NCBI GenBank assembly: GCA_018701175.1
Contig: JABIWF010000014.1
Coordinates: forward strand, 1 to 57,422
Length of the DNA stretch: 57,422 nt
DNA from: Methanobacteriota archaeon
GTDB lineage: Archaea > Thermoplasmatota > Poseidoniia > Poseidoniales > Poseidoniaceae
Direction: 5' to 3'
This document shows positions 1 through 57,422 of the stretch, piece after piece. Each line of letters opens with the position of its first letter. Position 1 is the first letter of the stretch. The notes under the pieces were generated by a model. It did no database searches. It was not told where the DNA came from and was given only the letters and a program-made list of their open reading frames with translations. The position numbers and the translations under genes were made by a program.

Positions 1-60
1 GGGGCCCATGCATTGAGGACAACCGAATGCGTTGATAAACTACCGCTTCAAAGCATCAAC

Positions 61-312
61 ATGAACGATGGAGAGCCACTCAGCATCACCGTTCTCACCT
101 TTGGCCCGCTTGCAGAAAAACTCGGTTGGAAAAGAAAGAAGCACTCTGTTCGACAACACGCTTCGGTTTCTGAAGTGGTAGAATCAATCGGGCTTACTTC
201 AATCCAGCAGAAAGGGCTTCTTTTTGCCGTGAATGGCTTACAGTGTACAAGCGACGTAAAACTGGAATCTGGAGATGAGTTAGCATTACTACCTCCTGTA
301 TCTGGCGGATAA
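61..312 (+). CDS. MoaD/ThiS-family ubiquitin-like sulfur carrier (SAMP-like)
   Basis: An 83-residue beta-grasp protein. The sequence shows the MoaD pattern: an N-terminal strand followed by FGPLAEKLG, a central VSEVVESIG helix, an FAVNG strand, then GDELALLPPVSGG at the very C-terminus. The terminal Gly-Gly is the residue pair adenylated by an E1-like enzyme (MoeB/UbaA) in this family. Known roles are sulfur donation for molybdopterin synthesis or tRNA thiolation, and in archaea protein conjugation (sampylation); which applies here cannot be told. The frame stays open upstream to position 13, but the homologous region begins around residue Ser-Ile-Thr-Val, so the ATG at 61 is preferred. It lies 71 bases upstream of tatA on the same strand; no moa gene is next to it. 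Confidence 0.8.
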   Translation: MNDGEPLSITVLTFGPLAEKLGWKRKKHSVRQHASVSEVVESIGLTSIQQKGLLFAVNGLQCTSDVKLESGDELALLPPVSGG

Positions 313-383
313 TGGGGGTAAACGGAAATGTTTGGCCGAAGAGTTCAACACTACCCCCGCTGTGCACACACTGAGGAAGAAGC

Positions 384-686
384 ATGATTGGCGGCTTGGG
401 ACCACTTGAACTGACGATTTTAGTCGGCTTGTTCTTCGTACTGTTTGGTGCAGAACGTTTGCCGAAAATGGCAAACGCACTTGGGCGCTCTAAAGGTGAG
501 TTCCAAAAAGGACTAACAGACACATCTCGAACTATCAAAGACTTGGAAGCCGGCGGTAAGACTCCAAACCAGATCCTCAGCGAAAGGGCTCGAGCAGTAG
601 GCATTGACCCAGCAGGAATGGATGTTGAAGAACTGGAACGCAAGACTTCTGCACTTGAGAAACTCAACTCCAGCAGCGAAGAATAA
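384..686 (+). CDS. tatA: TatA-family twin-arginine translocase subunit
   Basis: A 100-residue Sec-independent translocase protein. It has the TatA/B layout: a short N-terminal hydrophobic helix (about residues 7-21, LELTILVGLFFVLFG), the conserved FG hinge, a basic amphipathic helix starting ERLPKMANALGRSKGEFQKG, and a polar tail rich in Glu and Ser. In the family these subunits oligomerise to form the passage for folded proteins with RR signal peptides. No TatC lies nearby. Its stop codon abuts the stop of the convergent nob1 gene with no spacer. TatA versus TatB cannot be decided from sequence alone; archaea normally have TatA only. Confidence 0.85.
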   Translation: MIGGLGPLELTILVGLFFVLFGAERLPKMANALGRSKGEFQKGLTDTSRTIKDLEAGGKTPNQILSERARAVGIDPAGMDVEELERKTSALEKLNSSSEE

Positions 687-1178
687 TCAGCGTTTTCTCT
701 TGAGAACGAGCGCTGCGCCACATCGATCACAGTCACCGACATCTCCCTTTTTCGAACGAGCAACGTCTTCTGGAACTTCTGTTGTGTGCCTGCAACCGGT
801 ACATCGTCGAATCCAAGTCCATACCTGCTGCGCCCCTTTGGTATCAACTGAACTGGATTCATGACCTGAAAATTTCATGGTGTTTTGAAGACGATAATCG
901 TCCGTAACAAGCGGCAACTTGAGACCAAGAGCCAACGCTAAGACTTCTAAATCAACATCCGAAAGTCGGGGTAAATCACCGCTTTGAGCCGCACATTCCT
1001 TGGCACGCGCAATCCAAGCAGCATCAGCATCACGCCAATCGATATCCAAGGCTTGAACCAACATCCACCTTTGAGGGCTGACTCGTTCGAGTTCCGCCTG
1101 TTGAGCCATCGAACAAATGTTGCCGTTCAATTCATGAGCCGGCCAGTGTAGTAAAGCGGCTGTATCGAGTACTCGCAT
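687..1178 (-). CDS. nob1: Nob1-type rRNA maturation endonuclease (PIN domain plus zinc ribbon)
   Basis: A 163-residue protein with an N-terminal PIN nuclease domain and a C-terminal zinc ribbon. PIN acidic residues are visible in VLDTAALL near the start, LSDVDLEVLALAL in the middle and LVTDDYRLQN near residue 98. The ribbon is RCTGC then CDRCGAAL, two CxxC pairs. This domain order and length match archaeal Nob1, which cuts the 3' end of the 16S rRNA precursor in late small-subunit assembly. The frame opens with a GTG four codons earlier (1190), but the ATG at 1178 begins MRVLDTAALL exactly at the PIN strand and is preferred. It is convergent with tatA, the two stop codons touching. Confidence 0.85.
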   Translation of the reverse strand: MRVLDTAALLHWPAHELNGNICSMAQQAELERVSPQRWMLVQALDIDWRDADAAWIARAKECAAQSGDLPRLSDVDLEVLALALGLKLPLVTDDYRLQNTMKFSGHESSSVDTKGAQQVWTWIRRCTGCRHTTEVPEDVARSKKGDVGDCDRCGAALVLKRKR

Positions 1179-1258
1179 CACAGACACCACCGGCGAATGT
1201 ACTCCTTGAAGTCACCGCACACCCACACCTTCATGGCTATGAGTGTGAAGCGAATGAC

Positions 1259-1882
1259 ATGTCATGGAAGCAGTCAATACTCGACTTCTTCGACATCTTT
1301 GGCCCTGCGAGTTTGGCTGTACTCTCTTTTACCGAATCCATAGTTCAGCCAATACCACCTGATTTGCTGTATATCCCGATGCTAGCAGATGCCATCGGCG
1401 ACACACCACTTGTCGTTTGGTTATGGCTCACCGTCACCCTTTCATCAGTGGCAGGCTCGCTAGTAGGGTACTGGATTGGAAAGCGATGGGGACGCTCATT
1501 CGTAGGGAAGTTCTCAAAACAGTCTCACCTCAATAAAATCGAGGCACTCACTATTCGTTACGGAAAATTGGGAATATTCATTGCAGCCTTTTCACCGATT
1601 CCATACAAGGTGTTTGGATGGGTTGCAGGGATGGGTGAAATGGAAAAGAAGCCTTTTCTCATCGCCGGACTACTCGGCAGAGGACTACGTTTTGGACTTG
1701 AAGCGATTTTGATCGGAATATACGGCAATGCTGCAATTGATTCTATCAATTGGTTTCTCGACAACGAAATCGTTCTCGGAGTGGGCATGATACTCTCTGC
1801 AATTCCTATGTGGTACATCTGGAAATGGTGGTCAGGAATTGAAGTTGAATCAATTCACACCGATTCTGACTCCGTGGAGTGA
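1259..1882 (+). CDS. DedA/YqaA-like VTT-domain membrane protein
   Basis: A 207-residue polytopic membrane protein of the VTT (SNARE-associated/DedA) superfamily. Recognisable elements are a first helix with FTESIVQPIPPDLLYIPML, the GSLVGYWIGKRWG segment typical of the family, a second half with FIAAFSPIPYKVFGWVAG, and helices near the C-terminus. Pairs of Pro in PIPP and SPIP mark the re-entrant loops seen in DedA proteins. Family members have been implicated in lipid flipping and membrane homeostasis; the substrate here is unknown. YqaA-type proteins are similarly short. It stands alone between nob1 and tRNA-Glu. Confidence 0.75.
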   Translation: MSWKQSILDFFDIFGPASLAVLSFTESIVQPIPPDLLYIPMLADAIGDTPLVVWLWLTVTLSSVAGSLVGYWIGKRWGRSFVGKFSKQSHLNKIEALTIRYGKLGIFIAAFSPIPYKVFGWVAGMGEMEKKPFLIAGLLGRGLRFGLEAILIGIYGNAAIDSINWFLDNEIVLGVGMILSAIPMWYIWKWWSGIEVESIHTDSDSVE

Positions 1883-1942
1883 AACATTGCCACATTTCAT
1901 GGTGCGAATCATTATCAAGGGGTGGTCGGTGGACTGGCTGTC

Positions 1943-2017
1943 GCTCGTGTGGTGTAGCTAGGTCCATCATAGTGGGTTTTCATCCCGCCGACCCGGGTTC
2001 GAATCCCGGCACGAGCA
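1943..2017 (+). tRNA. tRNA-Glu (anticodon TTC)
   Basis: A 75-base cloverleaf can be folded by hand. The acceptor stem is GCTCGTG (1943-1949) paired with CACGAGC (2010-2016), with discriminator A at 2017. The D arm has GTGT and TCAT sides with GG in the loop. The anticodon stem is GTGGG/CCCGC around the loop TTTTCAT, giving anticodon TTC at 1979-1981. The T arm is CCGGG-TTCGAAT-CCCGG. There is no intron, and the CCA end is not encoded, as is common in archaea. The variable loop has four bases. Confidence 0.95.
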
Positions 2018-2296
2018 CTTTGCAGATTTTATGGGCCGCAGTAATGCTTTTCCAGTGTCTGACGAAGATGGGTTCTCGCCGCCGAAACCCCTCTAAATTG
2101 GCAGGTAGGGTGCTGAGCGCATCTTAAACCGAAAATCGTTTGAATCCAAGTTCGGGCATCTTTCAAACACGAATCAAGGCAACGCAAAATGCTGTTCAAG
2201 ACAAATGCATTCGAAGGTCAAAACATAGCCAGCACGGTTAAGCAGAACAAAACCTGGCAAGCGTACTAAGTATGAGCAAAGTAAGTGCTGCTATGC
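2018..2296. other. intergenic stretch without recognisable gene
   Basis: About 280 bases between the tRNA and the end of the MscS gene. A short open frame reaches 2127 but it runs through the tRNA and has no family resemblance. I see no convincing hairpin-plus-T-run, no TATA element leading into a gene and no repeat. Confidence 0.5.
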
Positions 2297-3604
2297 TCAA
2301 TCATCATCGGTGTCAAACATTGTAAGCGTCTTCGACAACTCAATTGCTCGGTTATCCAGTTCAGCACGATCATCCTTGCTGATTCCAGTATCACGTAGCA
2401 TTTCTTGGATTCCTTCAAGTTCCTCTCGAGCGTCATCACGTTGCTTCCGAAGGTTTCTGTCTTCGTGAGTCATCTGGCGCTTAGCAGCACGCTGACGGCT
2501 CTCCTTGGAGCGTGCGTCACCTGTGAGCATCTCATCATCTTCTCCTGAGAGTTCGACAGCAGTTGGGAACGGTATGCGGATGTGTTCTTCCTCAAACCGT
2601 TCGTCCAACGCCTTAAGCAACCAGTCACGAGTCACCCACTCATCGCTGTAATCAGCGACCCAAGTGTACAAGCGGAGAACCTTAGCGAAGTCCCCGAGTT
2701 CGACAAGGAGAACACGAGGTTCTGGTGAATCGATGGTGTAAGGACAGTCTCGAGCTAATTTTAGCATTGTTACCTTGACGTGGTCGATACTCTCGCGGTA
2801 ATCGACACCAATGTCAACAACTACCGAAATTCTTCTTGCGAGACCATCACCGCCACCACGAGCGTGATTTACCAGTGTTGAGGATATAAGTGAATTGTTT
2901 GGAATCACGACCAACTTCTCATCTCGATCCAAAATCTTGGTTGAGAGGATGCCCATTGAGATGACCGTTCCAATCATCCCTTCCACTTCGATTCGGTCTC
3001 CAACTTCAAATGGCCGGTCTACTGCAAGCATGAAAGAATTAACAATATTTCCGAGTGTTTGCTGAACAGCAAGCCCGATAATGAGGGAGAATACGGCCAA
3101 TGAAGCAAAAAGACCGAGCAGTTCGATATTGAGTTCATTTAGTGCTAGGTTGAGTCCGACAAAATAGGTAACTGCGCGTAAAAGGAATACAATGAGAGGA
3201 TTACCACCAGATACTGTAACGCTTGATTTTGCAGTAAAGCGTCCAAGAATTACAGGCACAAGATGTTTGATACCGGTGCTCAAGATAGAAGTTGTCGTCA
3301 TAATGTAAATCACACTGAAGTACGGATACATTGACTCGAGTAATTCTGAATCAGAATCCGTTACCCAAACTCCGGATAACTGCAGTCCAGCAACGATAAC
3401 GAAAAAGTAGAGTCGATTTGACAACGGTTGAATGAGGGCATCATCCCATTGCGCTTTCGAACGAGTGACGAGATTACGAAACGGACGTACGATAAAATAC
3501 TTGCAAAAAACAAGTCCAATAAACATCAATCCAACACAGATGCCGACCTTAGGAAGCGTGTCCAATGCATCAATTTGCTCAAGATACTCGTCTATGGTGG
3601 ACAT
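2297..3604 (-). CDS. MscS-family mechanosensitive ion channel
   Basis: A 435-residue small-conductance mechanosensitive channel homologue. About four or five N-terminal membrane helices are followed by the pore helix LFASLAVFSLIIGLAVQQTLGN, rich in Gly/Ala as in TM3 of MscS. After it come the conserved beta-domain pieces DRPFEVGDRIEVEGMIGTV and VVIPNNSLISS, then the alpha/beta domain. In the family the channel opens under membrane tension to release solutes on hypo-osmotic shock. The C-terminal 80 residues are highly charged and predicted coiled coil (KESRQRAAKRQ, LRKQRDDAREELEGIQ), an extension beyond minimal MscS. The frame opens 23 codons earlier, but those residues do not resemble the family; ATG 3604 (MSTIDEYLEQ) is preferred. 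It is divergent from the HTH regulator. Confidence 0.85.
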   Translation of the reverse strand: MSTIDEYLEQIDALDTLPKVGICVGLMFIGLVFCKYFIVRPFRNLVTRSKAQWDDALIQPLSNRLYFFVIVAGLQLSGVWVTDSDSELLESMYPYFSVIYIMTTTSILSTGIKHLVPVILGRFTAKSSVTVSGGNPLIVFLLRAVTYFVGLNLALNELNIELLGLFASLAVFSLIIGLAVQQTLGNIVNSFMLAVDRPFEVGDRIEVEGMIGTVISMGILSTKILDRDEKLVVIPNNSLISSTLVNHARGGGDGLARRISVVVDIGVDYRESIDHVKVTMLKLARDCPYTIDSPEPRVLLVELGDFAKVLRLYTWVADYSDEWVTRDWLLKALDERFEEEHIRIPFPTAVELSGEDDEMLTGDARSKESRQRAAKRQMTHEDRNLRKQRDDAREELEGIQEMLRDTGISKDDRAELDNRAIELSKTLTMFDTDDD

Positions 3605-3678
3605 GTCACTCAAGCCGTTGGTTGGCGAGCCCTTTACAAAACTACCCCAGCGGACACATCGGCATGCTATCAAGAATG

Positions 3679-3690
3679 GTATAAATTATA
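3679..3690. promoter_or_regulatory. TATA-like element between divergent MscS and HTH genes
   Basis: GTATAAATTATA in the 122-base gap between the MscS start (3604) and the HTH gene start (3727). Read on the plus strand it would place transcription initiation near 3705-3710, shortly before the HTH gene. The element is nearly palindromic, so it could also act towards MscS. This is by eye only. Confidence 0.45.
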
Positions 3691-3726
3691 TCATCCCAGT
3701 GTGAGGTCTGTCATAACGGGGTATGC

Positions 3727-4401
3727 ATGGTGGACGGGCTGAAGTTTTTCCAACTCCAAATGCCACTTGAAAAGGGCTCTCATCTCCCCGGGGTGAGTAT
3801 CATGAATTACTTTACGAATGTAGAATACATAAGTACGGTGAACACAACTAAAATCCCTGCGAGTTATGTATTCCTTGTAGAGTTTGAGAACCCGGGAGTT
3901 TTTGACAAAGGAATGAATCTTGATTTAAGTTTTCAAATCGAGGAGATTTTGAGCCAAGATGAATCACATGCCTATATTGTCGCTAAATTACCCGGACCGT
4001 TGGGGGCATTGGTTCAAAGTGTCAAAGGATGTTGGTTTACTGCACCTTCAACTTTATCTCGCGAAAATGGTTTAATGTGGACGGTTCAAGGAACACCTTC
4101 CGGCCTAAAGGAAGCACGTGATTTACTTGTGAATATAATACCAGGAGATTTGAAGATGCGAATAAGTAAAACTGTAGCATCAGACTGGATTAGCGCACCT
4201 CGACTTCCCCCACGCCGACACCAAGTCATGAAAACGGCTGTTGAATTGGGATACTACTCAACCCCTCGTGGGTGCACTCAGCGAGACATTGCAGACGCGC
4301 TTGGAATTCGTCAGGGGACTGTCGCCGAGCACCTTCAGTCGGCAGAAGGTTCGATCATCAATTCATGGTCGAGGCAAGCCACTGACTCGTCTTTCAGCTG
4401 A
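3727..4401 (+). CDS. bacterio-opsin-activator-type HTH transcriptional regulator
   Basis: A 224-residue protein with the architecture of archaeal Bat-like regulators. The N-terminal alpha/beta domain starts FFQLQMPLEKGSHLPGVS, which resembles the first strand of that family, and a C-terminal HTH_10 domain covers about residues 160-215. Its core RRHQVMKTAVELGYY, TPRGCTQRDIADALGI and GTVAEHLQSAEG matches the family pattern. Such proteins bind DNA near promoters and respond to unknown signals. A good ribosome-binding GGGTGAG precedes an internal ATG at 3802, but starting there would lose the first strand, so 3727 is preferred. The MscS gene is divergent and is a possible target. Confidence 0.75.
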   Translation: MVDGLKFFQLQMPLEKGSHLPGVSIMNYFTNVEYISTVNTTKIPASYVFLVEFENPGVFDKGMNLDLSFQIEEILSQDESHAYIVAKLPGPLGALVQSVKGCWFTAPSTLSRENGLMWTVQGTPSGLKEARDLLVNIIPGDLKMRISKTVASDWISAPRLPPRRHQVMKTAVELGYYSTPRGCTQRDIADALGIRQGTVAEHLQSAEGSIINSWSRQATDSSFS

Positions 4402-4448
4402 GAGAGAGAAGTTCAGCAGTTCATTCCTTGGTCTCAATTGGCGAACAA

Positions 4449-5294
4449 TCAAGCAAGCGTACCGTTTTGATAGTCAAGGAGTGCTTGGTGGATTTCTTCT
4501 CGTGTGTTCATTACAAACGGCCCATATCGAGCGATAGGTTCGTTCAATTCAGGGCCCGCTAGAATCAAGAATTCAGCATCTTCTTCAACGGCTTCCAAGA
4601 TCACTTCATCACCGTCGTTCATCAGCCCAAGTTGGCCATCATGGACAGGTTTCCCACCAAGATGGAGCGTGCCACCAAAGACGTAGACCATTCCATTAAG
4701 ACCGGATTCAATCGGTTGCTTGTGAACGCCACCTCGTTGAATTTTCATGTGAATATAGGTAATCGGAATCACGGTATCGATTACGGCGTTGACACCTAGT
4801 GTCGCCCCTGCGATGACGTTCGCCCAAACTTTGCCATCCGGGGAGGTTACTTTCGGAATTTTTGAGGAATCAATGTCTTGATACCGAGGCATCATCATTT
4901 TATCCTTAGCTGGGAGGTTAACCCAGATTTGGAATCCGTGGGAGACACCACCCGTCTTCAAGAACTCGTCTTGAGGTAATTCTGAATGAATGATTCCACG
5001 TCCTGCAGTCATCCATTGTACGTCACCAGGATTCAAGTCGCCCTTGTTGCCAGCACTGTCTTCGTGTTGCATAGCCCCTTGAATCATGTACGTAACGGTT
5101 TCAAATCCTCGGTGTGGATGTGCCGGCGCCCCAATCGCTTGCCCTGGATCCCAATGAACTGGTCCCATTTCGTCAAGAAGCAAAAACGGACTCATCAAGG
5201 TACCCATGGCGGAGGGACGCCGTACTGGAAACCCACCGCCTTCGAGTACGGTGTGCGTTGGAGCCGTCATTTTCAAGGTTCGTTCTTGTTTCAT
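4449..5294 (-). CDS. pirin-family bicupin protein
   Basis: A 281-residue protein of the pirin family, full length for the family. The N-terminal cupin shows the metal-ligand signature HPHRGFETVTYMIQG and later GIIHSE, giving the three His and one Glu of pirins. The C-terminal cupin domain (from about residue 165) is also present. Pirins are metal-binding proteins, some with quercetin dioxygenase activity or redox-sensing roles; substrate here is unknown. The start ATG overlaps the stop of the FMN reductase gene by four bases (ATGA), and AGGTGG lies four bases upstream, so the two are translationally coupled. This pairing suggests a shared redox or detoxification role, which is inference. Confidence 0.85.
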   Translation of the reverse strand: MKQERTLKMTAPTHTVLEGGGFPVRRPSAMGTLMSPFLLLDEMGPVHWDPGQAIGAPAHPHRGFETVTYMIQGAMQHEDSAGNKGDLNPGDVQWMTAGRGIIHSELPQDEFLKTGGVSHGFQIWVNLPAKDKMMMPRYQDIDSSKIPKVTSPDGKVWANVIAGATLGVNAVIDTVIPITYIHMKIQRGGVHKQPIESGLNGMVYVFGGTLHLGGKPVHDGQLGLMNDGDEVILEAVEEDAEFLILAGPELNEPIARYGPFVMNTREEIHQALLDYQNGTLA

Positions 5295-5788
5295 TGTACC
5301 ACCTGCTGGATGAGAACGTCAATCGAGGATTGTTTGAATGGATTCGATTTGTTGATGATTACTGGCCGGCCAATAACATTTGAACCGAGGTAGGAAAATT
5401 GCATTCGCATACTCATCACAGCATATTGACCCCCGCCCCCACTCACAGAGGCGAGGCCAACTTTCCTCTGATTGAAGAGCATTCGGAAGTTCTTAGATTG
5501 AACAGACATCCATGCAATAATGTTATTCAGAACCGGTGGGATTGAGCCATTGTATTCCGGAGCGCAAACAATCATTGCATCGCACTCGAGAACAAGTTCC
5601 ATCACCTGTTCCACGAGAGAAAGGTCAGTCAATTCTTTCTCTGCTTGTGGAGTATACATTGGAACGTTGAGAGAACATAGGTCAAGCACGGTACCTTTGT
5701 GCCCTAATTCCTCCAAGGATTGCTTAAACGATACGGCAAGTTGAAGGTTCTTGCCAGTCGATGCTGCGAGAATAAGAACACTTGACAC
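5291..5788 (-). CDS. NADPH-dependent FMN reductase-like flavoprotein
   Basis: A 165-residue flavodoxin-fold protein. The N-terminus VLILAASTGKNLQLAVSF is the phosphate-binding strand-loop of the family. CDAMIVCAPEYNGSIPPVLNN is the characteristic APEYN(G)S motif that contacts FMN, and VGLASVSGGGGQYA is the later glycine loop. Members reduce FMN, quinones, metals or azo compounds with NAD(P)H. The start is GTG at 5788. The gene overlaps the downstream pirin gene by four bases and probably shares its transcript. Confidence 0.85.
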   Translation of the reverse strand: MSSVLILAASTGKNLQLAVSFKQSLEELGHKGTVLDLCSLNVPMYTPQAEKELTDLSLVEQVMELVLECDAMIVCAPEYNGSIPPVLNNIIAWMSVQSKNFRMLFNQRKVGLASVSGGGGQYAVMSMRMQFSYLGSNVIGRPVIINKSNPFKQSSIDVLIQQVVQ

Positions 5789-5839
5789 ATGACGCTGAAG
5801 GGGGCATCCTCTTTCAACCTATGAGTCTCTCCATGGAGA

Positions 5840-8800
5840 CTACCATTTCATACGATACGCAATGTAAAGCACACCAATGACTGTTGGAATGATGGCTAAA
5901 GCAAGAATTGTCAGTAACAATTGTTTGACTTCGGTCTCAGATTGTGCATCAACAGTGTTAACTTTGTCTTCTGCTTCATCATTCTCACAATTTTGCAGCA
6001 TTGGATTGCATATGGAGTTCACCTCCGTATCTGCGTCATCATCCTCGACAGGTATGTAGTCAGTATCTTCGAAGCCATCTCGGCAACCGTCGGCATCTGA
6101 GTCTGTGTTTGGAGCAGAAGTCCAATGCTTCTCACCAAGCGGACAGGTGTCGAGGAGGTCGCTCACACCGTCTTCATCATCATCAAGGTCTTCACTGGAA
6201 TCAAGGCAACCATCTTGATCGTAATCATTCACTTCATCCGAAATCCAATCGAGAAGTCCTCGATTGCAATCATCGGGACCGTCAAGTAGGCCATCGTTAT
6301 CATCGTCAGGGTCTTCACTCGACTCATCTCTGCAGCCATCACCATCGTAATCAGTTGAAGGTGAAGTCAACCAATCTAATTCACCGGTTGAACACAAGTC
6401 GTCGGTATCTTGCACACCATCGTTGTCGTCATCCTCGTCTTCGGAGGAGTCACGACAGCCGTCAGTATCGTGATCTTTGGATTTCGAGGATGACCATAGG
6501 AGTTCACCTGTAGGGCACTCGTCGTTTACATCCCGGACTCTGTCGTTGTCATCATCGAGGTCCTCAGAGCTGTCCTGGCATCCGTCACCGTCGTAATCGG
6601 TTGAAGAACTCGAAGTCCAGCCGGTTGCACCTGTAGCACACGCATCTTCTGCATCCACAATTCCATCGCCATCAGAATCAGAGTCTTCAGATGTGAAATC
6701 TTTACAACCGTTTTCGTCGAGGTCTTGAAGTGGATTTGTAGAATCCCAATTTGATTCTCCCAGAGGACACTCGTCATCGGTGTCAAGACGGTTATCGTTA
6801 TCGTCATCATCATCCTCAGAGAAATCACGGCAACCATCGCCATCGTAGTCCGTTAGTACACTGGAAAACCAACTTAATTCGCCAACAGGGCAATCGTCTT
6901 GCCAATCACTAATCTTGTCGTTGTCATCATCACTGTCTTCGCTTGAATCCTGACAACCGTCGGAATCATAGTCGTTTGATGGAAGAGATGTCCAATTACG
7001 AGTTCCACGGTTGCAAATATCTTGAACATCCAAGACACCGTCGTTATCGTCATCTTTGTCTTCAGTTCCGTCATAGCATCCATCGAAATCATAGTCGATG
7101 TTTTCAGATGGTGCGCTCCACCCCATGCGCCCAGTTGAGCAGTTGTCGACATCGTCGAGTACGTTGTCGTTATCGTCATCATCATCTTCAGATGAGTCTC
7201 GACAGCCATCGCTGTCGTAATCTTCTGATCCGGAGGAGGTCCATCCTAGTTCTCCCGTCTGACATAAATCAGCAAAGTCAATCACTCCGTCGTTATCATC
7301 GTCCAAATCCTCGGAAACGTCAAGGCAACCGTCGCTGTCGTAGTCTGTGAGGTTGGAAGGAATCCAGCCAAACTCTCCACGCGGACAATTATCATCAAGG
7401 TCTTCAATACCGTCGTTATCATCATCAGAATCTTCGTTCGAGTCTCGACAACCGTCACCATCGTTATCCGATATTGGCTCTGAAATCCAACCGAGGTCAC
7501 CCACCTGACAGTCATCATCAACGTCTAAAACACCGTCATTGTCATCATCCAAATCTTCCTCAAGACTGAAGAATCCATTGTTGTAGAAATCGTCCATGCA
7601 ACCATCGCCGTCATGGTCGCCAAAGTTTGTCGATGACCAGTTCCAATGATGGTCGTACTTCGGACATGAATCGGAACCGTCATGGACACCGTCGTTATCA
7701 TCATCAAAGTCCTCACCAACATCTCGGCACCCGTCACCGTCCCAATCGGTGATCAGAGTTTGGTCAACAGTGGAAGTGAATACCGAAATCCAACCTACAT
7801 CACCGGTTGGACATGCATCGATATTGTCCGGTACGCCGTCATTATCGTCGTCACTGTCTTCTGAGAAATCATTGCAACCATCGGCATCCCAATCGGTCGT
7901 GGAATCTGAGATCCAACCTAAATCTGCAGGCCAGCATTGATCATCGTCATCCAAAATGAGGTCATTGTCATCATCGGGGTCTTCAGTTAAGTCGCGGCAA
8001 CCATCAGAATCATAATCGGTCGTTGCGTTTGAAATCCAACCCAATTCGCCGATTCTGCAATCATCATCTACATCTGCCATGGTGTCGTTGTCGTCATCAA
8101 GATCTTCTCCTGCATCACGACATCCATCAGCATCGTGGTCTGTTGCAGGGCCCGAAATCCAACCAAGGTCGCCCTTTTGGCAGAGGACATCGATAGAATC
8201 AATAATTCCGTCGTTATCATCATCTGGATCTTCGGAAATATCCCTGCAACCGTCGGAGTCGTAGTCTGTAAGAAGAGTCGGTGTCCAGCCCATCTCTCCA
8301 GTTTGACAGCGGTCATTGACATCAGGAACACCATCGTTATCGTCATCGATGTCCTCACCAATATCTTGGCAACCATCGCCATCGTAATCCGAAGTAGGGT
8401 TTGAAATCCAACCTACAAGGCCGAGTTGGCAGGCATCACCAACATCTGGCACTGTATCGTTATCATCATCAACGTCTTCCGAAGTAGAATCTTGACATCC
8501 ATCGCCGTCGTGGTCAGTAAAACTCGTTGAAGTCCAGCCTTTGTCACCCTGGAAACAACTGTCATCAGGGTCGTTGACACCGTCATTGTCATCATCGTCG
8601 TCACAGACATCACCTTCGGAGTCACCATCATAGTTGGCTTGATCCGCATTCGGAGTGAGTTGGCAATTGTCAATGTTATCAGCGACTCCATCGTTATCGT
8701 CGTCAGGGTCGTTAACACCGTCTTCACAACCGTCACCATCATTATCGGTCGTCGGATTTGAAATCCAGCCTACCGTACTTGTTGGACAACTGTCTGCTGA

Positions 8801-11800
8801 ATCGGCGACTGTATCTCCGTCATCGTCGTTGTCTTCACCGGCATCACGGCAACCGTCACCATCGTAGTCAGTCGATGGTGATGAAATCCAGCCTAAATCG
8901 CCAGTCTGACAGAAATCAGGTGCATTATCGGCAAGACCGACGTTGTCATCGTCGAGGTCCTCCCCAACTCCGGGTGCAGATAGATTATCTTGACAACCAT
9001 CACCATCGTGGTCGGTGAAACCGTTCGAAATCCAACCAGTCTGGCCGGGCGTACAATCGTCTGATGTGTCAGAGACTCCATCACCATCGTCATCGGAGTC
9101 CTCATCCGCGTCTCTACAACCGTCTGCATCGTGGTCGTTGGCCGACGTGGAAGTCCAGCCAAGTGCACCACGGATACAATTATCCGGTGCGTCATCAATA
9201 ATGCCATCGTTATCGTCATCGTCGTCGCAAGCATCGCCTTCTGAATCGAAATCGTGATTGTCTTGCCCAGGATTCACAGTGAGTTGGCAATTGTCTGAGG
9301 TGTCAGTTATCCCGTCGTTATCATCATCGATGTCTTCAGATGAATCACGGCAACCATCACCATCAAAGTCTGTTGTACTGTCAGAAATCCAACCGAGATC
9401 ACCCGTATCGCAAGTGTCACTTGAATCTCCAACACCGTCGTTATCGTCGTCAATATCCTCATCAGCATCACGGCAACCGTCCGAATCGTAATCGTTCAGT
9501 AACGTGGGTGTCCAACCAATAATTCCTGTGGGGCATTGGTCCGGAGCTAAATCGAGGATTCCATCGTTATCATCGTCTAGGTCTTCGTTCGAGTCATCCT
9601 TACACCCATCAGAATCGTGGTCGGTGGTCGAGGATGAAATCCATCCTGTCGCCAAGAAATTACAATCGTCGAAAACGTCTTTGACACCATCGTTATCAGT
9701 ATCTAAATCTTCAGTCGAGTCTCGACAACCATCACCATCAAAATCGTTGGAAGGAGTTGAAATCCAGCCCAAATCGCCTTTATCGCAAACATCTGGGTGG
9801 TCGTCATTAACGCCATCGTTATCATCATCAAGGTCTTCATTAGAATCCTGACAACCATCAGAGTCGTAATCGGTTGATGAAGAAGGAGACCAACCCACAT
9901 CTCCAGCTTGGCAATCGTCAAGACCGTCCATGATTCCGTCGTTATCATCATCTGGATCTTCAGTTGAACTGTCTTGGCAGCCATCCCCATCGTTGTCAGT
10001 GGTACTGGTTGAAGTCCACCCCATGTTTCCAAAATGACACAAATCGGGTTCTAAGTCCTCGACTCCATCGTTATCATCGTCGAGATCTTCAGTTGAATCA
10101 CGGCAACCATCCGAGTCAAAGTCGGTCGAGGGGGACGGTGTCCATGCGCCTTCGCCAAACTGACAGTCATCAAGACTGTCTGCGACTCCATCGTTGTCAT
10201 CATCCAAATCCTCAGAGGAATCATCCTTGCAGCCATCGTTATCCGAATCTGTGGAGGGAGTAGAGGTCCAACCAGTGATACCGAATTGGCAGGCATCTGG
10301 ATGTAAATCGGTAATAGAATCGTTGTCGTCATCCATGTCTTCAAGGGAATCTTGACAGCCGTCATTATCGTGGTCGGTGCTGGAACTGGAAGTCCAGTTA
10401 AGGTCTCCAATTTGACAATCATCGAATGCATCAACTACGCCGTCGTTGTCATCGTCGATGTCAAACGAAGTGTCGTCCTTACATCCGTCAGAATCATAAT
10501 CATTGTTTGCATTTGGAGTCCAGCCTATTGTCCCAGTAGGGCACAAATCGTTCCCATCGGTAATTCCATCGTTGTCATCATCGACGTCTTCAGCCGACAA
10601 GTCCTTGCAACCATCGCTGTCGTAGTCTGTAGAGGAGGTCGATGACCAACCAGTAATTCCTTGAGGGCATGAGTCAAGGTCATCTGTGACTCCGTCGTTG
10701 TCTGAATCGAAATCCTCGGTTGCATCCCGGCAACCGTCTTGGTCGTTGTCGTTAAGGATGGTCGAAGTCCATCCTAAATCTCCAGTAGCACAGGCGTCAT
10801 TCGAATCAATAATGCCGTCGTTGTCATCATCGTTGTCTTCAACATCGTCTTTGCAGCCATCAGAATCGTAATCCGTCAGCGTAGTCGGAGTCCATCCAAT
10901 GGCACCTGTCTGGCATGTATCAGAGGCATCGAGTACCGAATCGTTGTCATCATCGGTATCTTCCGTAGATGCATCTCGGCAACCGTCGGAATCATGATCG
11001 GTTGTCGAAGATGAGGTCCAACCCATGTCTCCGTTCGGGCACGAATCAATCGAATCGGCAATACTGTCGTTGTCGTCATCCGGGTCCTCACCTGAGTCTC
11101 GGCAGCCATCTCCATCTCGGTCAGTTGCGGATGAAGAAGTCCAACCGAGTGCACCTGTTTGACATGCATCTGATAAATCAAAAACCCCATCGTTGTCATC
11201 ATCGGGATCTTCGAGAGAATCTTGGCAACCGTCAGAATCATGGTCGGTCGAGATGCCAGAAACCCACCCAAGGTCACCTTGAGGGCAGGCATCTGATCCG
11301 TCGAGAACAAGGTCATTATCTCGGTCTGAGTCTTCAGTCGAATCCTTACAGCCGTCGCTGTCGTAATCATTACTGGAACTGGAAATCCAGCCCAAGTCGC
11401 CGGTTTGGCAGGAATCAGAGACATCGCCGACTCCGTCGTTGTCGTCATCCATATCTTCGTCGGAATCTCGACATCCATCAGAATCGTAGTCGGTGATCGA
11501 AGATGGAGACCATCCGATTACACCTGTTTGGCAGGTGTCAAGAAGGTCATTGATGCCATCGTTGTCATCGTCGTTATCTTCGGTCGAGGCATCTTGGCAA
11601 CCGTCCGTATCGTGGTCTGTGGTGGAACTCGAAAGCCAGCCAGTGTTGCCATTAACACAATCATCGTCGTTATCGAGAATGCCGTCGTTATCGGAATCAA
11701 AGTCTTCTGTTGAGTCACGGCAACCATCGCCATCAAAATCGGTAGATGGGGAAGAGGTCCAGCCCATATCACCCTTTTGACAGAGGTCAGGCGCCAAGTC

Positions 11801-12964
11801 GGCCACTCCGTCGTTATCGTCGTCAAGGTCTTCTAAGGAGTCTTGGCAACCATCGGAGTCATAATCGGTTGAAATGGCCGCGGAAGTCCAGCCAAGATCA
11901 CCTGTTGAACAATCATCAGCAGTATCCGACACACCATCGTTATCGTCGTCATTGTCTTCATTTGAAGCATCCTGGCAACCGTCTGAGTCATGGTCTGTGA
12001 TGGATGTTGAAGTCCAGCCAAGATCACCTGTTGAACAATCATCAGCGGCATCAAGAACAAGATCATCATCGTCATCAATATCCTCATCAGCATCACGGCA
12101 ACCGTCTGAATCATAATCAGTCGATGAATCAGGCGTCCAGCCCATGTCGCCATCTTGGCAAGAATCGGCAGAATCACTAATCCCATCGTTATCATCATCA
12201 AGATCTTCAGTTGAAGCGTCTTGACAACCGTCGGAATCGTGGTCTGTAGCGGATGTTGAGGTCCACCCAGTATCACCCGTAGGACAATCATCATCGCCAT
12301 CTTCAACTCCATCGCCGTCATCATCGCTATCTTCAGTAGAATCTCGGCATCCATCGCTATCAACGTCGGTGATCGCAGAAGAAGTCCAACCCAAATCGCC
12401 AAATTGGCACGAATCGGAGTTGTCTAAAACTGAATCATTGTCGTCGTCATTATCTTCGGAAATATCTTGGCAACCATCTGAATCATAGTCGTTGAGGCTT
12501 GTTGAATTCCAGCCCTTATCGCCCAGTTGGCATGTGTCCAATGTGTCAATGACGCCATCATTGTCATCATCATCATCCTCGGTTGAATCGAGACATCCAT
12601 CCGAATCGTAATCATTGATTGAAGTCGGAGTCCACCCTATTGCCCCCGTTGAACAATCGTCGAAGTTATCAGCAATTGTGTCGTTATCGTCATCGGTATC
12701 TTCGTTCGCGTCTTGGCAGCCATCGGAGTCGTGATCAGTGGTGGAATTGGACGTCCATCCCGTATTTCCAGTGGCGCACGCATCATCAGCATCGGGAATT
12801 CCATCAGAGTCGGAATCCGTAAAGCGAGAAGATGAATACATTGTTGAAAAATCACTGCTGTTCTCGAGTTCCAAGAACATCAGTTGTGAAGTTGATACCG
12901 AAGCGAAAAAAAACATCAGCAGCGCGGCGAAGGCACCGAATCTGCTCATACGCTCCGCTAGCAT
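5840..12964 (-). CDS. giant secreted protein of 54 tandem thrombospondin-type-3-like repeats
   Basis: About 2,374 residues. A signal peptide-like N-terminus (SRFGAFAALLMFFFASVS) leads into an array of 54 units of about 41-43 residues that fills nearly the whole protein. A short acidic linker and one C-terminal membrane helix (LLLTILALAIIPTVIGVLYIAY) with a basic tail follow, so the array should sit outside the cell. A typical unit reads DDDNDGVxDxxDxCxxGDxGWTSSxxTDYDSDGCxDSxED, with two Cys and dense Asp. Asp-x-Asp-x-Asp-Gly patterns are the Ca2+ ligands of TSP3 repeats. Expected role: a long calcium-stabilised rod or adhesin (inference). The frame opens at GTG 13042 and ATG 13027, but a TATA-like element at 13031-13040 favours the ATGs at 12964 or 12949. 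Confidence 0.85.
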   Translation of the reverse strand: MLAERMSRFGAFAALLMFFFASVSTSQLMFLELENSSDFSTMYSSSRFTDSDSDGIPDADDACATGNTGWTSNSTTDHDSDGCQDANEDTDDDNDTIADNFDDCSTGAIGWTPTSINDYDSDGCLDSTEDDDDDNDGVIDTLDTCQLGDKGWNSTSLNDYDSDGCQDISEDNDDDNDSVLDNSDSCQFGDLGWTSSAITDVDSDGCRDSTEDSDDDGDGVEDGDDDCPTGDTGWTSTSATDHDSDGCQDASTEDLDDDNDGISDSADSCQDGDMGWTPDSSTDYDSDGCRDADEDIDDDDDLVLDAADDCSTGDLGWTSTSITDHDSDGCQDASNEDNDDDNDGVSDTADDCSTGDLGWTSAAISTDYDSDGCQDSLEDLDDDNDGVADLAPDLCQKGDMGWTSSPSTDFDGDGCRDSTEDFDSDNDGILDNDDDCVNGNTGWLSSSTTDHDTDGCQDASTEDNDDDNDGINDLLDTCQTGVIGWSPSSITDYDSDGCRDSDEDMDDDNDGVGDVSDSCQTGDLGWISSSSNDYDSDGCKDSTEDSDRDNDLVLDGSDACPQGDLGWVSGISTDHDSDGCQDSLEDPDDDNDGVFDLSDACQTGALGWTSSSATDRDGDGCRDSGEDPDDDNDSIADSIDSCPNGDMGWTSSSTTDHDSDGCRDASTEDTDDDNDSVLDASDTCQTGAIGWTPTTLTDYDSDGCKDDVEDNDDDNDGIIDSNDACATGDLGWTSTILNDNDQDGCRDATEDFDSDNDGVTDDLDSCPQGITGWSSTSSTDYDSDGCKDLSAEDVDDDNDGITDGNDLCPTGTIGWTPNANNDYDSDGCKDDTSFDIDDDNDGVVDAFDDCQIGDLNWTSSSSTDHDNDGCQDSLEDMDDDNDSITDLHPDACQFGITGWTSTPSTDSDNDGCKDDSSEDLDDDNDGVADSLDDCQFGEGAWTPSPSTDFDSDGCRDSTEDLDDDNDGVEDLEPDLCHFGNMGWTSTSTTDNDGDGCQDSSTEDPDDDNDGIMDGLDDCQAGDVGWSPSSSTDYDSDGCQDSNEDLDDDNDGVNDDHPDVCDKGDLGWISTPSNDFDGDGCRDSTEDLDTDNDGVKDVFDDCNFLATGWISSSTTDHDSDGCKDDSNEDLDDDNDGILDLAPDQCPTGIIGWTPTLLNDYDSDGCRDADEDIDDDNDGVGDSSDTCDTGDLGWISDSTTDFDGDGCRDSSEDIDDDNDGITDTSDNCQLTVNPGQDNHDFDSEGDACDDDDDNDGIIDDAPDNCIRGALGWTSTSANDHDADGCRDADEDSDDDGDGVSDTSDDCTPGQTGWISNGFTDHDGDGCQDNLSAPGVGEDLDDDNVGLADNAPDFCQTGDLGWISSPSTDYDGDGCRDAGEDNDDDGDTVADSADSCPTSTVGWISNPTTDNDGDGCEDGVNDPDDDNDGVADNIDNCQLTPNADQANYDGDSEGDVCDDDDDNDGVNDPDDSCFQGDKGWTSTSFTDHDGDGCQDSTSEDVDDDNDTVPDVGDACQLGLVGWISNPTSDYDGDGCQDIGEDIDDDNDGVPDVNDRCQTGEMGWTPTLLTDYDSDGCRDISEDPDDDNDGIIDSIDVLCQKGDLGWISGPATDHDADGCRDAGEDLDDDNDTMADVDDDCRIGELGWISNATTDYDSDGCRDLTEDPDDDNDLILDDDDQCWPADLGWISDSTTDWDADGCNDFSEDSDDDNDGVPDNIDACPTGDVGWISVFTSTVDQTLITDWDGDGCRDVGEDFDDDNDGVHDGSDSCPKYDHHWNWSSTNFGDHDGDGCMDDFYNNGFFSLEEDLDDDNDGVLDVDDDCQVGDLGWISEPISDNDGDGCRDSNEDSDDDNDGIEDLDDNCPRGEFGWIPSNLTDYDSDGCLDVSEDLDDDNDGVIDFADLCQTGELGWTSSGSEDYDSDGCRDSSEDDDDDNDNVLDDVDNCSTGRMGWSAPSENIDYDFDGCYDGTEDKDDDNDGVLDVQDICNRGTRNWTSLPSNDYDSDGCQDSSEDSDDDNDKISDWQDDCPVGELSWFSSVLTDYDGDGCRDFSEDDDDDNDNRLDTDDECPLGESNWDSTNPLQDLDENGCKDFTSEDSDSDGDGIVDAEDACATGATGWTSSSSTDYDGDGCQDSSEDLDDDNDRVRDVNDECPTGELLWSSSKSKDHDTDGCRDSSEDEDDDNDGVQDTDDLCSTGELDWLTSPSTDYDGDGCRDESSEDPDDDNDGLLDGPDDCNRGLLDWISDEVNDYDQDGCLDSSEDLDDDEDGVSDLLDTCPLGEKHWTSAPNTDSDADGCRDGFEDTDYIPVEDDDADTEVNSICNPMLQNCENDEAEDKVNTVDAQSETEVKQLLLTILALAIIPTVIGVLYIAYRMKW
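6065..12817 (-). repeat. 54-unit coding tandem repeat, about 123-129 bp per unit
   Basis: In-frame units counted by eye from the protein, N- to C-terminal. Fifty-two are the Gly-Trp type; units 29 and 34 are shorter and close to canonical TSP3. Unit length is mostly 41-43 residues, with longer insertions in units 41 and 42 (about 7545-7790) and in unit 31. Synonymous positions vary widely between units (Asp as GAT or GAC in all combinations), so most units are old and held by protein selection. The plus strand therefore reads as an endless tcatc-rich pyrimidine pattern. Confidence 0.9.
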
Positions 12965-13030
12965 AAATCGTTGTACGCCTCCGGTCTTTTTATCCTTCCG
13001 TTCAAAACCCGCCAAATCGGAGCCCATACC

Positions 13031-13040
13031 TCGTTTATAC
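13031..13040. promoter_or_regulatory. TATA-like element between the giant repeat gene and the SDR-like gene
   Basis: TCGTTTATAC; read on the minus strand GTATAAACGA. It lies about 67 bases before the ATG at 12964 of the giant gene and about 90 bases before the plus-strand ATG at 13124. It may serve one or both. By-eye call. Confidence 0.4.
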
Positions 13041-13123
13041 ACCTTTTAACAATTAGTTCTATTGACGGTTAGCCCTAAGGAAAGAAGCGGAAAGAACATG
13101 ATGAAGAATCTCTTGGGAGTTAC

Positions 13124-13609
13124 ATGGCCAAACTGCGGTACTTCGGCCGTAACCATATTGTTTCTCAATACATCGAAACATTGGGGTGGGACATCGCAGA
13201 GAACGATGAGGAAGTAGATGCAATCATTGTCGACACATTCGACAACCAAAGTGCACACCACCTGCAGCGACTCGAAGGAACAGTTGCACTCATGAGATCA
13301 GCATTGGATATCGTTGAGGCAGGGAATGTGAAATCGTTCGTCGCCCTAACCGACCAATCTGCTGAAAATGGCAACAAAAGGCCCAATGTTCCGAACGGCC
13401 AAGAACATGGGACAAGACCCGATGGCGTTCACGGATTTGGTGCTCTAACCGTTGAAGTGTTGGGCCGCCTGGCTGCGAAGAAAGGCGCTATTACTCGGAT
13501 TGTGAAGCACGCTGGAACATCAGATGATGCAGTATGTAGCGCTGTTCAGCACGCCATACAAACATTTGACACCGGCGAAATATATCAAGTGATTCGGCTC
13601 GATATATAG
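13124..13609 (+). CDS. small SDR/epimerase-like protein lacking catalytic motifs
   Basis: A 161-residue protein I do not firmly recognise. Its order of elements recalls extended SDR epimerases: a first strand LRYFGRNHIVSQYIETLGW, then VDAIIVDTF, a helix RLEGTVALMRSALDIVEAG, the strand VKSFVALTD, and a helix GALTVEVLGRLAAKKGAITRIVKHAG where epimerases carry YxxxK. The glycine-rich nucleotide loop and the catalytic Tyr-Lys pair are both absent. It may be a non-catalytic Rossmann relative. It starts with ATG 13124, divergent from the giant repeat gene, and is followed 30 bases later by glutaredoxin. Confidence 0.55.
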   Translation: MAKLRYFGRNHIVSQYIETLGWDIAENDEEVDAIIVDTFDNQSAHHLQRLEGTVALMRSALDIVEAGNVKSFVALTDQSAENGNKRPNVPNGQEHGTRPDGVHGFGALTVEVLGRLAAKKGAITRIVKHAGTSDDAVCSAVQHAIQTFDTGEIYQVIRLDI

Positions 13610-13639
13610 GTTCAAGTAGGACGCTGAAAAGTAACCGCT

Positions 13640-13924
13640 ATGTCCGAAGAGATTCTTCTTGAGCACGCGAAGACTCACACCACCGACTTTCTCATGTACA
13701 CCGGTCAATTTTGTGGATATTGTTCTGCCGCCAAGCGTTTGCTCAACAGTAAAGATTTCACGTTCACTGAAATCAGCTTTGACGAACAACCCGACTTGAG
13801 AAAGCCTGTTGTTGAAGCAACAGGACACCGAACTGTGCCCGTAATTCTCGACATCAGAGGCGAACAACCCGTCTTCGTTGGTGGTTTTGACCAGTTACAA
13901 CCTTATCTGCGACAGAGCAGTTAA
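13640..13924 (+). CDS. glutaredoxin-family protein
   Basis: A 94-residue thioredoxin-fold protein with the dithiol active site CGYC near residue 25, the cis-Pro motif TVPVILD near residue 67, and GGFDQLQPYL at the end, the usual GG-binding helix. Length fits glutaredoxins. It should reduce disulfides or mixed disulfides; the archaeal electron donor is unknown. Its last 30 bases overlap the 3' end of the convergent esterase gene. Confidence 0.85.
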   Translation: MSEEILLEHAKTHTTDFLMYTGQFCGYCSAAKRLLNSKDFTFTEISFDEQPDLRKPVVEATGHRTVPVILDIRGEQPVFVGGFDQLQPYLRQSS

Positions 13925-14509
13925 CCACTCTTTCAACGAGTCGTGGTGCTCCATTGGAATCATATGTCCCTTCGGATGTTCAATCAACTCCATGGCCCAC
14001 CCCGCCGATTCAAAAACATGGGCTACTGCCCAGCCATCTTGGATGGAAACTCTCAAATCTCTTTCTCCGTGCATCCAAAAAAGATGCTTTGGTTCTAACT
14101 CTGCTAAACGAAGCCTAAGTTCCATCTCTCGAACCAGGCGAGTACCCATGGCCACGACACCGACGATTCGGTCAGCAAGTGGAAGTTGTAGCATCTCTTG
14201 AGCCATTGCGCCACCTTGAGAAAAGCCTCCAACAACAAGCGGACCAAGTGGCGCTTGTTCGGCAATCAGTTGTTCAAGTTGTGAAAGGGACGAATCGACA
14301 TCAATCAATTCTCTACGAGATAACGTCATTCGACGGGTTGCATCAGCATCTTCGTCCTCATAACGCCACCATGTTCGACCCCGAAGTGGATGATTGTAGC
14401 GTGCTTCTGGAACGATTAATGTCCAACCTTCAGGAAGTATTTTCTCAGCAAAGGGACGCATCATACTGGCATCACCAGTCATGCCATGCATCATAATGAG
14501 CGTAGGCAA
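13895..14509 (-). CDS. phospholipase/carboxylesterase-type alpha/beta hydrolase
   Basis: A 204-residue serine hydrolase of the YpfH/carboxylesterase class. Visible parts are the N-terminal LIMMHGMTGDA (oxyanion region), the nucleophile elbow GFSQGG near residue 95, the acid in MHGERDLRV, and the catalytic His in HPKGHMIP near residue 185. The start is TTG at 14509, supported by GAGGT about seven bases upstream; the first ATG would cut into the first strand. The gene follows the lipoprotein gene by nine bases and probably shares its transcript. Substrate unknown. Confidence 0.8.
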   Translation of the reverse strand: MPTLIMMHGMTGDASMMRPFAEKILPEGWTLIVPEARYNHPLRGRTWWRYEDEDADATRRMTLSRRELIDVDSSLSQLEQLIAEQAPLGPLVVGGFSQGGAMAQEMLQLPLADRIVGVVAMGTRLVREMELRLRLAELEPKHLFWMHGERDLRVSIQDGWAVAHVFESAGWAMELIEHPKGHMIPMEHHDSLKEWLTALSQIRL

Positions 14510-14518
14510 AAAAATACC

Positions 14519-15484
14519 TCACAATTCCCACTGGAACACGAGTGCGCCAGCAACACGCAAGTGAATGAAGGAATCCGGACCTCGAACTGTTGCCGTCAAA
14601 GAATATTCACCGGTGTTCGAAGGAATCGTTCCAATTGCTCCTTTTTCTGTAGCACCGGAACCCCATGCCCGGGTGAGTGGGGAGGCTCCCGCATGGTCTT
14701 TCATTGTGAGAGAGCCTGAGCCACCTTGGCTTATCTCGACATCGAGATACCAAACAAGAGTGTTCCAATCGCCCTCAGATGGGTGCCCTTCATCAAGGAA
14801 GGTGTCATACACTTCTTGGTCGCTGTCCTCATAGCGGTTATCCAGTAAATCTCTTGCTCGATAAAAGAAAACATCTCCGGAATAACCATCACGGGCAGAG
14901 TTGAGGTCCATTCGTAACTGCCGTACCCCTTCATCATCACGCCAAACAAAGTTTTCCATGAATTCTTTGTCACCACTGAAGGTGTAGGATATCTCGTGCC
15001 CTTCTGCAGAAGTCGCCGAAACACGAGCGTTTCCATTGTTGATCGAATCGGTTGTGGCAGTCCAATCTTGCCCGAACAAAGTGAATGTCCAAGTGTCACC
15101 TACCGTCCATGGGAACGAAAACACGGATTGTGGCTCTCCGTTTTCATACACGGACAATCCATCCAGAGTCATTCGACCGAGGAATGGATTGTGATTGATG
15201 ACTGCGTGGCGCTGGGCCTCACGCTCAGAGGAAATTCCAACTTGGTATACGCCTTCCTCATCGTCAATTTCTGCAACGACCAATCGAGCACTGTCTTCAC
15301 CAAATTGTGGCGTAATAAAGGTATAGAGCCACTGATCGCCAACTTCCCATTCGGGAAGTAAGGTCTGTTCAACGGTCGTTGAATCGGAATCGTTCGATTC
15401 CATGGAACTGGTTGTACACCCTGCTAGAATGCTGGTACATAGTAACAGCAACAGCATTGTTGCAGCTTCGAACACCCTGCTCAT
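14519..15484 (-). CDS. predicted lipoprotein of unknown function
   Basis: A 321-residue exported protein. The N-terminus MSRVFEAATMLLLLLCTSILAGC is a lipoprotein signal with lipobox LAGC. The mature part begins with a Ser/Asp/Thr linker, then WEVGDQWLYTF, and later FPWTVGDTWTF, a repeated 'VGD-W-TF' motif that suggests two related beta domains. The C-terminal part is Gly/Ser-rich beta sequence. The frame is open for 29 codons more upstream, but those overlap the hppA end and do not form a signal peptide. It sits between hppA and the esterase on one strand. Confidence 0.7.
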   Translation of the reverse strand: MSRVFEAATMLLLLLCTSILAGCTTSSMESNDSDSTTVEQTLLPEWEVGDQWLYTFITPQFGEDSARLVVAEIDDEEGVYQVGISSEREAQRHAVINHNPFLGRMTLDGLSVYENGEPQSVFSFPWTVGDTWTFTLFGQDWTATTDSINNGNARVSATSAEGHEISYTFSGDKEFMENFVWRDDEGVRQLRMDLNSARDGYSGDVFFYRARDLLDNRYEDSDQEVYDTFLDEGHPSEGDWNTLVWYLDVEISQGGSGSLTMKDHAGASPLTRAWGSGATEKGAIGTIPSNTGEYSLTATVRGPDSFIHLRVAGALVFQWEL

Positions 15485-15533
15485 GAGGTTGTCCAACAGG
15501 ACTCTGTTCAAGAGTCTAACGCTCGGAGGGGAC

Positions 15534-17660
15534 TCAGAGTTGTCCTGTACCAGCCAATACAACTGCAACAATAGACATCAACTTGATGAGGATGTTGAGT
15601 GATGGACCGGATGTGTCCTTGAACGGATCTCCAATGGTGTCGCCGATGACAGCTGCTTCATGAGCATCGTCGCCTTTCTTAGCGCCATCAATGTGACCTT
15701 GCTCGATTGCTTTCTTGGCGTTGTCCCAAGCACCGCCAGCGTTTGCCATGAACAGAGCCATGAGAACACCGGTGACGAGAGAACCTGCTAGAAGTCCGCC
15801 GAGAGCATCTGCACCAAGTGCGAGTCCAACTGCGACCGGAGCCACAACTGCAACAACACCTGGACCGACCATCTCTCGCAGGGCAGCCTTTGTTGAAATG
15901 TCAACACAGGTTTGAGAGTCTGGATACGTCATGTCTCCTGCAACGACCCTTTCTGGCCATGTTGTTGCGTCTTCAAGGTCACCCTCAAACGATTTGTCCT
16001 TTGACAAAGCTTCTCGCATAATAGCGAATTGGCGTCGAATTTCGACAACCATGTCTCCTGCAGCCTTACCGACTGAAGTCATGGTCATAGCAGCAACAAC
16101 GAACGGTAGACCGCCACCAATCAGTAGTCCGATAACGACAACAGGGTTGGTTAGTGTCAAGTCAAGATTCTCTGGACCGACTGCTGCAGTGTAAGCAGCG
16201 AAGAGAGCAAGAGCAGTCAATGCTGCGGAGCCGATGGCAAATCCTTTTCCAACTGCAGCAGTTGTGTTTCCAATTGAATCAAGTTCATCGGTAATTGCTC
16301 GAACGTCAGAACCAAGTCCGCTCATCTCTGCAATTCCGCCTGCGTTGTCAGCAACTGGCCCGTAAGCATCGACAGTCATGGTCACACCGACTGTAGCAAG
16401 CATGCCCATTGCCGCCATTGCAATGCAATAGAGGCCGAAGTCGTCTCCACCAAAGTGATTTGCTCCAAAGATTCCTGCAGCAATCAAAAGAATCGGAATG
16501 AATGTTGACATCATTCCAACTGAAAGTCCGGCAATAGCATTGGTTGCTGGTCCAGTCTTGGACATTTCACCAATGTGAGGGATGGCCTTGGTTGGGATTC
16601 CAAAGACGGGTTCGATACCGGTGTAGTACTCTGTAATGAGGCCGATTGCGATTCCAACAACACTGCCCAGTACAACTGAGTGCATAACACCCATTTCAAC
16701 ATCAATAAGGCCTTGCTGGATGGAAAGGTACCCACCAGCCCAAAACAGAAGGGCTGCAATGAATGTCGTGTTACGAAGTGCTGCTGCTGCGTCTTTGCCG
16801 TTCTTGAGAACGAACATTGAGAAAACACCAACAATGGATGCAACATAACCAATGAGGCCAAGCATAATTGGCATCATGATGTAGTTGGAAGCCCCAGTAA
16901 AACCTTCACCGCCAAAGTTATCTGAACTAGCGATAATCATTGCTGCAATGATTGAACCCACAAAGGATTCGAAGATGTCTGCGCCCATTCCTGCAACGTC
17001 ACCGACATTGTCTCCGACGTTATCTGCGATAACACCAGGATTACGAGGGTCGTCCTCAGGGATACCTGCTTCGACTTTACCAACAAGATCAGCACCGACG
17101 TCAGCAGCCTTGGTGTAGATTCCCCCACCAACACGAGCGAAGAGAGCAATTGAAGATGCACCCATACCGAATCCTGCTGCAGCAGAAAGGTCAGGATTTG
17201 CATCGCCTGCTCCAAGCCAATATGCGACAAGAGAGATACCGAGAAGACCAAGTCCACCAACGGAAAGGCCCATGACTGCACCACCGTTGTATGAAACAGC
17301 AAGAGCGCCGGCCTTACCGTCGTTCTTAGCAGCCATGGTGGTTCGGCCGTTGGCCGAGGTTGCAGCACGCATTCCTGAGAATCCTGCAGCCACAGAAGCA
17401 AGTGCACCTGCGAAGAAAGCAATGGCGGTGTTCGTATCATTGAGTTGTGTAAGAGCTGCTCCGACAACCACTACGAAAATGGCTAGTACTCGGTATTCTG
17501 CAAAGAGGAACGCCATGGCGCCCTTTTGAATTTCTTCAGTGATATTGGCAACCTTTTCGTTGTCAATTTTCACTTTGTTTACTTGTTGATACAGCAAAAA
17601 AGCCACAACAAGTCCGACAAGACCTGCTGCAGCGGCAATCATTGGTATATTATCCATCAT
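15534..17660 (-). CDS. hppA: membrane-bound ion-translocating pyrophosphatase
   Basis: About 708 residues and some 16 membrane helices, full length for the family. It hydrolyses pyrophosphate and pumps H+ or Na+ across the membrane. The substrate motif [18 protein letters not shown] and the following [20 protein letters not shown] carry the Asp residues that bind Mg-PPi; a second Asp-rich motif [16 protein letters not shown] is also intact. The residue after GNTT (near residue 462) is Ala rather than Lys, which in this family marks the K+-dependent type. The ion pumped cannot be decided by eye. The start is one of two adjacent ATGs (17660/17657) with AGGTG upstream. Divergent from the NifU-type gene. 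Confidence 0.95.
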
Positions 17661-17725
17661 TATAGAACACCTGTACCCTCGGCGACCAAAGAACCCCTCA
17701 TAAGGAGTTCCCTCGGAAAAACACC

Positions 17726-17734
17726 TCTTATAGG
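17726..17734. promoter_or_regulatory. TATA-like element between hppA and the NifU-type gene
   Basis: TCTTATAGG (minus strand CCTATAAGA) lies about 66 bases before the hppA start and about 94 bases before the NifU-type start. The position suits hppA best. By-eye call. Confidence 0.4.
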
Positions 17735-17827
17735 CCTTTAATGAGAACTGAGCGGTATTCAACGCAGTATCATCAGTGCAACTGTTCAAGCAATTGTTGA
17801 AAGAGGAGAGGCCTGCAGGGTAGTAGC

Positions 17828-18163
17828 ATGAGCATCACCGCCGAGGAGATCTTGGCAGAAATTGGTCCGGTCCAAGAAATTTTGGATGAGCACGACGGTG
17901 TGGTCAATGTTCTCGATACAACCGATGGCAACATCATGCTCTCACTTGACGGTGGATGCAACGGCTGTTCATCCACTCCAATGACTGCAATGCAAATCTA
18001 CTATTCCCTGAAAAAACTCGACCACATCCATGATGTCATTTTCGTGAACGGCGAACTTCCAGAATACATGCGCACATTCATTGACCAAAAAATGGCAAAG
18101 GAAGCAGCCCAGCCTGCAACAGAAGCAGAAGAAACAAGTCAACCTCGTGGCGAAATTGTTTGA
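17828..18163 (+). CDS. NifU C-terminal-type iron-sulfur scaffold protein
   Basis: A 111-residue protein with the NifU/Nfu fold. [26 protein letters not shown] is followed by [12 protein letters not shown], the CxxC motif by which two subunits bind a labile [4Fe-4S] cluster. Family members carry or transfer clusters to apoproteins. A Glu/Ala-rich tail follows the domain. It abuts the convergent small membrane-protein gene at its 3' end. Confidence 0.85.
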
Positions 18164-18583
18164 TTACTCTGCTTCATTCTTGCCTATCGTGTGTGGATTA
18201 GCTCCAAATGAAACATTTTCGCCCTTGATGTTCATCCGTGCTGCAATGGCAATAACAATGCAAACCAATGAGAGAGGCTTTGGAAGGTAATTCGATCCCC
18301 AAAGCATCCCACCAGATAGTGAAAGCCACCAAAGCACGCCTGCAGCGGCGATTAACACGATGGCGATAATGTTCTGAACAATGTGTTCAGCCCGAGGTGA
18401 GCGGGAAAAAGTCGCAATAAACGTGAACAATACTGCCGAAATACCACACAGTGCTTCGGCGAGATGTTCGATGAAAATCACGCTGACCATGAACAGTGCT
18501 ACGGGCCGTGGTTCTTCAACATGAAGTCCGACCGGTGAAGGCAAGAGCAACGTTTGAGAAGGGTCGCCGACATCATCAGCCAT
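18164..18583 (-). CDS. small membrane protein of unknown function
   Basis: A 139-residue protein with about four hydrophobic segments (VALFMVSVIFIEHLAEAL, ISAVLFTFIATF, NIIAIVLIAAAGVLWWLSL, SLVCIVIAIAA). No family recognised. Two ATGs are possible, 18583 and 18664. The first lies on the same CATG palindrome that holds the polX start at 18582; the second would overlap the polX N-terminus by 83 bases. The shorter form is given because polX needs its first codons. Confidence 0.55.
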   Translation of the reverse strand: MADDVGDPSQTLLLPSPVGLHVEEPRPVALFMVSVIFIEHLAEALCGISAVLFTFIATFSRSPRAEHIVQNIIAIVLIAAAGVLWWLSLSGGMLWGSNYLPKPLSLVCIVIAIAARMNIKGENVSFGANPHTIGKNEAE

Positions 18584-20519
18584 GGCAGGCGGAGGATTCA
18601 CACTACCAAAGGCACGGCCGAGCGGCCCACCGTATTTCTCTCGCAACCAAATCGCTTCAGTCATGCATCAAGTGGCTGTTCTCTTGGAACTGAACGGTGC
18701 TAATGTGTTTCGTGTCCGCTCGTATCAAAATGCCAGTCGAATGCTCGGCGGCTTGACCGAAGACCTCGGTGAATTGGTTTCTACAGGGAGGCTTTTCGAA
18801 ATGAAAGGAATCGGCAAGGGCTTGGGTTCGGCACTTACTCAAGCAATAATGGATGGTGAGTGGCCGAGCGATTGGGTGGAGTTGCATAACACGACACCTC
18901 AAGGACTCATTGAGATGCTCGGAATCCCAGGACTCGGACCGAAGCGCATCAAACTGATGAACGAAGAACTTGGAGTTGATTCTGTCGCATCCCTAAAGGA
19001 AGCGGCAACGGATGGATTAATTGCGCCAATGAAAGGATTTGGCAAGAAATCTCAGCAACGAATGCTTGACGGAATCGAACTGTTGGCACGGTTCAGAGCT
19101 CGTCGAAGATTGGATGTTGGCTTGAAATACGGAGAGGCATTCCAAACGAAGATTGCCTCCATTGATGGTGTAATAAAGGCACAATTGGCCGGAAGTGCTC
19201 GCAGACGAAAAGAAACCATAGGCGACTTAGATCTCGTTGTTGCTGTAGAGGATGCGTACCATGAAAACGTGGCGCAAGCCATTCTATCGCTACCAGGAAT
19301 CGCCGATGTGAAAGGTGCTGGAGATTCAAAGATTAGTCTCATTCTTGACACAAGCATATTCGATGGTGGATTTACCGTTGGACACATCGACCAAAATGTG
19401 TTGGATGCCATCGGTGGAGATGATTACGAACAACTTGAGAGCGGTGGAACAATCGATGCCCAAGTACGGCTCGTTACTCCAGAAGTCTTCCCATTCACCT
19501 TAGCCTACTTCACCGGAAGTAAGGAGCACAACATTGCCATGCGGCAACGAGCCATTGACCGTGGACTGAAATTGAACGAGTTCGGACTCATTCCGGATGC
19601 CAAGGCTGGCGATTTGAAAGGCATGGCTGCTGCCAAGTTTTCTCTCAAAGCATCCACTGAAGAAGACATCTACCGTCACTTAGAACTCGATTGGGTTACG
19701 CCAGAACTGCGTGAAGACACCGGTGAAATCGTTGCTGCAGAGTCCTCCAACCTTCCACAGTTACTGTCGGGACAAGACATCCGGGGCGCACTGCATAACC
19801 ACACTACACTTTCAGATGGCGAAGCAACGCTGGAAGAGATGGCCGATACTGCGCGAAAAATGGGTTGGAATTGGTTGGGAATCGCTGACCATTCACCGAC
19901 GCTCAAAATCGCAAATGGAGCAAGTGCTGCAGATTTATTGGAGCAGGGAGAAACAATCCAACGCTACAATTCAGCATGGGCAAAAGAAGGCACAGACTTC
20001 CGACTCTTCCACGGTGTCGAATCGGATATTCTTGAAGGCGGCAAACTCGACCACCCCGACGAGGTTTTGTCCCAACTCGATTACACGGTAGCCTCCGTCC
20101 ATGCCCTCTCCAAATGGAAAGCTCGTGATGAGTTGCAAAACACAGAGGAATTAATGCAATGCATTGACCATCCATCAACAACCGTTCTCGGGCATCCTAC
20201 AGGTCGTATTCTACAAGGAAGGGATGGATACGAAGTTGACTTGTTTGCAGTGCTTGAACACATGGCAGAACACAACGAAGAGGGTCGACTCAAAGCGGTC
20301 GAGTTGAATGCAAGCCCCTACAGACTCGATTTGGACTGGAGATTATGCAAGCATGCGAAAGGTCTGGGCGTACCGGTCATCATCAATCCTGATGCACATT
20401 CAATTCGAGGACTTGCCGATATCAGTTATGGTGTCATGGCAGCACGTAAAGGTTGGATTGAGCCACATGATGTTCTCAACTCGCTCAGTGGCGAAGAACT
20501 CGAACGCCGTCTTTCGTAA
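18582..20519 (+). CDS. polX: family X DNA polymerase with PHP domain
   Basis: 645 residues. An N-terminal helical/HhH region (NQIASVMHQVAVLLEL, FRVRSY, then IPGLGPKRIKLM) is followed by the polymerase palm with GSARRRKETIGDLDLVV (two catalytic Asp) and IDAQVRLVTPEVFPFTLAYF (third Asp, then the GSKEHN motif). The C-terminal PHP domain has LHNHTTLSDGE, GIADHSP, VASVHAL and NPDAHSI, all with metal-binding His/Asp intact, as in bacterial PolX where PHP is a 3'-5' exonuclease or AP endonuclease. The role is gap filling in base excision repair. It heads a cluster ending in endonuclease III, which fits. Start at ATG 18582; a later ATG (18663) would truncate the first helix. Confidence 0.9.
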   Translation: MAGGGFTLPKARPSGPPYFSRNQIASVMHQVAVLLELNGANVFRVRSYQNASRMLGGLTEDLGELVSTGRLFEMKGIGKGLGSALTQAIMDGEWPSDWVELHNTTPQGLIEMLGIPGLGPKRIKLMNEELGVDSVASLKEAATDGLIAPMKGFGKKSQQRMLDGIELLARFRARRRLDVGLKYGEAFQTKIASIDGVIKAQLAGSARRRKETIGDLDLVVAVEDAYHENVAQAILSLPGIADVKGAGDSKISLILDTSIFDGGFTVGHIDQNVLDAIGGDDYEQLESGGTIDAQVRLVTPEVFPFTLAYFTGSKEHNIAMRQRAIDRGLKLNEFGLIPDAKAGDLKGMAAAKFSLKASTEEDIYRHLELDWVTPELREDTGEIVAAESSNLPQLLSGQDIRGALHNHTTLSDGEATLEEMADTARKMGWNWLGIADHSPTLKIANGASAADLLEQGETIQRYNSAWAKEGTDFRLFHGVESDILEGGKLDHPDEVLSQLDYTVASVHALSKWKARDELQNTEELMQCIDHPSTTVLGHPTGRILQGRDGYEVDLFAVLEHMAEHNEEGRLKAVELNASPYRLDLDWRLCKHAKGLGVPVIINPDAHSIRGLADISYGVMAARKGWIEPHDVLNSLSGEELERRLS

Positions 20520-20521
20520 GC

Positions 20522-20776
20522 GTGAAGAAACCACACATTCATGACATCCCCCCCACTCGGTTTACCATGCGTCTGCTACGAACGTTGATTATGGGAGGAG
20601 TCATGTTGATTCCCGGACTGTTGTTAGCGATGATCGTTTGGTACATCATGGGTCAGCCATCAACAGAACCGATGGAATCGATAATCTGTAACGGTATTCC
20701 TCTGTTTTCAGTCTCATTTGGTCTGTTCTTTGGTTGGGTAACAGGAGAAGCATACTCCGTCAAAATGGAGTCTTGA
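20522..20776 (+). CDS. small two-helix membrane protein
   Basis: An 84-residue protein with two membrane helices (LIMGGVMLIPGLLLAMIVWYI and IPLFSVSFGLFFGWVTGEA). Unknown family. The GTG start at 20522 is two bases after the polX stop; an ATG at 20567 is an alternative and would still give both helices. Located in the polX-nth cluster. Confidence 0.5.
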   Translation: MKKPHIHDIPPTRFTMRLLRTLIMGGVMLIPGLLLAMIVWYIMGQPSTEPMESIICNGIPLFSVSFGLFFGWVTGEAYSVKMES

Positions 20777-20785
20777 GGCGGTTGT

Positions 20786-21100
20786 ATGCCTCGTTTCAGT
20801 GTGAACCAGTGGGATGAGTTGAGCACTTTCTTCACGTCCTTTTTCAGACATGTGTCTGGCAATATCGAACAAACTGGAGACAGTATTCGATTCCAATCCC
20901 CAGTAACTTTGGTCGAAACCAGTCTCCATTTGTTTCGGGACGGTACATTCGGCGCAAATATGCCGCTTCACGGTATCGAGTCAAAGGTAGAAACAGTGGA
21001 TTTTCAAACCGAACCGCACCGTATCACATTTATTGGCCAGGGTCTTGAATACATTTACCGGATTCCAACCCAATTAGTCATAATGGAGAGAGATGAATGA
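20786..21100 (+). CDS. hypothetical protein in the polX-nth cluster
   Basis: A 104-residue soluble protein with alternating strand-like segments (GDSIRFQSPVTLVETSLHLF, HRITFIGQGLEYIYRIP). No family recognised. GAGGCGG lies just before the ATG. Its stop overlaps the nth start by four bases (ATGA), so the two are co-translated. Confidence 0.6.
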   Translation: MPRFSVNQWDELSTFFTSFFRHVSGNIEQTGDSIRFQSPVTLVETSLHLFRDGTFGANMPLHGIESKVETVDFQTEPHRITFIGQGLEYIYRIPTQLVIMERDE

Positions 21101-21747
21101 AACGCAAAGACAAGGCAGTAAAAATCGCAGCCATGCTTGAGGAATACTATCCGGAAACTCCAGTACCTCTCGACCACGAGAACGATTTTCAATTACTCAT
21201 CGCTGTTCTCATGAGCGCTCAAACAACAGATCTCAAAGTGAATGAAGTAACACCTGCTTTGTTTGCAAAAGCTCCAACTGCTGAAACTATGGTCCAACTG
21301 AGTGTCGAAACCATACTCAATGACATCCGGCAAGTTGGTCTTGCTCCGACGAAAGCAAAGAACATACATCGCCTCTCCGAACTGGTTATGGAACGGCATG
21401 AAGGTACAATACCTCAAACATTTGAGGAACTTGAAGCGTTACCTGGAGTAGGCCACAAGACTGCTGGAGTGGTCATGGCACAATCCTTTGGCGTACCCGC
21501 ATTTCCAATAGACACCCATATCCATCGACTTGCCGCACGGTGGGGCCTGTCCAATGATACCACTGTTCAACGAACTGAGCGTGACTTGAAAGCCATATTC
21601 CCGAAGGATTTGTGGAACAAGTTGCACTTACAAATCATCTTCTTTGGAAGAGAATACTGTCCTGCACGCAACCATGAACTTGAACAATGCCCAATCTGTT
21701 CTTGGGCAGCCACCAAGAAACGTATTGCGCAAGAAAAGAAGCGCTGA
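21097..21747 (+). CDS. nth: endonuclease III-type DNA glycosylase/AP lyase
   Basis: A 216-residue HhH-GPD glycosylase. The HhH hairpin ALPGVGHKTAGVV carries the catalytic Lys, and PIDTHIHRLAARWGL carries the catalytic Asp. LLIAVLMSAQTTD near residue 35 is the family's DNA-facing helix. The enzyme removes oxidised pyrimidines and nicks the abasic site. The C-terminal cluster region reads CPARNHELEQCPIC: only three Cys with spacing C-x9-C-x2-C, whereas the usual [4Fe-4S] loop is C-x6-C-x2-C-x5-C. It is the last gene of the polX cluster. Confidence 0.9.
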   Translation: MKRKDKAVKIAAMLEEYYPETPVPLDHENDFQLLIAVLMSAQTTDLKVNEVTPALFAKAPTAETMVQLSVETILNDIRQVGLAPTKAKNIHRLSELVMERHEGTIPQTFEELEALPGVGHKTAGVVMAQSFGVPAFPIDTHIHRLAARWGLSNDTTVQRTERDLKAIFPKDLWNKLHLQIIFFGREYCPARNHELEQCPICSWAATKKRIAQEKKR

Positions 21748-21749
21748 AA

Positions 21750-22199
21750 TCAAACGATTGAGATGCTACGGGATGCGACATTCAGCAGTACGAGCACACC
21801 GATGATCACCGCAGTCACTCGTAGTGCAGTATGATCGTATTTTTCATCGTACGATTCACGCAGCATAGCATAGCCGATCAACCCTAATCCAAAGGACTGA
21901 AGAATGGTTCCGACTGAACCAATAACTCGATTGAGGTCATTGTGCGCTTCTGTGTCTTCGGCTATTTTTTCAGTAACACCTTCCGCTTCAAGGTCATAAT
22001 CGACGACCGATGGAGGGCCAAACATTTCGACGACTTCGACAAAAACAACAGATGCGAGTATCAGAATGACGCCGAGCATCAACCAGCGGTGGAATGAATA
22101 ACTCAGTGGTGAGGTTTGAAATCCGGCAGCAGGCAAGTACGGCGAGGGAGCAGGAGGGTTTTGAGCAGCGGATGCAGCAGGTGGAGGCGGGGCTTGCAT
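21750..22199 (-). CDS. small membrane protein downstream of arlJ
   Basis: About 149 residues. A Pro/Ala-rich cytoplasmic-looking N-terminus is followed by three hydrophobic segments (WLMLGVILILASVVFVEVVE, VIGSVGTILQSFGLGLIGYA, VTAVIIGVLVLLNVAS) separated by an acidic loop. Unknown family. It lies 39 bases after the arlJ stop on the same strand and may be the last gene of the archaellum transcript. A second in-frame start exists three codons earlier (22208). Confidence 0.6.
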   Translation of the reverse strand: MQAPPPPAASAAQNPPAPSPYLPAAGFQTSPLSYSFHRWLMLGVILILASVVFVEVVEMFGPPSVVDYDLEAEGVTEKIAEDTEAHNDLNRVIGSVGTILQSFGLGLIGYAMLRESYDEKYDHTALRVTAVIIGVLVLLNVASRSISIV

Positions 22200-22238
22200 G
22201 GCAACCAATCACTGACTGGGATTATGATTGTTGGGTCG

Positions 22239-24041
22239 TTAAACGCCAAACACAGCAGATGCGGCTTCCAGTACCAGCGAAGTGATGTATGAAGTGATGC
22301 CTGCAACCCAAAGCAGTTGAATTCCTTGACCCATAGCGGTTGTCCAGATTCCTCCTCGCAACCGATTCGAAATGATTGAGACTGCGATAACTTGGAAGAG
22401 TATGAGAATGGAAACGATAATCTTGAACATTCGAATATTTTCTCCAACTCCTGAAGCATCTTCCATGACTGGAAGGGCCAACCCTGCGCCGAATTCAGCC
22501 AAAGCACCAACATCCGTATCGGTGAAGTTTTCAGCAACACCTGCAATGGAATCGCCGAGCTTGAGGACAATAGCAATGGTTACGTTGAGACTGGTCACCG
22601 AAGCAATAAGCAGACCAAGAGCGACACCACGCATGGTATTGGCAGAGAGAGCCCTTCTTCTTCGTAATGAAAGCAAACTTCCTACTGAGCGGGAAACCAT
22701 CTCAGCGGTGTCTGCTGGCTTCCCTGACGATTGTGAACCTTCGATGTAGATACGTGTGTAGCGAGAGATAACAGCAGAATTGGTATCTGCGTTGAAGTAG
22801 TCCCAAGCTCGATCGGAATCAATACGAGTGGACAGACGCTTTTCCAATCGATCAATAGAACGGTCGAGCATACCAAAGTCAATGCCTCGCAAGGCTTTGA
22901 TGGTGGCTGATGGTTCAGATGAACGAGCCTGAGCCGTACCACCCAAGGCTCGAATAAAGTCGGGATAAGTTTCGTCTCTTCGCAGCACTTGGCGTTCTTC
23001 TCTTCCAATCATAATTGCTGGAATCAGCATGGGTGAAAGAGGGGCGGCAATGAAAATGAGACCGTATCGGTCCCATTGATTGGTAACTGCTTCCCACGAT
23101 GCAGCAAGTAGGATGACCATAATGACGGTTAAGAAACTGGTGAGAATACTGGCACCTGCAAGTGCTCGGAAGAAATTAAGTCGGAACGGTGTATCCATTT
23201 CATCACGAGCAAAAGTTGGATCTTCGGGTACTGTCGCTCTAAACGCAAAGACTGCAGCGACTTGGATAATCGTAAAGACAAGTGATGCCAAAAGAATGAA
23301 TCTCAATCGACTGGCCACCATAATCGGAGTATCGGAATCTGAACCAACTTCGAACAGAACCAGATGGATTCCGGCAATAACGAGCCCGAACAATCCTGCT
23401 GAAACCAAAGAAACGTAGATTTCCTTCATGGTATCTACAGATTCAAGGCGAGTATCGTAGAGAGTCGTGTATTGTTCAGCGACGGTCTCTTGCTCAGAAC
23501 GCATGAACTCATCGATGGCTTGGCCTGCTTCAATGGAAAACGCCATCCTATCGAGGAAATCTGCCCATAGCGGACTAGGGCTTTGTTGTGCCACAATACG
23601 AGATGCCTCTGGGAGAGAAGTGTGCCATTTGTCAACAAGTGTTTCAATTCGTTTGACTTCATTCGCCAATTCACCGTAATCACTCATTTGTTTGAGAATA
23701 TCGAAAATAGATTGAGCACCTACTTCACCGAGCGATAAAATACCCATTCGAGTGATGAACATGTGCATCTCTTTCTCAATCAAGGTTGCAGACCGTTGAA
23801 CATCGAGCAATGGATATGCTGCTGCTGCTGCACCTGCCAGAATGGGCAAAAGGAAAATGAGAAGAATTCCAGCAGCACCAGAAAACAGTGCACCTTCTGC
23901 AAGACCACCGGTGAGGAAAATAAGAAGGAAAGAAAACAAGAATCCGGCAATGGCTGCACCACCGACGTAAAATAAAAGGAATTGACCGACAGGAATCTCA
24001 ACGCGACGAAGGGCGATTTGCCAGTAAGACATTCGCTGCAT
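22239..24041 (-). CDS. arlJ: archaellum membrane platform protein ArlJ/FlaJ
   Basis: A 600-residue polytopic protein of the TadC/GspF/FlaJ class. An N-terminal pair of helices, a cytoplasmic domain (ATLIEKEMHMFITRMGILS, SIFDILKQMSDYG), further helices, a second cytoplasmic domain with YPDFIRALGGTAQARS (a typical second T2SSF segment), and C-terminal helices are visible. ArlJ is the membrane core on which the ATPase ArlI acts during archaellin assembly. GAGGTGA is placed seven bases before ATG 24041. It follows arlI by 11 bases. Confidence 0.88.
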   Translation of the reverse strand: MQRMSYWQIALRRVEIPVGQFLLFYVGGAAIAGFLFSFLLIFLTGGLAEGALFSGAAGILLIFLLPILAGAAAAAYPLLDVQRSATLIEKEMHMFITRMGILSLGEVGAQSIFDILKQMSDYGELANEVKRIETLVDKWHTSLPEASRIVAQQSPSPLWADFLDRMAFSIEAGQAIDEFMRSEQETVAEQYTTLYDTRLESVDTMKEIYVSLVSAGLFGLVIAGIHLVLFEVGSDSDTPIMVASRLRFILLASLVFTIIQVAAVFAFRATVPEDPTFARDEMDTPFRLNFFRALAGASILTSFLTVIMVILLAASWEAVTNQWDRYGLIFIAAPLSPMLIPAIMIGREERQVLRRDETYPDFIRALGGTAQARSSEPSATIKALRGIDFGMLDRSIDRLEKRLSTRIDSDRAWDYFNADTNSAVISRYTRIYIEGSQSSGKPADTAEMVSRSVGSLLSLRRRRALSANTMRGVALGLLIASVTSLNVTIAIVLKLGDSIAGVAENFTDTDVGALAEFGAGLALPVMEDASGVGENIRMFKIIVSILILFQVIAVSIISNRLRGGIWTTAMGQGIQLLWVAGITSYITSLVLEAASAVFGV

Positions 24042-24052
24042 TCGACATCACC

Positions 24053-25774
24053 TCACGTATGGTTTACTCCAGTCCATGTATCTACGGCTTTTTCAAAGTA
24101 TTCCCATCCGTTGTTGTAGTAGATGCCAATCAAGTCGAAGACGTCATCATAATGCGTCAATTCTCGTTCCACCATTCTGTCAAGTGCAGCGGCTCTCTTC
24201 AGCATTTCATCGTAAATGTCACGCTTGTTCGAGAACCCAGCCATTGCTGCAATTTTATTTTCCAGCAGGTGGCTTTGGAACATACCACGGAAATAGTGCT
24301 TATCCTTGACAGGATCCCATTCGAACATTCCACGGGTGAGTACACCATCGCTGTGCTTGTTGTAACCGATAACCTCGTCGATTCCAGTAACACGTCGAGC
24401 AATTCCGCCACCAGGTGCTTCAACAACTTCTTGGAAAATGGCAAAGTTTAGGTTGTCGAAAAAGCGAATTGGAACGTTAATCGGGTCACCAGTAAATCTT
24501 TGAATCATTTTGACAATGGATGAAGCGTGGAATGTTGCAATAACTGGGTGGCCTGTCTGCATAGCCTGGAAAGCAGTTGCGCCTTCAACACCACGAATTT
24601 CACCGATGATGATGTACCGTGGGCGGCTACGTAGAGCTGCCTTGAGCAAATCGAACATTTCGACACGAGATTCCTCGTTCTTCGATGAACGAGTAACGAG
24701 TCGTTGCCAAATCTTGTGTCGCACCTTCACTTCAGGCGTATCTTCTGCAGAGTAAATCTTAACGTTGTGGTCTATGAACGGCAGAATAGCATTGAGTGTA
24801 GTGGTTTTACCGGATGCAGTTTCTCCAGACACAAGTACTGACATACCGTATTCAAGGCAAATCCAAATGTAAGCAGCAACCTGTGAAGATATTGTACCCC
24901 AAGCTATGAGTTGTGTAATCGAGATGGTTTCTTCAGCGAACTTACGGATAGTAAACGACGGACCGAGCATTGAAACGTCGTCAGAGAAAATAATGTTGAT
25001 ACGTGAACCGTCGAGCAGTGCACCATCAATAATCGGTTTGTTGTCTGAAACAGGTCGCCCTATTCTTTCCGACATTGCGCGTAAAAAGCGAGAAAGAAGT
25101 TCTCGATCACGGAACCGAATGTTGGATGTTACCATTCCAAACACTTTGTGATCCATGTGTACGTGCTTCAATCCAATCGAGTGAATATCTTCCAGCATCT
25201 CATCGGAGAGAAGTGGTTCAAGTGGGCCGTTACGGATTAAATCTCGAACGACAATGTAGCGTAGTCGTTCTCGTTGGGCTTCAGTGACAATGAGACGCTT
25301 GTCATCCATACCTAGCATTTCCCAGAAGCGCCCTTGGCGACGTACATTGGTAAGTGCTTCAGTATCGAGGAGCGTGTATCGTTCAATCATCTGAGAGAGA
25401 ATGTTTTCGAATTCGTCATCAGTAGTGAATGAAGGTGCGGTTGGAGCCTCTTGGAGTAGTGTTTCAATTAGACCACGGCGGATGTTTTCCTCTTCTTCGG
25501 AAAGTTGAGGTTCGAGCCCAAACCAAAGAATCTGCCCTCCACCTTCTTCATCTGCCGGAGGTTCGTAAATATGTACAAAAATCGGTTCTTTGGTGATATA
25601 AATGAGATTGTATGGCCGTTCCTTTTTGGCCCCACGGTCTAATGGGCCGTAATAAATTGGGCGTGAACCATGGCTTGATTCAAAGTCACGTACCCATTCA
25701 GCGACGTGAGGATGTGCATTCATGACCCCGTTGAGATCGCCTCGAGCAAACTTGAGTTCTTCATCGACCATCAT
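24053..25774 (-). CDS. arlI: archaellum assembly/rotation ATPase ArlI/FlaI
   Basis: A 573-residue secretion ATPase of the GspE/FlaI family. The Walker A motif GETASGKTTTLNAIL is near residue 317. The Asp box and Walker B region are DHNVKIYSAEDTPE and RPRYIIIGEIRGVEGATAFQAM, and the His box is ATFHASS. The N-terminal domain is present. ArlI powers both filament assembly and rotation, working with ArlH and ArlJ that flank it here. GAGGTG lies directly upstream of the start. Confidence 0.92.
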   Translation of the reverse strand: MMVDEELKFARGDLNGVMNAHPHVAEWVRDFESSHGSRPIYYGPLDRGAKKERPYNLIYITKEPIFVHIYEPPADEEGGGQILWFGLEPQLSEEEENIRRGLIETLLQEAPTAPSFTTDDEFENILSQMIERYTLLDTEALTNVRRQGRFWEMLGMDDKRLIVTEAQRERLRYIVVRDLIRNGPLEPLLSDEMLEDIHSIGLKHVHMDHKVFGMVTSNIRFRDRELLSRFLRAMSERIGRPVSDNKPIIDGALLDGSRINIIFSDDVSMLGPSFTIRKFAEETISITQLIAWGTISSQVAAYIWICLEYGMSVLVSGETASGKTTTLNAILPFIDHNVKIYSAEDTPEVKVRHKIWQRLVTRSSKNEESRVEMFDLLKAALRSRPRYIIIGEIRGVEGATAFQAMQTGHPVIATFHASSIVKMIQRFTGDPINVPIRFFDNLNFAIFQEVVEAPGGGIARRVTGIDEVIGYNKHSDGVLTRGMFEWDPVKDKHYFRGMFQSHLLENKIAAMAGFSNKRDIYDEMLKRAAALDRMVERELTHYDDVFDLIGIYYNNGWEYFEKAVDTWTGVNHT

Positions 25775-25783
25775 AACACCTCA

Positions 25784-26524
25784 TCAGCTAACCGCCGTAA
25801 TATCAACGATGAAGCCCATTCCTGGTTCAACTCGCCATCCAATGGATGTTTGAATCGGACCGGCTGCTCTCAAAAACCGAGTGATGACGATGTTTCGCTT
25901 AATCTCGCCACCAATCATTGCCGTTTGCAAGTCGAGAACGACTTCAGCAGAGGCACGCAATGTGTGCATCAGTTTATGGTCCATTTCTTCAGGATCTATG
26001 CAAAGCATCAACGAACGACCCTTTGAACACACCTGCCGTAGCCGCTGCATGAGTTGGAATCGACTCGTATCGTCAAGATCACTTGGCATAATCGAACTGG
26101 CAGAGTCGATGATAACAACATCTGCGAGCTCTATTGCTTCGGATTGAAGAACTTCTTCAAGTCCGACGTCCGGCAATGATTCAGCAATTGTTCCAAATCG
26201 GCTGAACACCAAGAGGCGTCCTTCTCGAATGGCGTCGGTAACCCCATAGCCAAGAGATTCCATTTGCTCAACCCATCCACGAGTTGTCAGTTCAGTTGTG
26301 ATGACCAGAACTTTGACTCCATTTTCAGCAAGCCCGAAAGCAAGACGTTGAGAAAGAAGTGACTTTCCGCCACCGACAGCACCTTGCAACACATACAGAG
26401 AGCGGTTCGGCATTCGAAGCCCCATCGAGTCTGCAAGAGAGTCGGTTTCCAATTCGTATGGGAAGCCGTCTTCCTTCGGCTTGTGTGCCGCAGTAAAAGG
26501 GTCATCCTTGACATGCTCATCCAT
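25784..26524 (-). CDS. arlH: archaellum ATP-binding regulator ArlH/FlaH
   Basis: A 246-residue RecA-like protein. Walker A is GAVGGGKSLLSQRL near residue 47; Walker B is LADVVIIDSASSIMPSD. ArlH forms a ring under the motor and regulates ArlI through nucleotide binding. ATG 26524 (MDEHVKDDPF) overlaps the end of arlG by eight bases; a longer open frame exists but runs deeper into arlG. Gene order G-H-I-J is the standard archaellum order. Confidence 0.88.
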   Translation of the reverse strand: MDEHVKDDPFTAAHKPKEDGFPYELETDSLADSMGLRMPNRSLYVLQGAVGGGKSLLSQRLAFGLAENGVKVLVITTELTTRGWVEQMESLGYGVTDAIREGRLLVFSRFGTIAESLPDVGLEEVLQSEAIELADVVIIDSASSIMPSDLDDTSRFQLMQRLRQVCSKGRSLMLCIDPEEMDHKLMHTLRASAEVVLDLQTAMIGGEIKRNIVITRFLRAAGPIQTSIGWRVEPGMGFIVDITAVS

Positions 26525-27023
26525 TGATACGCACCTCTTGATTGAAACTCGCACTTGAAGTAAGTCCGGAGACATATTCTGAGGTAACGGTCACGAACAC
26601 ACTGATGTCGGTGTTATCTGCATATGAGTTGAACGTGTTGTTCGATACAGCCACTTCAAGCAAAACATTGGGATTCCAAGCCGTAGGCGTGGGTGTCCCC
26701 AAAAACGAGGTAGAAACGCCAGTAGCGGGTACAGAAAGGCCGTCAATGAGAACTTGCATTTTTGTTTCATCCATTGGATGCTCTCCAGTGTTGAGGATGT
26801 AAAAGGTGATTTCATGGTCCGTTCCAGACCGGTCAATGTTGACGTTCATGGGGTCACCTGCAAAATCAATAGCGACTTCTTCTGAAAGTTGTAAACCTCT
26901 TTGTTGTTTTTGGATAACTTGAGAAGTCGACGACCATTCTTGAATCAAGACTGCACTGGCAGAACTTGAGATCAGCAAGGCGCTGATGAGCATAATGTAT
27001 GTCGAAGCTCCTCCGTCTGCCAT
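26517..27023 (-). CDS. arlG: archaellum stator protein ArlG/FlaG
   Basis: A 168-residue protein with a single N-terminal membrane helix (STYIMLISALLISSSASAVLI) and an extracytoplasmic beta domain with FYILNTGEHPMDE, a common ArlF/G-type strand pattern. In other archaea ArlG forms a filament capped by ArlF and ties the motor to the S-layer. GAGGTG precedes the start. It overlaps arlH by eight bases. Confidence 0.78.
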   Translation of the reverse strand: MADGGASTYIMLISALLISSSASAVLIQEWSSTSQVIQKQQRGLQLSEEVAIDFAGDPMNVNIDRSGTDHEITFYILNTGEHPMDETKMQVLIDGLSVPATGVSTSFLGTPTPTAWNPNVLLEVAVSNNTFNSYADNTDISVFVTVTSEYVSGLTSSASFNQEVRING

Positions 27024-27032
27024 AGTAACACC

Positions 27033-27737
27033 TCAAGATGTTGACCGCACCAAAGTCGTGGGGCCAACTGTCATTGCCAAACGTTCGTATTCGGTATTTG
27101 TACTGAGTTCGTCGTTCCAAAACAACTGCAATGTTTCACCAGAATACCAATTGGTATTGACTCCTGCAAGAACTGATTCTGAAGAGTCTTGTGATTCGGT
27201 AAGTGTCTCTGGCTCTTCGCCGTCATAAAACACCCACACTTCATCACTTTTCAGCGTATCAGAGCCTTGGTTCGTTATGTTCGCATAGATGTATTGATGG
27301 AAGACAGGTGCATCGAAGGTAGCAGGAGTTGTCGGTGTTTGGACCACATTGGACATGTTGTATATTGTCCATGTTGGGGTAGAAGAGCTTGGGCAGAAAC
27401 CGTGGTTGGTGATAACCACGTTTCCTACATCAATCTCGCCACCTGTTGTTGTGAATGTTGCGGAAAATCCGCCGCATTCATCCGAACCAACATTTGCTTT
27501 CAAAATCCCGTCAAAGTATCCCGTTCCTTGGTTGCCTGCAGACATTGACACTTCGTGTATGACATGCTGGGCAATGTCCACATCGTCAATGGTAAAACTT
27601 GGGTCTGGAACTGAGGCGCTTTCGATTGCATCCAAACCGGTTGCAACCTGTGCGTCCAAAGCTGAAATGGCCATTGAAAAGACCACCAGCATTGAGATCC
27701 CAACAATGAGACCTCCAATTCCGACCGAAGCGCCCAT
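27033..27737 (-). CDS. arlF: archaellum stator protein ArlF/FlaF
   Basis: A 234-residue protein. The N-terminal helix GIGGLIVGISMLVVFSMAISAL is followed by an extracellular domain with strands such as GYFDGILKANVGSD and HQYIYANITNQGSDTL. The position just before arlG and the shared topology support ArlF, which caps ArlG and binds the cell surface layer. A GTG at 27749 opens the frame but sits inside the ribosome-binding GAGGTGA, so the ATG at 27737 is chosen; this leaves one base after the preceding gene. Confidence 0.75.
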   Translation of the reverse strand: MGASVGIGGLIVGISMLVVFSMAISALDAQVATGLDAIESASVPDPSFTIDDVDIAQHVIHEVSMSAGNQGTGYFDGILKANVGSDECGGFSATFTTTGGEIDVGNVVITNHGFCPSSSTPTWTIYNMSNVVQTPTTPATFDAPVFHQYIYANITNQGSDTLKSDEVWVFYDGEEPETLTESQDSSESVLAGVNTNWYSGETLQLFWNDELSTNTEYERLAMTVGPTTLVRSTS

Positions 27738-27738
27738 A

Positions 27739-28587
27739 TCAGAGTTCACCTCGAAGCGACTGAACTTGACGCCATGAACTAATCAATGACGAAAAGACCA
27801 GCAATTCCTTGTGCGACAAATGGTCGTCTAACGCTGCTTCTGATTCACCAGGAGATGCCAATTGAACAATAGCAAGGACTGCACGCCCTTCCTGTTCTGA
27901 CAACATACCGGAAGACATTGCTTTCTGAGCAAAACTAACCGCAGCCATTCCCGACATACTGTCAAGAAGTAAGGCTGAAACGGTTGGAGCACCAACTTGG
28001 TTCGCATTCGCTGTCGCACCGGTTGAGGGTGCGTACAAGAATGGATTTGCAGCGAGTGCTTGTGCTTCATACAATTCGACCAGTGGGGCTTCATCAACGC
28101 TCTTGAGACGGTCCATGCCTGCCGCAGAGATGACTTCGCCACTTGCAGTGACGATGGTGTCTCCGCTCATCATGGATTCATCTCCAGCCGGTTCAGACAT
28201 AGCGACTGGATTACCTTCAGCATCCACAGTAGGGGCTGCTTGCGGGGTATCCAACCGAACTTCCACCATCCTCAGAACGTCCTCAACCATGTCAAGGCGA
28301 CTGCTGATGAGACGTTCCAATCCAGAAGTGTCGACGGTTGTGCTCGTTGGAACAGGTGATGAAGGGGCAAGAGTTGCCGCTACTGTTGGAACACTTCCAA
28401 CGCTGTTCATACGAGCTCGTGTCGGACTTGGACTGATTGTCCATGCATCGTCTTCGCTGAGTTCTCCTTCTTCGGGAAGCGGGACTTGTTCAATGGCGAT
28501 GTTCGCCATAATTTTCAGTCGTTCCTCCGTAAGGTCTGCATCTGCATCTCTGTTTTTATCTGCGTTACCGCTAAATGGCCATGCCAT
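27739..28587 (-). CDS. unrecognised archaellum-operon protein at the arlC/D/E position
   Basis: A 282-residue soluble protein. The N-terminal third is acidic and Pro/Ser/Thr-rich. A short amphipathic helix (GLERLISSRLDMVEDVLRMVEVRL) around residue 95 could form a coiled coil like the small FlaC helix. The C-terminal 100 residues are helical (VSALLLDSMSGMAAVSFAQK, SEQEGRAVLAIVQLASP, ELLVFSSLISSW). I do not see the FlaD/E domain signature. Its position between archaellins and arlF is where arlC/D/E lie in other euryarchaea, so a role in the cytosolic motor ring or chemotaxis coupling is inferred. GGGAGGA is six bases before ATG 28587. Confidence 0.65.
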   Translation of the reverse strand: MAWPFSGNADKNRDADADLTEERLKIMANIAIEQVPLPEEGELSEDDAWTISPSPTRARMNSVGSVPTVAATLAPSSPVPTSTTVDTSGLERLISSRLDMVEDVLRMVEVRLDTPQAAPTVDAEGNPVAMSEPAGDESMMSGDTIVTASGEVISAAGMDRLKSVDEAPLVELYEAQALAANPFLYAPSTGATANANQVGAPTVSALLLDSMSGMAAVSFAQKAMSSGMLSEQEGRAVLAIVQLASPGESEAALDDHLSHKELLVFSSLISSWRQVQSLRGEL

Positions 28588-28642
28588 GATAAATCCTCCC
28601 AAGGGCTGTAACGCCTTTCGGCATTGGTGCCCTTAGATGCAA

Positions 28643-29299
28643 TCAGATGACGAGTGACCCAGCATCTGTGCTTCCGATGTCCAAGGTTTGGAAGGTTGTA
28701 CCGCCGCTACCGACGTGAATGTAAAGTTGAACCTTCGAATCTCCACCTGCAGCACTGCAATCAACAGCGTTTGCGTTGTCGTTAGCATCGATCCACATGA
28801 CGTATCCAGTGCCTGGGTTCATGATTCCAGTCGCAGCATCTTCGGCATTTGCATCTGGCTCATCTTCGTCCATTTCAGCAACAGCACCTGCTGCTTGGAA
28901 AGCAGCTCCAGCACCGTCAGGGTCTCCAATGAATCCTTCAACAACACCATCGTCACAGAAGAACTGGAACGAAATTTCGTCCAGTGGTGCAGGTTCGCTA
29001 CCAGGAGCGAGACGGACGTGGAACATGTATGCTTCAGTACTTGTGAAAGCATTACCAACGTCGTTTCCTGCACCGCCGTTAGCGACAAAGCCAGCTGAAA
29101 TGAGGACCTTACCTGCCATGTTGTCGGCAGTGTCATCACCAGTGGTTTGAGCATTTTGTTGAAGTTTTTCAGCAGTTTGAATGATGACTGCTGCAGCGAC
29201 TGCAGCAACCAAAATCAAAGCAATAAAGACAATCATTGCACCGATACCGATAGCAGCGATTTTGTCTTCTTGAATATCGTTACGAGTATTTGACTTCAT
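28643..29299 (-). CDS. arlB: archaellin (archaellum filament protein), copy 1
   Basis: A 218-residue archaellin. A short hydrophilic leader ends at AAIG and is followed by IGAMIVFIALILVAAVAAAV, the class III signal peptide layout cut by PibD/ArlK just before the hydrophobic helix. The helix and following EKLQQNAQTTG are nearly identical to copy 2. The outer domain is acidic and Gly/Ala-rich, with two Cys (SFQFFCDDG and AVDCSAAG). Its ATG overlaps the copy 2 stop (ATGA). Confidence 0.9.
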   Translation of the reverse strand: MKSNTRNDIQEDKIAAIGIGAMIVFIALILVAAVAAAVIIQTAEKLQQNAQTTGDDTADNMAGKVLISAGFVANGGAGNDVGNAFTSTEAYMFHVRLAPGSEPAPLDEISFQFFCDDGVVEGFIGDPDGAGAAFQAAGAVAEMDEDEPDANAEDAATGIMNPGTGYVMWIDANDNANAVDCSAAGGDSKVQLYIHVGSGGTTFQTLDIGSTDAGSLVI

Positions 29300-29835
29300 A
29301 TGACTTTCGCCCCCGGTTGAACATCAGCACCATAATTCAAGGTCTCATACGTGAAACCTCCAGCGCCAGATTGGATAATCAATGTGTGGTCTGCGTTCTC
29401 AAAAGGAGCACAGTCATCAAGTGATGCAGTTGGAAGTGTAATGTCGTACGTCGAGCCTGGAACCAAAGTGGCACTCAAAGTATCCACTCCAACGAGGCTT
29501 GAAGACGTAAAGTCTCCAGCATCTACACCAGCAGTACAGACAATGTTCCAGTCAATGTTTGCTGGGTTGATTGCATCTGATCCTGGAGCCAGTTCGTAGG
29601 TAATGTACAATTCACCGACAGTAGGAATCATGACATTCTTGATGACCACTTTCGAGGACAGCAAGGAAGTCGTTTCTTCACCGGTTGTTTGTGCATTCTG
29701 TTGCAACTTTTCAGCAGTTTGAATAATAACTGCTGCTGCAACCGCTGCAACCAGAATCAATGCAATGAATACAATCATTGCACCGATACCAATAGCAGCG
29801 ATATTATCGCTTTTTTCGTTCGTATTTTCTTTCAT
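29296..29835 (-). CDS. arlB: archaellin (archaellum filament protein), copy 2
   Basis: A 179-residue archaellin, shorter than copy 1. The N-terminal leader, AAIG cleavage region and hydrophobic helix match copy 1, then the outer domain diverges. Two Cys are again present (NIVCTAG and LDDCAPF). ATG 29835 has GGTGA six bases upstream; another ATG four codons earlier (29847) overlaps this ribosome-binding site and is less likely. A 42-base A/T-rich gap separates it from the upstream 351-residue gene, and may hold an internal promoter. Confidence 0.9.
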   Translation of the reverse strand: MKENTNEKSDNIAAIGIGAMIVFIALILVAAVAAAVIIQTAEKLQQNAQTTGEETTSLLSSKVVIKNVMIPTVGELYITYELAPGSDAINPANIDWNIVCTAGVDAGDFTSSSLVGVDTLSATLVPGSTYDITLPTASLDDCAPFENADHTLIIQSGAGGFTYETLNYGADVQPGAKVI

Positions 29836-29889
29836 ATTTTTCACCATTTTTTAATTTTTATCCCCCATGTAGGGTGGAAAAGGATTGAG

Positions 29890-30945
29890 TTAAGAAGAAC
29901 CTCCAGAACTCATTGTGATGCGAAGTGGGATACGAATGATTGCCACTTCGTCGGGAGCGAGGCGTTCCACAAATGGAACTGCGTCAGCGGTGTAGCCTGG
30001 CGGGAACCAAGGCGAGAGAAGGATATCAGCAAGGGGCTCCATCGAGCGGTTTTGCGCACGTATGGTGACAAAAACTTCGCCAGTACGGATTTCATAACCT
30101 GTCGTAATCGCCAGTTTACGCGACAACGGTATTTCGTCTGCACCGTAACGGCGGTTGGCAGACACATTGAATCGAACTGGCAAGTTTCCTCCAGGAGCAA
30201 TTGTAGGCAGGTCAACCGATGAAGGCGTAGAAACCCAGCCTTCTGGCACCGGTGGAGAGAGGCGCATTGGCGGCATTGCCACGGGGCCATCGTTGATGAT
30301 ACGGACGACCAAGACACCTTCGTCGCCTCCAGCAGGCCATCGTGTTTCAAGGCCCATCCAGAAATGTCGGAATAAGAATGGGTTAAGGGTCGATGTGTTT
30401 CCACCGATTAAATCGTCTACAAGGTATTCAACTTCACCAGCAGCGCCACCCACATCTCCGATTTCTGCTGCACTTGTTGCGCTTCTCAATCGAAGGAGAA
30501 TAGTTTCAATATCGTTCTCGCTGATTTTCTTTTCATTAAGTAAACGGTGGAGCATAGCGATGTTTCTGCGTAAATACAGCACGTCTTCTTCCAAAACAGC
30601 AAGCGATGACTCAGCTTTGTCGACACTTGACAGAGCACGTCGTAGCTTGTGCGTTTGCAAGAAACTCTTTGCTTCACTGATTTCAAGTTCAGTACCGGCA
30701 AGCGAATTTGTATCGTCCTGAGCGATTCCGAGAACCATCGTCTCTAAATCCCTTGGAAGCGGTCGTTCTGGACTCGATGTCGAAGGCATTGGTGGGAACG
30801 GAGGTATCTCCTCGCCAACGTCCGCTTGCACGTCAACAGGAGCGGTATTCGAGGATTGACCGGTGACTTCATCCTCGAACTGAGGCATTTCATCAAGGGT
30901 TTTTTCCTCAACTGAGGGGTCGATGAGTTCTTCATCAGGCATCAT
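29890..30945 (-). CDS. coiled-coil plus beta-domain protein in the archaellum operon
   Basis: A 351-residue protein without signal peptide or membrane helix. Residues 1-70 are acidic and Pro-rich. Residues 80-180 are strongly helical and probably coiled coil (EAKSFLQTHKLRRALSSVDK, AVLEEDVLYLRRNIAMLHRL). Residues 200-345 look like a beta-sandwich: VLVVRIINDGPVAMPPMRLS, NLPVRFNVSANRRYG, GEVFVTIRAQNRS resemble CARDB/NEW3-type 'additional' beta domains. Not a known arl protein to me. GGAGGTGA lies just upstream, and the start overlaps the giant gene's stop by 11 bases, so the two are tightly coupled. Confidence 0.65.
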   Translation of the reverse strand: MMPDEELIDPSVEEKTLDEMPQFEDEVTGQSSNTAPVDVQADVGEEIPPFPPMPSTSSPERPLPRDLETMVLGIAQDDTNSLAGTELEISEAKSFLQTHKLRRALSSVDKAESSLAVLEEDVLYLRRNIAMLHRLLNEKKISENDIETILLRLRSATSAAEIGDVGGAAGEVEYLVDDLIGGNTSTLNPFLFRHFWMGLETRWPAGGDEGVLVVRIINDGPVAMPPMRLSPPVPEGWVSTPSSVDLPTIAPGGNLPVRFNVSANRRYGADEIPLSRKLAITTGYEIRTGEVFVTIRAQNRSMEPLADILLSPWFPPGYTADAVPFVERLAPDEVAIIRIPLRITMSSGGSS

Positions 30946-33900
30946 CGTTCACCTCCTCGTTTGAAAATAAGTTCTCTGGATTCAAGGCTTGTGAGGCTTC
31001 AGCAGAACCGAAGATATCCTCGAGGTTGAGTCCATCTCCTGCGAGTTCATTGAACAACCGAGCTGGGTCGCTCAAGTCACGTTCGATTCGAATGGCCTTC
31101 ACTTCGATGTCCGTGAGACGTCCGTAAAGAGCGCCGTACATGTTGTTTGCACGGTTAATCAAGAACCAAACACCTGCCATGACCACGATGACATAGGCTG
31201 CTATACTGACGACATTCGTCCGATCCTCGGTGAGCATTGGAGGAATACCCAGAATGATAGCAAGCATACCAAGTACCGGCATGCCAAGGATTGTGCGGAG
31301 TTGGCGACGGCTGCTGACAAGTTCTTCGAAATGGTCTGCATACAGTGTCGAAATACCTCGGCGAGCGCGTTGATAGTCTTCGTGGAGAAGCCGGAATTCG
31401 TCGGTGCTCTTCCACGTCATTCTCCAAATCCATAACGCAGCCAGTGTGAGGACAACAAAGCCCCACCAAGCGAATTGGAATACGTGGAAAGAGAAACCGA
31501 AACCAACAACACCAGCATAGATTGCTAAGAGTCGGAAATTATCGTTTTGAGAGGTTAAGCGGAAGAGGATAATCGAAACGAGTAAGCATGTAACTGCTGC
31601 TACGAAGCTGGCTGAAACACCTGGCGACCATGAAATGACGTCTTCCTTCAAGGTCTTTTTATCGTTCAAAACAACGTTGTTTTCCATGAATGAAGCGTCG
31701 AGTGACGCTACACATGATGCTTCAGAGCGCTGGGTCCACCAATCGATAGAATCGGCTGTGACCACCCACGTGAGAGTTCGTTCTTGGGTAGCGAAGAAGA
31801 ACGGTATCATTGAGTAATTGAGTCCTGAATTGACTGACCGATTTAGCATGGTTGGAGTTTCTGAAGGCAAGGTAGAGACGGTGAGGCCCTCGCATTGCAG
31901 GTCAACGACCACATCAAGAGCCGTAGCGGAGCCAACGTTTTGTACAACGACTGTAATCGTGCTTTGAGTGCCTTCTTGGAATTGACCTTCGTCCGAAGAG
32001 ATACTCTTGATCATTGGATCGGCAAATACTGCCAAAACAAGCGAGAATGTTTCCTCGTCATACACCGAGTAGCCGTTGTTTTCATCGGGGTGGTAGAGTC
32101 TAAACGTCAAATCCCAACCGTCACCGGGAAGAATAAATCCTTTCGTAGGCGTCTCCGCTTGAATTCGAATGGTGGAAGGATTCCATGCTTCAAGCTCTAC
32201 CAAATTATATCTCGAAGTCGGGCCAAGTGAAGTCGGGCCACATTCTTGATCGAGGTTTAGAGGATGGGAATCGGAAGTTCCGTCAAATTTGTCGACATAG
32301 AGCGTGAAGTTCCAAGAATACTCGAACTCGGAAAGGCCCATCGATTCGAGATTCAACAGACGTTCAGAGTTACAAAGTTCAATCATGTAGGCCACTTCAC
32401 TGCCGTTCCCAGTTGGGATATTTGTGTACGGGAGGAAAACATCGACAAAGTCGCTGTTAATGTCAGGTTCAATACCAATATCGCCCGTCGAAAAGAAGCG
32501 AGACATAACCAGTTGTGTTGTGAATTGACCGCTGCCTTCCACTTCTGTTTCAGTAGGGTCAAGGAACAGTGTCAAATCTGCAGTCAGTGAAAGAAGCGGC
32601 AGGTCGACGGCTCCGACGGCAGTGAACGAGTGGACAACGGGCGTGTTGATTGGAAGAACAATCAAAGACGGTTGAGTCACCATTTCCCAATCGGTTGAGA
32701 GATTTGAGAGGCCGGGTCGAGTTATTGCATATACGGCATTGACGGTGACATCCTTGTTTCCTGTGTTCAAGAGCGTGACTTCCCAAGTGCGAGTGGATTT
32801 GGGTTGGAACTCCATAACATCAGGCCAATCCGAAGATTCAACGATGAAAAGTGGCTGTATCAACAATTGAACTGTGTGCGTACTGTAGACAATGCCAGTC
32901 GTCGAATTAACGGCCGTAATGGTAAGATTGTAAACTGAACCCTGAACAAGCGTATCGGTTCCGCCAAGGCTTGGGATAGCAACATTTACGCTGTCAGAAT
33001 AGGTTTGGTCAATGGAGAGAACTTCCGTGAGTTCCGTCATCGAGAGTGTAATATTGCCTTCAACGGCCAAAGTGACCTTGACTGTTTCCTGGAGGTTGCC
33101 GTAATTGATGATGTCAAAATCGACTTGTTCCATTTGACCAGGAGTTACTGCCATCTGGTCAGGTGCGGTGATTCCAATCGAATGGTTTTCAGTGATGTTG
33201 GCAACTACGTTTGAGGAAAGGAGGATTTGACCGTTGTTGGTCGATACCCATACAGTGGTCATGTAGAAACCGTCGGAGTCTGCATTATCGTTCGCATTCA
33301 TCTCTATTCGGATTGTTTCTTCATATCCTGCTGCGATAAAGAGACTCGAAGATGTCGGAGATTCGATGTTGAAATCGACATCGCCGGCCAGAGAATTATC
33401 CAACCAAATCTCGTAATCTGCAGGCGCATTGCCAGTGTTTTTGACAACAATAGAAGTAAAGGTCGAATCTGTGACGTCGAGTTCAAGTGACTGATTTGTT
33501 GGTGTGAGGCTGCCGTTGAAAATCTGCCCTACAACCACAAAGAACACGTGTTCGCTGCCAATCAGTTGACCTGAGATTGGATCTTCAATTCGTACCGTGA
33601 TAGGTTGATTTAATCCAGCAGGTGCGAGAGGGTCGGTTCGAATATTAAACGTCACAACTTGGATGTGTGCAGCGTTACCTGAGGAGCCATCGAGCGTACC
33701 GTCTGCAATGTCAGCAGTCAAATTGGAAATATTTTGGTCGTTTTCAGAGAAGTTCGCAGTCCAGTTTTTAGGGAGATTATCTACGATTCGCAAGCGATAT
33801 GAACCCACATCGTTACCAGTGTTAGCAAAACGCATTGGAATTGAATTATCGACTCCAACCGGTACATCGTATGGACCTGAGTCAAGGAAATCGCCATCGA

Positions 33901-35920
33901 TGACCTGCGGAATGATAAGTGTGTAATTCCGAGTAAGAGGGACTGCATTCACGCCACTACCAACCAATGCTGCGCTGAGTGTAGGCGTGATGGTCAATGA
34001 AGCGGCAAAAGTGCCAGCAACCGGATATTGATTCGCTTGCGGACCGATAATGTCCAAAGTGGTGTTCATACTGTCGCCGGGCAGGAGGCCGGAATAGAGC
34101 GGGTTTGAAACGGAAACCGACCAACGGTCAGCCTCTCCAAAGCCACCTTCATTAAACGCCGTGAAGGTCTTTGAAGTCGTGAGTGTAGCATCCAAGGTCT
34201 CAGTGAGTAATGTTGGAAGGTTGTGAATCACACGCAGATTCAAATCGATGTTTTTAACAAGTTGAGAGCCGGTGAGTGTTTGCTCAATTTCTTCGACTGA
34301 GACGTGTTGCGGTTCAGTATCCAGGCCGGGGTCAACAACGATTACGGGTGATACTTTGATCGGAGCAGTATCTTGCGAAGGTACACCCCCACCAATAGGT
34401 TGGCATTGAATCCAGACATCGAGTTCATCGCCAGCCATGTTGTACTCGCTGGTAACGATTGGGTTTTGGATTGCAGGAGCGGTAAGCGTCACAACGACTT
34501 GAGTTGTAGCGCCGGATGCAACTGGAGGTGTGATGGAAGGGCTGACCTCCCAAGTCCAGTTGAGTGTTGCGACCGATAACCCAGTCGTCAATGTGTAGGT
34601 CGTTGTGACACTTCCAGTGTTTTCGATTTGAGCGATGTATTGAGCTTGGCCACCCGGATTGATGGTTTTGATTGTAGAATCTTCGACCAGAGTGACTTCG
34701 CCTTTGAAGAAATCACCAACCATCACACGGCCTACGCCCGAAATTTGGTAATTGTCTGGAGAGTTAACAGAGGTGAACGTAATGGTAATTTTGTCCGTTT
34801 CCGAACGAACTGCGTTCGCTGGAACGTTGACATCGAGGGTAACGAGGCGAATGGATCCCGCAGGAAGCGTGGCGCCAAAAGAAGCGGAAGTAACATCAGC
34901 CCATGGCTTGTTTTGTGTAACTGAAATTGTGAAGAGGTCGGTTTCGACACCGGTGTTTTTGACAACGAATGTGATTGCAGTCGTGTCCCCCGGTTCGACA
35001 ACAAGTGTCGCAGGTTCAATGACGATTGCATTATAATCGGAAAATTTCACCCATGATTCGCGAACGACAACGGTTTCAGTCCAAGATGTACCATCGAACT
35101 TTACCGTTGCGGAGATATTCCAAACGCCAGTGAGCGTGGTGCCGTCGACATCAGCGCTTAGAATACCAGATTCCTGAAGAGTCCCTGATGAGGGAGGGTA
35201 TGATCCTGGTTGGAGTGTAACTGTGCCCGAAGTGAAGGTGATCACAGTGGGAGTCGGTGTCGAGTTGTCGGTAAGGACAATCGTCATTGTAGCAGAGATT
35301 GGCTTGACTCCAGAATTGGTAACCGATGTGTTGAGCGTTGAAATGGCGTTGGGCAGTGCCATTCTGTTGGTAGTGGGTGAGTCAGCAGGGAATGTATTCC
35401 CCATTGTTTCTCCAAGGTGCTTATTCTCGACAGAGAAAGCAAATCCAACATCTTGGATGTTGTTAAGGAGATCGTTTCCTGTCTCCTTTGTTGAGACCAA
35501 TTTAATTCGAAGTTCTTGCCCAGCACCGTTCGTTGCAGTCCATGAAAATGATATCGGCGTGAGGTCAACTTGCCCTGATGCACCGCTCACGCTGCCCATT
35601 GCGATGCTATCGACATCTGTGAACCCAAGGGATGGAGAGCCTTTGTGCTGCAAGACCAACCAAAGATCATCGTTACCAGAGCCAACTGCTGAAATGTTTG
35701 CAGTGACGACGTGTTCACCAGGTTCAAGGAAAAGGCTCGAACCAATCACAGCGGAACCAGAATTGCTGAGATGCAATGGGTTTCGGAAGTAAAAGTCAAG
35801 TGTTGCACGTCCGGATGTGCTCGATGAGTTGCTGGAATCCTCTGCATTGGCGAATGGCAAGTACATTGGCAACACAAACAGTGCCACAAGCAATGCTGCC
35901 AACAAGGATTGACGGCTCAC
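30935..35920 (-). CDS. giant membrane protein with beta-rich ectodomain, archaellum operon
   Basis: About 1,661 residues. A signal peptide (SRQSLLAALLVALFVLPMYL, cleavage after ANA) leads to roughly 1,350 extracellular residues made of repeated beta-sandwich units. Recurrent motifs are VKNTG, NTGN and VVxNxG followed by 'Y-I', e.g. TFVVKNTGVETDLFTI, IVVKNTGNAPADYEIW, VVVQNVGSATALDVVV: CARDB/NEW3-like repeats. The last 330 residues hold about five membrane helices with a cytoplasmic helical loop (EFRLLHEDYQRARRGISTLY) between the third and fourth, and an acidic tail. The start is uncertain: GTG 35920 or GTG 35941, near GGAGGTGA. The open frame to 36286 overlaps the upstream gene and is rejected. 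Confidence 0.75.
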   Translation of the reverse strand: MSRQSLLAALLVALFVLPMYLPFANAEDSSNSSSTSGRATLDFYFRNPLHLSNSGSAVIGSSLFLEPGEHVVTANISAVGSGNDDLWLVLQHKGSPSLGFTDVDSIAMGSVSGASGQVDLTPISFSWTATNGAGQELRIKLVSTKETGNDLLNNIQDVGFAFSVENKHLGETMGNTFPADSPTTNRMALPNAISTLNTSVTNSGVKPISATMTIVLTDNSTPTPTVITFTSGTVTLQPGSYPPSSGTLQESGILSADVDGTTLTGVWNISATVKFDGTSWTETVVVRESWVKFSDYNAIVIEPATLVVEPGDTTAITFVVKNTGVETDLFTISVTQNKPWADVTSASFGATLPAGSIRLVTLDVNVPANAVRSETDKITITFTSVNSPDNYQISGVGRVMVGDFFKGEVTLVEDSTIKTINPGGQAQYIAQIENTGSVTTTYTLTTGLSVATLNWTWEVSPSITPPVASGATTQVVVTLTAPAIQNPIVTSEYNMAGDELDVWIQCQPIGGGVPSQDTAPIKVSPVIVVDPGLDTEPQHVSVEEIEQTLTGSQLVKNIDLNLRVIHNLPTLLTETLDATLTTSKTFTAFNEGGFGEADRWSVSVSNPLYSGLLPGDSMNTTLDIIGPQANQYPVAGTFAASLTITPTLSAALVGSGVNAVPLTRNYTLIIPQVIDGDFLDSGPYDVPVGVDNSIPMRFANTGNDVGSYRLRIVDNLPKNWTANFSENDQNISNLTADIADGTLDGSSGNAAHIQVVTFNIRTDPLAPAGLNQPITVRIEDPISGQLIGSEHVFFVVVGQIFNGSLTPTNQSLELDVTDSTFTSIVVKNTGNAPADYEIWLDNSLAGDVDFNIESPTSSSLFIAAGYEETIRIEMNANDNADSDGFYMTTVWVSTNNGQILLSSNVVANITENHSIGITAPDQMAVTPGQMEQVDFDIINYGNLQETVKVTLAVEGNITLSMTELTEVLSIDQTYSDSVNVAIPSLGGTDTLVQGSVYNLTITAVNSTTGIVYSTHTVQLLIQPLFIVESSDWPDVMEFQPKSTRTWEVTLLNTGNKDVTVNAVYAITRPGLSNLSTDWEMVTQPSLIVLPINTPVVHSFTAVGAVDLPLLSLTADLTLFLDPTETEVEGSGQFTTQLVMSRFFSTGDIGIEPDINSDFVDVFLPYTNIPTGNGSEVAYMIELCNSERLLNLESMGLSEFEYSWNFTLYVDKFDGTSDSHPLNLDQECGPTSLGPTSRYNLVELEAWNPSTIRIQAETPTKGFILPGDGWDLTFRLYHPDENNGYSVYDEETFSLVLAVFADPMIKSISSDEGQFQEGTQSTITVVVQNVGSATALDVVVDLQCEGLTVSTLPSETPTMLNRSVNSGLNYSMIPFFFATQERTLTWVVTADSIDWWTQRSEASCVASLDASFMENNVVLNDKKTLKEDVISWSPGVSASFVAAVTCLLVSIILFRLTSQNDNFRLLAIYAGVVGFGFSFHVFQFAWWGFVVLTLAALWIWRMTWKSTDEFRLLHEDYQRARRGISTLYADHFEELVSSRRQLRTILGMPVLGMLAIILGIPPMLTEDRTNVVSIAAYVIVVMAGVWFLINRANNMYGALYGRLTDIEVKAIRIERDLSDPARLFNELAGDGLNLEDIFGSAEASQALNPENLFSNEEVNDDA

Positions 35921-35924
35921 AGAA

Positions 35925-36356
35925 TCACGCAGAAGATTCACCTCCTGGTGAATCGAAACGAGCAATGGTGACCTTCTTACCTTGGCGACGCCACTGCATG
36001 AGAAGCTGCTCAAGAAGGCGTTCGTGTTCGATGTCTGAGATGCCAAGCCGGCGGCGTTCTTCCCAGAGGAGCATTTGTTCCGTCTTCGTAAGAAGAGCGT
36101 CTCGGAGATACAATTCCAGCGTACGACGATATGCATCACGGTCAGAAACAGCGTAAACAATAGTGTCTCCGGGGAGTTGGTCCGCTCGGTTTTGAATGAG
36201 GTTGCCGAGGGTGAGGGCTTCGTCGTAGGTGATGTCCCGCTTGTCCAAGTCTGTTTGAACTGCGCTTGCAATGGTTTGTAAATCAAATCGAGTGTTGGTA
36301 CGCTGTATTCGTTTGGAATAACGGCGGCTTCTACGAGACAATCGGACCGCCACCAT
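35925..36356 (-). CDS. small basic helical protein, first gene of the archaellum operon
   Basis: A 143-residue soluble protein starting MVAVRLSRRSRRYSKRIQR and continuing in charged helices (QTIASAVQTDLDKRDITYDE, RRTLELYLRDALLTKTEQML, EHERLLEQLLMQWRRQGKK). Unknown family. AAGGAG is five bases before ATG 36356; the frame extends to an ATG at 36428, but the TATA-like element at 36443-36453 would place initiation downstream of it. The basic N-terminus could bind nucleic acid or membrane; this is inference. It overlaps or abuts the giant gene. Confidence 0.6.
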   Translation of the reverse strand: MVAVRLSRRSRRYSKRIQRTNTRFDLQTIASAVQTDLDKRDITYDEALTLGNLIQNRADQLPGDTIVYAVSDRDAYRRTLELYLRDALLTKTEQMLLWEERRRLGISDIEHERLLEQLLMQWRRQGKKVTIARFDSPGGESSA

Positions 36357-36442
36357 GGAACTCCTTGTTACCTGCCGGTTATTGAAAGAATCGGTCACTA
36401 CACCCCCATCAACCCGAAGTGGTGTCATTCCTACCCATTTCG

Positions 36443-36453
36443 CATAAAAGGCT
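36443..36453. promoter_or_regulatory. TATA-like element between archaellum operon and peroxiredoxin
   Basis: GCATAAAAGGC on plus, GCCTTTTATGC on minus. It lies 87 bases upstream of the first archaellum-operon ATG (36356) and about 100 bases upstream of the peroxiredoxin ATG (36555). It is the only good A/T element in the divergent gap. By-eye call. Confidence 0.45.
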
Positions 36454-36554
36454 TATTGAGGGACATTTATTCTCACTTTTGGATTTGAAAGATACATGGC
36501 CCGGGACATGGAGAAAAGCAATGTTTCATGTCCTGTGAGCCGCAGCGTATTTTC

Positions 36555-37040
36555 ATGAGCGACGCAATAACGCACGAAGTCGGCAATCCAGCGCCTGCAT
36601 TTGAATGTCAAGATTCCAGTGGCAATGTCCACAGTTCCGCCTCCTACCAAGCGGATGGAAAAACAGTCATTCTGTACTTCTACCCTCGCGATTCCACTCC
36701 GGGTTGCACAACACAGGCATGTGACTTTAGAGACAACATTGCGCGTTTGTCGACAGAAGGTTACGTCGTCCTAGGCGTCTCCAAGGACTCTGAAGGCTCA
36801 CATGAAAAGTTCATCTCAAAGCAAGATCTGAATTTCCCACTCCTCATGGACCGTGACGGAGAATTGCATGAAAAGTTCGGAACCTGGCGATTGAAAAAGA
36901 ACTATGGCCGAGAGTACATGGGTTGTTCTCGCTCTACCTTTGTCGTCTCACCCGATGGAAACTTCGCTTGGCTTCGATACAACGTCAAGGCCAAGGGTCA
37001 TGTTGGTATGCTCATGAGAGAACTCGGACTCGGAGAATGA
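36555..37040 (+). CDS. bcp: BCP-type peroxiredoxin
   Basis: A 161-residue thiol peroxidase. FYPRDSTPGCTTQACDFRD carries the peroxidatic Cys and, five residues on, the resolving Cys of the alpha2-type BCP class. LGVSKDSEGSHEKFISK and GTWRLKKNYGREYMG are also typical. It reduces peroxides using thioredoxin-like donors. The frame opens at an ATG nine codons earlier (36528); MSDAITHEVGNPAP matches the family's usual start better. Its stop overlaps the next gene's start. Confidence 0.92.
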   Translation: MSDAITHEVGNPAPAFECQDSSGNVHSSASYQADGKTVILYFYPRDSTPGCTTQACDFRDNIARLSTEGYVVLGVSKDSEGSHEKFISKQDLNFPLLMDRDGELHEKFGTWRLKKNYGREYMGCSRSTFVVSPDGNFAWLRYNVKAKGHVGMLMRELGLGE

Positions 37041-37558
37041 GAGATTCGATGCCAACTGAGGCCACATTGACCGGTACCCGAATCGATTTGGGTGACGGTT
37101 CAGTTGCTTGGTCTCCCTGCCACATCGGCAAAGGTACAGAAATTGGTTCATCCTGCTCGATCGGTTCGTTGGCTCATATCGGTCGAAACGTCACACTCGG
37201 CGACGGATGCCGAATACAGGGGGGCGCTTATGTTGCCGACGGTTGTAAACTTGCCAATGGCGTATTCATCGGACCGAATGCAACTCTGCTAAACGATAAG
37301 TACCCACCTTCACAGAATCCACAACAATGGCAGTCAATTGATGTTGGAAAAAATGCAGTCATCGGAGGAGGTGCAACGGTCTTACCCGGGTGTCATGTTG
37401 GTGAAGGAGCAGTGCTCGGTGCAGGTTCCACCCTCACCAAGCAGTTACCGGAAAACCAAGTGTGGGCAGGTCAGCCTGCAACGTATCTCATGATGCGGAA
37501 AGCATACGATGAAAAACAACAGCAGCTCAAACACAAATTAGGCAAAGGAGGCAATTGA
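37037..37558 (+). CDS. left-handed beta-helix acyl/acetyltransferase
   Basis: A 173-residue hexapeptide-repeat protein. Repeats such as IGKGTEIGSSCSIGSLAHIG, VTLGDGCRIQGG and VGKNAVIGGGATVLPGCHVG form a left-handed helix; the end VWAGQPATYL is the typical 'aGnPAr' turn of sugar N-acetyltransferases such as WlbB/WbpD. It probably acetylates an amino-sugar nucleotide for surface glycan synthesis (inference). The start ATG overlaps the peroxiredoxin stop; ATG 37049 is an alternative. Open frame further upstream lies inside the peroxiredoxin gene and is ignored. Confidence 0.8.
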   Translation: MRDSMPTEATLTGTRIDLGDGSVAWSPCHIGKGTEIGSSCSIGSLAHIGRNVTLGDGCRIQGGAYVADGCKLANGVFIGPNATLLNDKYPPSQNPQQWQSIDVGKNAVIGGGATVLPGCHVGEGAVLGAGSTLTKQLPENQVWAGQPATYLMMRKAYDEKQQQLKHKLGKGGN

Positions 37559-38377
37559 ATGGACAGAAAGGCAGTGGTTCTCGATTATCTAAAGAAATGC
37601 AACTCATACGCTGAAAAATCAATTGCGCGCAAACTTGAACGCGGTGAGGAAGAGGAGACTTCGTCTTGGAAGTCCTACATTGAGTTCAACAATCACGCTA
37701 TCGAAGAAATCCAAAACGGCACACTCAACAAATGGTTCTCACCCATGCCGACGACCAACATGGACCAAGCAAAGCGAATAGACGCCGAATCAATTGAACA
37801 TGCGCAACGTGCTGGATGGTTGTCAGGACTGCTGTCGCCAAGACCGCTGGTCCTTGCTTCGACTCAAGACGAACACGGCAACAAGAATCTTGCACCTTAC
37901 ACTTCCGTGATGGCTGTATCAACCAGACCACCTTTGCTGATCGCATCGTTTAGTTGCAACCGTGAAGGACGATATCGAGACACTCTCCACAACCTTCGCT
38001 CAACCAAACGAGCCATTCTCCATCTGATGCCGAGTAGCATAGAGATGGTGAAAGCGATTGATGAAACTGCAGCACCATTGCCACAAGGCGAAAGCGAGTG
38101 GAACCTCTCTGGACTTACTGAAAGTCCTCTTGACCCGCTGCTCATCAACGAAGCGGTTGCAGCACTCGAAGTCGAATACATCGAAGACAGACCACTGCCC
38201 GATGCGGTAGCACGGCTTGCAGTTCTCCGAGTTACGGGGTTATGGACTTCTGAATCAACGATTCCACCTAACGGACTGGACATATTGTGTCAGCACGGTC
38301 ACGACCGCCTCTCCCCTGCTCCAAGCGATTGGGGCGAGAAGGTCTTCAAGCACTACAGTGGACGTAAACTATCGTAA
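37559..38377 (+). CDS. flavin reductase-like FMN-binding split-barrel protein
   Basis: 272 residues. A helical N-terminal extension of about 80 residues (KKCNSYAEKSIARKLERGEE) precedes the split barrel, which shows LLSPRPLVLASTQDEHGNKN, LAPYTSVMAVSTRPPLLIAS and YRDTLHNLRSTKRAILHLM, the PF01613-type FMN-binding pattern. Such proteins reduce or bind FMN. GGAGG lies seven bases before the ATG, directly after the acyltransferase stop. The 3' end overlaps the convergent epimerase gene by nine bases. Confidence 0.78.
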   Translation: MDRKAVVLDYLKKCNSYAEKSIARKLERGEEEETSSWKSYIEFNNHAIEEIQNGTLNKWFSPMPTTNMDQAKRIDAESIEHAQRAGWLSGLLSPRPLVLASTQDEHGNKNLAPYTSVMAVSTRPPLLIASFSCNREGRYRDTLHNLRSTKRAILHLMPSSIEMVKAIDETAAPLPQGESEWNLSGLTESPLDPLLINEAVAALEVEYIEDRPLPDAVARLAVLRVTGLWTSESTIPPNGLDILCQHGHDRLSPAPSDWGEKVFKHYSGRKLS

Positions 38378-39367
38378 CGAATTCCACATCAATGTCAATC
38401 CTTGATTGAGCGAAGTCGTGGGTTTCCAACCAAGTCGAGCCTCTGCTTCAGAACAATTTGGCAAGCGACGGCTTACATCTCCATGATATCCATCTTCATG
38501 TTGAACCTCTGGCATTGCCTGTCTCCAAGTTGAATCGGCCGCTACGGCTTCAAAAACTGCCTGTTGAAGCGATTGAATAGAGACCTCCTCTGTTGAACCA
38601 ATGTTGAAAGCGTCACCGGTAAGTGGCGTACCATCCAATGCAGCATCCATGAGACCTGCGCGGTAAAAACCGTCTACAGTGTCCGTAATCCAGGTGAAGG
38701 AACGTGTTTGTTTACCACCGTTATGCATTTTGAGAGGCGTATTGTTGAGGACTGAAGAGAAAAACATGGCAACCACTTGACCGTATTCGTCACCCAGAAG
38801 ACGCGGCCCATAGGCGTTAAACGGTCGAACGATTCGAACATCTAAGCCGTCACGCGCAGCGTGTTGACAAGCAATTTCATCAAGATATTTGCTGGCGCCA
38901 TAGGAGTGCCTCTGATGAAGTGACGGGTCGGTAAACGTCATCTCATTGCCGTTTTGAATCGGTTGTTGTTTGGCTTCACCAAAGGCTTCAGGAGATGACG
39001 CAAGAACATATCTTGCCTCGCAGGACATCGCCAGCTCCAGTGTTCTCAGTGTTCCATTGATGTTTACATCGATCACCGAATGTGCAGCCTCATGAAACCA
39101 TTTTGTACCGTTTACTGCCGCCAAATGGAACACAATATCCACGCCGCCTAAGGCCTCCAGTGCATCGTCAAGGCGGTCGACATCACGAACATCGCCTTGC
39201 ATAAAGTGAAAACGAGAGTTGCCTTCAATCGAAGCCAGATTCGACTTCATTCCCCTGAAAAGTGAGTCGTATGCAAGAACAGTATGACCCTCTTCAATCA
39301 ATCTCTCGCACAATGAAGAGCCGATGAATCCGGCACCACCGGTGACAAGAATTCGTTGCAAGCCCAT
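38369..39367 (-). CDS. NAD-dependent sugar-nucleotide epimerase/dehydratase
   Basis: A 332-residue extended SDR. TGGAGFIGSSLCERL is the NAD-binding loop, VFHLAAVNGT and YVLASSPEAFGEA follow, and HSYGASKYLDEI carries the catalytic Tyr-x3-Lys. RPFNAYGPRLLGDEYGQVV and FTWITDTVDGFY are substrate-side motifs seen in UDP-glucose/GalNAc epimerases and dTDP-glucose dehydratases. Exact substrate is open. GAGGTG is six bases before the start. It follows the aconitase-X gene by nine bases. Confidence 0.88.
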   Translation of the reverse strand: MGLQRILVTGGAGFIGSSLCERLIEEGHTVLAYDSLFRGMKSNLASIEGNSRFHFMQGDVRDVDRLDDALEALGGVDIVFHLAAVNGTKWFHEAAHSVIDVNINGTLRTLELAMSCEARYVLASSPEAFGEAKQQPIQNGNEMTFTDPSLHQRHSYGASKYLDEIACQHAARDGLDVRIVRPFNAYGPRLLGDEYGQVVAMFFSSVLNNTPLKMHNGGKQTRSFTWITDTVDGFYRAGLMDAALDGTPLTGDAFNIGSTEEVSIQSLQQAVFEAVAADSTWRQAMPEVQHEDGYHGDVSRRLPNCSEAEARLGWKPTTSLNQGLTLMWNSLR

Positions 39368-39376
39368 AACGACACC

Positions 39377-41176
39377 TCATTTGCTGCGCTCAAGGACGGT
39401 GAGAGTCACCACACCTTGTTCCGATTTCAATTCGACAATATCGCCATCGTTGACTTCCATGCATGGGTCCAAGTCAAACCCGTGTCCATAGGGCAGATCC
39501 AACAATGAACACGCTGGAAGAGTGAGTGGACATACGTCTCGGTTGATGATGGCCTTCGGACCCTTTCCCGTGTACAGTAAACCCATCAAGACATACGGAG
39601 CGACCGTTGAGCCCGAGCCCTTAGGATAGATGAGAATCGAATTCTCAATGGCTCGTCCGTCGAGCGGGTGGCCGGTTTCTTCGATGACACCGGTGTCTCG
39701 GTGAACATAGCCGAGATATGTAATTGGGACATCGGTAACCATTGCTGGGCCTTTCAAACAAAAATCTCCCTGACTCTCAAGCGGAGAACCTGTGAGCACT
39801 GCATCGCCGGTTTGAACTGTTTTGGCGCTGGCATGTTGAGGTTGTGACTTGGCTTCCAGTACGGGCCGAGGGCCTGCTGAAAGGGATGCGTCAAATGCAT
39901 GGGACACACAGTCATGAATTGACATCACGCTTGTTGGCAGGCGGTTGAGACCACTGGTAAGGTAGTGTTCGGCCTTGAGGGAATTGGTGAGTAAATGGTT
40001 GTAATGTGCACGGTTGTACGGTGTGACTTCAGGACATGTGTCTTGCAAAAGTACAGCACCCGCACTTTCCAGAAGGTCAATGCTACCATCGGCCAAAGCG
40101 AGTTCGTAGTTTTCACCGCTGGTGAAGACCCACAATCGCTGATTGGGAATTTTGGTACCCATCTCTGCATGCGAGCGAACGGCAGCAGCCGTGATTCGAA
40201 TTTCCTCTAAACTTGCTTGAGGGCAGCCAATGACGACCAAATCAACTTGTCCAGTGGGTGCAAGGTCAGCATAACGAGCATCGAGATCGGCTTGGGTAAA
40301 CACCAGTTCGCCCTGCCACCCAGCTTCTGGAGCCATCCAGTTACCTTGCTCGTCTTTCAAAAGTGGAGGCTCTGCAGACAGGCCTTCTGCCCATAACATT
40401 GGAGTTCCGTAATTCGCTGCTGCCGCTGTGAGAGCCTTTTTCCGAGCGAAACTGGCTCGAGATGGAAGGCCTTGGATGAAGGGCATAGGACCCCACGGCA
40501 CATCCCAGTCTGGTCGGACTTGCTTTCCAATCCAATCTCCGAGAATCGACCAATCGGAAAGCGTTTCAAGTTCGCAATCGATGCGAACAAGGATATTCGG
40601 AATTCGATTCTCTTGCAAATGAAGCCCCCAACGCGGGGCATATCCAGTAAGTGCAGTCGCCAAAGCCGAAAGGCCGGATTCACGGTTTGTAATGAGGGAT
40701 GTCCACGTGTTCGAAAAACATACTGCATTGGACTCTGCCCATGAGGCAATGCCGCTTTCATCGTCAACTCCACGGTCGTAGGGCGTGCACGACAGCGTCG
40801 CTTGAATGCCAAGTTCCGAATAAGCCTCAACAATTTCGAATTGCTGTTCAAGGAAATCGGGCCAATCAATGTCCATTTCCTTCATTTTTTCTTTGTCACA
40901 ACCTGCTGAATTGAGCGTAGTAGGAATTGTTACTTTGCCATCTCCGGAACTTGAAAGGTCGGATAAGAAACGACGAAGACCATGACCACCTGTAATGACT
41001 GAAACGCCTGAGACGTGAGCGTGGTCGACTTCGACAAAGCCTCTGGCTCCAGCCGTACCCGCAAGGTCAACAACCAATCGAGCCGCTTTCTGACGGGTTG
41101 GACCTTCGTCCCCTGCCAACTGGGATGCGAGACGTTTTGGGAGTTCCATACCTTTGTGCAGTGCAAGGACTCTCAT
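39377..41176 (-). CDS. aconitase X-type dehydratase, large and small domains fused
   Basis: A 599-residue AcnX (DUF521 + DUF126) protein. The N-terminal 410 residues are the large domain: VDHAHVSGVSVITGGHGLRR, IPTTLNSAGCDKEKM, LSCTPYDRG, ESNAVCFSNTW, VIGCPQASLEEI. The C-terminal 140 residues are the swivelling small domain: GPAMVTDVPITYLGYVHRDT, IYPKGSGSTVAPYVLMGLL, CPLTLPACSLLDLPYGHGFD. In archaea two separate subunits form phosphomevalonate dehydratase of the modified mevalonate pathway; fused forms include hydroxyproline dehydratases in bacteria. Cys in the SAGC, CTP and GCPQ segments may bind the [4Fe-4S] cluster. Start ATG 41176 has GGTGAG upstream. Confidence 0.82.
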   Translation of the reverse strand: MRVLALHKGMELPKRLASQLAGDEGPTRQKAARLVVDLAGTAGARGFVEVDHAHVSGVSVITGGHGLRRFLSDLSSSGDGKVTIPTTLNSAGCDKEKMKEMDIDWPDFLEQQFEIVEAYSELGIQATLSCTPYDRGVDDESGIASWAESNAVCFSNTWTSLITNRESGLSALATALTGYAPRWGLHLQENRIPNILVRIDCELETLSDWSILGDWIGKQVRPDWDVPWGPMPFIQGLPSRASFARKKALTAAAANYGTPMLWAEGLSAEPPLLKDEQGNWMAPEAGWQGELVFTQADLDARYADLAPTGQVDLVVIGCPQASLEEIRITAAAVRSHAEMGTKIPNQRLWVFTSGENYELALADGSIDLLESAGAVLLQDTCPEVTPYNRAHYNHLLTNSLKAEHYLTSGLNRLPTSVMSIHDCVSHAFDASLSAGPRPVLEAKSQPQHASAKTVQTGDAVLTGSPLESQGDFCLKGPAMVTDVPITYLGYVHRDTGVIEETGHPLDGRAIENSILIYPKGSGSTVAPYVLMGLLYTGKGPKAIINRDVCPLTLPACSLLDLPYGHGFDLDPCMEVNDGDIVELKSEQGVVTLTVLERSK

Positions 41177-41275
41177 GAACTCACCCCTTACTTTGAGTCA
41201 CACATTCAAGACAGAATATGAGAAATTTGCCAATGACCGAAGGTTTTGATACCTTTGACGAGATTTGCTGTAAAT

Positions 41276-43501
41276 ATGTCATCCCCCCCAACGATGAATG
41301 TCGACGCCGCTATTTCAGGAGAACCTGTGCCGAATACAACGCCTCATCATCTGCAACCATCACCTGCAGCTCACAAGGCAAACAGCGCCCCCCTACAACA
41401 ATCCCAATCTCGGCGAAAAACGGCACTTACTGTCGTTCAGACGGTGATGCTGGTTCTTGCCCTTTCACTATCGACCTATTCGTACGCTTCCTTAGATTCA
41501 ATGGATATGGAAGTCGGAACAGATGGTAAAAACGCCAGCGAGATGCTCGTGCGTACCGAAGGGCGAAGTGCGGATTCCATTTGTACTGAAGGTGGCGCTG
41601 AAATATTCCTCGGAAACGATCTCAACGAAAACGGTTACCTTGACGATGAAGAAGTGACCTCTTCGACGAAAGTATGTCACGGAAAAGAAGGGCTCTCTGG
41701 CCCACAAGGCGCACCGGGTACATCTGGAGGTTCATCCATCGGTTTGATTGAAACTGAAGTTCTCGATTTCGGAACAATCTATTGTTCACAAAGTGGCATC
41801 ATGATTCACAGCGGTACGGATGTCAATTCAAACGGCATCTTGGACGAAAGCGAGCGAACAACAAGCGTTCCCGTTTGCGATGGCTTGGTTGGAAGCAACG
41901 GCAACGACGGCTCGATTGGAACGAACGGTGCGGACGGAGCAATGGGTGCACCAGCTCTCGTTGAACAGCATCGACCTCCAGAATCTGTGTGTTCTACCGG
42001 ACTCATACTCAACTTTGGAATCGATGATGGACGGCTTAATGGAGTCGAGTTCGACGGCGTACTCCACGATGATGAAATACGAACTTCACTCAAAATTTGC
42101 AATTCGCCCTTGGAATACGGTCCAATTTCGGACTTCGCAAATGGCATTGCCGACGGAGTTTCTCCAAACTGCGATGCGCTTGCATGGATGAAGCAACAGC
42201 AAAAAGTGCTGATGGCAGGTGTGAACGGAATTGATGGTTGTGAATTATGGCTGAGCAGCGGCACTGAATCTTCAACTCAACTCCTGCTTGACATCAATCC
42301 ATCTGGAGATTCTTTACCTGGTCAATACCTCGGCATGCAGACCGTTCAAACTGCCGAAGGTGAACGGATGTTCTTCGATGCAGATGATGGAGTCAATGGA
42401 CGAGAGTTGTGGGTGAGCGACGGCAGTGAAGAAGGGACGCATCGAGTGGTTGACGCTACCCAAAGCGTCTCACTCTCAAGCACGGCACAAGCGGTCCAAT
42501 GGATGGATGGATTGGTCTTGATTGATGCATCCGGGCAAGTATACTGGTCCGACGCAACGTCCATCTATTCCTTGTTTGAACATCCGATGTTCACGGTTGA
42601 GCAACAACAATCGCTGGCTGTTGCAACCAACGGCTTGAGCGATTTCGGCCAAGAAATGTTGCACGCAAACGACACTCGACTTTGGTTCTCCGCAGAATCA
42701 AACGCCGATGTTGAACCGCATATGTTGACTGCATCCGGTCAATTCATCTCGTGGAATCTCAACGCTCAAGGTTCGAGTCATCCAAGTTCGCCATTGGTAA
42801 TTGAAGGTGGAGTTGTCGTTGTTGGTGAAGCTGAATACGGCCGCCAGTTGGTCCACTTACTGGACGACGGGAACAGCAATTGGCTGACCTCAATGCAAAA
42901 TCAAGGAGCAGGCCAACCCACAAGCCAGGTCGCAGAAAATCTTGGAATCCATTTCATCCAAGGGAAACTCATTTTCGATGCATTAACCTCAGGGGTTGAC
43001 ACGCAGTTGTGGAGTCATGACCTTGCATCTGGAACGACACAAATTCTGTCAACCATCGTTGCCTCACCAGGGGAATCAGCAGGCGGAATGATCCATAAGC
43101 AGCGAGTGTGGTTTGATTGCGTTGCCCCTCAAGTGGGTCACGAAATCTGTTCAACGGATGGAACGGCTTCTGGAACTCGTATTGAAGCGGACCTGCACCA
43201 GGGATTAACTGGCTCAAACGTTGTCACATTCGCTTGCCATGATGAAGTGCTGTTTTTCCTTGCTTCAGGAGAAAGAGATGGTGTGGAAACTGGTTCAATC
43301 CTTTGGCAAGTCTCAGATGATGAAATCTCACCAGCCTATGACCCGTGGCCAGGACTGAACAACCATTCTGCATCTGGAACCTATGGTGGGCTTGTGCTTA
43401 CTGAACACCATCTCCTTTTCGCATCACATGATGGTGTACGAGGGCACGAAATCCATGCATGGAGTCACGGCCAGGTCACCGAAGATTGGTTGATTTGGTA
43501 G
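41276..43501 (+). CDS. exported mosaic protein: EF-like/collagen-like and ELWVSDG repeats
   Basis: About 741 residues. A Pro/Ser/Gln-rich N-terminus precedes one membrane helix (ALTVVQTVMLVLALSLSTYS), so the rest is likely outside. Next come three repeats of a Cys-bounded motif with a DxNxNGxLDxxE calcium-like loop (GNDLNENGYLDDEEV, GTDVNSNGILDESE, and a diverged third), each ending in VCxG and two followed by short collagen-like GxxGxxG stretches. The C-terminal 450 residues carry ELWLSSGTE / ELWVSDGSEEGTH repeats, probably a beta propeller. Function unknown; surface binding is inferred. ATG 41276 gives the helix; 41246 is an alternative. Its stop abuts the convergent trhO stop. Confidence 0.75.
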   Translation: MSSPPTMNVDAAISGEPVPNTTPHHLQPSPAAHKANSAPLQQSQSRRKTALTVVQTVMLVLALSLSTYSYASLDSMDMEVGTDGKNASEMLVRTEGRSADSICTEGGAEIFLGNDLNENGYLDDEEVTSSTKVCHGKEGLSGPQGAPGTSGGSSIGLIETEVLDFGTIYCSQSGIMIHSGTDVNSNGILDESERTTSVPVCDGLVGSNGNDGSIGTNGADGAMGAPALVEQHRPPESVCSTGLILNFGIDDGRLNGVEFDGVLHDDEIRTSLKICNSPLEYGPISDFANGIADGVSPNCDALAWMKQQQKVLMAGVNGIDGCELWLSSGTESSTQLLLDINPSGDSLPGQYLGMQTVQTAEGERMFFDADDGVNGRELWVSDGSEEGTHRVVDATQSVSLSSTAQAVQWMDGLVLIDASGQVYWSDATSIYSLFEHPMFTVEQQQSLAVATNGLSDFGQEMLHANDTRLWFSAESNADVEPHMLTASGQFISWNLNAQGSSHPSSPLVIEGGVVVVGEAEYGRQLVHLLDDGNSNWLTSMQNQGAGQPTSQVAENLGIHFIQGKLIFDALTSGVDTQLWSHDLASGTTQILSTIVASPGESAGGMIHKQRVWFDCVAPQVGHEICSTDGTASGTRIEADLHQGLTGSNVVTFACHDEVLFFLASGERDGVETGSILWQVSDDEISPAYDPWPGLNNHSASGTYGGLVLTEHHLLFASHDGVRGHEIHAWSHGQVTEDWLIW

Positions 43502-44359
43502 TTAACGAAGATGAATGCAGTGCGGACAAGATTCCTCAACCACATACTCTGGTGATTGTTGCTCTTCAACCGTTAACGGTTGCCGACACGCAAAACATTG
43601 CACAACATCGCTTTGTTCCAAATCCGGTCCCAATGCAACGCGATGATCGAACACAAAACAATCGCCGTCCCAGTACTCGCCGCCTACCTGTTCGAAGTAT
43701 CCGAGTATCCCACCTTTGAGTTGTTTAACATTGGAAAAACCAGCATCCATCATCACTACACTTGCTTTCTCACAACGGATTCCGCCCGTACAGAACATCA
43801 CAACCGGCGTGTCTTTCATGTCCTCTGGCAAATTATTGACAGCTTCTGGAAATGCTCGAAACGATTTGATGTCCAAGTCGATTGCATTTTGGAACGTGCC
43901 CAATCGAATCTCGTAATCGTTTCGAGTATCGATGATTGCAACTTTTCGACCTTCGTCAAGCCACTGTTTGAACTCGATTGGTGTAATTTCATCTCCAGTT
44001 CTTTGAGCAGGTTTGACGTTATCCATGCCCAACGAAATGATTTCCTTTTTCAGTCGAACATTCATTCTGTTGAACGGTTGGTAGTCAGTAAAAGAGTACT
44101 TGAGCGGCATATCAGCAAATCGGGAATCCTCATTCAAGAATTCAATGTAGGTCTCGATGCCTTGCTTTGCACCTGCGAGAAAGAAATTGATTCCCTCGTG
44201 TGAGAGTAGAACGGTGCCACGCAATCCCGCTTCCTGGCATTTGGTAAGGAAAGGTTGCCGAAGGTGGTCTCGGTCAGGCAAATCGACAAAGCGATATCCT
44301 GCAATGTTCGAAACCTGTTCCGCCATGGTGGGCTCACAAGACTCGTCCTTTTGACTCAT
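43502..44359 (-). CDS. trhO: TrhO-type rhodanese, tRNA uridine hydroxylase
   Basis: A 285-residue protein. The N-terminal acylphosphatase-like part (GTVLLSHEGINFFLAG) is followed by the rhodanese domain with IDTRNDYEIRLGTFQNAIDL and the active-site loop MFCTGGIRCEKAS. A C-terminal Cys-rich tail (CFACRQPL, CPHC) completes the YceA/TrhO architecture. The family hydroxylates uridine 34 of tRNAs in bacteria. The open frame upstream to 44614 runs inside nadE and is not coding; ATG 44359 is eight bases from the nadE stop. Confidence 0.85.
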   Translation of the reverse strand: MSQKDESCEPTMAEQVSNIAGYRFVDLPDRDHLRQPFLTKCQEAGLRGTVLLSHEGINFFLAGAKQGIETYIEFLNEDSRFADMPLKYSFTDYQPFNRMNVRLKKEIISLGMDNVKPAQRTGDEITPIEFKQWLDEGRKVAIIDTRNDYEIRLGTFQNAIDLDIKSFRAFPEAVNNLPEDMKDTPVVMFCTGGIRCEKASVVMMDAGFSNVKQLKGGILGYFEQVGGEYWDGDCFVFDHRVALGPDLEQSDVVQCFACRQPLTVEEQQSPEYVVEESCPHCIHLR

Positions 44360-44366
44360 TCCGAAC

Positions 44367-46133
44367 TCAATATCGCCAATCGTGACGAGAAGCAAGTGGA
44401 CGACGCCATCCTTGCCCGAAGGCTCGAGTTGACACGCGAGGCGCTGGTGACATCTGCCAGCGTTTGTGTTCACTGCGTTCCAGTCGAGTGAGAACTTCGA
44501 CCACCTGGCTTCGTTCGAAACCCTTGGCGGCGATATCATCTGCATCGAGGCCTTCCTCGATGTGGCAGTGCAAAATCGCATCGAGGATCGGGTACGGAGG
44601 CAATGAATCCTCATCTTTCTGGTCAGGGGCTAATTCTGCGGACGGCGGCTTGGTTCGCGAAGAGGCGTTGATTGGCGGAGTTCTTCCGGCTTGTACAGCA
44701 CGAGCATTGAACACATCGGCAAGCCCGTAGACTTGCATTTTGTAGAGGTCGCCAAGCGGTGCGTAACCACCAGCCATATCACCATACAATGTGCAGTATC
44801 CTTGAGCAATTTCGGATTTGTTGCCGGTAGCAATGGCCATTCGGCCTTGAGCATTCGCGTGAGCCATAACAATCAATCCTCGAAGACGAGCTTGGAGATT
44901 TTCAGAAGCCACTGGATGCCCATCGCGAAGCATGCCTCCAATTGAGGCTTCAACGGAAGCATGGAATGAATCGATTTCGATGGTATCGAACACAAGTCCA
45001 AGGGATTCAGCAGTATGTCTCGCATCGTCAATGGAATGCTGAGATGAATGACGGCTTGGCATGGCGATTCCAGTCACGTTCTGTGGACCAACGGCTGCTG
45101 CTGCAACACACGCTGCAACGGCAGAATCTATTCCGCCTGACAGACCCAAAACAATAGAATTGATACCGGATTTACGGCAGTAATCGGAAAGACCGGTCAC
45201 GACAGCGTCGGTGAGGTCTTCAAGCAAGTCTTTGTCGTATTCTCGACCGTCATCATCGGCAGTGAGATGCCGTAAAGCATCGGAGCCGATATTCAGTGCG
45301 TCCGGTGATTGTGAAGGAATCCAGTGGCATCTTTCAGCACCATCGATATCGACCATCAAAACACCCTCTTGCCACGCTGGTGCGACAACAACTCGACCAT
45401 CAGGCCAAGCAACAAGTGAGTTGCCGTCAAACAACAAATCATCGTTACCTCCAACTTGGTTTGCCAGCAGGAAGGGGTGTCCAAGAACGGCTGCTGCGGT
45501 ACGACATACATGAATACGAGAACTCAATTTGTCGGCGTGGTACGGTGACGCTGAGAGATTGACTGTTGCGTCGAGTAGAACGCCTTGCCTACCCCATTCA
45601 GCCAAATGTTCGATGGGGTCTGCTGAGTACGTCGAAGGCGTAAGACCTGCCGTTTGCCATGCGTCTTCGCAAACCGTAACGCCGAGGTTGAGATCGGCAA
45701 TTGTGCGAGCGATTCCGGAGCGATTGTCCGGTTGGAAGTATCGAGCTTCGTCGAAGACATCGTAGGTTGGAAGAAGTTGCTTTCTTGCCACGACATGAGC
45801 ATTTCCTTCACCACTGGGATGAGCACCTGATGAACCGGCTCGAACAACACCATTCGCAGGGAGTTGTCGTTTGGCTTGAGGCAAAATCGGTGTCCCAACC
45901 AGAACTGGAATCTCAACACGCAATGAGCTAGCAGTTTTTTGTGCCAGAGAAATAAATTCCTCTTGCAACAGTAAATCTCGTGGAGGATACCCCGAAATGG
46001 CGAGTTCCGTTGTTACAGCGACATGTGCACCTTGACTGGAAGCGAGCGACGCAAGGTGTTCGAGTCGAGCAGCATTTCCCGTCACGTCACCAACCGTAGG
46101 GTCAACTTGCAAAAGGCCAATCCATCGACTCAT
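44367..46133 (-). CDS. nadE: glutamine-dependent NAD+ synthetase
   Basis: A 588-residue two-domain enzyme. The N-terminal nitrilase domain makes ammonia from glutamine: Glu in AVTTELAISGYPPRD, Lys in VARKQLLPTYDVFDEARYF, Cys in GVTVCEDAW. The C-terminal ATP-pyrophosphatase domain has GLSGGIDSAVAACVAA near residue 330 and ATGNKSEIAQGYCTLYGDMA, and ligates ammonia to deamido-NAD. ATG 46133 has GGTGAT just upstream; earlier in-frame codons overlap the giant gene. Followed by trhO. Confidence 0.93.
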   Translation of the reverse strand: MSRWIGLLQVDPTVGDVTGNAARLEHLASLASSQGAHVAVTTELAISGYPPRDLLLQEEFISLAQKTASSLRVEIPVLVGTPILPQAKRQLPANGVVRAGSSGAHPSGEGNAHVVARKQLLPTYDVFDEARYFQPDNRSGIARTIADLNLGVTVCEDAWQTAGLTPSTYSADPIEHLAEWGRQGVLLDATVNLSASPYHADKLSSRIHVCRTAAAVLGHPFLLANQVGGNDDLLFDGNSLVAWPDGRVVVAPAWQEGVLMVDIDGAERCHWIPSQSPDALNIGSDALRHLTADDDGREYDKDLLEDLTDAVVTGLSDYCRKSGINSIVLGLSGGIDSAVAACVAAAAVGPQNVTGIAMPSRHSSQHSIDDARHTAESLGLVFDTIEIDSFHASVEASIGGMLRDGHPVASENLQARLRGLIVMAHANAQGRMAIATGNKSEIAQGYCTLYGDMAGGYAPLGDLYKMQVYGLADVFNARAVQAGRTPPINASSRTKPPSAELAPDQKDEDSLPPYPILDAILHCHIEEGLDADDIAAKGFERSQVVEVLTRLERSEHKRWQMSPAPRVSTRAFGQGWRRPLASRHDWRY

Positions 46134-46149
46134 CGTATCACCAATGCCG

Positions 46150-49100
46150 TCACTTGTGTTGTACAATTTCGCCTTCAGCGTTCTTGTACCACCATTCATT
46201 GGCTTCTTTGTCATGGTACCACCAGTAACCATCAGAGCCCATTACCCAGTCTGTTTCCTCGGTGTTTGAAGAAGGTGTGTCTTCGCTTACTGCGCTGGTT
46301 GCCGCTGCAACCTGGGCCACTGATTCCGAGACTGTGTCGTCATCAACGTCGTCCTCTTCCTCTTCGTCTTCATATTCGAATTCAGAGGAGTATTCATCCC
46401 AATCGTATTCGGACTTTGAGCCACGATTGAGGGTCTTTCGACGAGCCCAGAGAAGACCAGTCGTGATGATGGAAACGAACAGTAACCCCGCTAAACTACC
46501 AAGCAATGGATGGACATCACCAAAGAGTTGCTCGGAGAAAGAGACTTCGCGCGTCGGGCGAACATCGATTGATGGACCAATCGCACTTGCATCTCCGTCG
46601 ATCTTGACTTCGACCCACTGCAAACCAGTTTGTGAAGGATTCCAATCCGTAGCAACCGGGACAATTCCTCCGAGAGGCACTTCGACGGTGATACGTTGTA
46701 GATTTGAGCGTTCACCTGTGGCTTGAACTTCGGTGAAAATCACCTCAACCGAGCCATCCAGTGTACCTGTATTTTCAACATAGGCAGTAACAATGGATGT
46801 TTGCCCAAGTTCAACTAAATAGCGTGAATAGGTGATGGATGTACTCTGCAATTCAAACTCAGGCTTGAGCCAAACCATGTCCCAGACCGCAACTGGAGAA
46901 CCAGGTTCAGCACCGTCAAGCCCCAGGACTTCGTTTCCTGCAAGGTCACGGCCGGAGACATACATATGGACTGAAAGTCTGTTCTCAAGCATTTCATTGG
47001 TAATCTCGCTGAGATCAAAAGAGCCGACAACTTCGAGTCTCAAACCGGAAAGATCTGTGCCGAGTAAGTTCAGTGGTTCAACCCCATTACGGAGCCGATC
47101 ACCGGTCGCTTTCTCTTCAACCCACCAAACCAGTTCAAGAGATTCGACGTCCAAACCTCCGGCTTCTGACATCAGAATTTTCACTTCGTGAGACTCGGGT
47201 TCGAGAACTGAGAACGGTCGAGGATTCGAGACTTCTACCGGCTGAGGTCCAGTGCCATCCACAATAATCCAGCGTACTGCGTTGGTTAGGTCGGTGGAGT
47301 CGATGCCTTGACCTTCAAGACATCCAACTTTCCAGGTGAGTGGAATGGTCTGAGTTGTCGAGGGTGCTTGTAATGCTACAGACCAAATTCCATCGAGTGA
47401 ATTGGCTGAAGAAGAAGAGCCGGAGAACAAGAGGTCGATTTGGCAATCAAAGTCAGGAACAGTTCCTGTTTCCGAGAAGACGACATTTCCTGCGATTTCG
47501 AATGGGCTGCTTGGCGCTATTCGAGCACCATCGCCGAGTAATGCCCCCTGCGAGAGAATGAGCGAAACGCTTTCTTCTGGAACTTCAAGAGCAGCGGAGA
47601 AACGCCATCGATGTTCGGGGAATGCCCGGAACACTTCCTGTCCTGCTCGGTCAATCATGTGGATTCCAGGCTCTCGGCGTGTCTCACCGAGGTCGGGAGT
47701 CGTCCAAGCGAGCTTGAAATCGACATTGAGCGTCAAAGCGGTTTCGTAAGGGTCTGCTGGACCATCAGCGCCTAACATTTGACAATCATCAATCAAAACG
47801 TGAGGGCTGGTTGTCGTACAATTTCCAGTCGCAAAATCCCAACGAATCGGTAACGGGTCACTGCCTTGGTTTGAAGCAAGTTCAACGATGACTGTCGTGA
47901 GGTCCGAACCGCCGTTTGGTTCAGTTATTTCAACATCAAAGGTGTATGGCATTTGAGGGTGAAGCCAAGGGTTCTTTCCGTCGGAATATGAATAGGCATT
48001 CGGAGCCACACTTGGAGCACCATCAACCGCTAACTGATACATGAACAGGTGCTTATCGACTGCATCTGAGCCACCAAACTCCAAAGGATGGCCTGCGTCA
48101 TCAGTGCCGGTCAAATACACCGAAACTTTCTGTCCTAGACTGCCTCCAGTATCATCCATCATGAAGGTGTACTGGCCAATGAGAGGGCTCAAATCGTTCG
48201 GGGTAAACAGCGACATGGGCTGGTATTCACCCTCATCTGGCCACTGGTTTGAATTGGCATCATCGAACCATTCTCGCCAAACCATGGCTTGAATGTTGGT
48301 TGGAAGAATGGGTTGGTCCGAAATCTGAATTTGAACCGTTTGTGTCGTTGATGGCATACGATGGTCGTAGCGGTCCATGTTGACCTCAAGCACACGCGGA
48401 GAGATGGTGTCGATGTGGAACGTTCGCTCAAGAGAACCGAAATCCGGATGGACTGAACCGTTTTCAGAGGTAAGTTCGATACGCCATGTCAAAGGCCCGA
48501 AGGTGAACGGTACAGTGTCCTGATAGTCCCAGGTGTTCTCATCCAGTGTAGTCGTGTTGGCTACAAGGACATCACCTCTGTAAAGCGAAAGCATTCCTTC
48601 TCCATCCATGAAAGCGTCAATCGTAGAGACGTTTTCGAATCCAACAAAGGCAGAGATGTTGAGTTTGGTATACGGAAGAAGGTAGTAATCCGACGAACCC
48701 AAAATGAGGTTTTCGTCAGCGTTCGTGAAGGTCATAATGTTCAGTGTCAAATCATTCTCATAGGCTTGATTGCCGAAAACGCCGTATGTGAAGGTGCTCG
48801 GCATGGAGTACACGGTGTTTGAGAGTTGAAGCCGTGTCGTGATTTTCATGGTATCTGTATCGTCCCATAGCGGTAAAATCCGGAATTTCACATCGATGAG
48901 AACACTCGTGCCAGATTGATTGAACGAGATTGACTCCGTTGGATGCAGTTCTATGAACTCGAAATCACCTGTTCCAAATGGTGTTGCTCCTGAGACGGGG
49001 ACAGTCCATGTTGCGTGGTAATCATCATCAAGAACATCAAGGCGGATGGAACTTGGAGCAACACCAATCACCGAGTACGACATACTGATTGTTCTCCATC

Positions 49101-52100
49101 GTTGGCTTGGCGTGAGGACATCCACTTCAGGATCAATGGTAGCGGTGTTCAAAACAACCACTGCCGATGAATTGAGGCCGAGAACTTCAACGGTTAGACC
49201 ACCCTTTTGAGTGGAGGTCAGGGGTAACGGAATCTCATGCATACCACCGACCAAAGGCAGCAATCTTCTAGCATCGTTGAGGTTGAGTACAAAGGTAGAA
49301 TCCGACTCAAATATTTGTGATGCTTCAGCGTAATAGGTGACCAAGAGACCACCAAACTCAACGGTCGATGACGCATAGACTTCAATGTCAACTTCCACAA
49401 ACCGTGTTCCGAGATGATTCAAACCGCCTTGGCCAGAAATTGATTGCTCAATGTTGTCACGGGTTGTTTGGTTCAGTTCAACATGCAAGAGCGAAGTTTC
49501 ATTCATCGTATCAGATGCAAGAATCTGTGACTGATACAGCAGGGTATAGCCGGTAATCGATGAATCAGCGTTCGTAACACCAAACGAAAAAGAGTGAAGA
49601 TCCGCTAGGGGTACGAGGATTTTGGTCGTTGCGTATCCGGACGAGCCAACCGTTTCTGAAATACTCTTGTTACCGTTTGAGAAAACGTCCTGCCAGCCCC
49701 AAGTTCCGATATTTGGGAAATCAGCACCCCACTCAAAGTCACCGTCATCGTTGAAATCAAATCGAGGGTTGCTTGCGACTTCACCGTAGTGTACAAGGGT
49801 CTCAAACGATTCAACGGTCCAATACCCAAGGCCTGAATTCAACGGAACCAATCGGAACTGAAGTTCATACATTGGCATCGATGAAGAAACATCGAAAGCA
49901 CCCATGTTTGCCACGACCGTCCAAGATGCATTTACTGCATCCCACATCTGGAGTTCAACATTGGTTCCTGTGAGGCTACCGGTGACTCGTGATGCAGGAG
50001 CCACCAGTTGTCGCGAATCCATAGTTAAGGAGCAAGTTGAATCTCCTCGGTAGCCTTCAATATCGATATCGGTGACGATAACAGTTGCGTTTTGTGCACC
50101 TCCAATCACTTCCGCCTCGTCGCCAATAGAATACAATTGACCACCGTTTTGAACGAGAGGAGAAAGAAGTTCTCCGCCCCAGTTCCGTACGCCTTGAACC
50201 GTAAACATTCCACCGTTTCCTCCGGACACAGTAATTTGATCGCCTACTGAATATCCTGAGCCCCGTCCAACAATCGACACAGAAGTCAAGTTGCCACCAA
50301 TAGCGTAGACTGAATCGATTTCAATACGACCGTTGAAGTCACCCCCTGAGAGAGTAATAAGGTCGTTCACCGCATACCCTGAGGCGTTGTTGAGGACGGT
50401 GTAACCAGTGATGGTACCGCCTTGGCGGTTTGTATCGAGCACAGTGAAGTTTGCATTGCTGTCCCCTCCTGGAATGTTCAAAGTATCACCCACGTCGTAA
50501 TTGAGCCCAGGTGTACTGAATGAAATCGAAGTAATTCCGCCACCGGTTTCAGTGAGTCCAGTCGTGTAAAAGTAAGCGTCAGCGTCCCCACCTGAGATGT
50601 AGAGTTTATCGAAGAAACCGTAACCTGAACCGCCACTAATGATGGTTATGGAATTAATTGAACCACCAGAAACTGAATCTATGCTGACGCGCAGACCCGA
50701 GCCTGAACCGCCGCTTGTGAAAGCAAAGCTCGTTGTCGAGTAATTCGTTCCGCCGTTAAGGAGTGAATAACCGGTCGGAATTCCAGTGATAATCGGGCTG
50801 GCGGTATAGTCTATTTTCAAACCGCTACCGTTGCCGCCGCTCAATGCGACGTCGCTCGAGGAGGTGTATCCAGAACCGCCGTTCAAAGACGAATAGAGAG
50901 ATACAGCGCCCGAACCGGTGATTGGCGTAGCTGTCGTTTGGATCTGTAGACCCGAACCACTTCCGCCGTTTGGTGAGATGATTTGTGAAGTGTACCCTGT
51001 ACCTCCTGCTGAAAGACTTGAACCGTCCACGATACCTGAAGTAACGGGGGTTGCAACCGTAGACACAGTGAGGCCAGTCCCGTTACCACCGCTGGTCGCT
51101 CTACCGTTACTGGTGTTGGTGTACAGAGAACCAACAGAAGTGACGCCAGATAACGCGTCAACTTCATCTAAAATGTAAGGCAAGGGACTGGTTTGAACGG
51201 TTAAACCAGTGCCGTATGAACTGGTTGTTGCGGCCGAAGATGAAGCAAGGTAAGCCCATCCGGCATCCAGAACATCAACTGAAGTTGCGGAGCCGTAAGC
51301 AGCAAATTGGCCGTTTGCCCCGCACATCGACTGAGAATTCCCGAGGTTTTGCCAATCGGAGTATTTTGTCGACATTGTTCCATCACCGGTCACCGAATAG
51401 ACGAGAGGAAGTATTCCATTTGATCCAGCCGAAAGGGAGAGGCGAATGCGTATCGACTCATGCACCGTCTCATCGATCAGATGGAGCGGTACAGTGAAAG
51501 TGTTCGAGCCTGTAAAGCCGGGAATTTCAACACCGTTGGCATCGAGGACTGTCCAGTTGAGGGATGCACCTGCAGGTACATAGGCGTCTATGTTCATCGG
51601 TGTGTAAATTGTATTCGCCACTTGGAAGGAAGACGAGGCAGACCAGCCAATGCTTGGACTTGTCCAGTTCGATACCGGTGGGGAAGCGATACGAACATCG
51701 TCAAAGAACCAGTAATCATAGGTCGAACCTGTACCACCGGTTTGCAACATACGGATTTGAGTGGTTGAATGCAATGCTGCTGCAGGCAACGTCCCAGACC
51801 ATTGCAGTGGAGGTTGATTGTAGGTGCTGCCAGCCCAAGTTTGGAGCGTTGTCCAAGAGCCTGAAGCGGTTTTGTATCGCAGTTGAAGATCTTCGTTGGT
51901 GTCCGGCTCTTCGCCGCAGCTGGAAGTACCTTGGCGAATCCATATGTGAATCGGAACGGCATTTGCACCTGCCAAATTGATGGTTGGAGAGGTTGCGTGC
52001 TCAGAGGATGAGGCAGAGGGTGCTTGTGTTTTGATTGAACCTCCTGAAGTCCCGTTGACACCACATGTGTTCGTGTAAAGGCCCACATAAGAGGAACTGG

Positions 52101-52533
52101 ATACCGTCCAACCTTGTAGCCCGCTGTTGAAATCCCAGAGAGTGCCTGCACGGGAGCCCGTCAAGAAGCCGTCCGCGTCAATTGTTGCACCGTCACTGAC
52201 AGCATCGCTGTGACCCCACGCTGAAGTACCGCTCCACATCAAGCCGTTCGATGAAGGCTCGATTCCGGGAGACATTGAGAGATGAACATCGGTCACAGGT
52301 TGCGATGCAGGGACATCGAGGGTCAACTCTTCGTTGTAGAGGCCTGAGCCGTCTAAAAACAACTGTGAGGCTGGGTCACCACCGGATGCCAACGAAACCG
52401 AAGATTCTCCGAGTTCACCGAAAGTATCCGTATCTGCAGTGGATGCGAGAAAAGTGCTCAGTGGCCCGGTCAACATCAGAAAGAGTATGAGAAAACATAG
52501 CAATTTTAACCGATACCCTGCCGACATCAACAT
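46150..52533 (-). CDS. giant surface protein with GxGY-type repeats and cytoplasmic W-rich tail
   Basis: About 2,127 residues. A signal peptide (LKLLCFLILFLMLTGPLS) is followed by a lectin-like region around residues 110-280 (TLWDFNSGLQGWTV, YDYWFFDDVRIASP), then a Gly-rich repeat block about residues 430-830 (GGSGSGL, GGSGYT, VGDQITVSGGNGG), then many beta domains. A single membrane helix (PLLGSLAGLLFVSIITTGLLW) near residue 2,000 precedes a basic stop-transfer, an acidic Asp/Glu run and a final Trp/Tyr-rich motif (GYWWYHDKEANEWWYKN). Function unknown. Starts at 52533 or 52527 both give the signal. It probably shares a transcript with nadE 16 bases on. Confidence 0.75.
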   Translation of the reverse strand: MLMSAGYRLKLLCFLILFLMLTGPLSTFLASTADTDTFGELGESSVSLASGGDPASQLFLDGSGLYNEELTLDVPASQPVTDVHLSMSPGIEPSSNGLMWSGTSAWGHSDAVSDGATIDADGFLTGSRAGTLWDFNSGLQGWTVSSSSYVGLYTNTCGVNGTSGGSIKTQAPSASSSEHATSPTINLAGANAVPIHIWIRQGTSSCGEEPDTNEDLQLRYKTASGSWTTLQTWAGSTYNQPPLQWSGTLPAAALHSTTQIRMLQTGGTGSTYDYWFFDDVRIASPPVSNWTSPSIGWSASSSFQVANTIYTPMNIDAYVPAGASLNWTVLDANGVEIPGFTGSNTFTVPLHLIDETVHESIRIRLSLSAGSNGILPLVYSVTGDGTMSTKYSDWQNLGNSQSMCGANGQFAAYGSATSVDVLDAGWAYLASSSAATTSSYGTGLTVQTSPLPYILDEVDALSGVTSVGSLYTNTSNGRATSGGNGTGLTVSTVATPVTSGIVDGSSLSAGGTGYTSQIISPNGGSGSGLQIQTTATPITGSGAVSLYSSLNGGSGYTSSSDVALSGGNGSGLKIDYTASPIITGIPTGYSLLNGGTNYSTTSFAFTSGGSGSGLRVSIDSVSGGSINSITIISGGSGYGFFDKLYISGGDADAYFYTTGLTETGGGITSISFSTPGLNYDVGDTLNIPGGDSNANFTVLDTNRQGGTITGYTVLNNASGYAVNDLITLSGGDFNGRIEIDSVYAIGGNLTSVSIVGRGSGYSVGDQITVSGGNGGMFTVQGVRNWGGELLSPLVQNGGQLYSIGDEAEVIGGAQNATVIVTDIDIEGYRGDSTCSLTMDSRQLVAPASRVTGSLTGTNVELQMWDAVNASWTVVANMGAFDVSSSMPMYELQFRLVPLNSGLGYWTVESFETLVHYGEVASNPRFDFNDDGDFEWGADFPNIGTWGWQDVFSNGNKSISETVGSSGYATTKILVPLADLHSFSFGVTNADSSITGYTLLYQSQILASDTMNETSLLHVELNQTTRDNIEQSISGQGGLNHLGTRFVEVDIEVYASSTVEFGGLLVTYYAEASQIFESDSTFVLNLNDARRLLPLVGGMHEIPLPLTSTQKGGLTVEVLGLNSSAVVVLNTATIDPEVDVLTPSQRWRTISMSYSVIGVAPSSIRLDVLDDDYHATWTVPVSGATPFGTGDFEFIELHPTESISFNQSGTSVLIDVKFRILPLWDDTDTMKITTRLQLSNTVYSMPSTFTYGVFGNQAYENDLTLNIMTFTNADENLILGSSDYYLLPYTKLNISAFVGFENVSTIDAFMDGEGMLSLYRGDVLVANTTTLDENTWDYQDTVPFTFGPLTWRIELTSENGSVHPDFGSLERTFHIDTISPRVLEVNMDRYDHRMPSTTQTVQIQISDQPILPTNIQAMVWREWFDDANSNQWPDEGEYQPMSLFTPNDLSPLIGQYTFMMDDTGGSLGQKVSVYLTGTDDAGHPLEFGGSDAVDKHLFMYQLAVDGAPSVAPNAYSYSDGKNPWLHPQMPYTFDVEITEPNGGSDLTTVIVELASNQGSDPLPIRWDFATGNCTTTSPHVLIDDCQMLGADGPADPYETALTLNVDFKLAWTTPDLGETRREPGIHMIDRAGQEVFRAFPEHRWRFSAALEVPEESVSLILSQGALLGDGARIAPSSPFEIAGNVVFSETGTVPDFDCQIDLLFSGSSSSANSLDGIWSVALQAPSTTQTIPLTWKVGCLEGQGIDSTDLTNAVRWIIVDGTGPQPVEVSNPRPFSVLEPESHEVKILMSEAGGLDVESLELVWWVEEKATGDRLRNGVEPLNLLGTDLSGLRLEVVGSFDLSEITNEMLENRLSVHMYVSGRDLAGNEVLGLDGAEPGSPVAVWDMVWLKPEFELQSTSITYSRYLVELGQTSIVTAYVENTGTLDGSVEVIFTEVQATGERSNLQRITVEVPLGGIVPVATDWNPSQTGLQWVEVKIDGDASAIGPSIDVRPTREVSFSEQLFGDVHPLLGSLAGLLFVSIITTGLLWARRKTLNRGSKSEYDWDEYSSEFEYEDEEEEDDVDDDTVSESVAQVAAATSAVSEDTPSSNTEETDWVMGSDGYWWYHDKEANEWWYKNAEGEIVQHK
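50080..51215 (-). repeat. Gly-rich GxGY/GGxGSGL repeat block within the giant surface protein
   Basis: The encoded block alternates two motifs: GGSGYT-type turns and GG(N/S)GSGL(x)(I/V) strands, later changing to GYxVGDxLTVSGG. About a dozen units of 25-45 residues. The pattern resembles repeat hairpins common in tail fibres and other marine virus structural proteins. Unit boundaries were judged by eye. Confidence 0.7.
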
Positions 52534-52596
52534 TCCGTAGCGGTCTAACGATTTGAAACATACCCAAGCCCAATCCGGAGACACTGTGGTGAATCA

Positions 52597-55500
52597 GTGG
52601 AAAAGGAAACTCAAAATGCCACCTCTGAGAGGGGTGAGGTTCAAGACAAAAAGGCTTCTCGCATGGCTATGGCACGTCCTCATTCGGCAGGTGAACTCGA
52701 TGCTGTTGCACTCGAGACTGCGTTATTGGAAACATGGAAGCAAGAAAATGCATTCCGTGCTTCAATCGATTCCAACGGCGGCGGCGCTCCTTTCATCTTC
52801 CTCGAAGGGCCTCCAACGGCGAACGGAAAACCCGGTATCCACCATGTCGTAGCTCGAGCCTACAAGGACCTCGTATGCCGGTGGAAGACAATGGAAGGAT
52901 TCCGTGTCGAACGAAAGGGGGGCTGGGACACTCACGGATTGCCCGTGGAAATCGAAGTTCAGAAGCGTATGGACTTAATGTCAAAGGAAGCAATTGAGGC
53001 CTATGGGATGGACAACTTCAACCAAGCTTGCCGTGATTCCGTATGGACCTATGAATCTGCATGGAGAGAAATGACTGAGCGAATGGCCTACTGGGTCGAC
53101 CTCGACAACCCCTACGTTACACTCGACAACAATTATGTTGAATCATGTTGGTGGGCAATGAAACAAATGTTCGACAAAGGCCTGTTGTACCGAGGTCACA
53201 AAGTCCTACCGTATTGCCCACAAACCGGCACTTCCTATTCGAGTCACGAAGTTGCACTTGGATACAAGGAAGTCGAGGAACCTTCCGTTTATGTGAAATT
53301 CAAACTCATCGATGATGATGCGAGTATCCTTGCTTGGACAACAACGCCATGGACACTACCGGGTAACGTCGGTTTAGCAGTTGGACCAGAAGTCACCTAT
53401 GTGCGAGTTCGCATTACTGAACAAGCAGAAAACTGGGTCGGTGCTGGAGGCGCTTCCGACGGTGAAGAAGTAATACTAGCAAAGGAATTGATGAAGGATG
53501 TTCTGCGTCACAACGTAGAAATTGTCGAGGAATTCCCTGGTTCATCTCTGGTAGGTCGTTCCTATGAACCGCTGTTCCCAGATGCCGTACCTCGAGGAGA
53601 ATCTACAACTGCCTGGACCGTTCTTGAAGCCGATTGGGTCACCACGACCGATGGTACGGGCGTTGTGCACACCGCAGTTATGTACGGTGAAGACGACTAC
53701 AACTTGGGAATGGCTGCTGGTCTTCCCGCTTACCACACCGTTGGCATGGACGGTGCGTTCCTCGCTGGAACGCATCCGCAACTCGACGGGCGATACGTCA
53801 AAGAATGCGACCAAACTGTCATTGAACTGCTTTCTGCCAAAGGCGGAAGCAACGGCAAAGGCCCTGAGAGCGGACTGCTGTACAGAGAAAAATCCTACCT
53901 CCACGATTATCCACACTGTTGGAGAACAGACCACCCGTTGCTCTACTATGCCATGGACTCATGGTTCGTTCGCATGACTGCAGTCAAGGAACGGTTGTTG
54001 GAGTTCAACGATGGCGTCGAATGGGCACCTGACTGGGTTGGCGAGGGCCGATTTGGTGAATGGTTGCGCAACGTCAAAGATTGGGCCATCTCCCGTGAAC
54101 GCTACTGGGGCACGCCTCTGCCTGTTTGGCGAGACGATGAAGGCAACATGAAGTGCATCGGATCAATTGCTGAACTTCAAAGTGAAGTGGCCAAGGCAGT
54201 TGCTGCTGGATTTGAAAATCCCGAATGTCCTGATGATGTTGACCTGCACCGCCCGGTCGTCGATGGATACACACTGGTTTCCGATGATGGAAAGCCAATG
54301 CACAGAGAACCTTTTGTCATGGACTGCTGGTTTGATTCTGGCTGTGCACCATTCGCTCAATGGCATCATCCGTTTGAAGGAAAGGAAACATTCGATGCTT
54401 CATTCCCTGTCGATTACATTTGCGAAGGTGTTGACCAAACTCGCGGATGGTTCTACACGCTGCTTGCCGTTTCAACGACCGTGTTTGACAAACCCGCATA
54501 CAAGCGTTGCTTGAGCCTCGGTTTGATTCTTGATGCTGAAGGTAAGAAAATGTCGAAATCTCGTGGCAATATTGTTGATCCATGGGACCACTTCAACCGT
54601 GAAGGTGCTGATGCTACACGCTGGTACATGGTCACAGCAGGAGCACCATGGAACCCATTGAAGTTTGATTCAAACGGCGTTCGTGAGACCTATGCAAAGA
54701 TGTTCTTGACGCTGTGGAACGTCTACAAGTTCCACGCAGATTATGCCGCTCTCGACGGATTCGACCCCGAGCAATCAACATCTGATGTGGCATCTCGCTC
54801 GTCGCTCGACCGATGGATTCTCTCCCGCTTGGCGACCACCGCCAACAACTACCACGCCGACTTCAAGCAGTGGAATTTCCACAAGGCATGCCGTGACCTC
54901 GAAGAATTCATCGTCAACGATGTGTCGAATTGGTATGTTCGACGAAGCCGTCGCAGATTGTGGGACGATGCGGAGACCAGTGACAAAGTCGCCTGTCAGC
55001 ACACACTTCACGAGATACTTACCACGGTTTGCCGATTGGTCGCCCCTGTGAGTCCTTTCATGGTCGATGTCATCCACCGAAACTTGACCGGAAAAACGGT
55101 ACATCAAGCAGCATGGCCACTTGGCATACCCGGCTCACTTGATGGCGCCACCGCTGATGAATGGGATGAAGAGGCAGCGGCAGCAACCGCAAACCTACCG
55201 CCACAAGATGTGTCGCTTGAAGCAACGATGGCTTTGGTTCGTGAACTCGCTGAAGTAGGTCGACGCATCCGTGTTGAGGCCGGCCGACGCCAACGCCTAC
55301 CTTGCGCTCAAGGCTGGATTGTTTCCGGCCCCGACATGGCAGAATTTCACGACATCTTAGCTGAAGAACTCAACGTCGAATCAATCGAAGTTGAGAGTGA
55401 TCTCGACCGATTCCAGCAAATAGAACTGGCACCGAATTTCCGAGCATTAGCTCCGAAAGCACGCAGTGAAGTTAACGCTGTAGCCGGAGAAATCAAGAAT

Positions 55501-55956
55501 GCTGAAGACCCAACGGCTATGCTGGCTTCCATTCAGGCAGGCACCTGTGAAATTCTCGGCGTTGCTATCCAAGAAGGTGATGTCGAAGTTCGACGTATCG
55601 AGCGAGAAGGTTTTGCGGCCTCAACCGTTACCATAGGCCAAGGCGACAATGCACAACAAATCAGTTTGGTTCTCGACATGAACGACACTCCTGACTTGCT
55701 GTCGAAGGGCCTAGCTAGAGACATCACCCGACGCATACAAGCGATGAGGAAAGATCTCAATCTCGCCATTGAAGCAACTATTGATTTGGAAATATGGACC
55801 AAAGATGCTCCCGAAATGTTCGAACAAGACCGGCAATGGATTGTTACTGAAACACGTGCTGCTGCTGCTGTATTCCATTCTGAATCGAGCGGCATCCCAT
55901 CAAATGCAGAAAACTTTGAAGTGGACGGAACAACCGTTTGGTTCACCGTTCAATGA
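52597..55956 (+). CDS. ileS: isoleucyl-tRNA synthetase, IleRS2-like with GxHH signature
   Basis: A 1,119-residue class I synthetase, full length. EGPPTANGKPGIHHVVARAY near residue 70 holds the signature motif, here Gly-Ile-His-His rather than His-x-Gly-His. AWTTTPWTLPGNVGLAVG is the editing-domain start, DYICEGVDQTRGWFYTLL is typical of IleRS, and GKKMSKSRGN near residue 650 is the KMSKS loop. The anticodon-binding and C-terminal domains follow. The start GTG 52597 has GGTGA four bases upstream; ATGs at 52663 and 52669 are alternatives. Divergent from the giant surface gene. Confidence 0.95.
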   Translation: MEKETQNATSERGEVQDKKASRMAMARPHSAGELDAVALETALLETWKQENAFRASIDSNGGGAPFIFLEGPPTANGKPGIHHVVARAYKDLVCRWKTMEGFRVERKGGWDTHGLPVEIEVQKRMDLMSKEAIEAYGMDNFNQACRDSVWTYESAWREMTERMAYWVDLDNPYVTLDNNYVESCWWAMKQMFDKGLLYRGHKVLPYCPQTGTSYSSHEVALGYKEVEEPSVYVKFKLIDDDASILAWTTTPWTLPGNVGLAVGPEVTYVRVRITEQAENWVGAGGASDGEEVILAKELMKDVLRHNVEIVEEFPGSSLVGRSYEPLFPDAVPRGESTTAWTVLEADWVTTTDGTGVVHTAVMYGEDDYNLGMAAGLPAYHTVGMDGAFLAGTHPQLDGRYVKECDQTVIELLSAKGGSNGKGPESGLLYREKSYLHDYPHCWRTDHPLLYYAMDSWFVRMTAVKERLLEFNDGVEWAPDWVGEGRFGEWLRNVKDWAISRERYWGTPLPVWRDDEGNMKCIGSIAELQSEVAKAVAAGFENPECPDDVDLHRPVVDGYTLVSDDGKPMHREPFVMDCWFDSGCAPFAQWHHPFEGKETFDASFPVDYICEGVDQTRGWFYTLLAVSTTVFDKPAYKRCLSLGLILDAEGKKMSKSRGNIVDPWDHFNREGADATRWYMVTAGAPWNPLKFDSNGVRETYAKMFLTLWNVYKFHADYAALDGFDPEQSTSDVASRSSLDRWILSRLATTANNYHADFKQWNFHKACRDLEEFIVNDVSNWYVRRSRRRLWDDAETSDKVACQHTLHEILTTVCRLVAPVSPFMVDVIHRNLTGKTVHQAAWPLGIPGSLDGATADEWDEEAAAATANLPPQDVSLEATMALVRELAEVGRRIRVEAGRRQRLPCAQGWIVSGPDMAEFHDILAEELNVESIEVESDLDRFQQIELAPNFRALAPKARSEVNAVAGEIKNAEDPTAMLASIQAGTCEILGVAIQEGDVEVRRIEREGFAASTVTIGQGDNAQQISLVLDMNDTPDLLSKGLARDITRRIQAMRKDLNLAIEATIDLEIWTKDAPEMFEQDRQWIVTETRAAAAVFHSESSGIPSNAENFEVDGTTVWFTVQ

Positions 55957-56018
55957 TGCTCAGTCGTTGCTTAACACCTCATCGACGGCTTCAAAGCGAT
56001 GTGCCGTTACGCATCTTC

Positions 56019-57422
56019 ATGCGAAGAGTCTTGCTCTCAGTTCTATTGGTCGCCTCAACGGTCTTGGCAGGCTGTTTTGGTGGCGGTGAAGAAATCGTGA
56101 ACAATGAGTCAGAAATGACCTCTATTTGGGAGTCTTACCAACTCATTGACAACGTTGCTCATGAAGATGCACGTATGTTCATGACCGTTGATTTGAGAAC
56201 CAATGAGACCACCAACACCTCGTGGGCTGTATTTGATGCTTCCAAGGGCGGCAACTGCTGTGAACACTACCTTGCCACGACCATTGATGGACAAATCCTC
56301 AACATTGGTGGAGAATATCCGGTCTTCAGTGAAGATCGAGGCCATACGTGGGACACGTACATTCCCGGTGTCTTACCTGCACTCGGCCAATGCGTAACTG
56401 CAGTCCCAACAAACCCGGGTCAGGAAGGACTTGGAGAAGGCAGTATCGTCCAAGCAACCAATGGAGACATCATCTCGATGTCGTGGTTTCCATACGTTGG
56501 TGCGGATGGTAAAATCGACAAATTCTATGCCATCCTCTATGACGAGTCAGAAGACGAATGGAAATGGTGCTACAACCGCTTAACTGAGCCGTTTTATGAC
56601 CGCTCGTGGCAAGTCGAGGTTGTTGGCCCGATTACGTCTTCAATCGGTAACGGAGATTGGGCAAGCATTGTGGTCTCCAATTTCTGGCATCAATCGCTTG
56701 ATGCAGGAGGCCAAATAAGCGTCGATGGACTCAATTACGTTCCTTTCCAATTCACGGGCCGAGACTCCAACGACCCAACAATAGAACTCAATCTTGATTT
56801 CACCGAAGAAGGATTGTCTTCGTATTACGATGTCAACAAACCTCACAAGGAAATGCGTGCATTCCCAATGCCTAGCGGCGGCCTTATTTTCCCGAGTTAT
56901 TACAACAATGGCAACGCAGCTTACATGGATACAACCCTATCCTGGAATGAATTAGAAGTTCAGTTTCCTTCAGAATACTGCCACTATGACTCCGCTGGAA
57001 CCTTGCATTGTGTTGCCAACTCTGGCACCTCATTCACACACTACATGTCCACCGACGGTGCGCTAACATGGCAAAACCACACCTATGACATGAGTTCAGT
57101 ATCGTCATCGATTGAAGAATGGGAATTCCAAGCCAACGGCGAATTGGACCTGTTCGTTTTGAATGTACGTTACCAAAGCACCGGTGGACCAGATATTGAC
57201 ATGATGTACCATGTACGTGGATATTCTGAAGACATGTCTCCAGATTCCATGACCTACATTGGTCAAGGTGACCTTGACTCTACCTCAGGGGCTGGAAACG
57301 ATATCCGTTTTGACTTCGCCTCACTCGGCATCCTCAACGACGGTGGAGTCGTCGTGGCATACCATGATTCAACCGACCCCGACCCGTTGTTTGCAGTCGA
57401 ACTGGAATTACCGTACACTTCA
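56019..57422 (+). CDS. predicted lipoprotein, cut off by the window end
   Basis: At least 468 residues; no stop codon before the window ends. The N-terminus MRRVLLSVLLVASTVLAGC is a lipoprotein signal with lipobox LAGC, then a short Gly/Glu linker. The mature part has BNR/sialidase-like phrases: SEDRGHTWDTY, DTTLSWNELEVQF, MSTDGALTWQNHTY, each resembling the SxDxGxTW Asp-box of beta propellers. Function unknown; carbohydrate or surface binding is inferred. The frame also runs back to an ATG overlapping the ileS stop (55953), but the lipoprotein signal favours 56019. Confidence 0.78.
   Translation, partial: MRRVLLSVLLVASTVLAGCFGGGEEIVNNESEMTSIWESYQLIDNVAHEDARMFMTVDLRTNETTNTSWAVFDASKGGNCCEHYLATTIDGQILNIGGEYPVFSEDRGHTWDTYIPGVLPALGQCVTAVPTNPGQEGLGEGSIVQATNGDIISMSWFPYVGADGKIDKFYAILYDESEDEWKWCYNRLTEPFYDRSWQVEVVGPITSSIGNGDWASIVVSNFWHQSLDAGGQISVDGLNYVPFQFTGRDSNDPTIELNLDFTEEGLSSYYDVNKPHKEMRAFPMPSGGLIFPSYYNNGNAAYMDTTLSWNELEVQFPSEYCHYDSAGTLHCVANSGTSFTHYMSTDGALTWQNHTYDMSSVSSSIEEWEFQANGELDLFVLNVRYQSTGGPDIDMMYHVRGYSEDMSPDSMTYIGQGDLDSTSGAGNDIRFDFASLGILNDGGVVVAYHDSTDPDPLFAVELELPYTS

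Follow-up and report, generated by a model that had tools for sequence, protein, structure and literature searches.

Archaellum (arl/fla) operons of the arlFG-order type with ArlCDE are the closest described relatives of the locus analysed here, and they share with it the archaellins, a gene in the ArlCDE slot and ArlF to ArlJ in one run. The LysM/PilO accessory module is a second point of comparison; it is possibly envelope-anchoring and lies upstream of arl genes. Tully 2019 reported orthologous proteins without annotation in the motility operon of MGII (PMC6336850), which, from the portion of that paper describing it, is very probably the same operon as ours. The same portion does not say what the unannotated proteins are, how they are built, what they do or how widely they occur. 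The conserved unannotated genes are already published; what appears to be new is their identity, together with their anatomy and wider spread. How the archaellum is held in an envelope without an S-layer is stated as open in the relevant passages of two further papers (PMC12448462, PMC13319060).

We analysed a stretch of 57,422 nucleotides (the window) from a member of the order Poseidoniales. In contrast to the arlFG-order operon, the genes GIANT, CC351 and bas143 lie upstream here, the ArlCDE gene falls under the Pfam thresholds, and CheW was found in none of the 145 genomes of the order surveyed. An archaellum operon with a diverged ArlCDE exists here in an order where CheW was not found. 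The domains are unrelated to those of the LysM/PilO module; here, an Ig-repeat membrane protein accompanies a helical/Ig protein. In the reading that we prefer, and to which we give about an even chance, the GIANT-CC351 accessory module is a transmembrane scaffold that would anchor the archaellum motor in the envelope.

Layout of the archaellum operon

Positions 22239-36356 of the window (minus strand) hold a single compact run of 11 genes with a largest intergenic gap of 55 bases (Table 1). Read 5' to 3', the order is bas143, GIANT, CC351, two archaellins, P0004, ArlF, ArlG, ArlH, ArlI and ArlJ. An archaellin occurs together with ArlF, ArlG, ArlH, ArlI and ArlJ, and the arl genes stand in canonical order; only ArlI exceeded its NCBIfam cut-off, the other arl matches being weaker. 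Archaellin 1 was named by sequence comparison, from its likeness to the archaellin genes of relatives. The junctions (in bases, overlaps negative) are bas143/GIANT -17, GIANT/CC351 -11, CC351/archaellin 1 +42, archaellin 1/archaellin 2 -4, archaellin 2/P0004 +55, P0004/ArlF -11, ArlF/ArlG +9, ArlG/ArlH -59, ArlH/ArlI +9 and ArlI/ArlJ +11. The arrangement is beyond chance, since genomes from across the order repeat it. On sequence grounds, we regard the run as an archaellum operon that includes an accessory module, with GIANT and CC351 as its core and bas143 as an order-specific third gene.

Table 1. Features of the operon and its flanking elements (positions in the window).
Feature	Position	Strand	Remarks
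TATA-like TTTTATG at operon head	36443-36449	-	TTTATGC-type element, position kept in 12 aligned upstream regions
5' leader element CCGATTCTTTCAATAACCGGCAGG	36371-36394	-	conserved core in 12 f1 upstream regions
bas143, 143 aa, basic	35925-36356	-	no membrane segment found
GIANT, 1,668 aa	30935-35941	-	predicted signal segment, Ig-like ectodomain, C-terminal membrane helices, cytosolic end
CC351, 351 aa, predicted cytosolic	29890-30945	-	acidic, probably disordered N-terminus, predicted helical domain, two Ig-like domains
Short stem TTCCACCC..GGGGG ahead of archaellin gene 1	29861-29878	-	recurs in 15 aligned junctions
Archaellin 1 (ArlB)	29296-29847	-	alternative start possible: 29835
Archaellin 2 (ArlB)	28643-29299	-	Pfam Arch_flagellin 1.4e-19
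P0004, 282 aa, probable diverged ArlCDE fusion	27739-28587	-	slot, motif, weak profile matches
ArlF	27033-27749	-	NCBIfam ArlF 1.6e-5, under curated cut-off; position
ArlG	26517-27023	-	NCBIfam ArlG 2.4e-16, under curated cut-off; Arch_flagellin 3.4e-13
ArlH	25784-26575	-	NCBIfam ArlH 4e-53, under curated cut-off
ArlI motor ATPase	24053-25774	-	NCBIfam NF058587 671.8 bits, 7e-202, above cut-off
ArlJ membrane platform	22239-24041	-	NCBIfam NF004704 7.7e-117, under curated cut-off

These coordinates and this order agree with the initial annotation, and the 11-base overlap that it mentioned is the GIANT/CC351 junction. Its estimate that about 40% of the coding length was unexplained was too low, since bas143, GIANT and CC351 occupy 6,495 of the 14,118 bases (46%). 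Its inventory also overlooked P0004. This gene occupies the slot between archaellin and ArlF, as do the FlaC_arch genes of other families, and its product carries the shared motif L..LY(E/D)....NPF. Neither Pfam nor NCBIfam matched P0004 itself, the thresholds of FlaC_arch and Arch_fla_DE included. FlaC_arch was found in 3 of 15 P0004 homologues at E<=0.1 (best 0.0057), and the hhalign comparison of A3 with A5 gave an E value of 0.0028 but a probability of 10.9. P0004 is most likely a diverged ArlCDE.

The TATA-like element described earlier at the operon head was recovered, and it keeps its place in 12 upstream regions of family f1, that of the window among them. In the same regions, the core of CCGATTCTTTCAATAACCGGCAGG is kept, although not all 24 bases are identical; within its own genome, the element occurs once at <=3 mismatches. 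The folding energy of the stem ahead of archaellin gene 1 was no better than that of shuffled sequences. The initial annotation spoke of strong ribosome-binding sites; CC351 is preceded by the Shine-Dalgarno-like AGGAGGTGA. At GIANT, the Shine-Dalgarno-like AGGAGGTGA directly touches the GTG, and the start is therefore uncertain, with this GTG as the likeliest choice.

Predicted anatomy of GIANT and CC351

About ten Ig-like domains are predicted in GIANT, together with a signal segment, C-terminal membrane helices (five in the structure model and four by hydropathy scan) and a cytosolic end. The model suggests an exported protein that crosses the membrane with about five helices and leaves its terminus in the cytosol. 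The number of glycosylation sites in the window's GIANT (19 vs 15.1+-3.2) was not significantly enriched, and neither Pfam nor NCBIfam gave an ArlF or ArlG model match to it. Ig repeats are equally usual in adhesins.

GIANT might instead be a long adhesin that binds particles or cells and is co-expressed with archaella because the organelle serves attachment; CC351 would then be its cytosolic partner. Its Ig-like repeats are of the NPCBM_assoc/CARDB type, the order yielded no CheW, and Rinke et al. favour adhesion over motility (PMC6461757). We consider this reading unlikely. An adhesin would not need a constant scaffold partner in the cytosol, more than one membrane helix and a slot directly upstream of arlB in separate lineages, and conservation over the full length is high for one: all seven other f1 GIANTs compared with that of the window gave one continuous, near-full-length match.

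For CC351, a helical bundle followed by two Ig domains is predicted, after a long, acidic and probably disordered N-terminus. The model points to a cytosolic scaffold protein. The helical domain of CC351 is similar to EzrA, which scaffolds the division ring. The fold matches of this analysis score within a range also reached by unrelated proteins. The sequence score of CC351 lies far under the EzrA cut-off (16.6 bits vs 754), and the NCBIfam EzrA model was found at E<=1e-3 in 2 of 31 CC351 homologues. To our knowledge, EzrA has no Ig domains. The ArlF and ArlG models matched neither the window's CC351 (Pfam and NCBIfam) nor any of the 31 homologues (NCBIfam).

The likeness to a division-ring scaffold, the acidic N-terminus and a bas143 protein that is small, basic and free of membrane segments would also suit a module whose role, comparable to that of the polar cap in other euryarchaea, is to place or build the archaellum and not to anchor a stator. 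This alternative leaves the large ectodomain unexplained, and we find it improbable.

Distribution within and beyond the order

The survey of 145 genomes of the order found CC351 in 86 and true ArlJ in 86, with both in 80. All 12 mismatches lie at contig ends. Six genomes have CC351 without true ArlJ (G007, G015, G035, G055, G061 and G081; L129-L131, L133-L135); they were rejected as arl-free carriers of the module, since in all six the contig breaks off inside the arl run, with other arl genes present as far as it goes. Another six have true ArlJ without CC351 (G005, G027, G045, G115, G137 and G138; L035-L037, L053, L125-L128); here, too, the contigs stop within the arl run or right at its margin, and as cases of arl without the module G027, G137 and G138 were set aside. 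GIANT lies on another contig in G137, as does bas143 in G027 and G138. In the seven genera without true ArlJ, GIANT and CC351 are absent too. A genome counted as having neither gene, G013, has a 4.1-kb contig with arlF-I and part of arlJ, and no module match (L142).

GIANT and CC351 are present and absent together with arl in the order, as far as the contigs allow, and there is good support for their link to archaella. The expectation that the module occurs only where archaellum genes do was thereby borne out for these two genes within the order. The joint absence expected from co-loss was seen in the seven genera. G005, G045 and G115 have arl and no full module gene, and G116 (L137) has bas143 without an ArlJ, CC351 or GIANT match; the contigs of these four genomes, 3,213 bases long in G116, stop too soon for a verdict. 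As conserved linkage would have it, the same arrangement of genes is seen again across the Poseidoniales.

The label "lineage-specific" is only partly right. It fits bas143, whose strong matches are confined to this order and whose full-length form was found nowhere else; its residues about 73-124 are similar to a short module of zinc-ribbon proteins elsewhere. It does not fit the GIANT-CC351 pair, which also lies upstream of an archaellin gene in families f11 and f28, GIANT being recognised by anatomy in f28. A unit of three genes is not supported, as bas143 is missing from the f2 genera g13 and g20 and the pair occurs elsewhere without it. We suggest that bas143 would be an order-specific cytosolic add-on.

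Outside the order, profile A1, the earliest for CC351, found three weak matches. With f11 and f25 rows added, profile A7 matched 24 genomes outside it (16 at E<1e-15), among which G177, G189 and G176 match by construction, since A7 contains rows from them. Restriction of CC351 to the order was therefore rejected. Searching with the GIANT of the window as a single sequence reached f1 and f2 GIANTs only, and an order-only C-terminal profile reached the f11 GIANT at 3e-3. Profile A6, which includes one f11 row from G177 (a match by construction), found f8 at 3e-7 and f26 at 2e-5 and did not pick up f28. The kinship of the distant GIANTs, judged by sequence, is thin. A second f28 genome (L114) has three shorter frames in the place of GIANT, with no GIANT profile match. 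The pair is also present in f26 (L115) and in a second f8 genome (G169, L119), both on short contigs. G171 carries GIANT, CC351, archaellin and ArlCDE with a weak arlF/G-like gene, and no ArlI above the cut-off; the f11 genome G153 has ArlI above the cut-off and no CC351 profile match. The pair was not found at 15 of the 20 arl loci fetched from other families, which indicates that the archaellum has no general need of it.

Mere neighbourhood, that is, an envelope gene pair that shares operon and promoter and takes no part in the organelle, would account for the f8 genome G150, where the pair lies away from arl, for the lone CC351-like genes found elsewhere than arl in f7, f22 and f25, and for the solitary bas143 of G116. 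We judge it very improbable, as no CC351- or GIANT-bearing genome of the order was shown to be arl-free, the six ArlJ-less ones holding other arl genes, and as f11 and f28 show the linkage again.

Proposed anchoring of the archaellum motor

If the GIANT-CC351 module is an anchor of the motor, CC351 would grip the cytosolic end of GIANT and also the cytosolic platform of ArlCDE, ArlH and ArlI. On the outer side of the membrane, several GIANT Ig-like ectodomains per motor could surround and hold ArlF/ArlG as a collar or palisade, which would keep the motor from idle spinning where suitable S-layer contact is absent. More tentatively, the pair may be an undescribed archaellum anchor: a membrane-spanning Ig-repeat collar, tied to the cytosolic motor platform and passed on together with the archaellum in several families of Thermoplasmatota, that supports the stator without S-layer contact. 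The passages of PMC12448462 on a swimming Thermoplasmatales species without an S-layer describe an ordinary operon, so that lack of an S-layer is not in itself enough to require the module. The stator, anchor or sheath role put forward in the initial annotation is a fair guess.

Nearly half of this archaellum operon encodes proteins built right for envelope anchoring. GIANT and CC351 are probably an overlooked part of the archaellum, perhaps its cell-surface anchor, and they give complex prediction, expression work and tomography named proteins to aim at. The host is apparently among the abundant archaea of the surface ocean.

Layout of the run and its expression signals

Eleven genes run from position 36356 to 22239 on the minus strand, with junctions of −59 to +55 bases, in contig C136 of a 1.9 Mb genome. 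The downstream part is the archaellum operon, comprising two archaellins and ArlF, G, H, I and J (Pfam, NCBIfam). In Pfam, GIANT matched the Ig-like NPCBM_assoc repeat (E 8e-8), CC351 matched it below the cut-off (7.6e-5), and bas143 and P0004 (282 aa, between archaellin 2 and ArlF) had no match of note. None of these four proteins exceeded the cut-off in NCBIfam. The 152-aa protein following ArlJ had homologues at 2 of the 20 loci of the order that were compared (L047, L049).

Features of the run and of related loci
Feature	Coordinates	Strand	Length	Place
bas143		−	143 aa	upstream part of run
GIANT		−	1,668 aa	upstream part of run
CC351		−	351 aa	upstream part of run
Leader element	36371-36394	−	24 bases	5' of bas143
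Short stem TTCCACCC..GGGGG	29861-29878	−		before archaellin 1
Protein with hydrophobic stretches	21750-22208	−	152 aa	directly after ArlJ
Frame in genus g14	L042:5079-8327		1,082 aa	between bas143 and GIANT
Cysteine-pair (zinc-ribbon-like) protein	L104:1298-2407			window's own genome

A TATA-like TTTATGC was kept 5' of bas143 in the 12 aligned regions of the window's family (f1), as was the core of the leader element in 12 f1 loci. The leader element occurs once in its own genome and may act on the archaellum operon as an operator or at the level of translation. The stem recurred with varied loops in the 15 junctions aligned and may set the archaellin mRNA level. As sequence features, these three elements fit a putative main promoter at the operon head; another promoter may lie ahead of archaellin 1.

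Association with archaellum genes within the order

Profiles for CC351, ArlJ, the GIANT C-terminus and bas143 were searched over one set of 145 genomes, with true ArlJ set by us at E<1e-30 and bas143 counted at strong matches only. The positive genomes numbered 86 for CC351, 87 for GIANT, 86 for true ArlJ and 76 for bas143. CC351 and true ArlJ occurred together in 80 genomes, CC351 alone in 6, ArlJ alone in 6 and neither in 53, counts that cover related genomes and not independent events. All 12 mismatches were inspected, and every one lay at a contig end. True ArlJ was present in 14 of 21 genera and CC351 in 12; the discordant genera (g6, g7) are represented by a single genome each, truncated within the arl run, and the remaining seven had neither. 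By family, true ArlJ occurred in 10/10 genera of f1 and 4/11 of f2, in agreement with the text of Rinke et al. (PMC6461757), where the operon is placed in all Poseidoniaceae and half of the Thalassarchaeaceae genera.

The conserved linkage anticipated by the initial annotation was found. Of 86 genomes, 85 had GIANT next to CC351 in the same orientation. In 53 of the 80 genomes with both CC351 and ArlJ, the two lay on the same contig and strand, with ArlJ 4,897-6,381 bases downstream. In the other 27, the contig broke off within CC351 itself or, towards the arl genes, ahead of or within arlJ. The co-loss with arl that the initial annotation proposed as a check was seen as far as the assemblies allow: seven genera lacked both, and the mismatches fell at contig ends. 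For G005, G045 and G115, half of the ArlJ-only set, no module gene turned up on other contigs; a module may lie beyond their contig ends. We consider GIANT and CC351 very probably part of the archaellum in the order; that they are a mere neighbourhood of arl is improbable. In Tully 2019 (PMC6336850, including the Fig. 4 legend), the motility operon of MGII is shown to contain orthologous proteins that lack annotation. No description of the module was found in the open-access article text searched.

The distribution of bas143 was narrower. It had no match in the f2 genera g13 and g20, where GIANT is the first gene of the run, and the phylum search detected full-length bas143 in no genome outside the order, likeness there being limited to a recurring module of ~50 residues. 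Residues 73-124 of bas143 form a helical module that the cysteine-pair protein shares, and similar proteins were matched across the phylum. The g14 frame had no Pfam match.

The pair beyond the order and its possible role

ArlI exceeded the cut-off in 124 of 292 genomes of the phylum, and CC351 relatives were found by profile A7 in 72 (48 in the order, 24 outside). CC351 lay directly 5' of arlB in all six f11 genomes inspected. GIANT adjoined it in five of them, though truncated where the contig begins in L110, and its place was off the contig in L084. The f11 genome G177 is JAUVCN01, 'Thermoplasmatales archaeon isolate CSMAG_272'. In both f28 genomes CC351 was also 5' of arlB. The GIANT place was filled in L113 by a 1,492-aa protein that had no GIANT profile match but has a signal segment, Ig domains and, at its C-terminus, five membrane segments; in L114 it was filled by shorter frames. 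Two f8 genomes had the pair, distant from arl in G150 and on too short a contig in G169; f26 had it at a contig end, and f7, f22 and f25 had a CC351-like gene without a GIANT partner.

In a comparison set of twenty arl loci from other families, the module was 5' of arlB in two, both f11, and absent from 15, among them L088, which had no recognised archaellin gene; the contigs of L087, L092 and L096 covered too little to judge. The strongest argument against GIANT and CC351 anchoring or scaffolding the archaellum motor has two parts: most arl loci examined outside the order do without the pair, and an S-layer-free Thermoplasmatales species, according to the text of PMC12448462, swims with an ordinary operon. 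We give anchoring or scaffolding an even chance; adhesion is a doubtful alternative, and positioning an unlikely one.

Other arrangements were seen. In G171 (L112, L124), with no ArlI over the cut-off in the genome, the last gene of the arl run was a weak arlF/G-like one, and it adjoined a frame of >6,600 aa. Tandem ArlI genes occurred within one operon in L090, L094 and L099 (f32, f34, f16), and L090 additionally had six archaellin genes in succession.

P0004 and chemotaxis

P0004 occupies the archaellin-ArlF slot, as FlaC_arch genes of other families do. Among slot genes of the twenty comparison loci, seven were scanned with Pfam; FlaC_arch was detected in six, four of them also with Arch_fla_DE, and neither domain in that of L086. 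An L..LY(E/D)....NPF motif was common to P0004 and slot genes elsewhere, and the order-wide P0004 profile weakly matched those of two other families (L097, 1e-3; L100, 8e-4). FlaC_arch was detected in 3 of 15 P0004 homologues (best E 0.0057), and a profile-to-profile comparison gave E 0.0028, yet a probability of just 10.9. Because of the slot, the motif and the weak profile matches, we read P0004 as a probable diverged ArlCDE. CheW was detected in 0 of 145 genomes of the order (control positive in 7/14), in agreement with the lack of chemotaxis genes reported in the texts of PMC6461757 and PMC6864105 for MGII and of PMC9680633 for Thermoplasmatota. P0004 may have diverged because its chemotaxis partner was lost.
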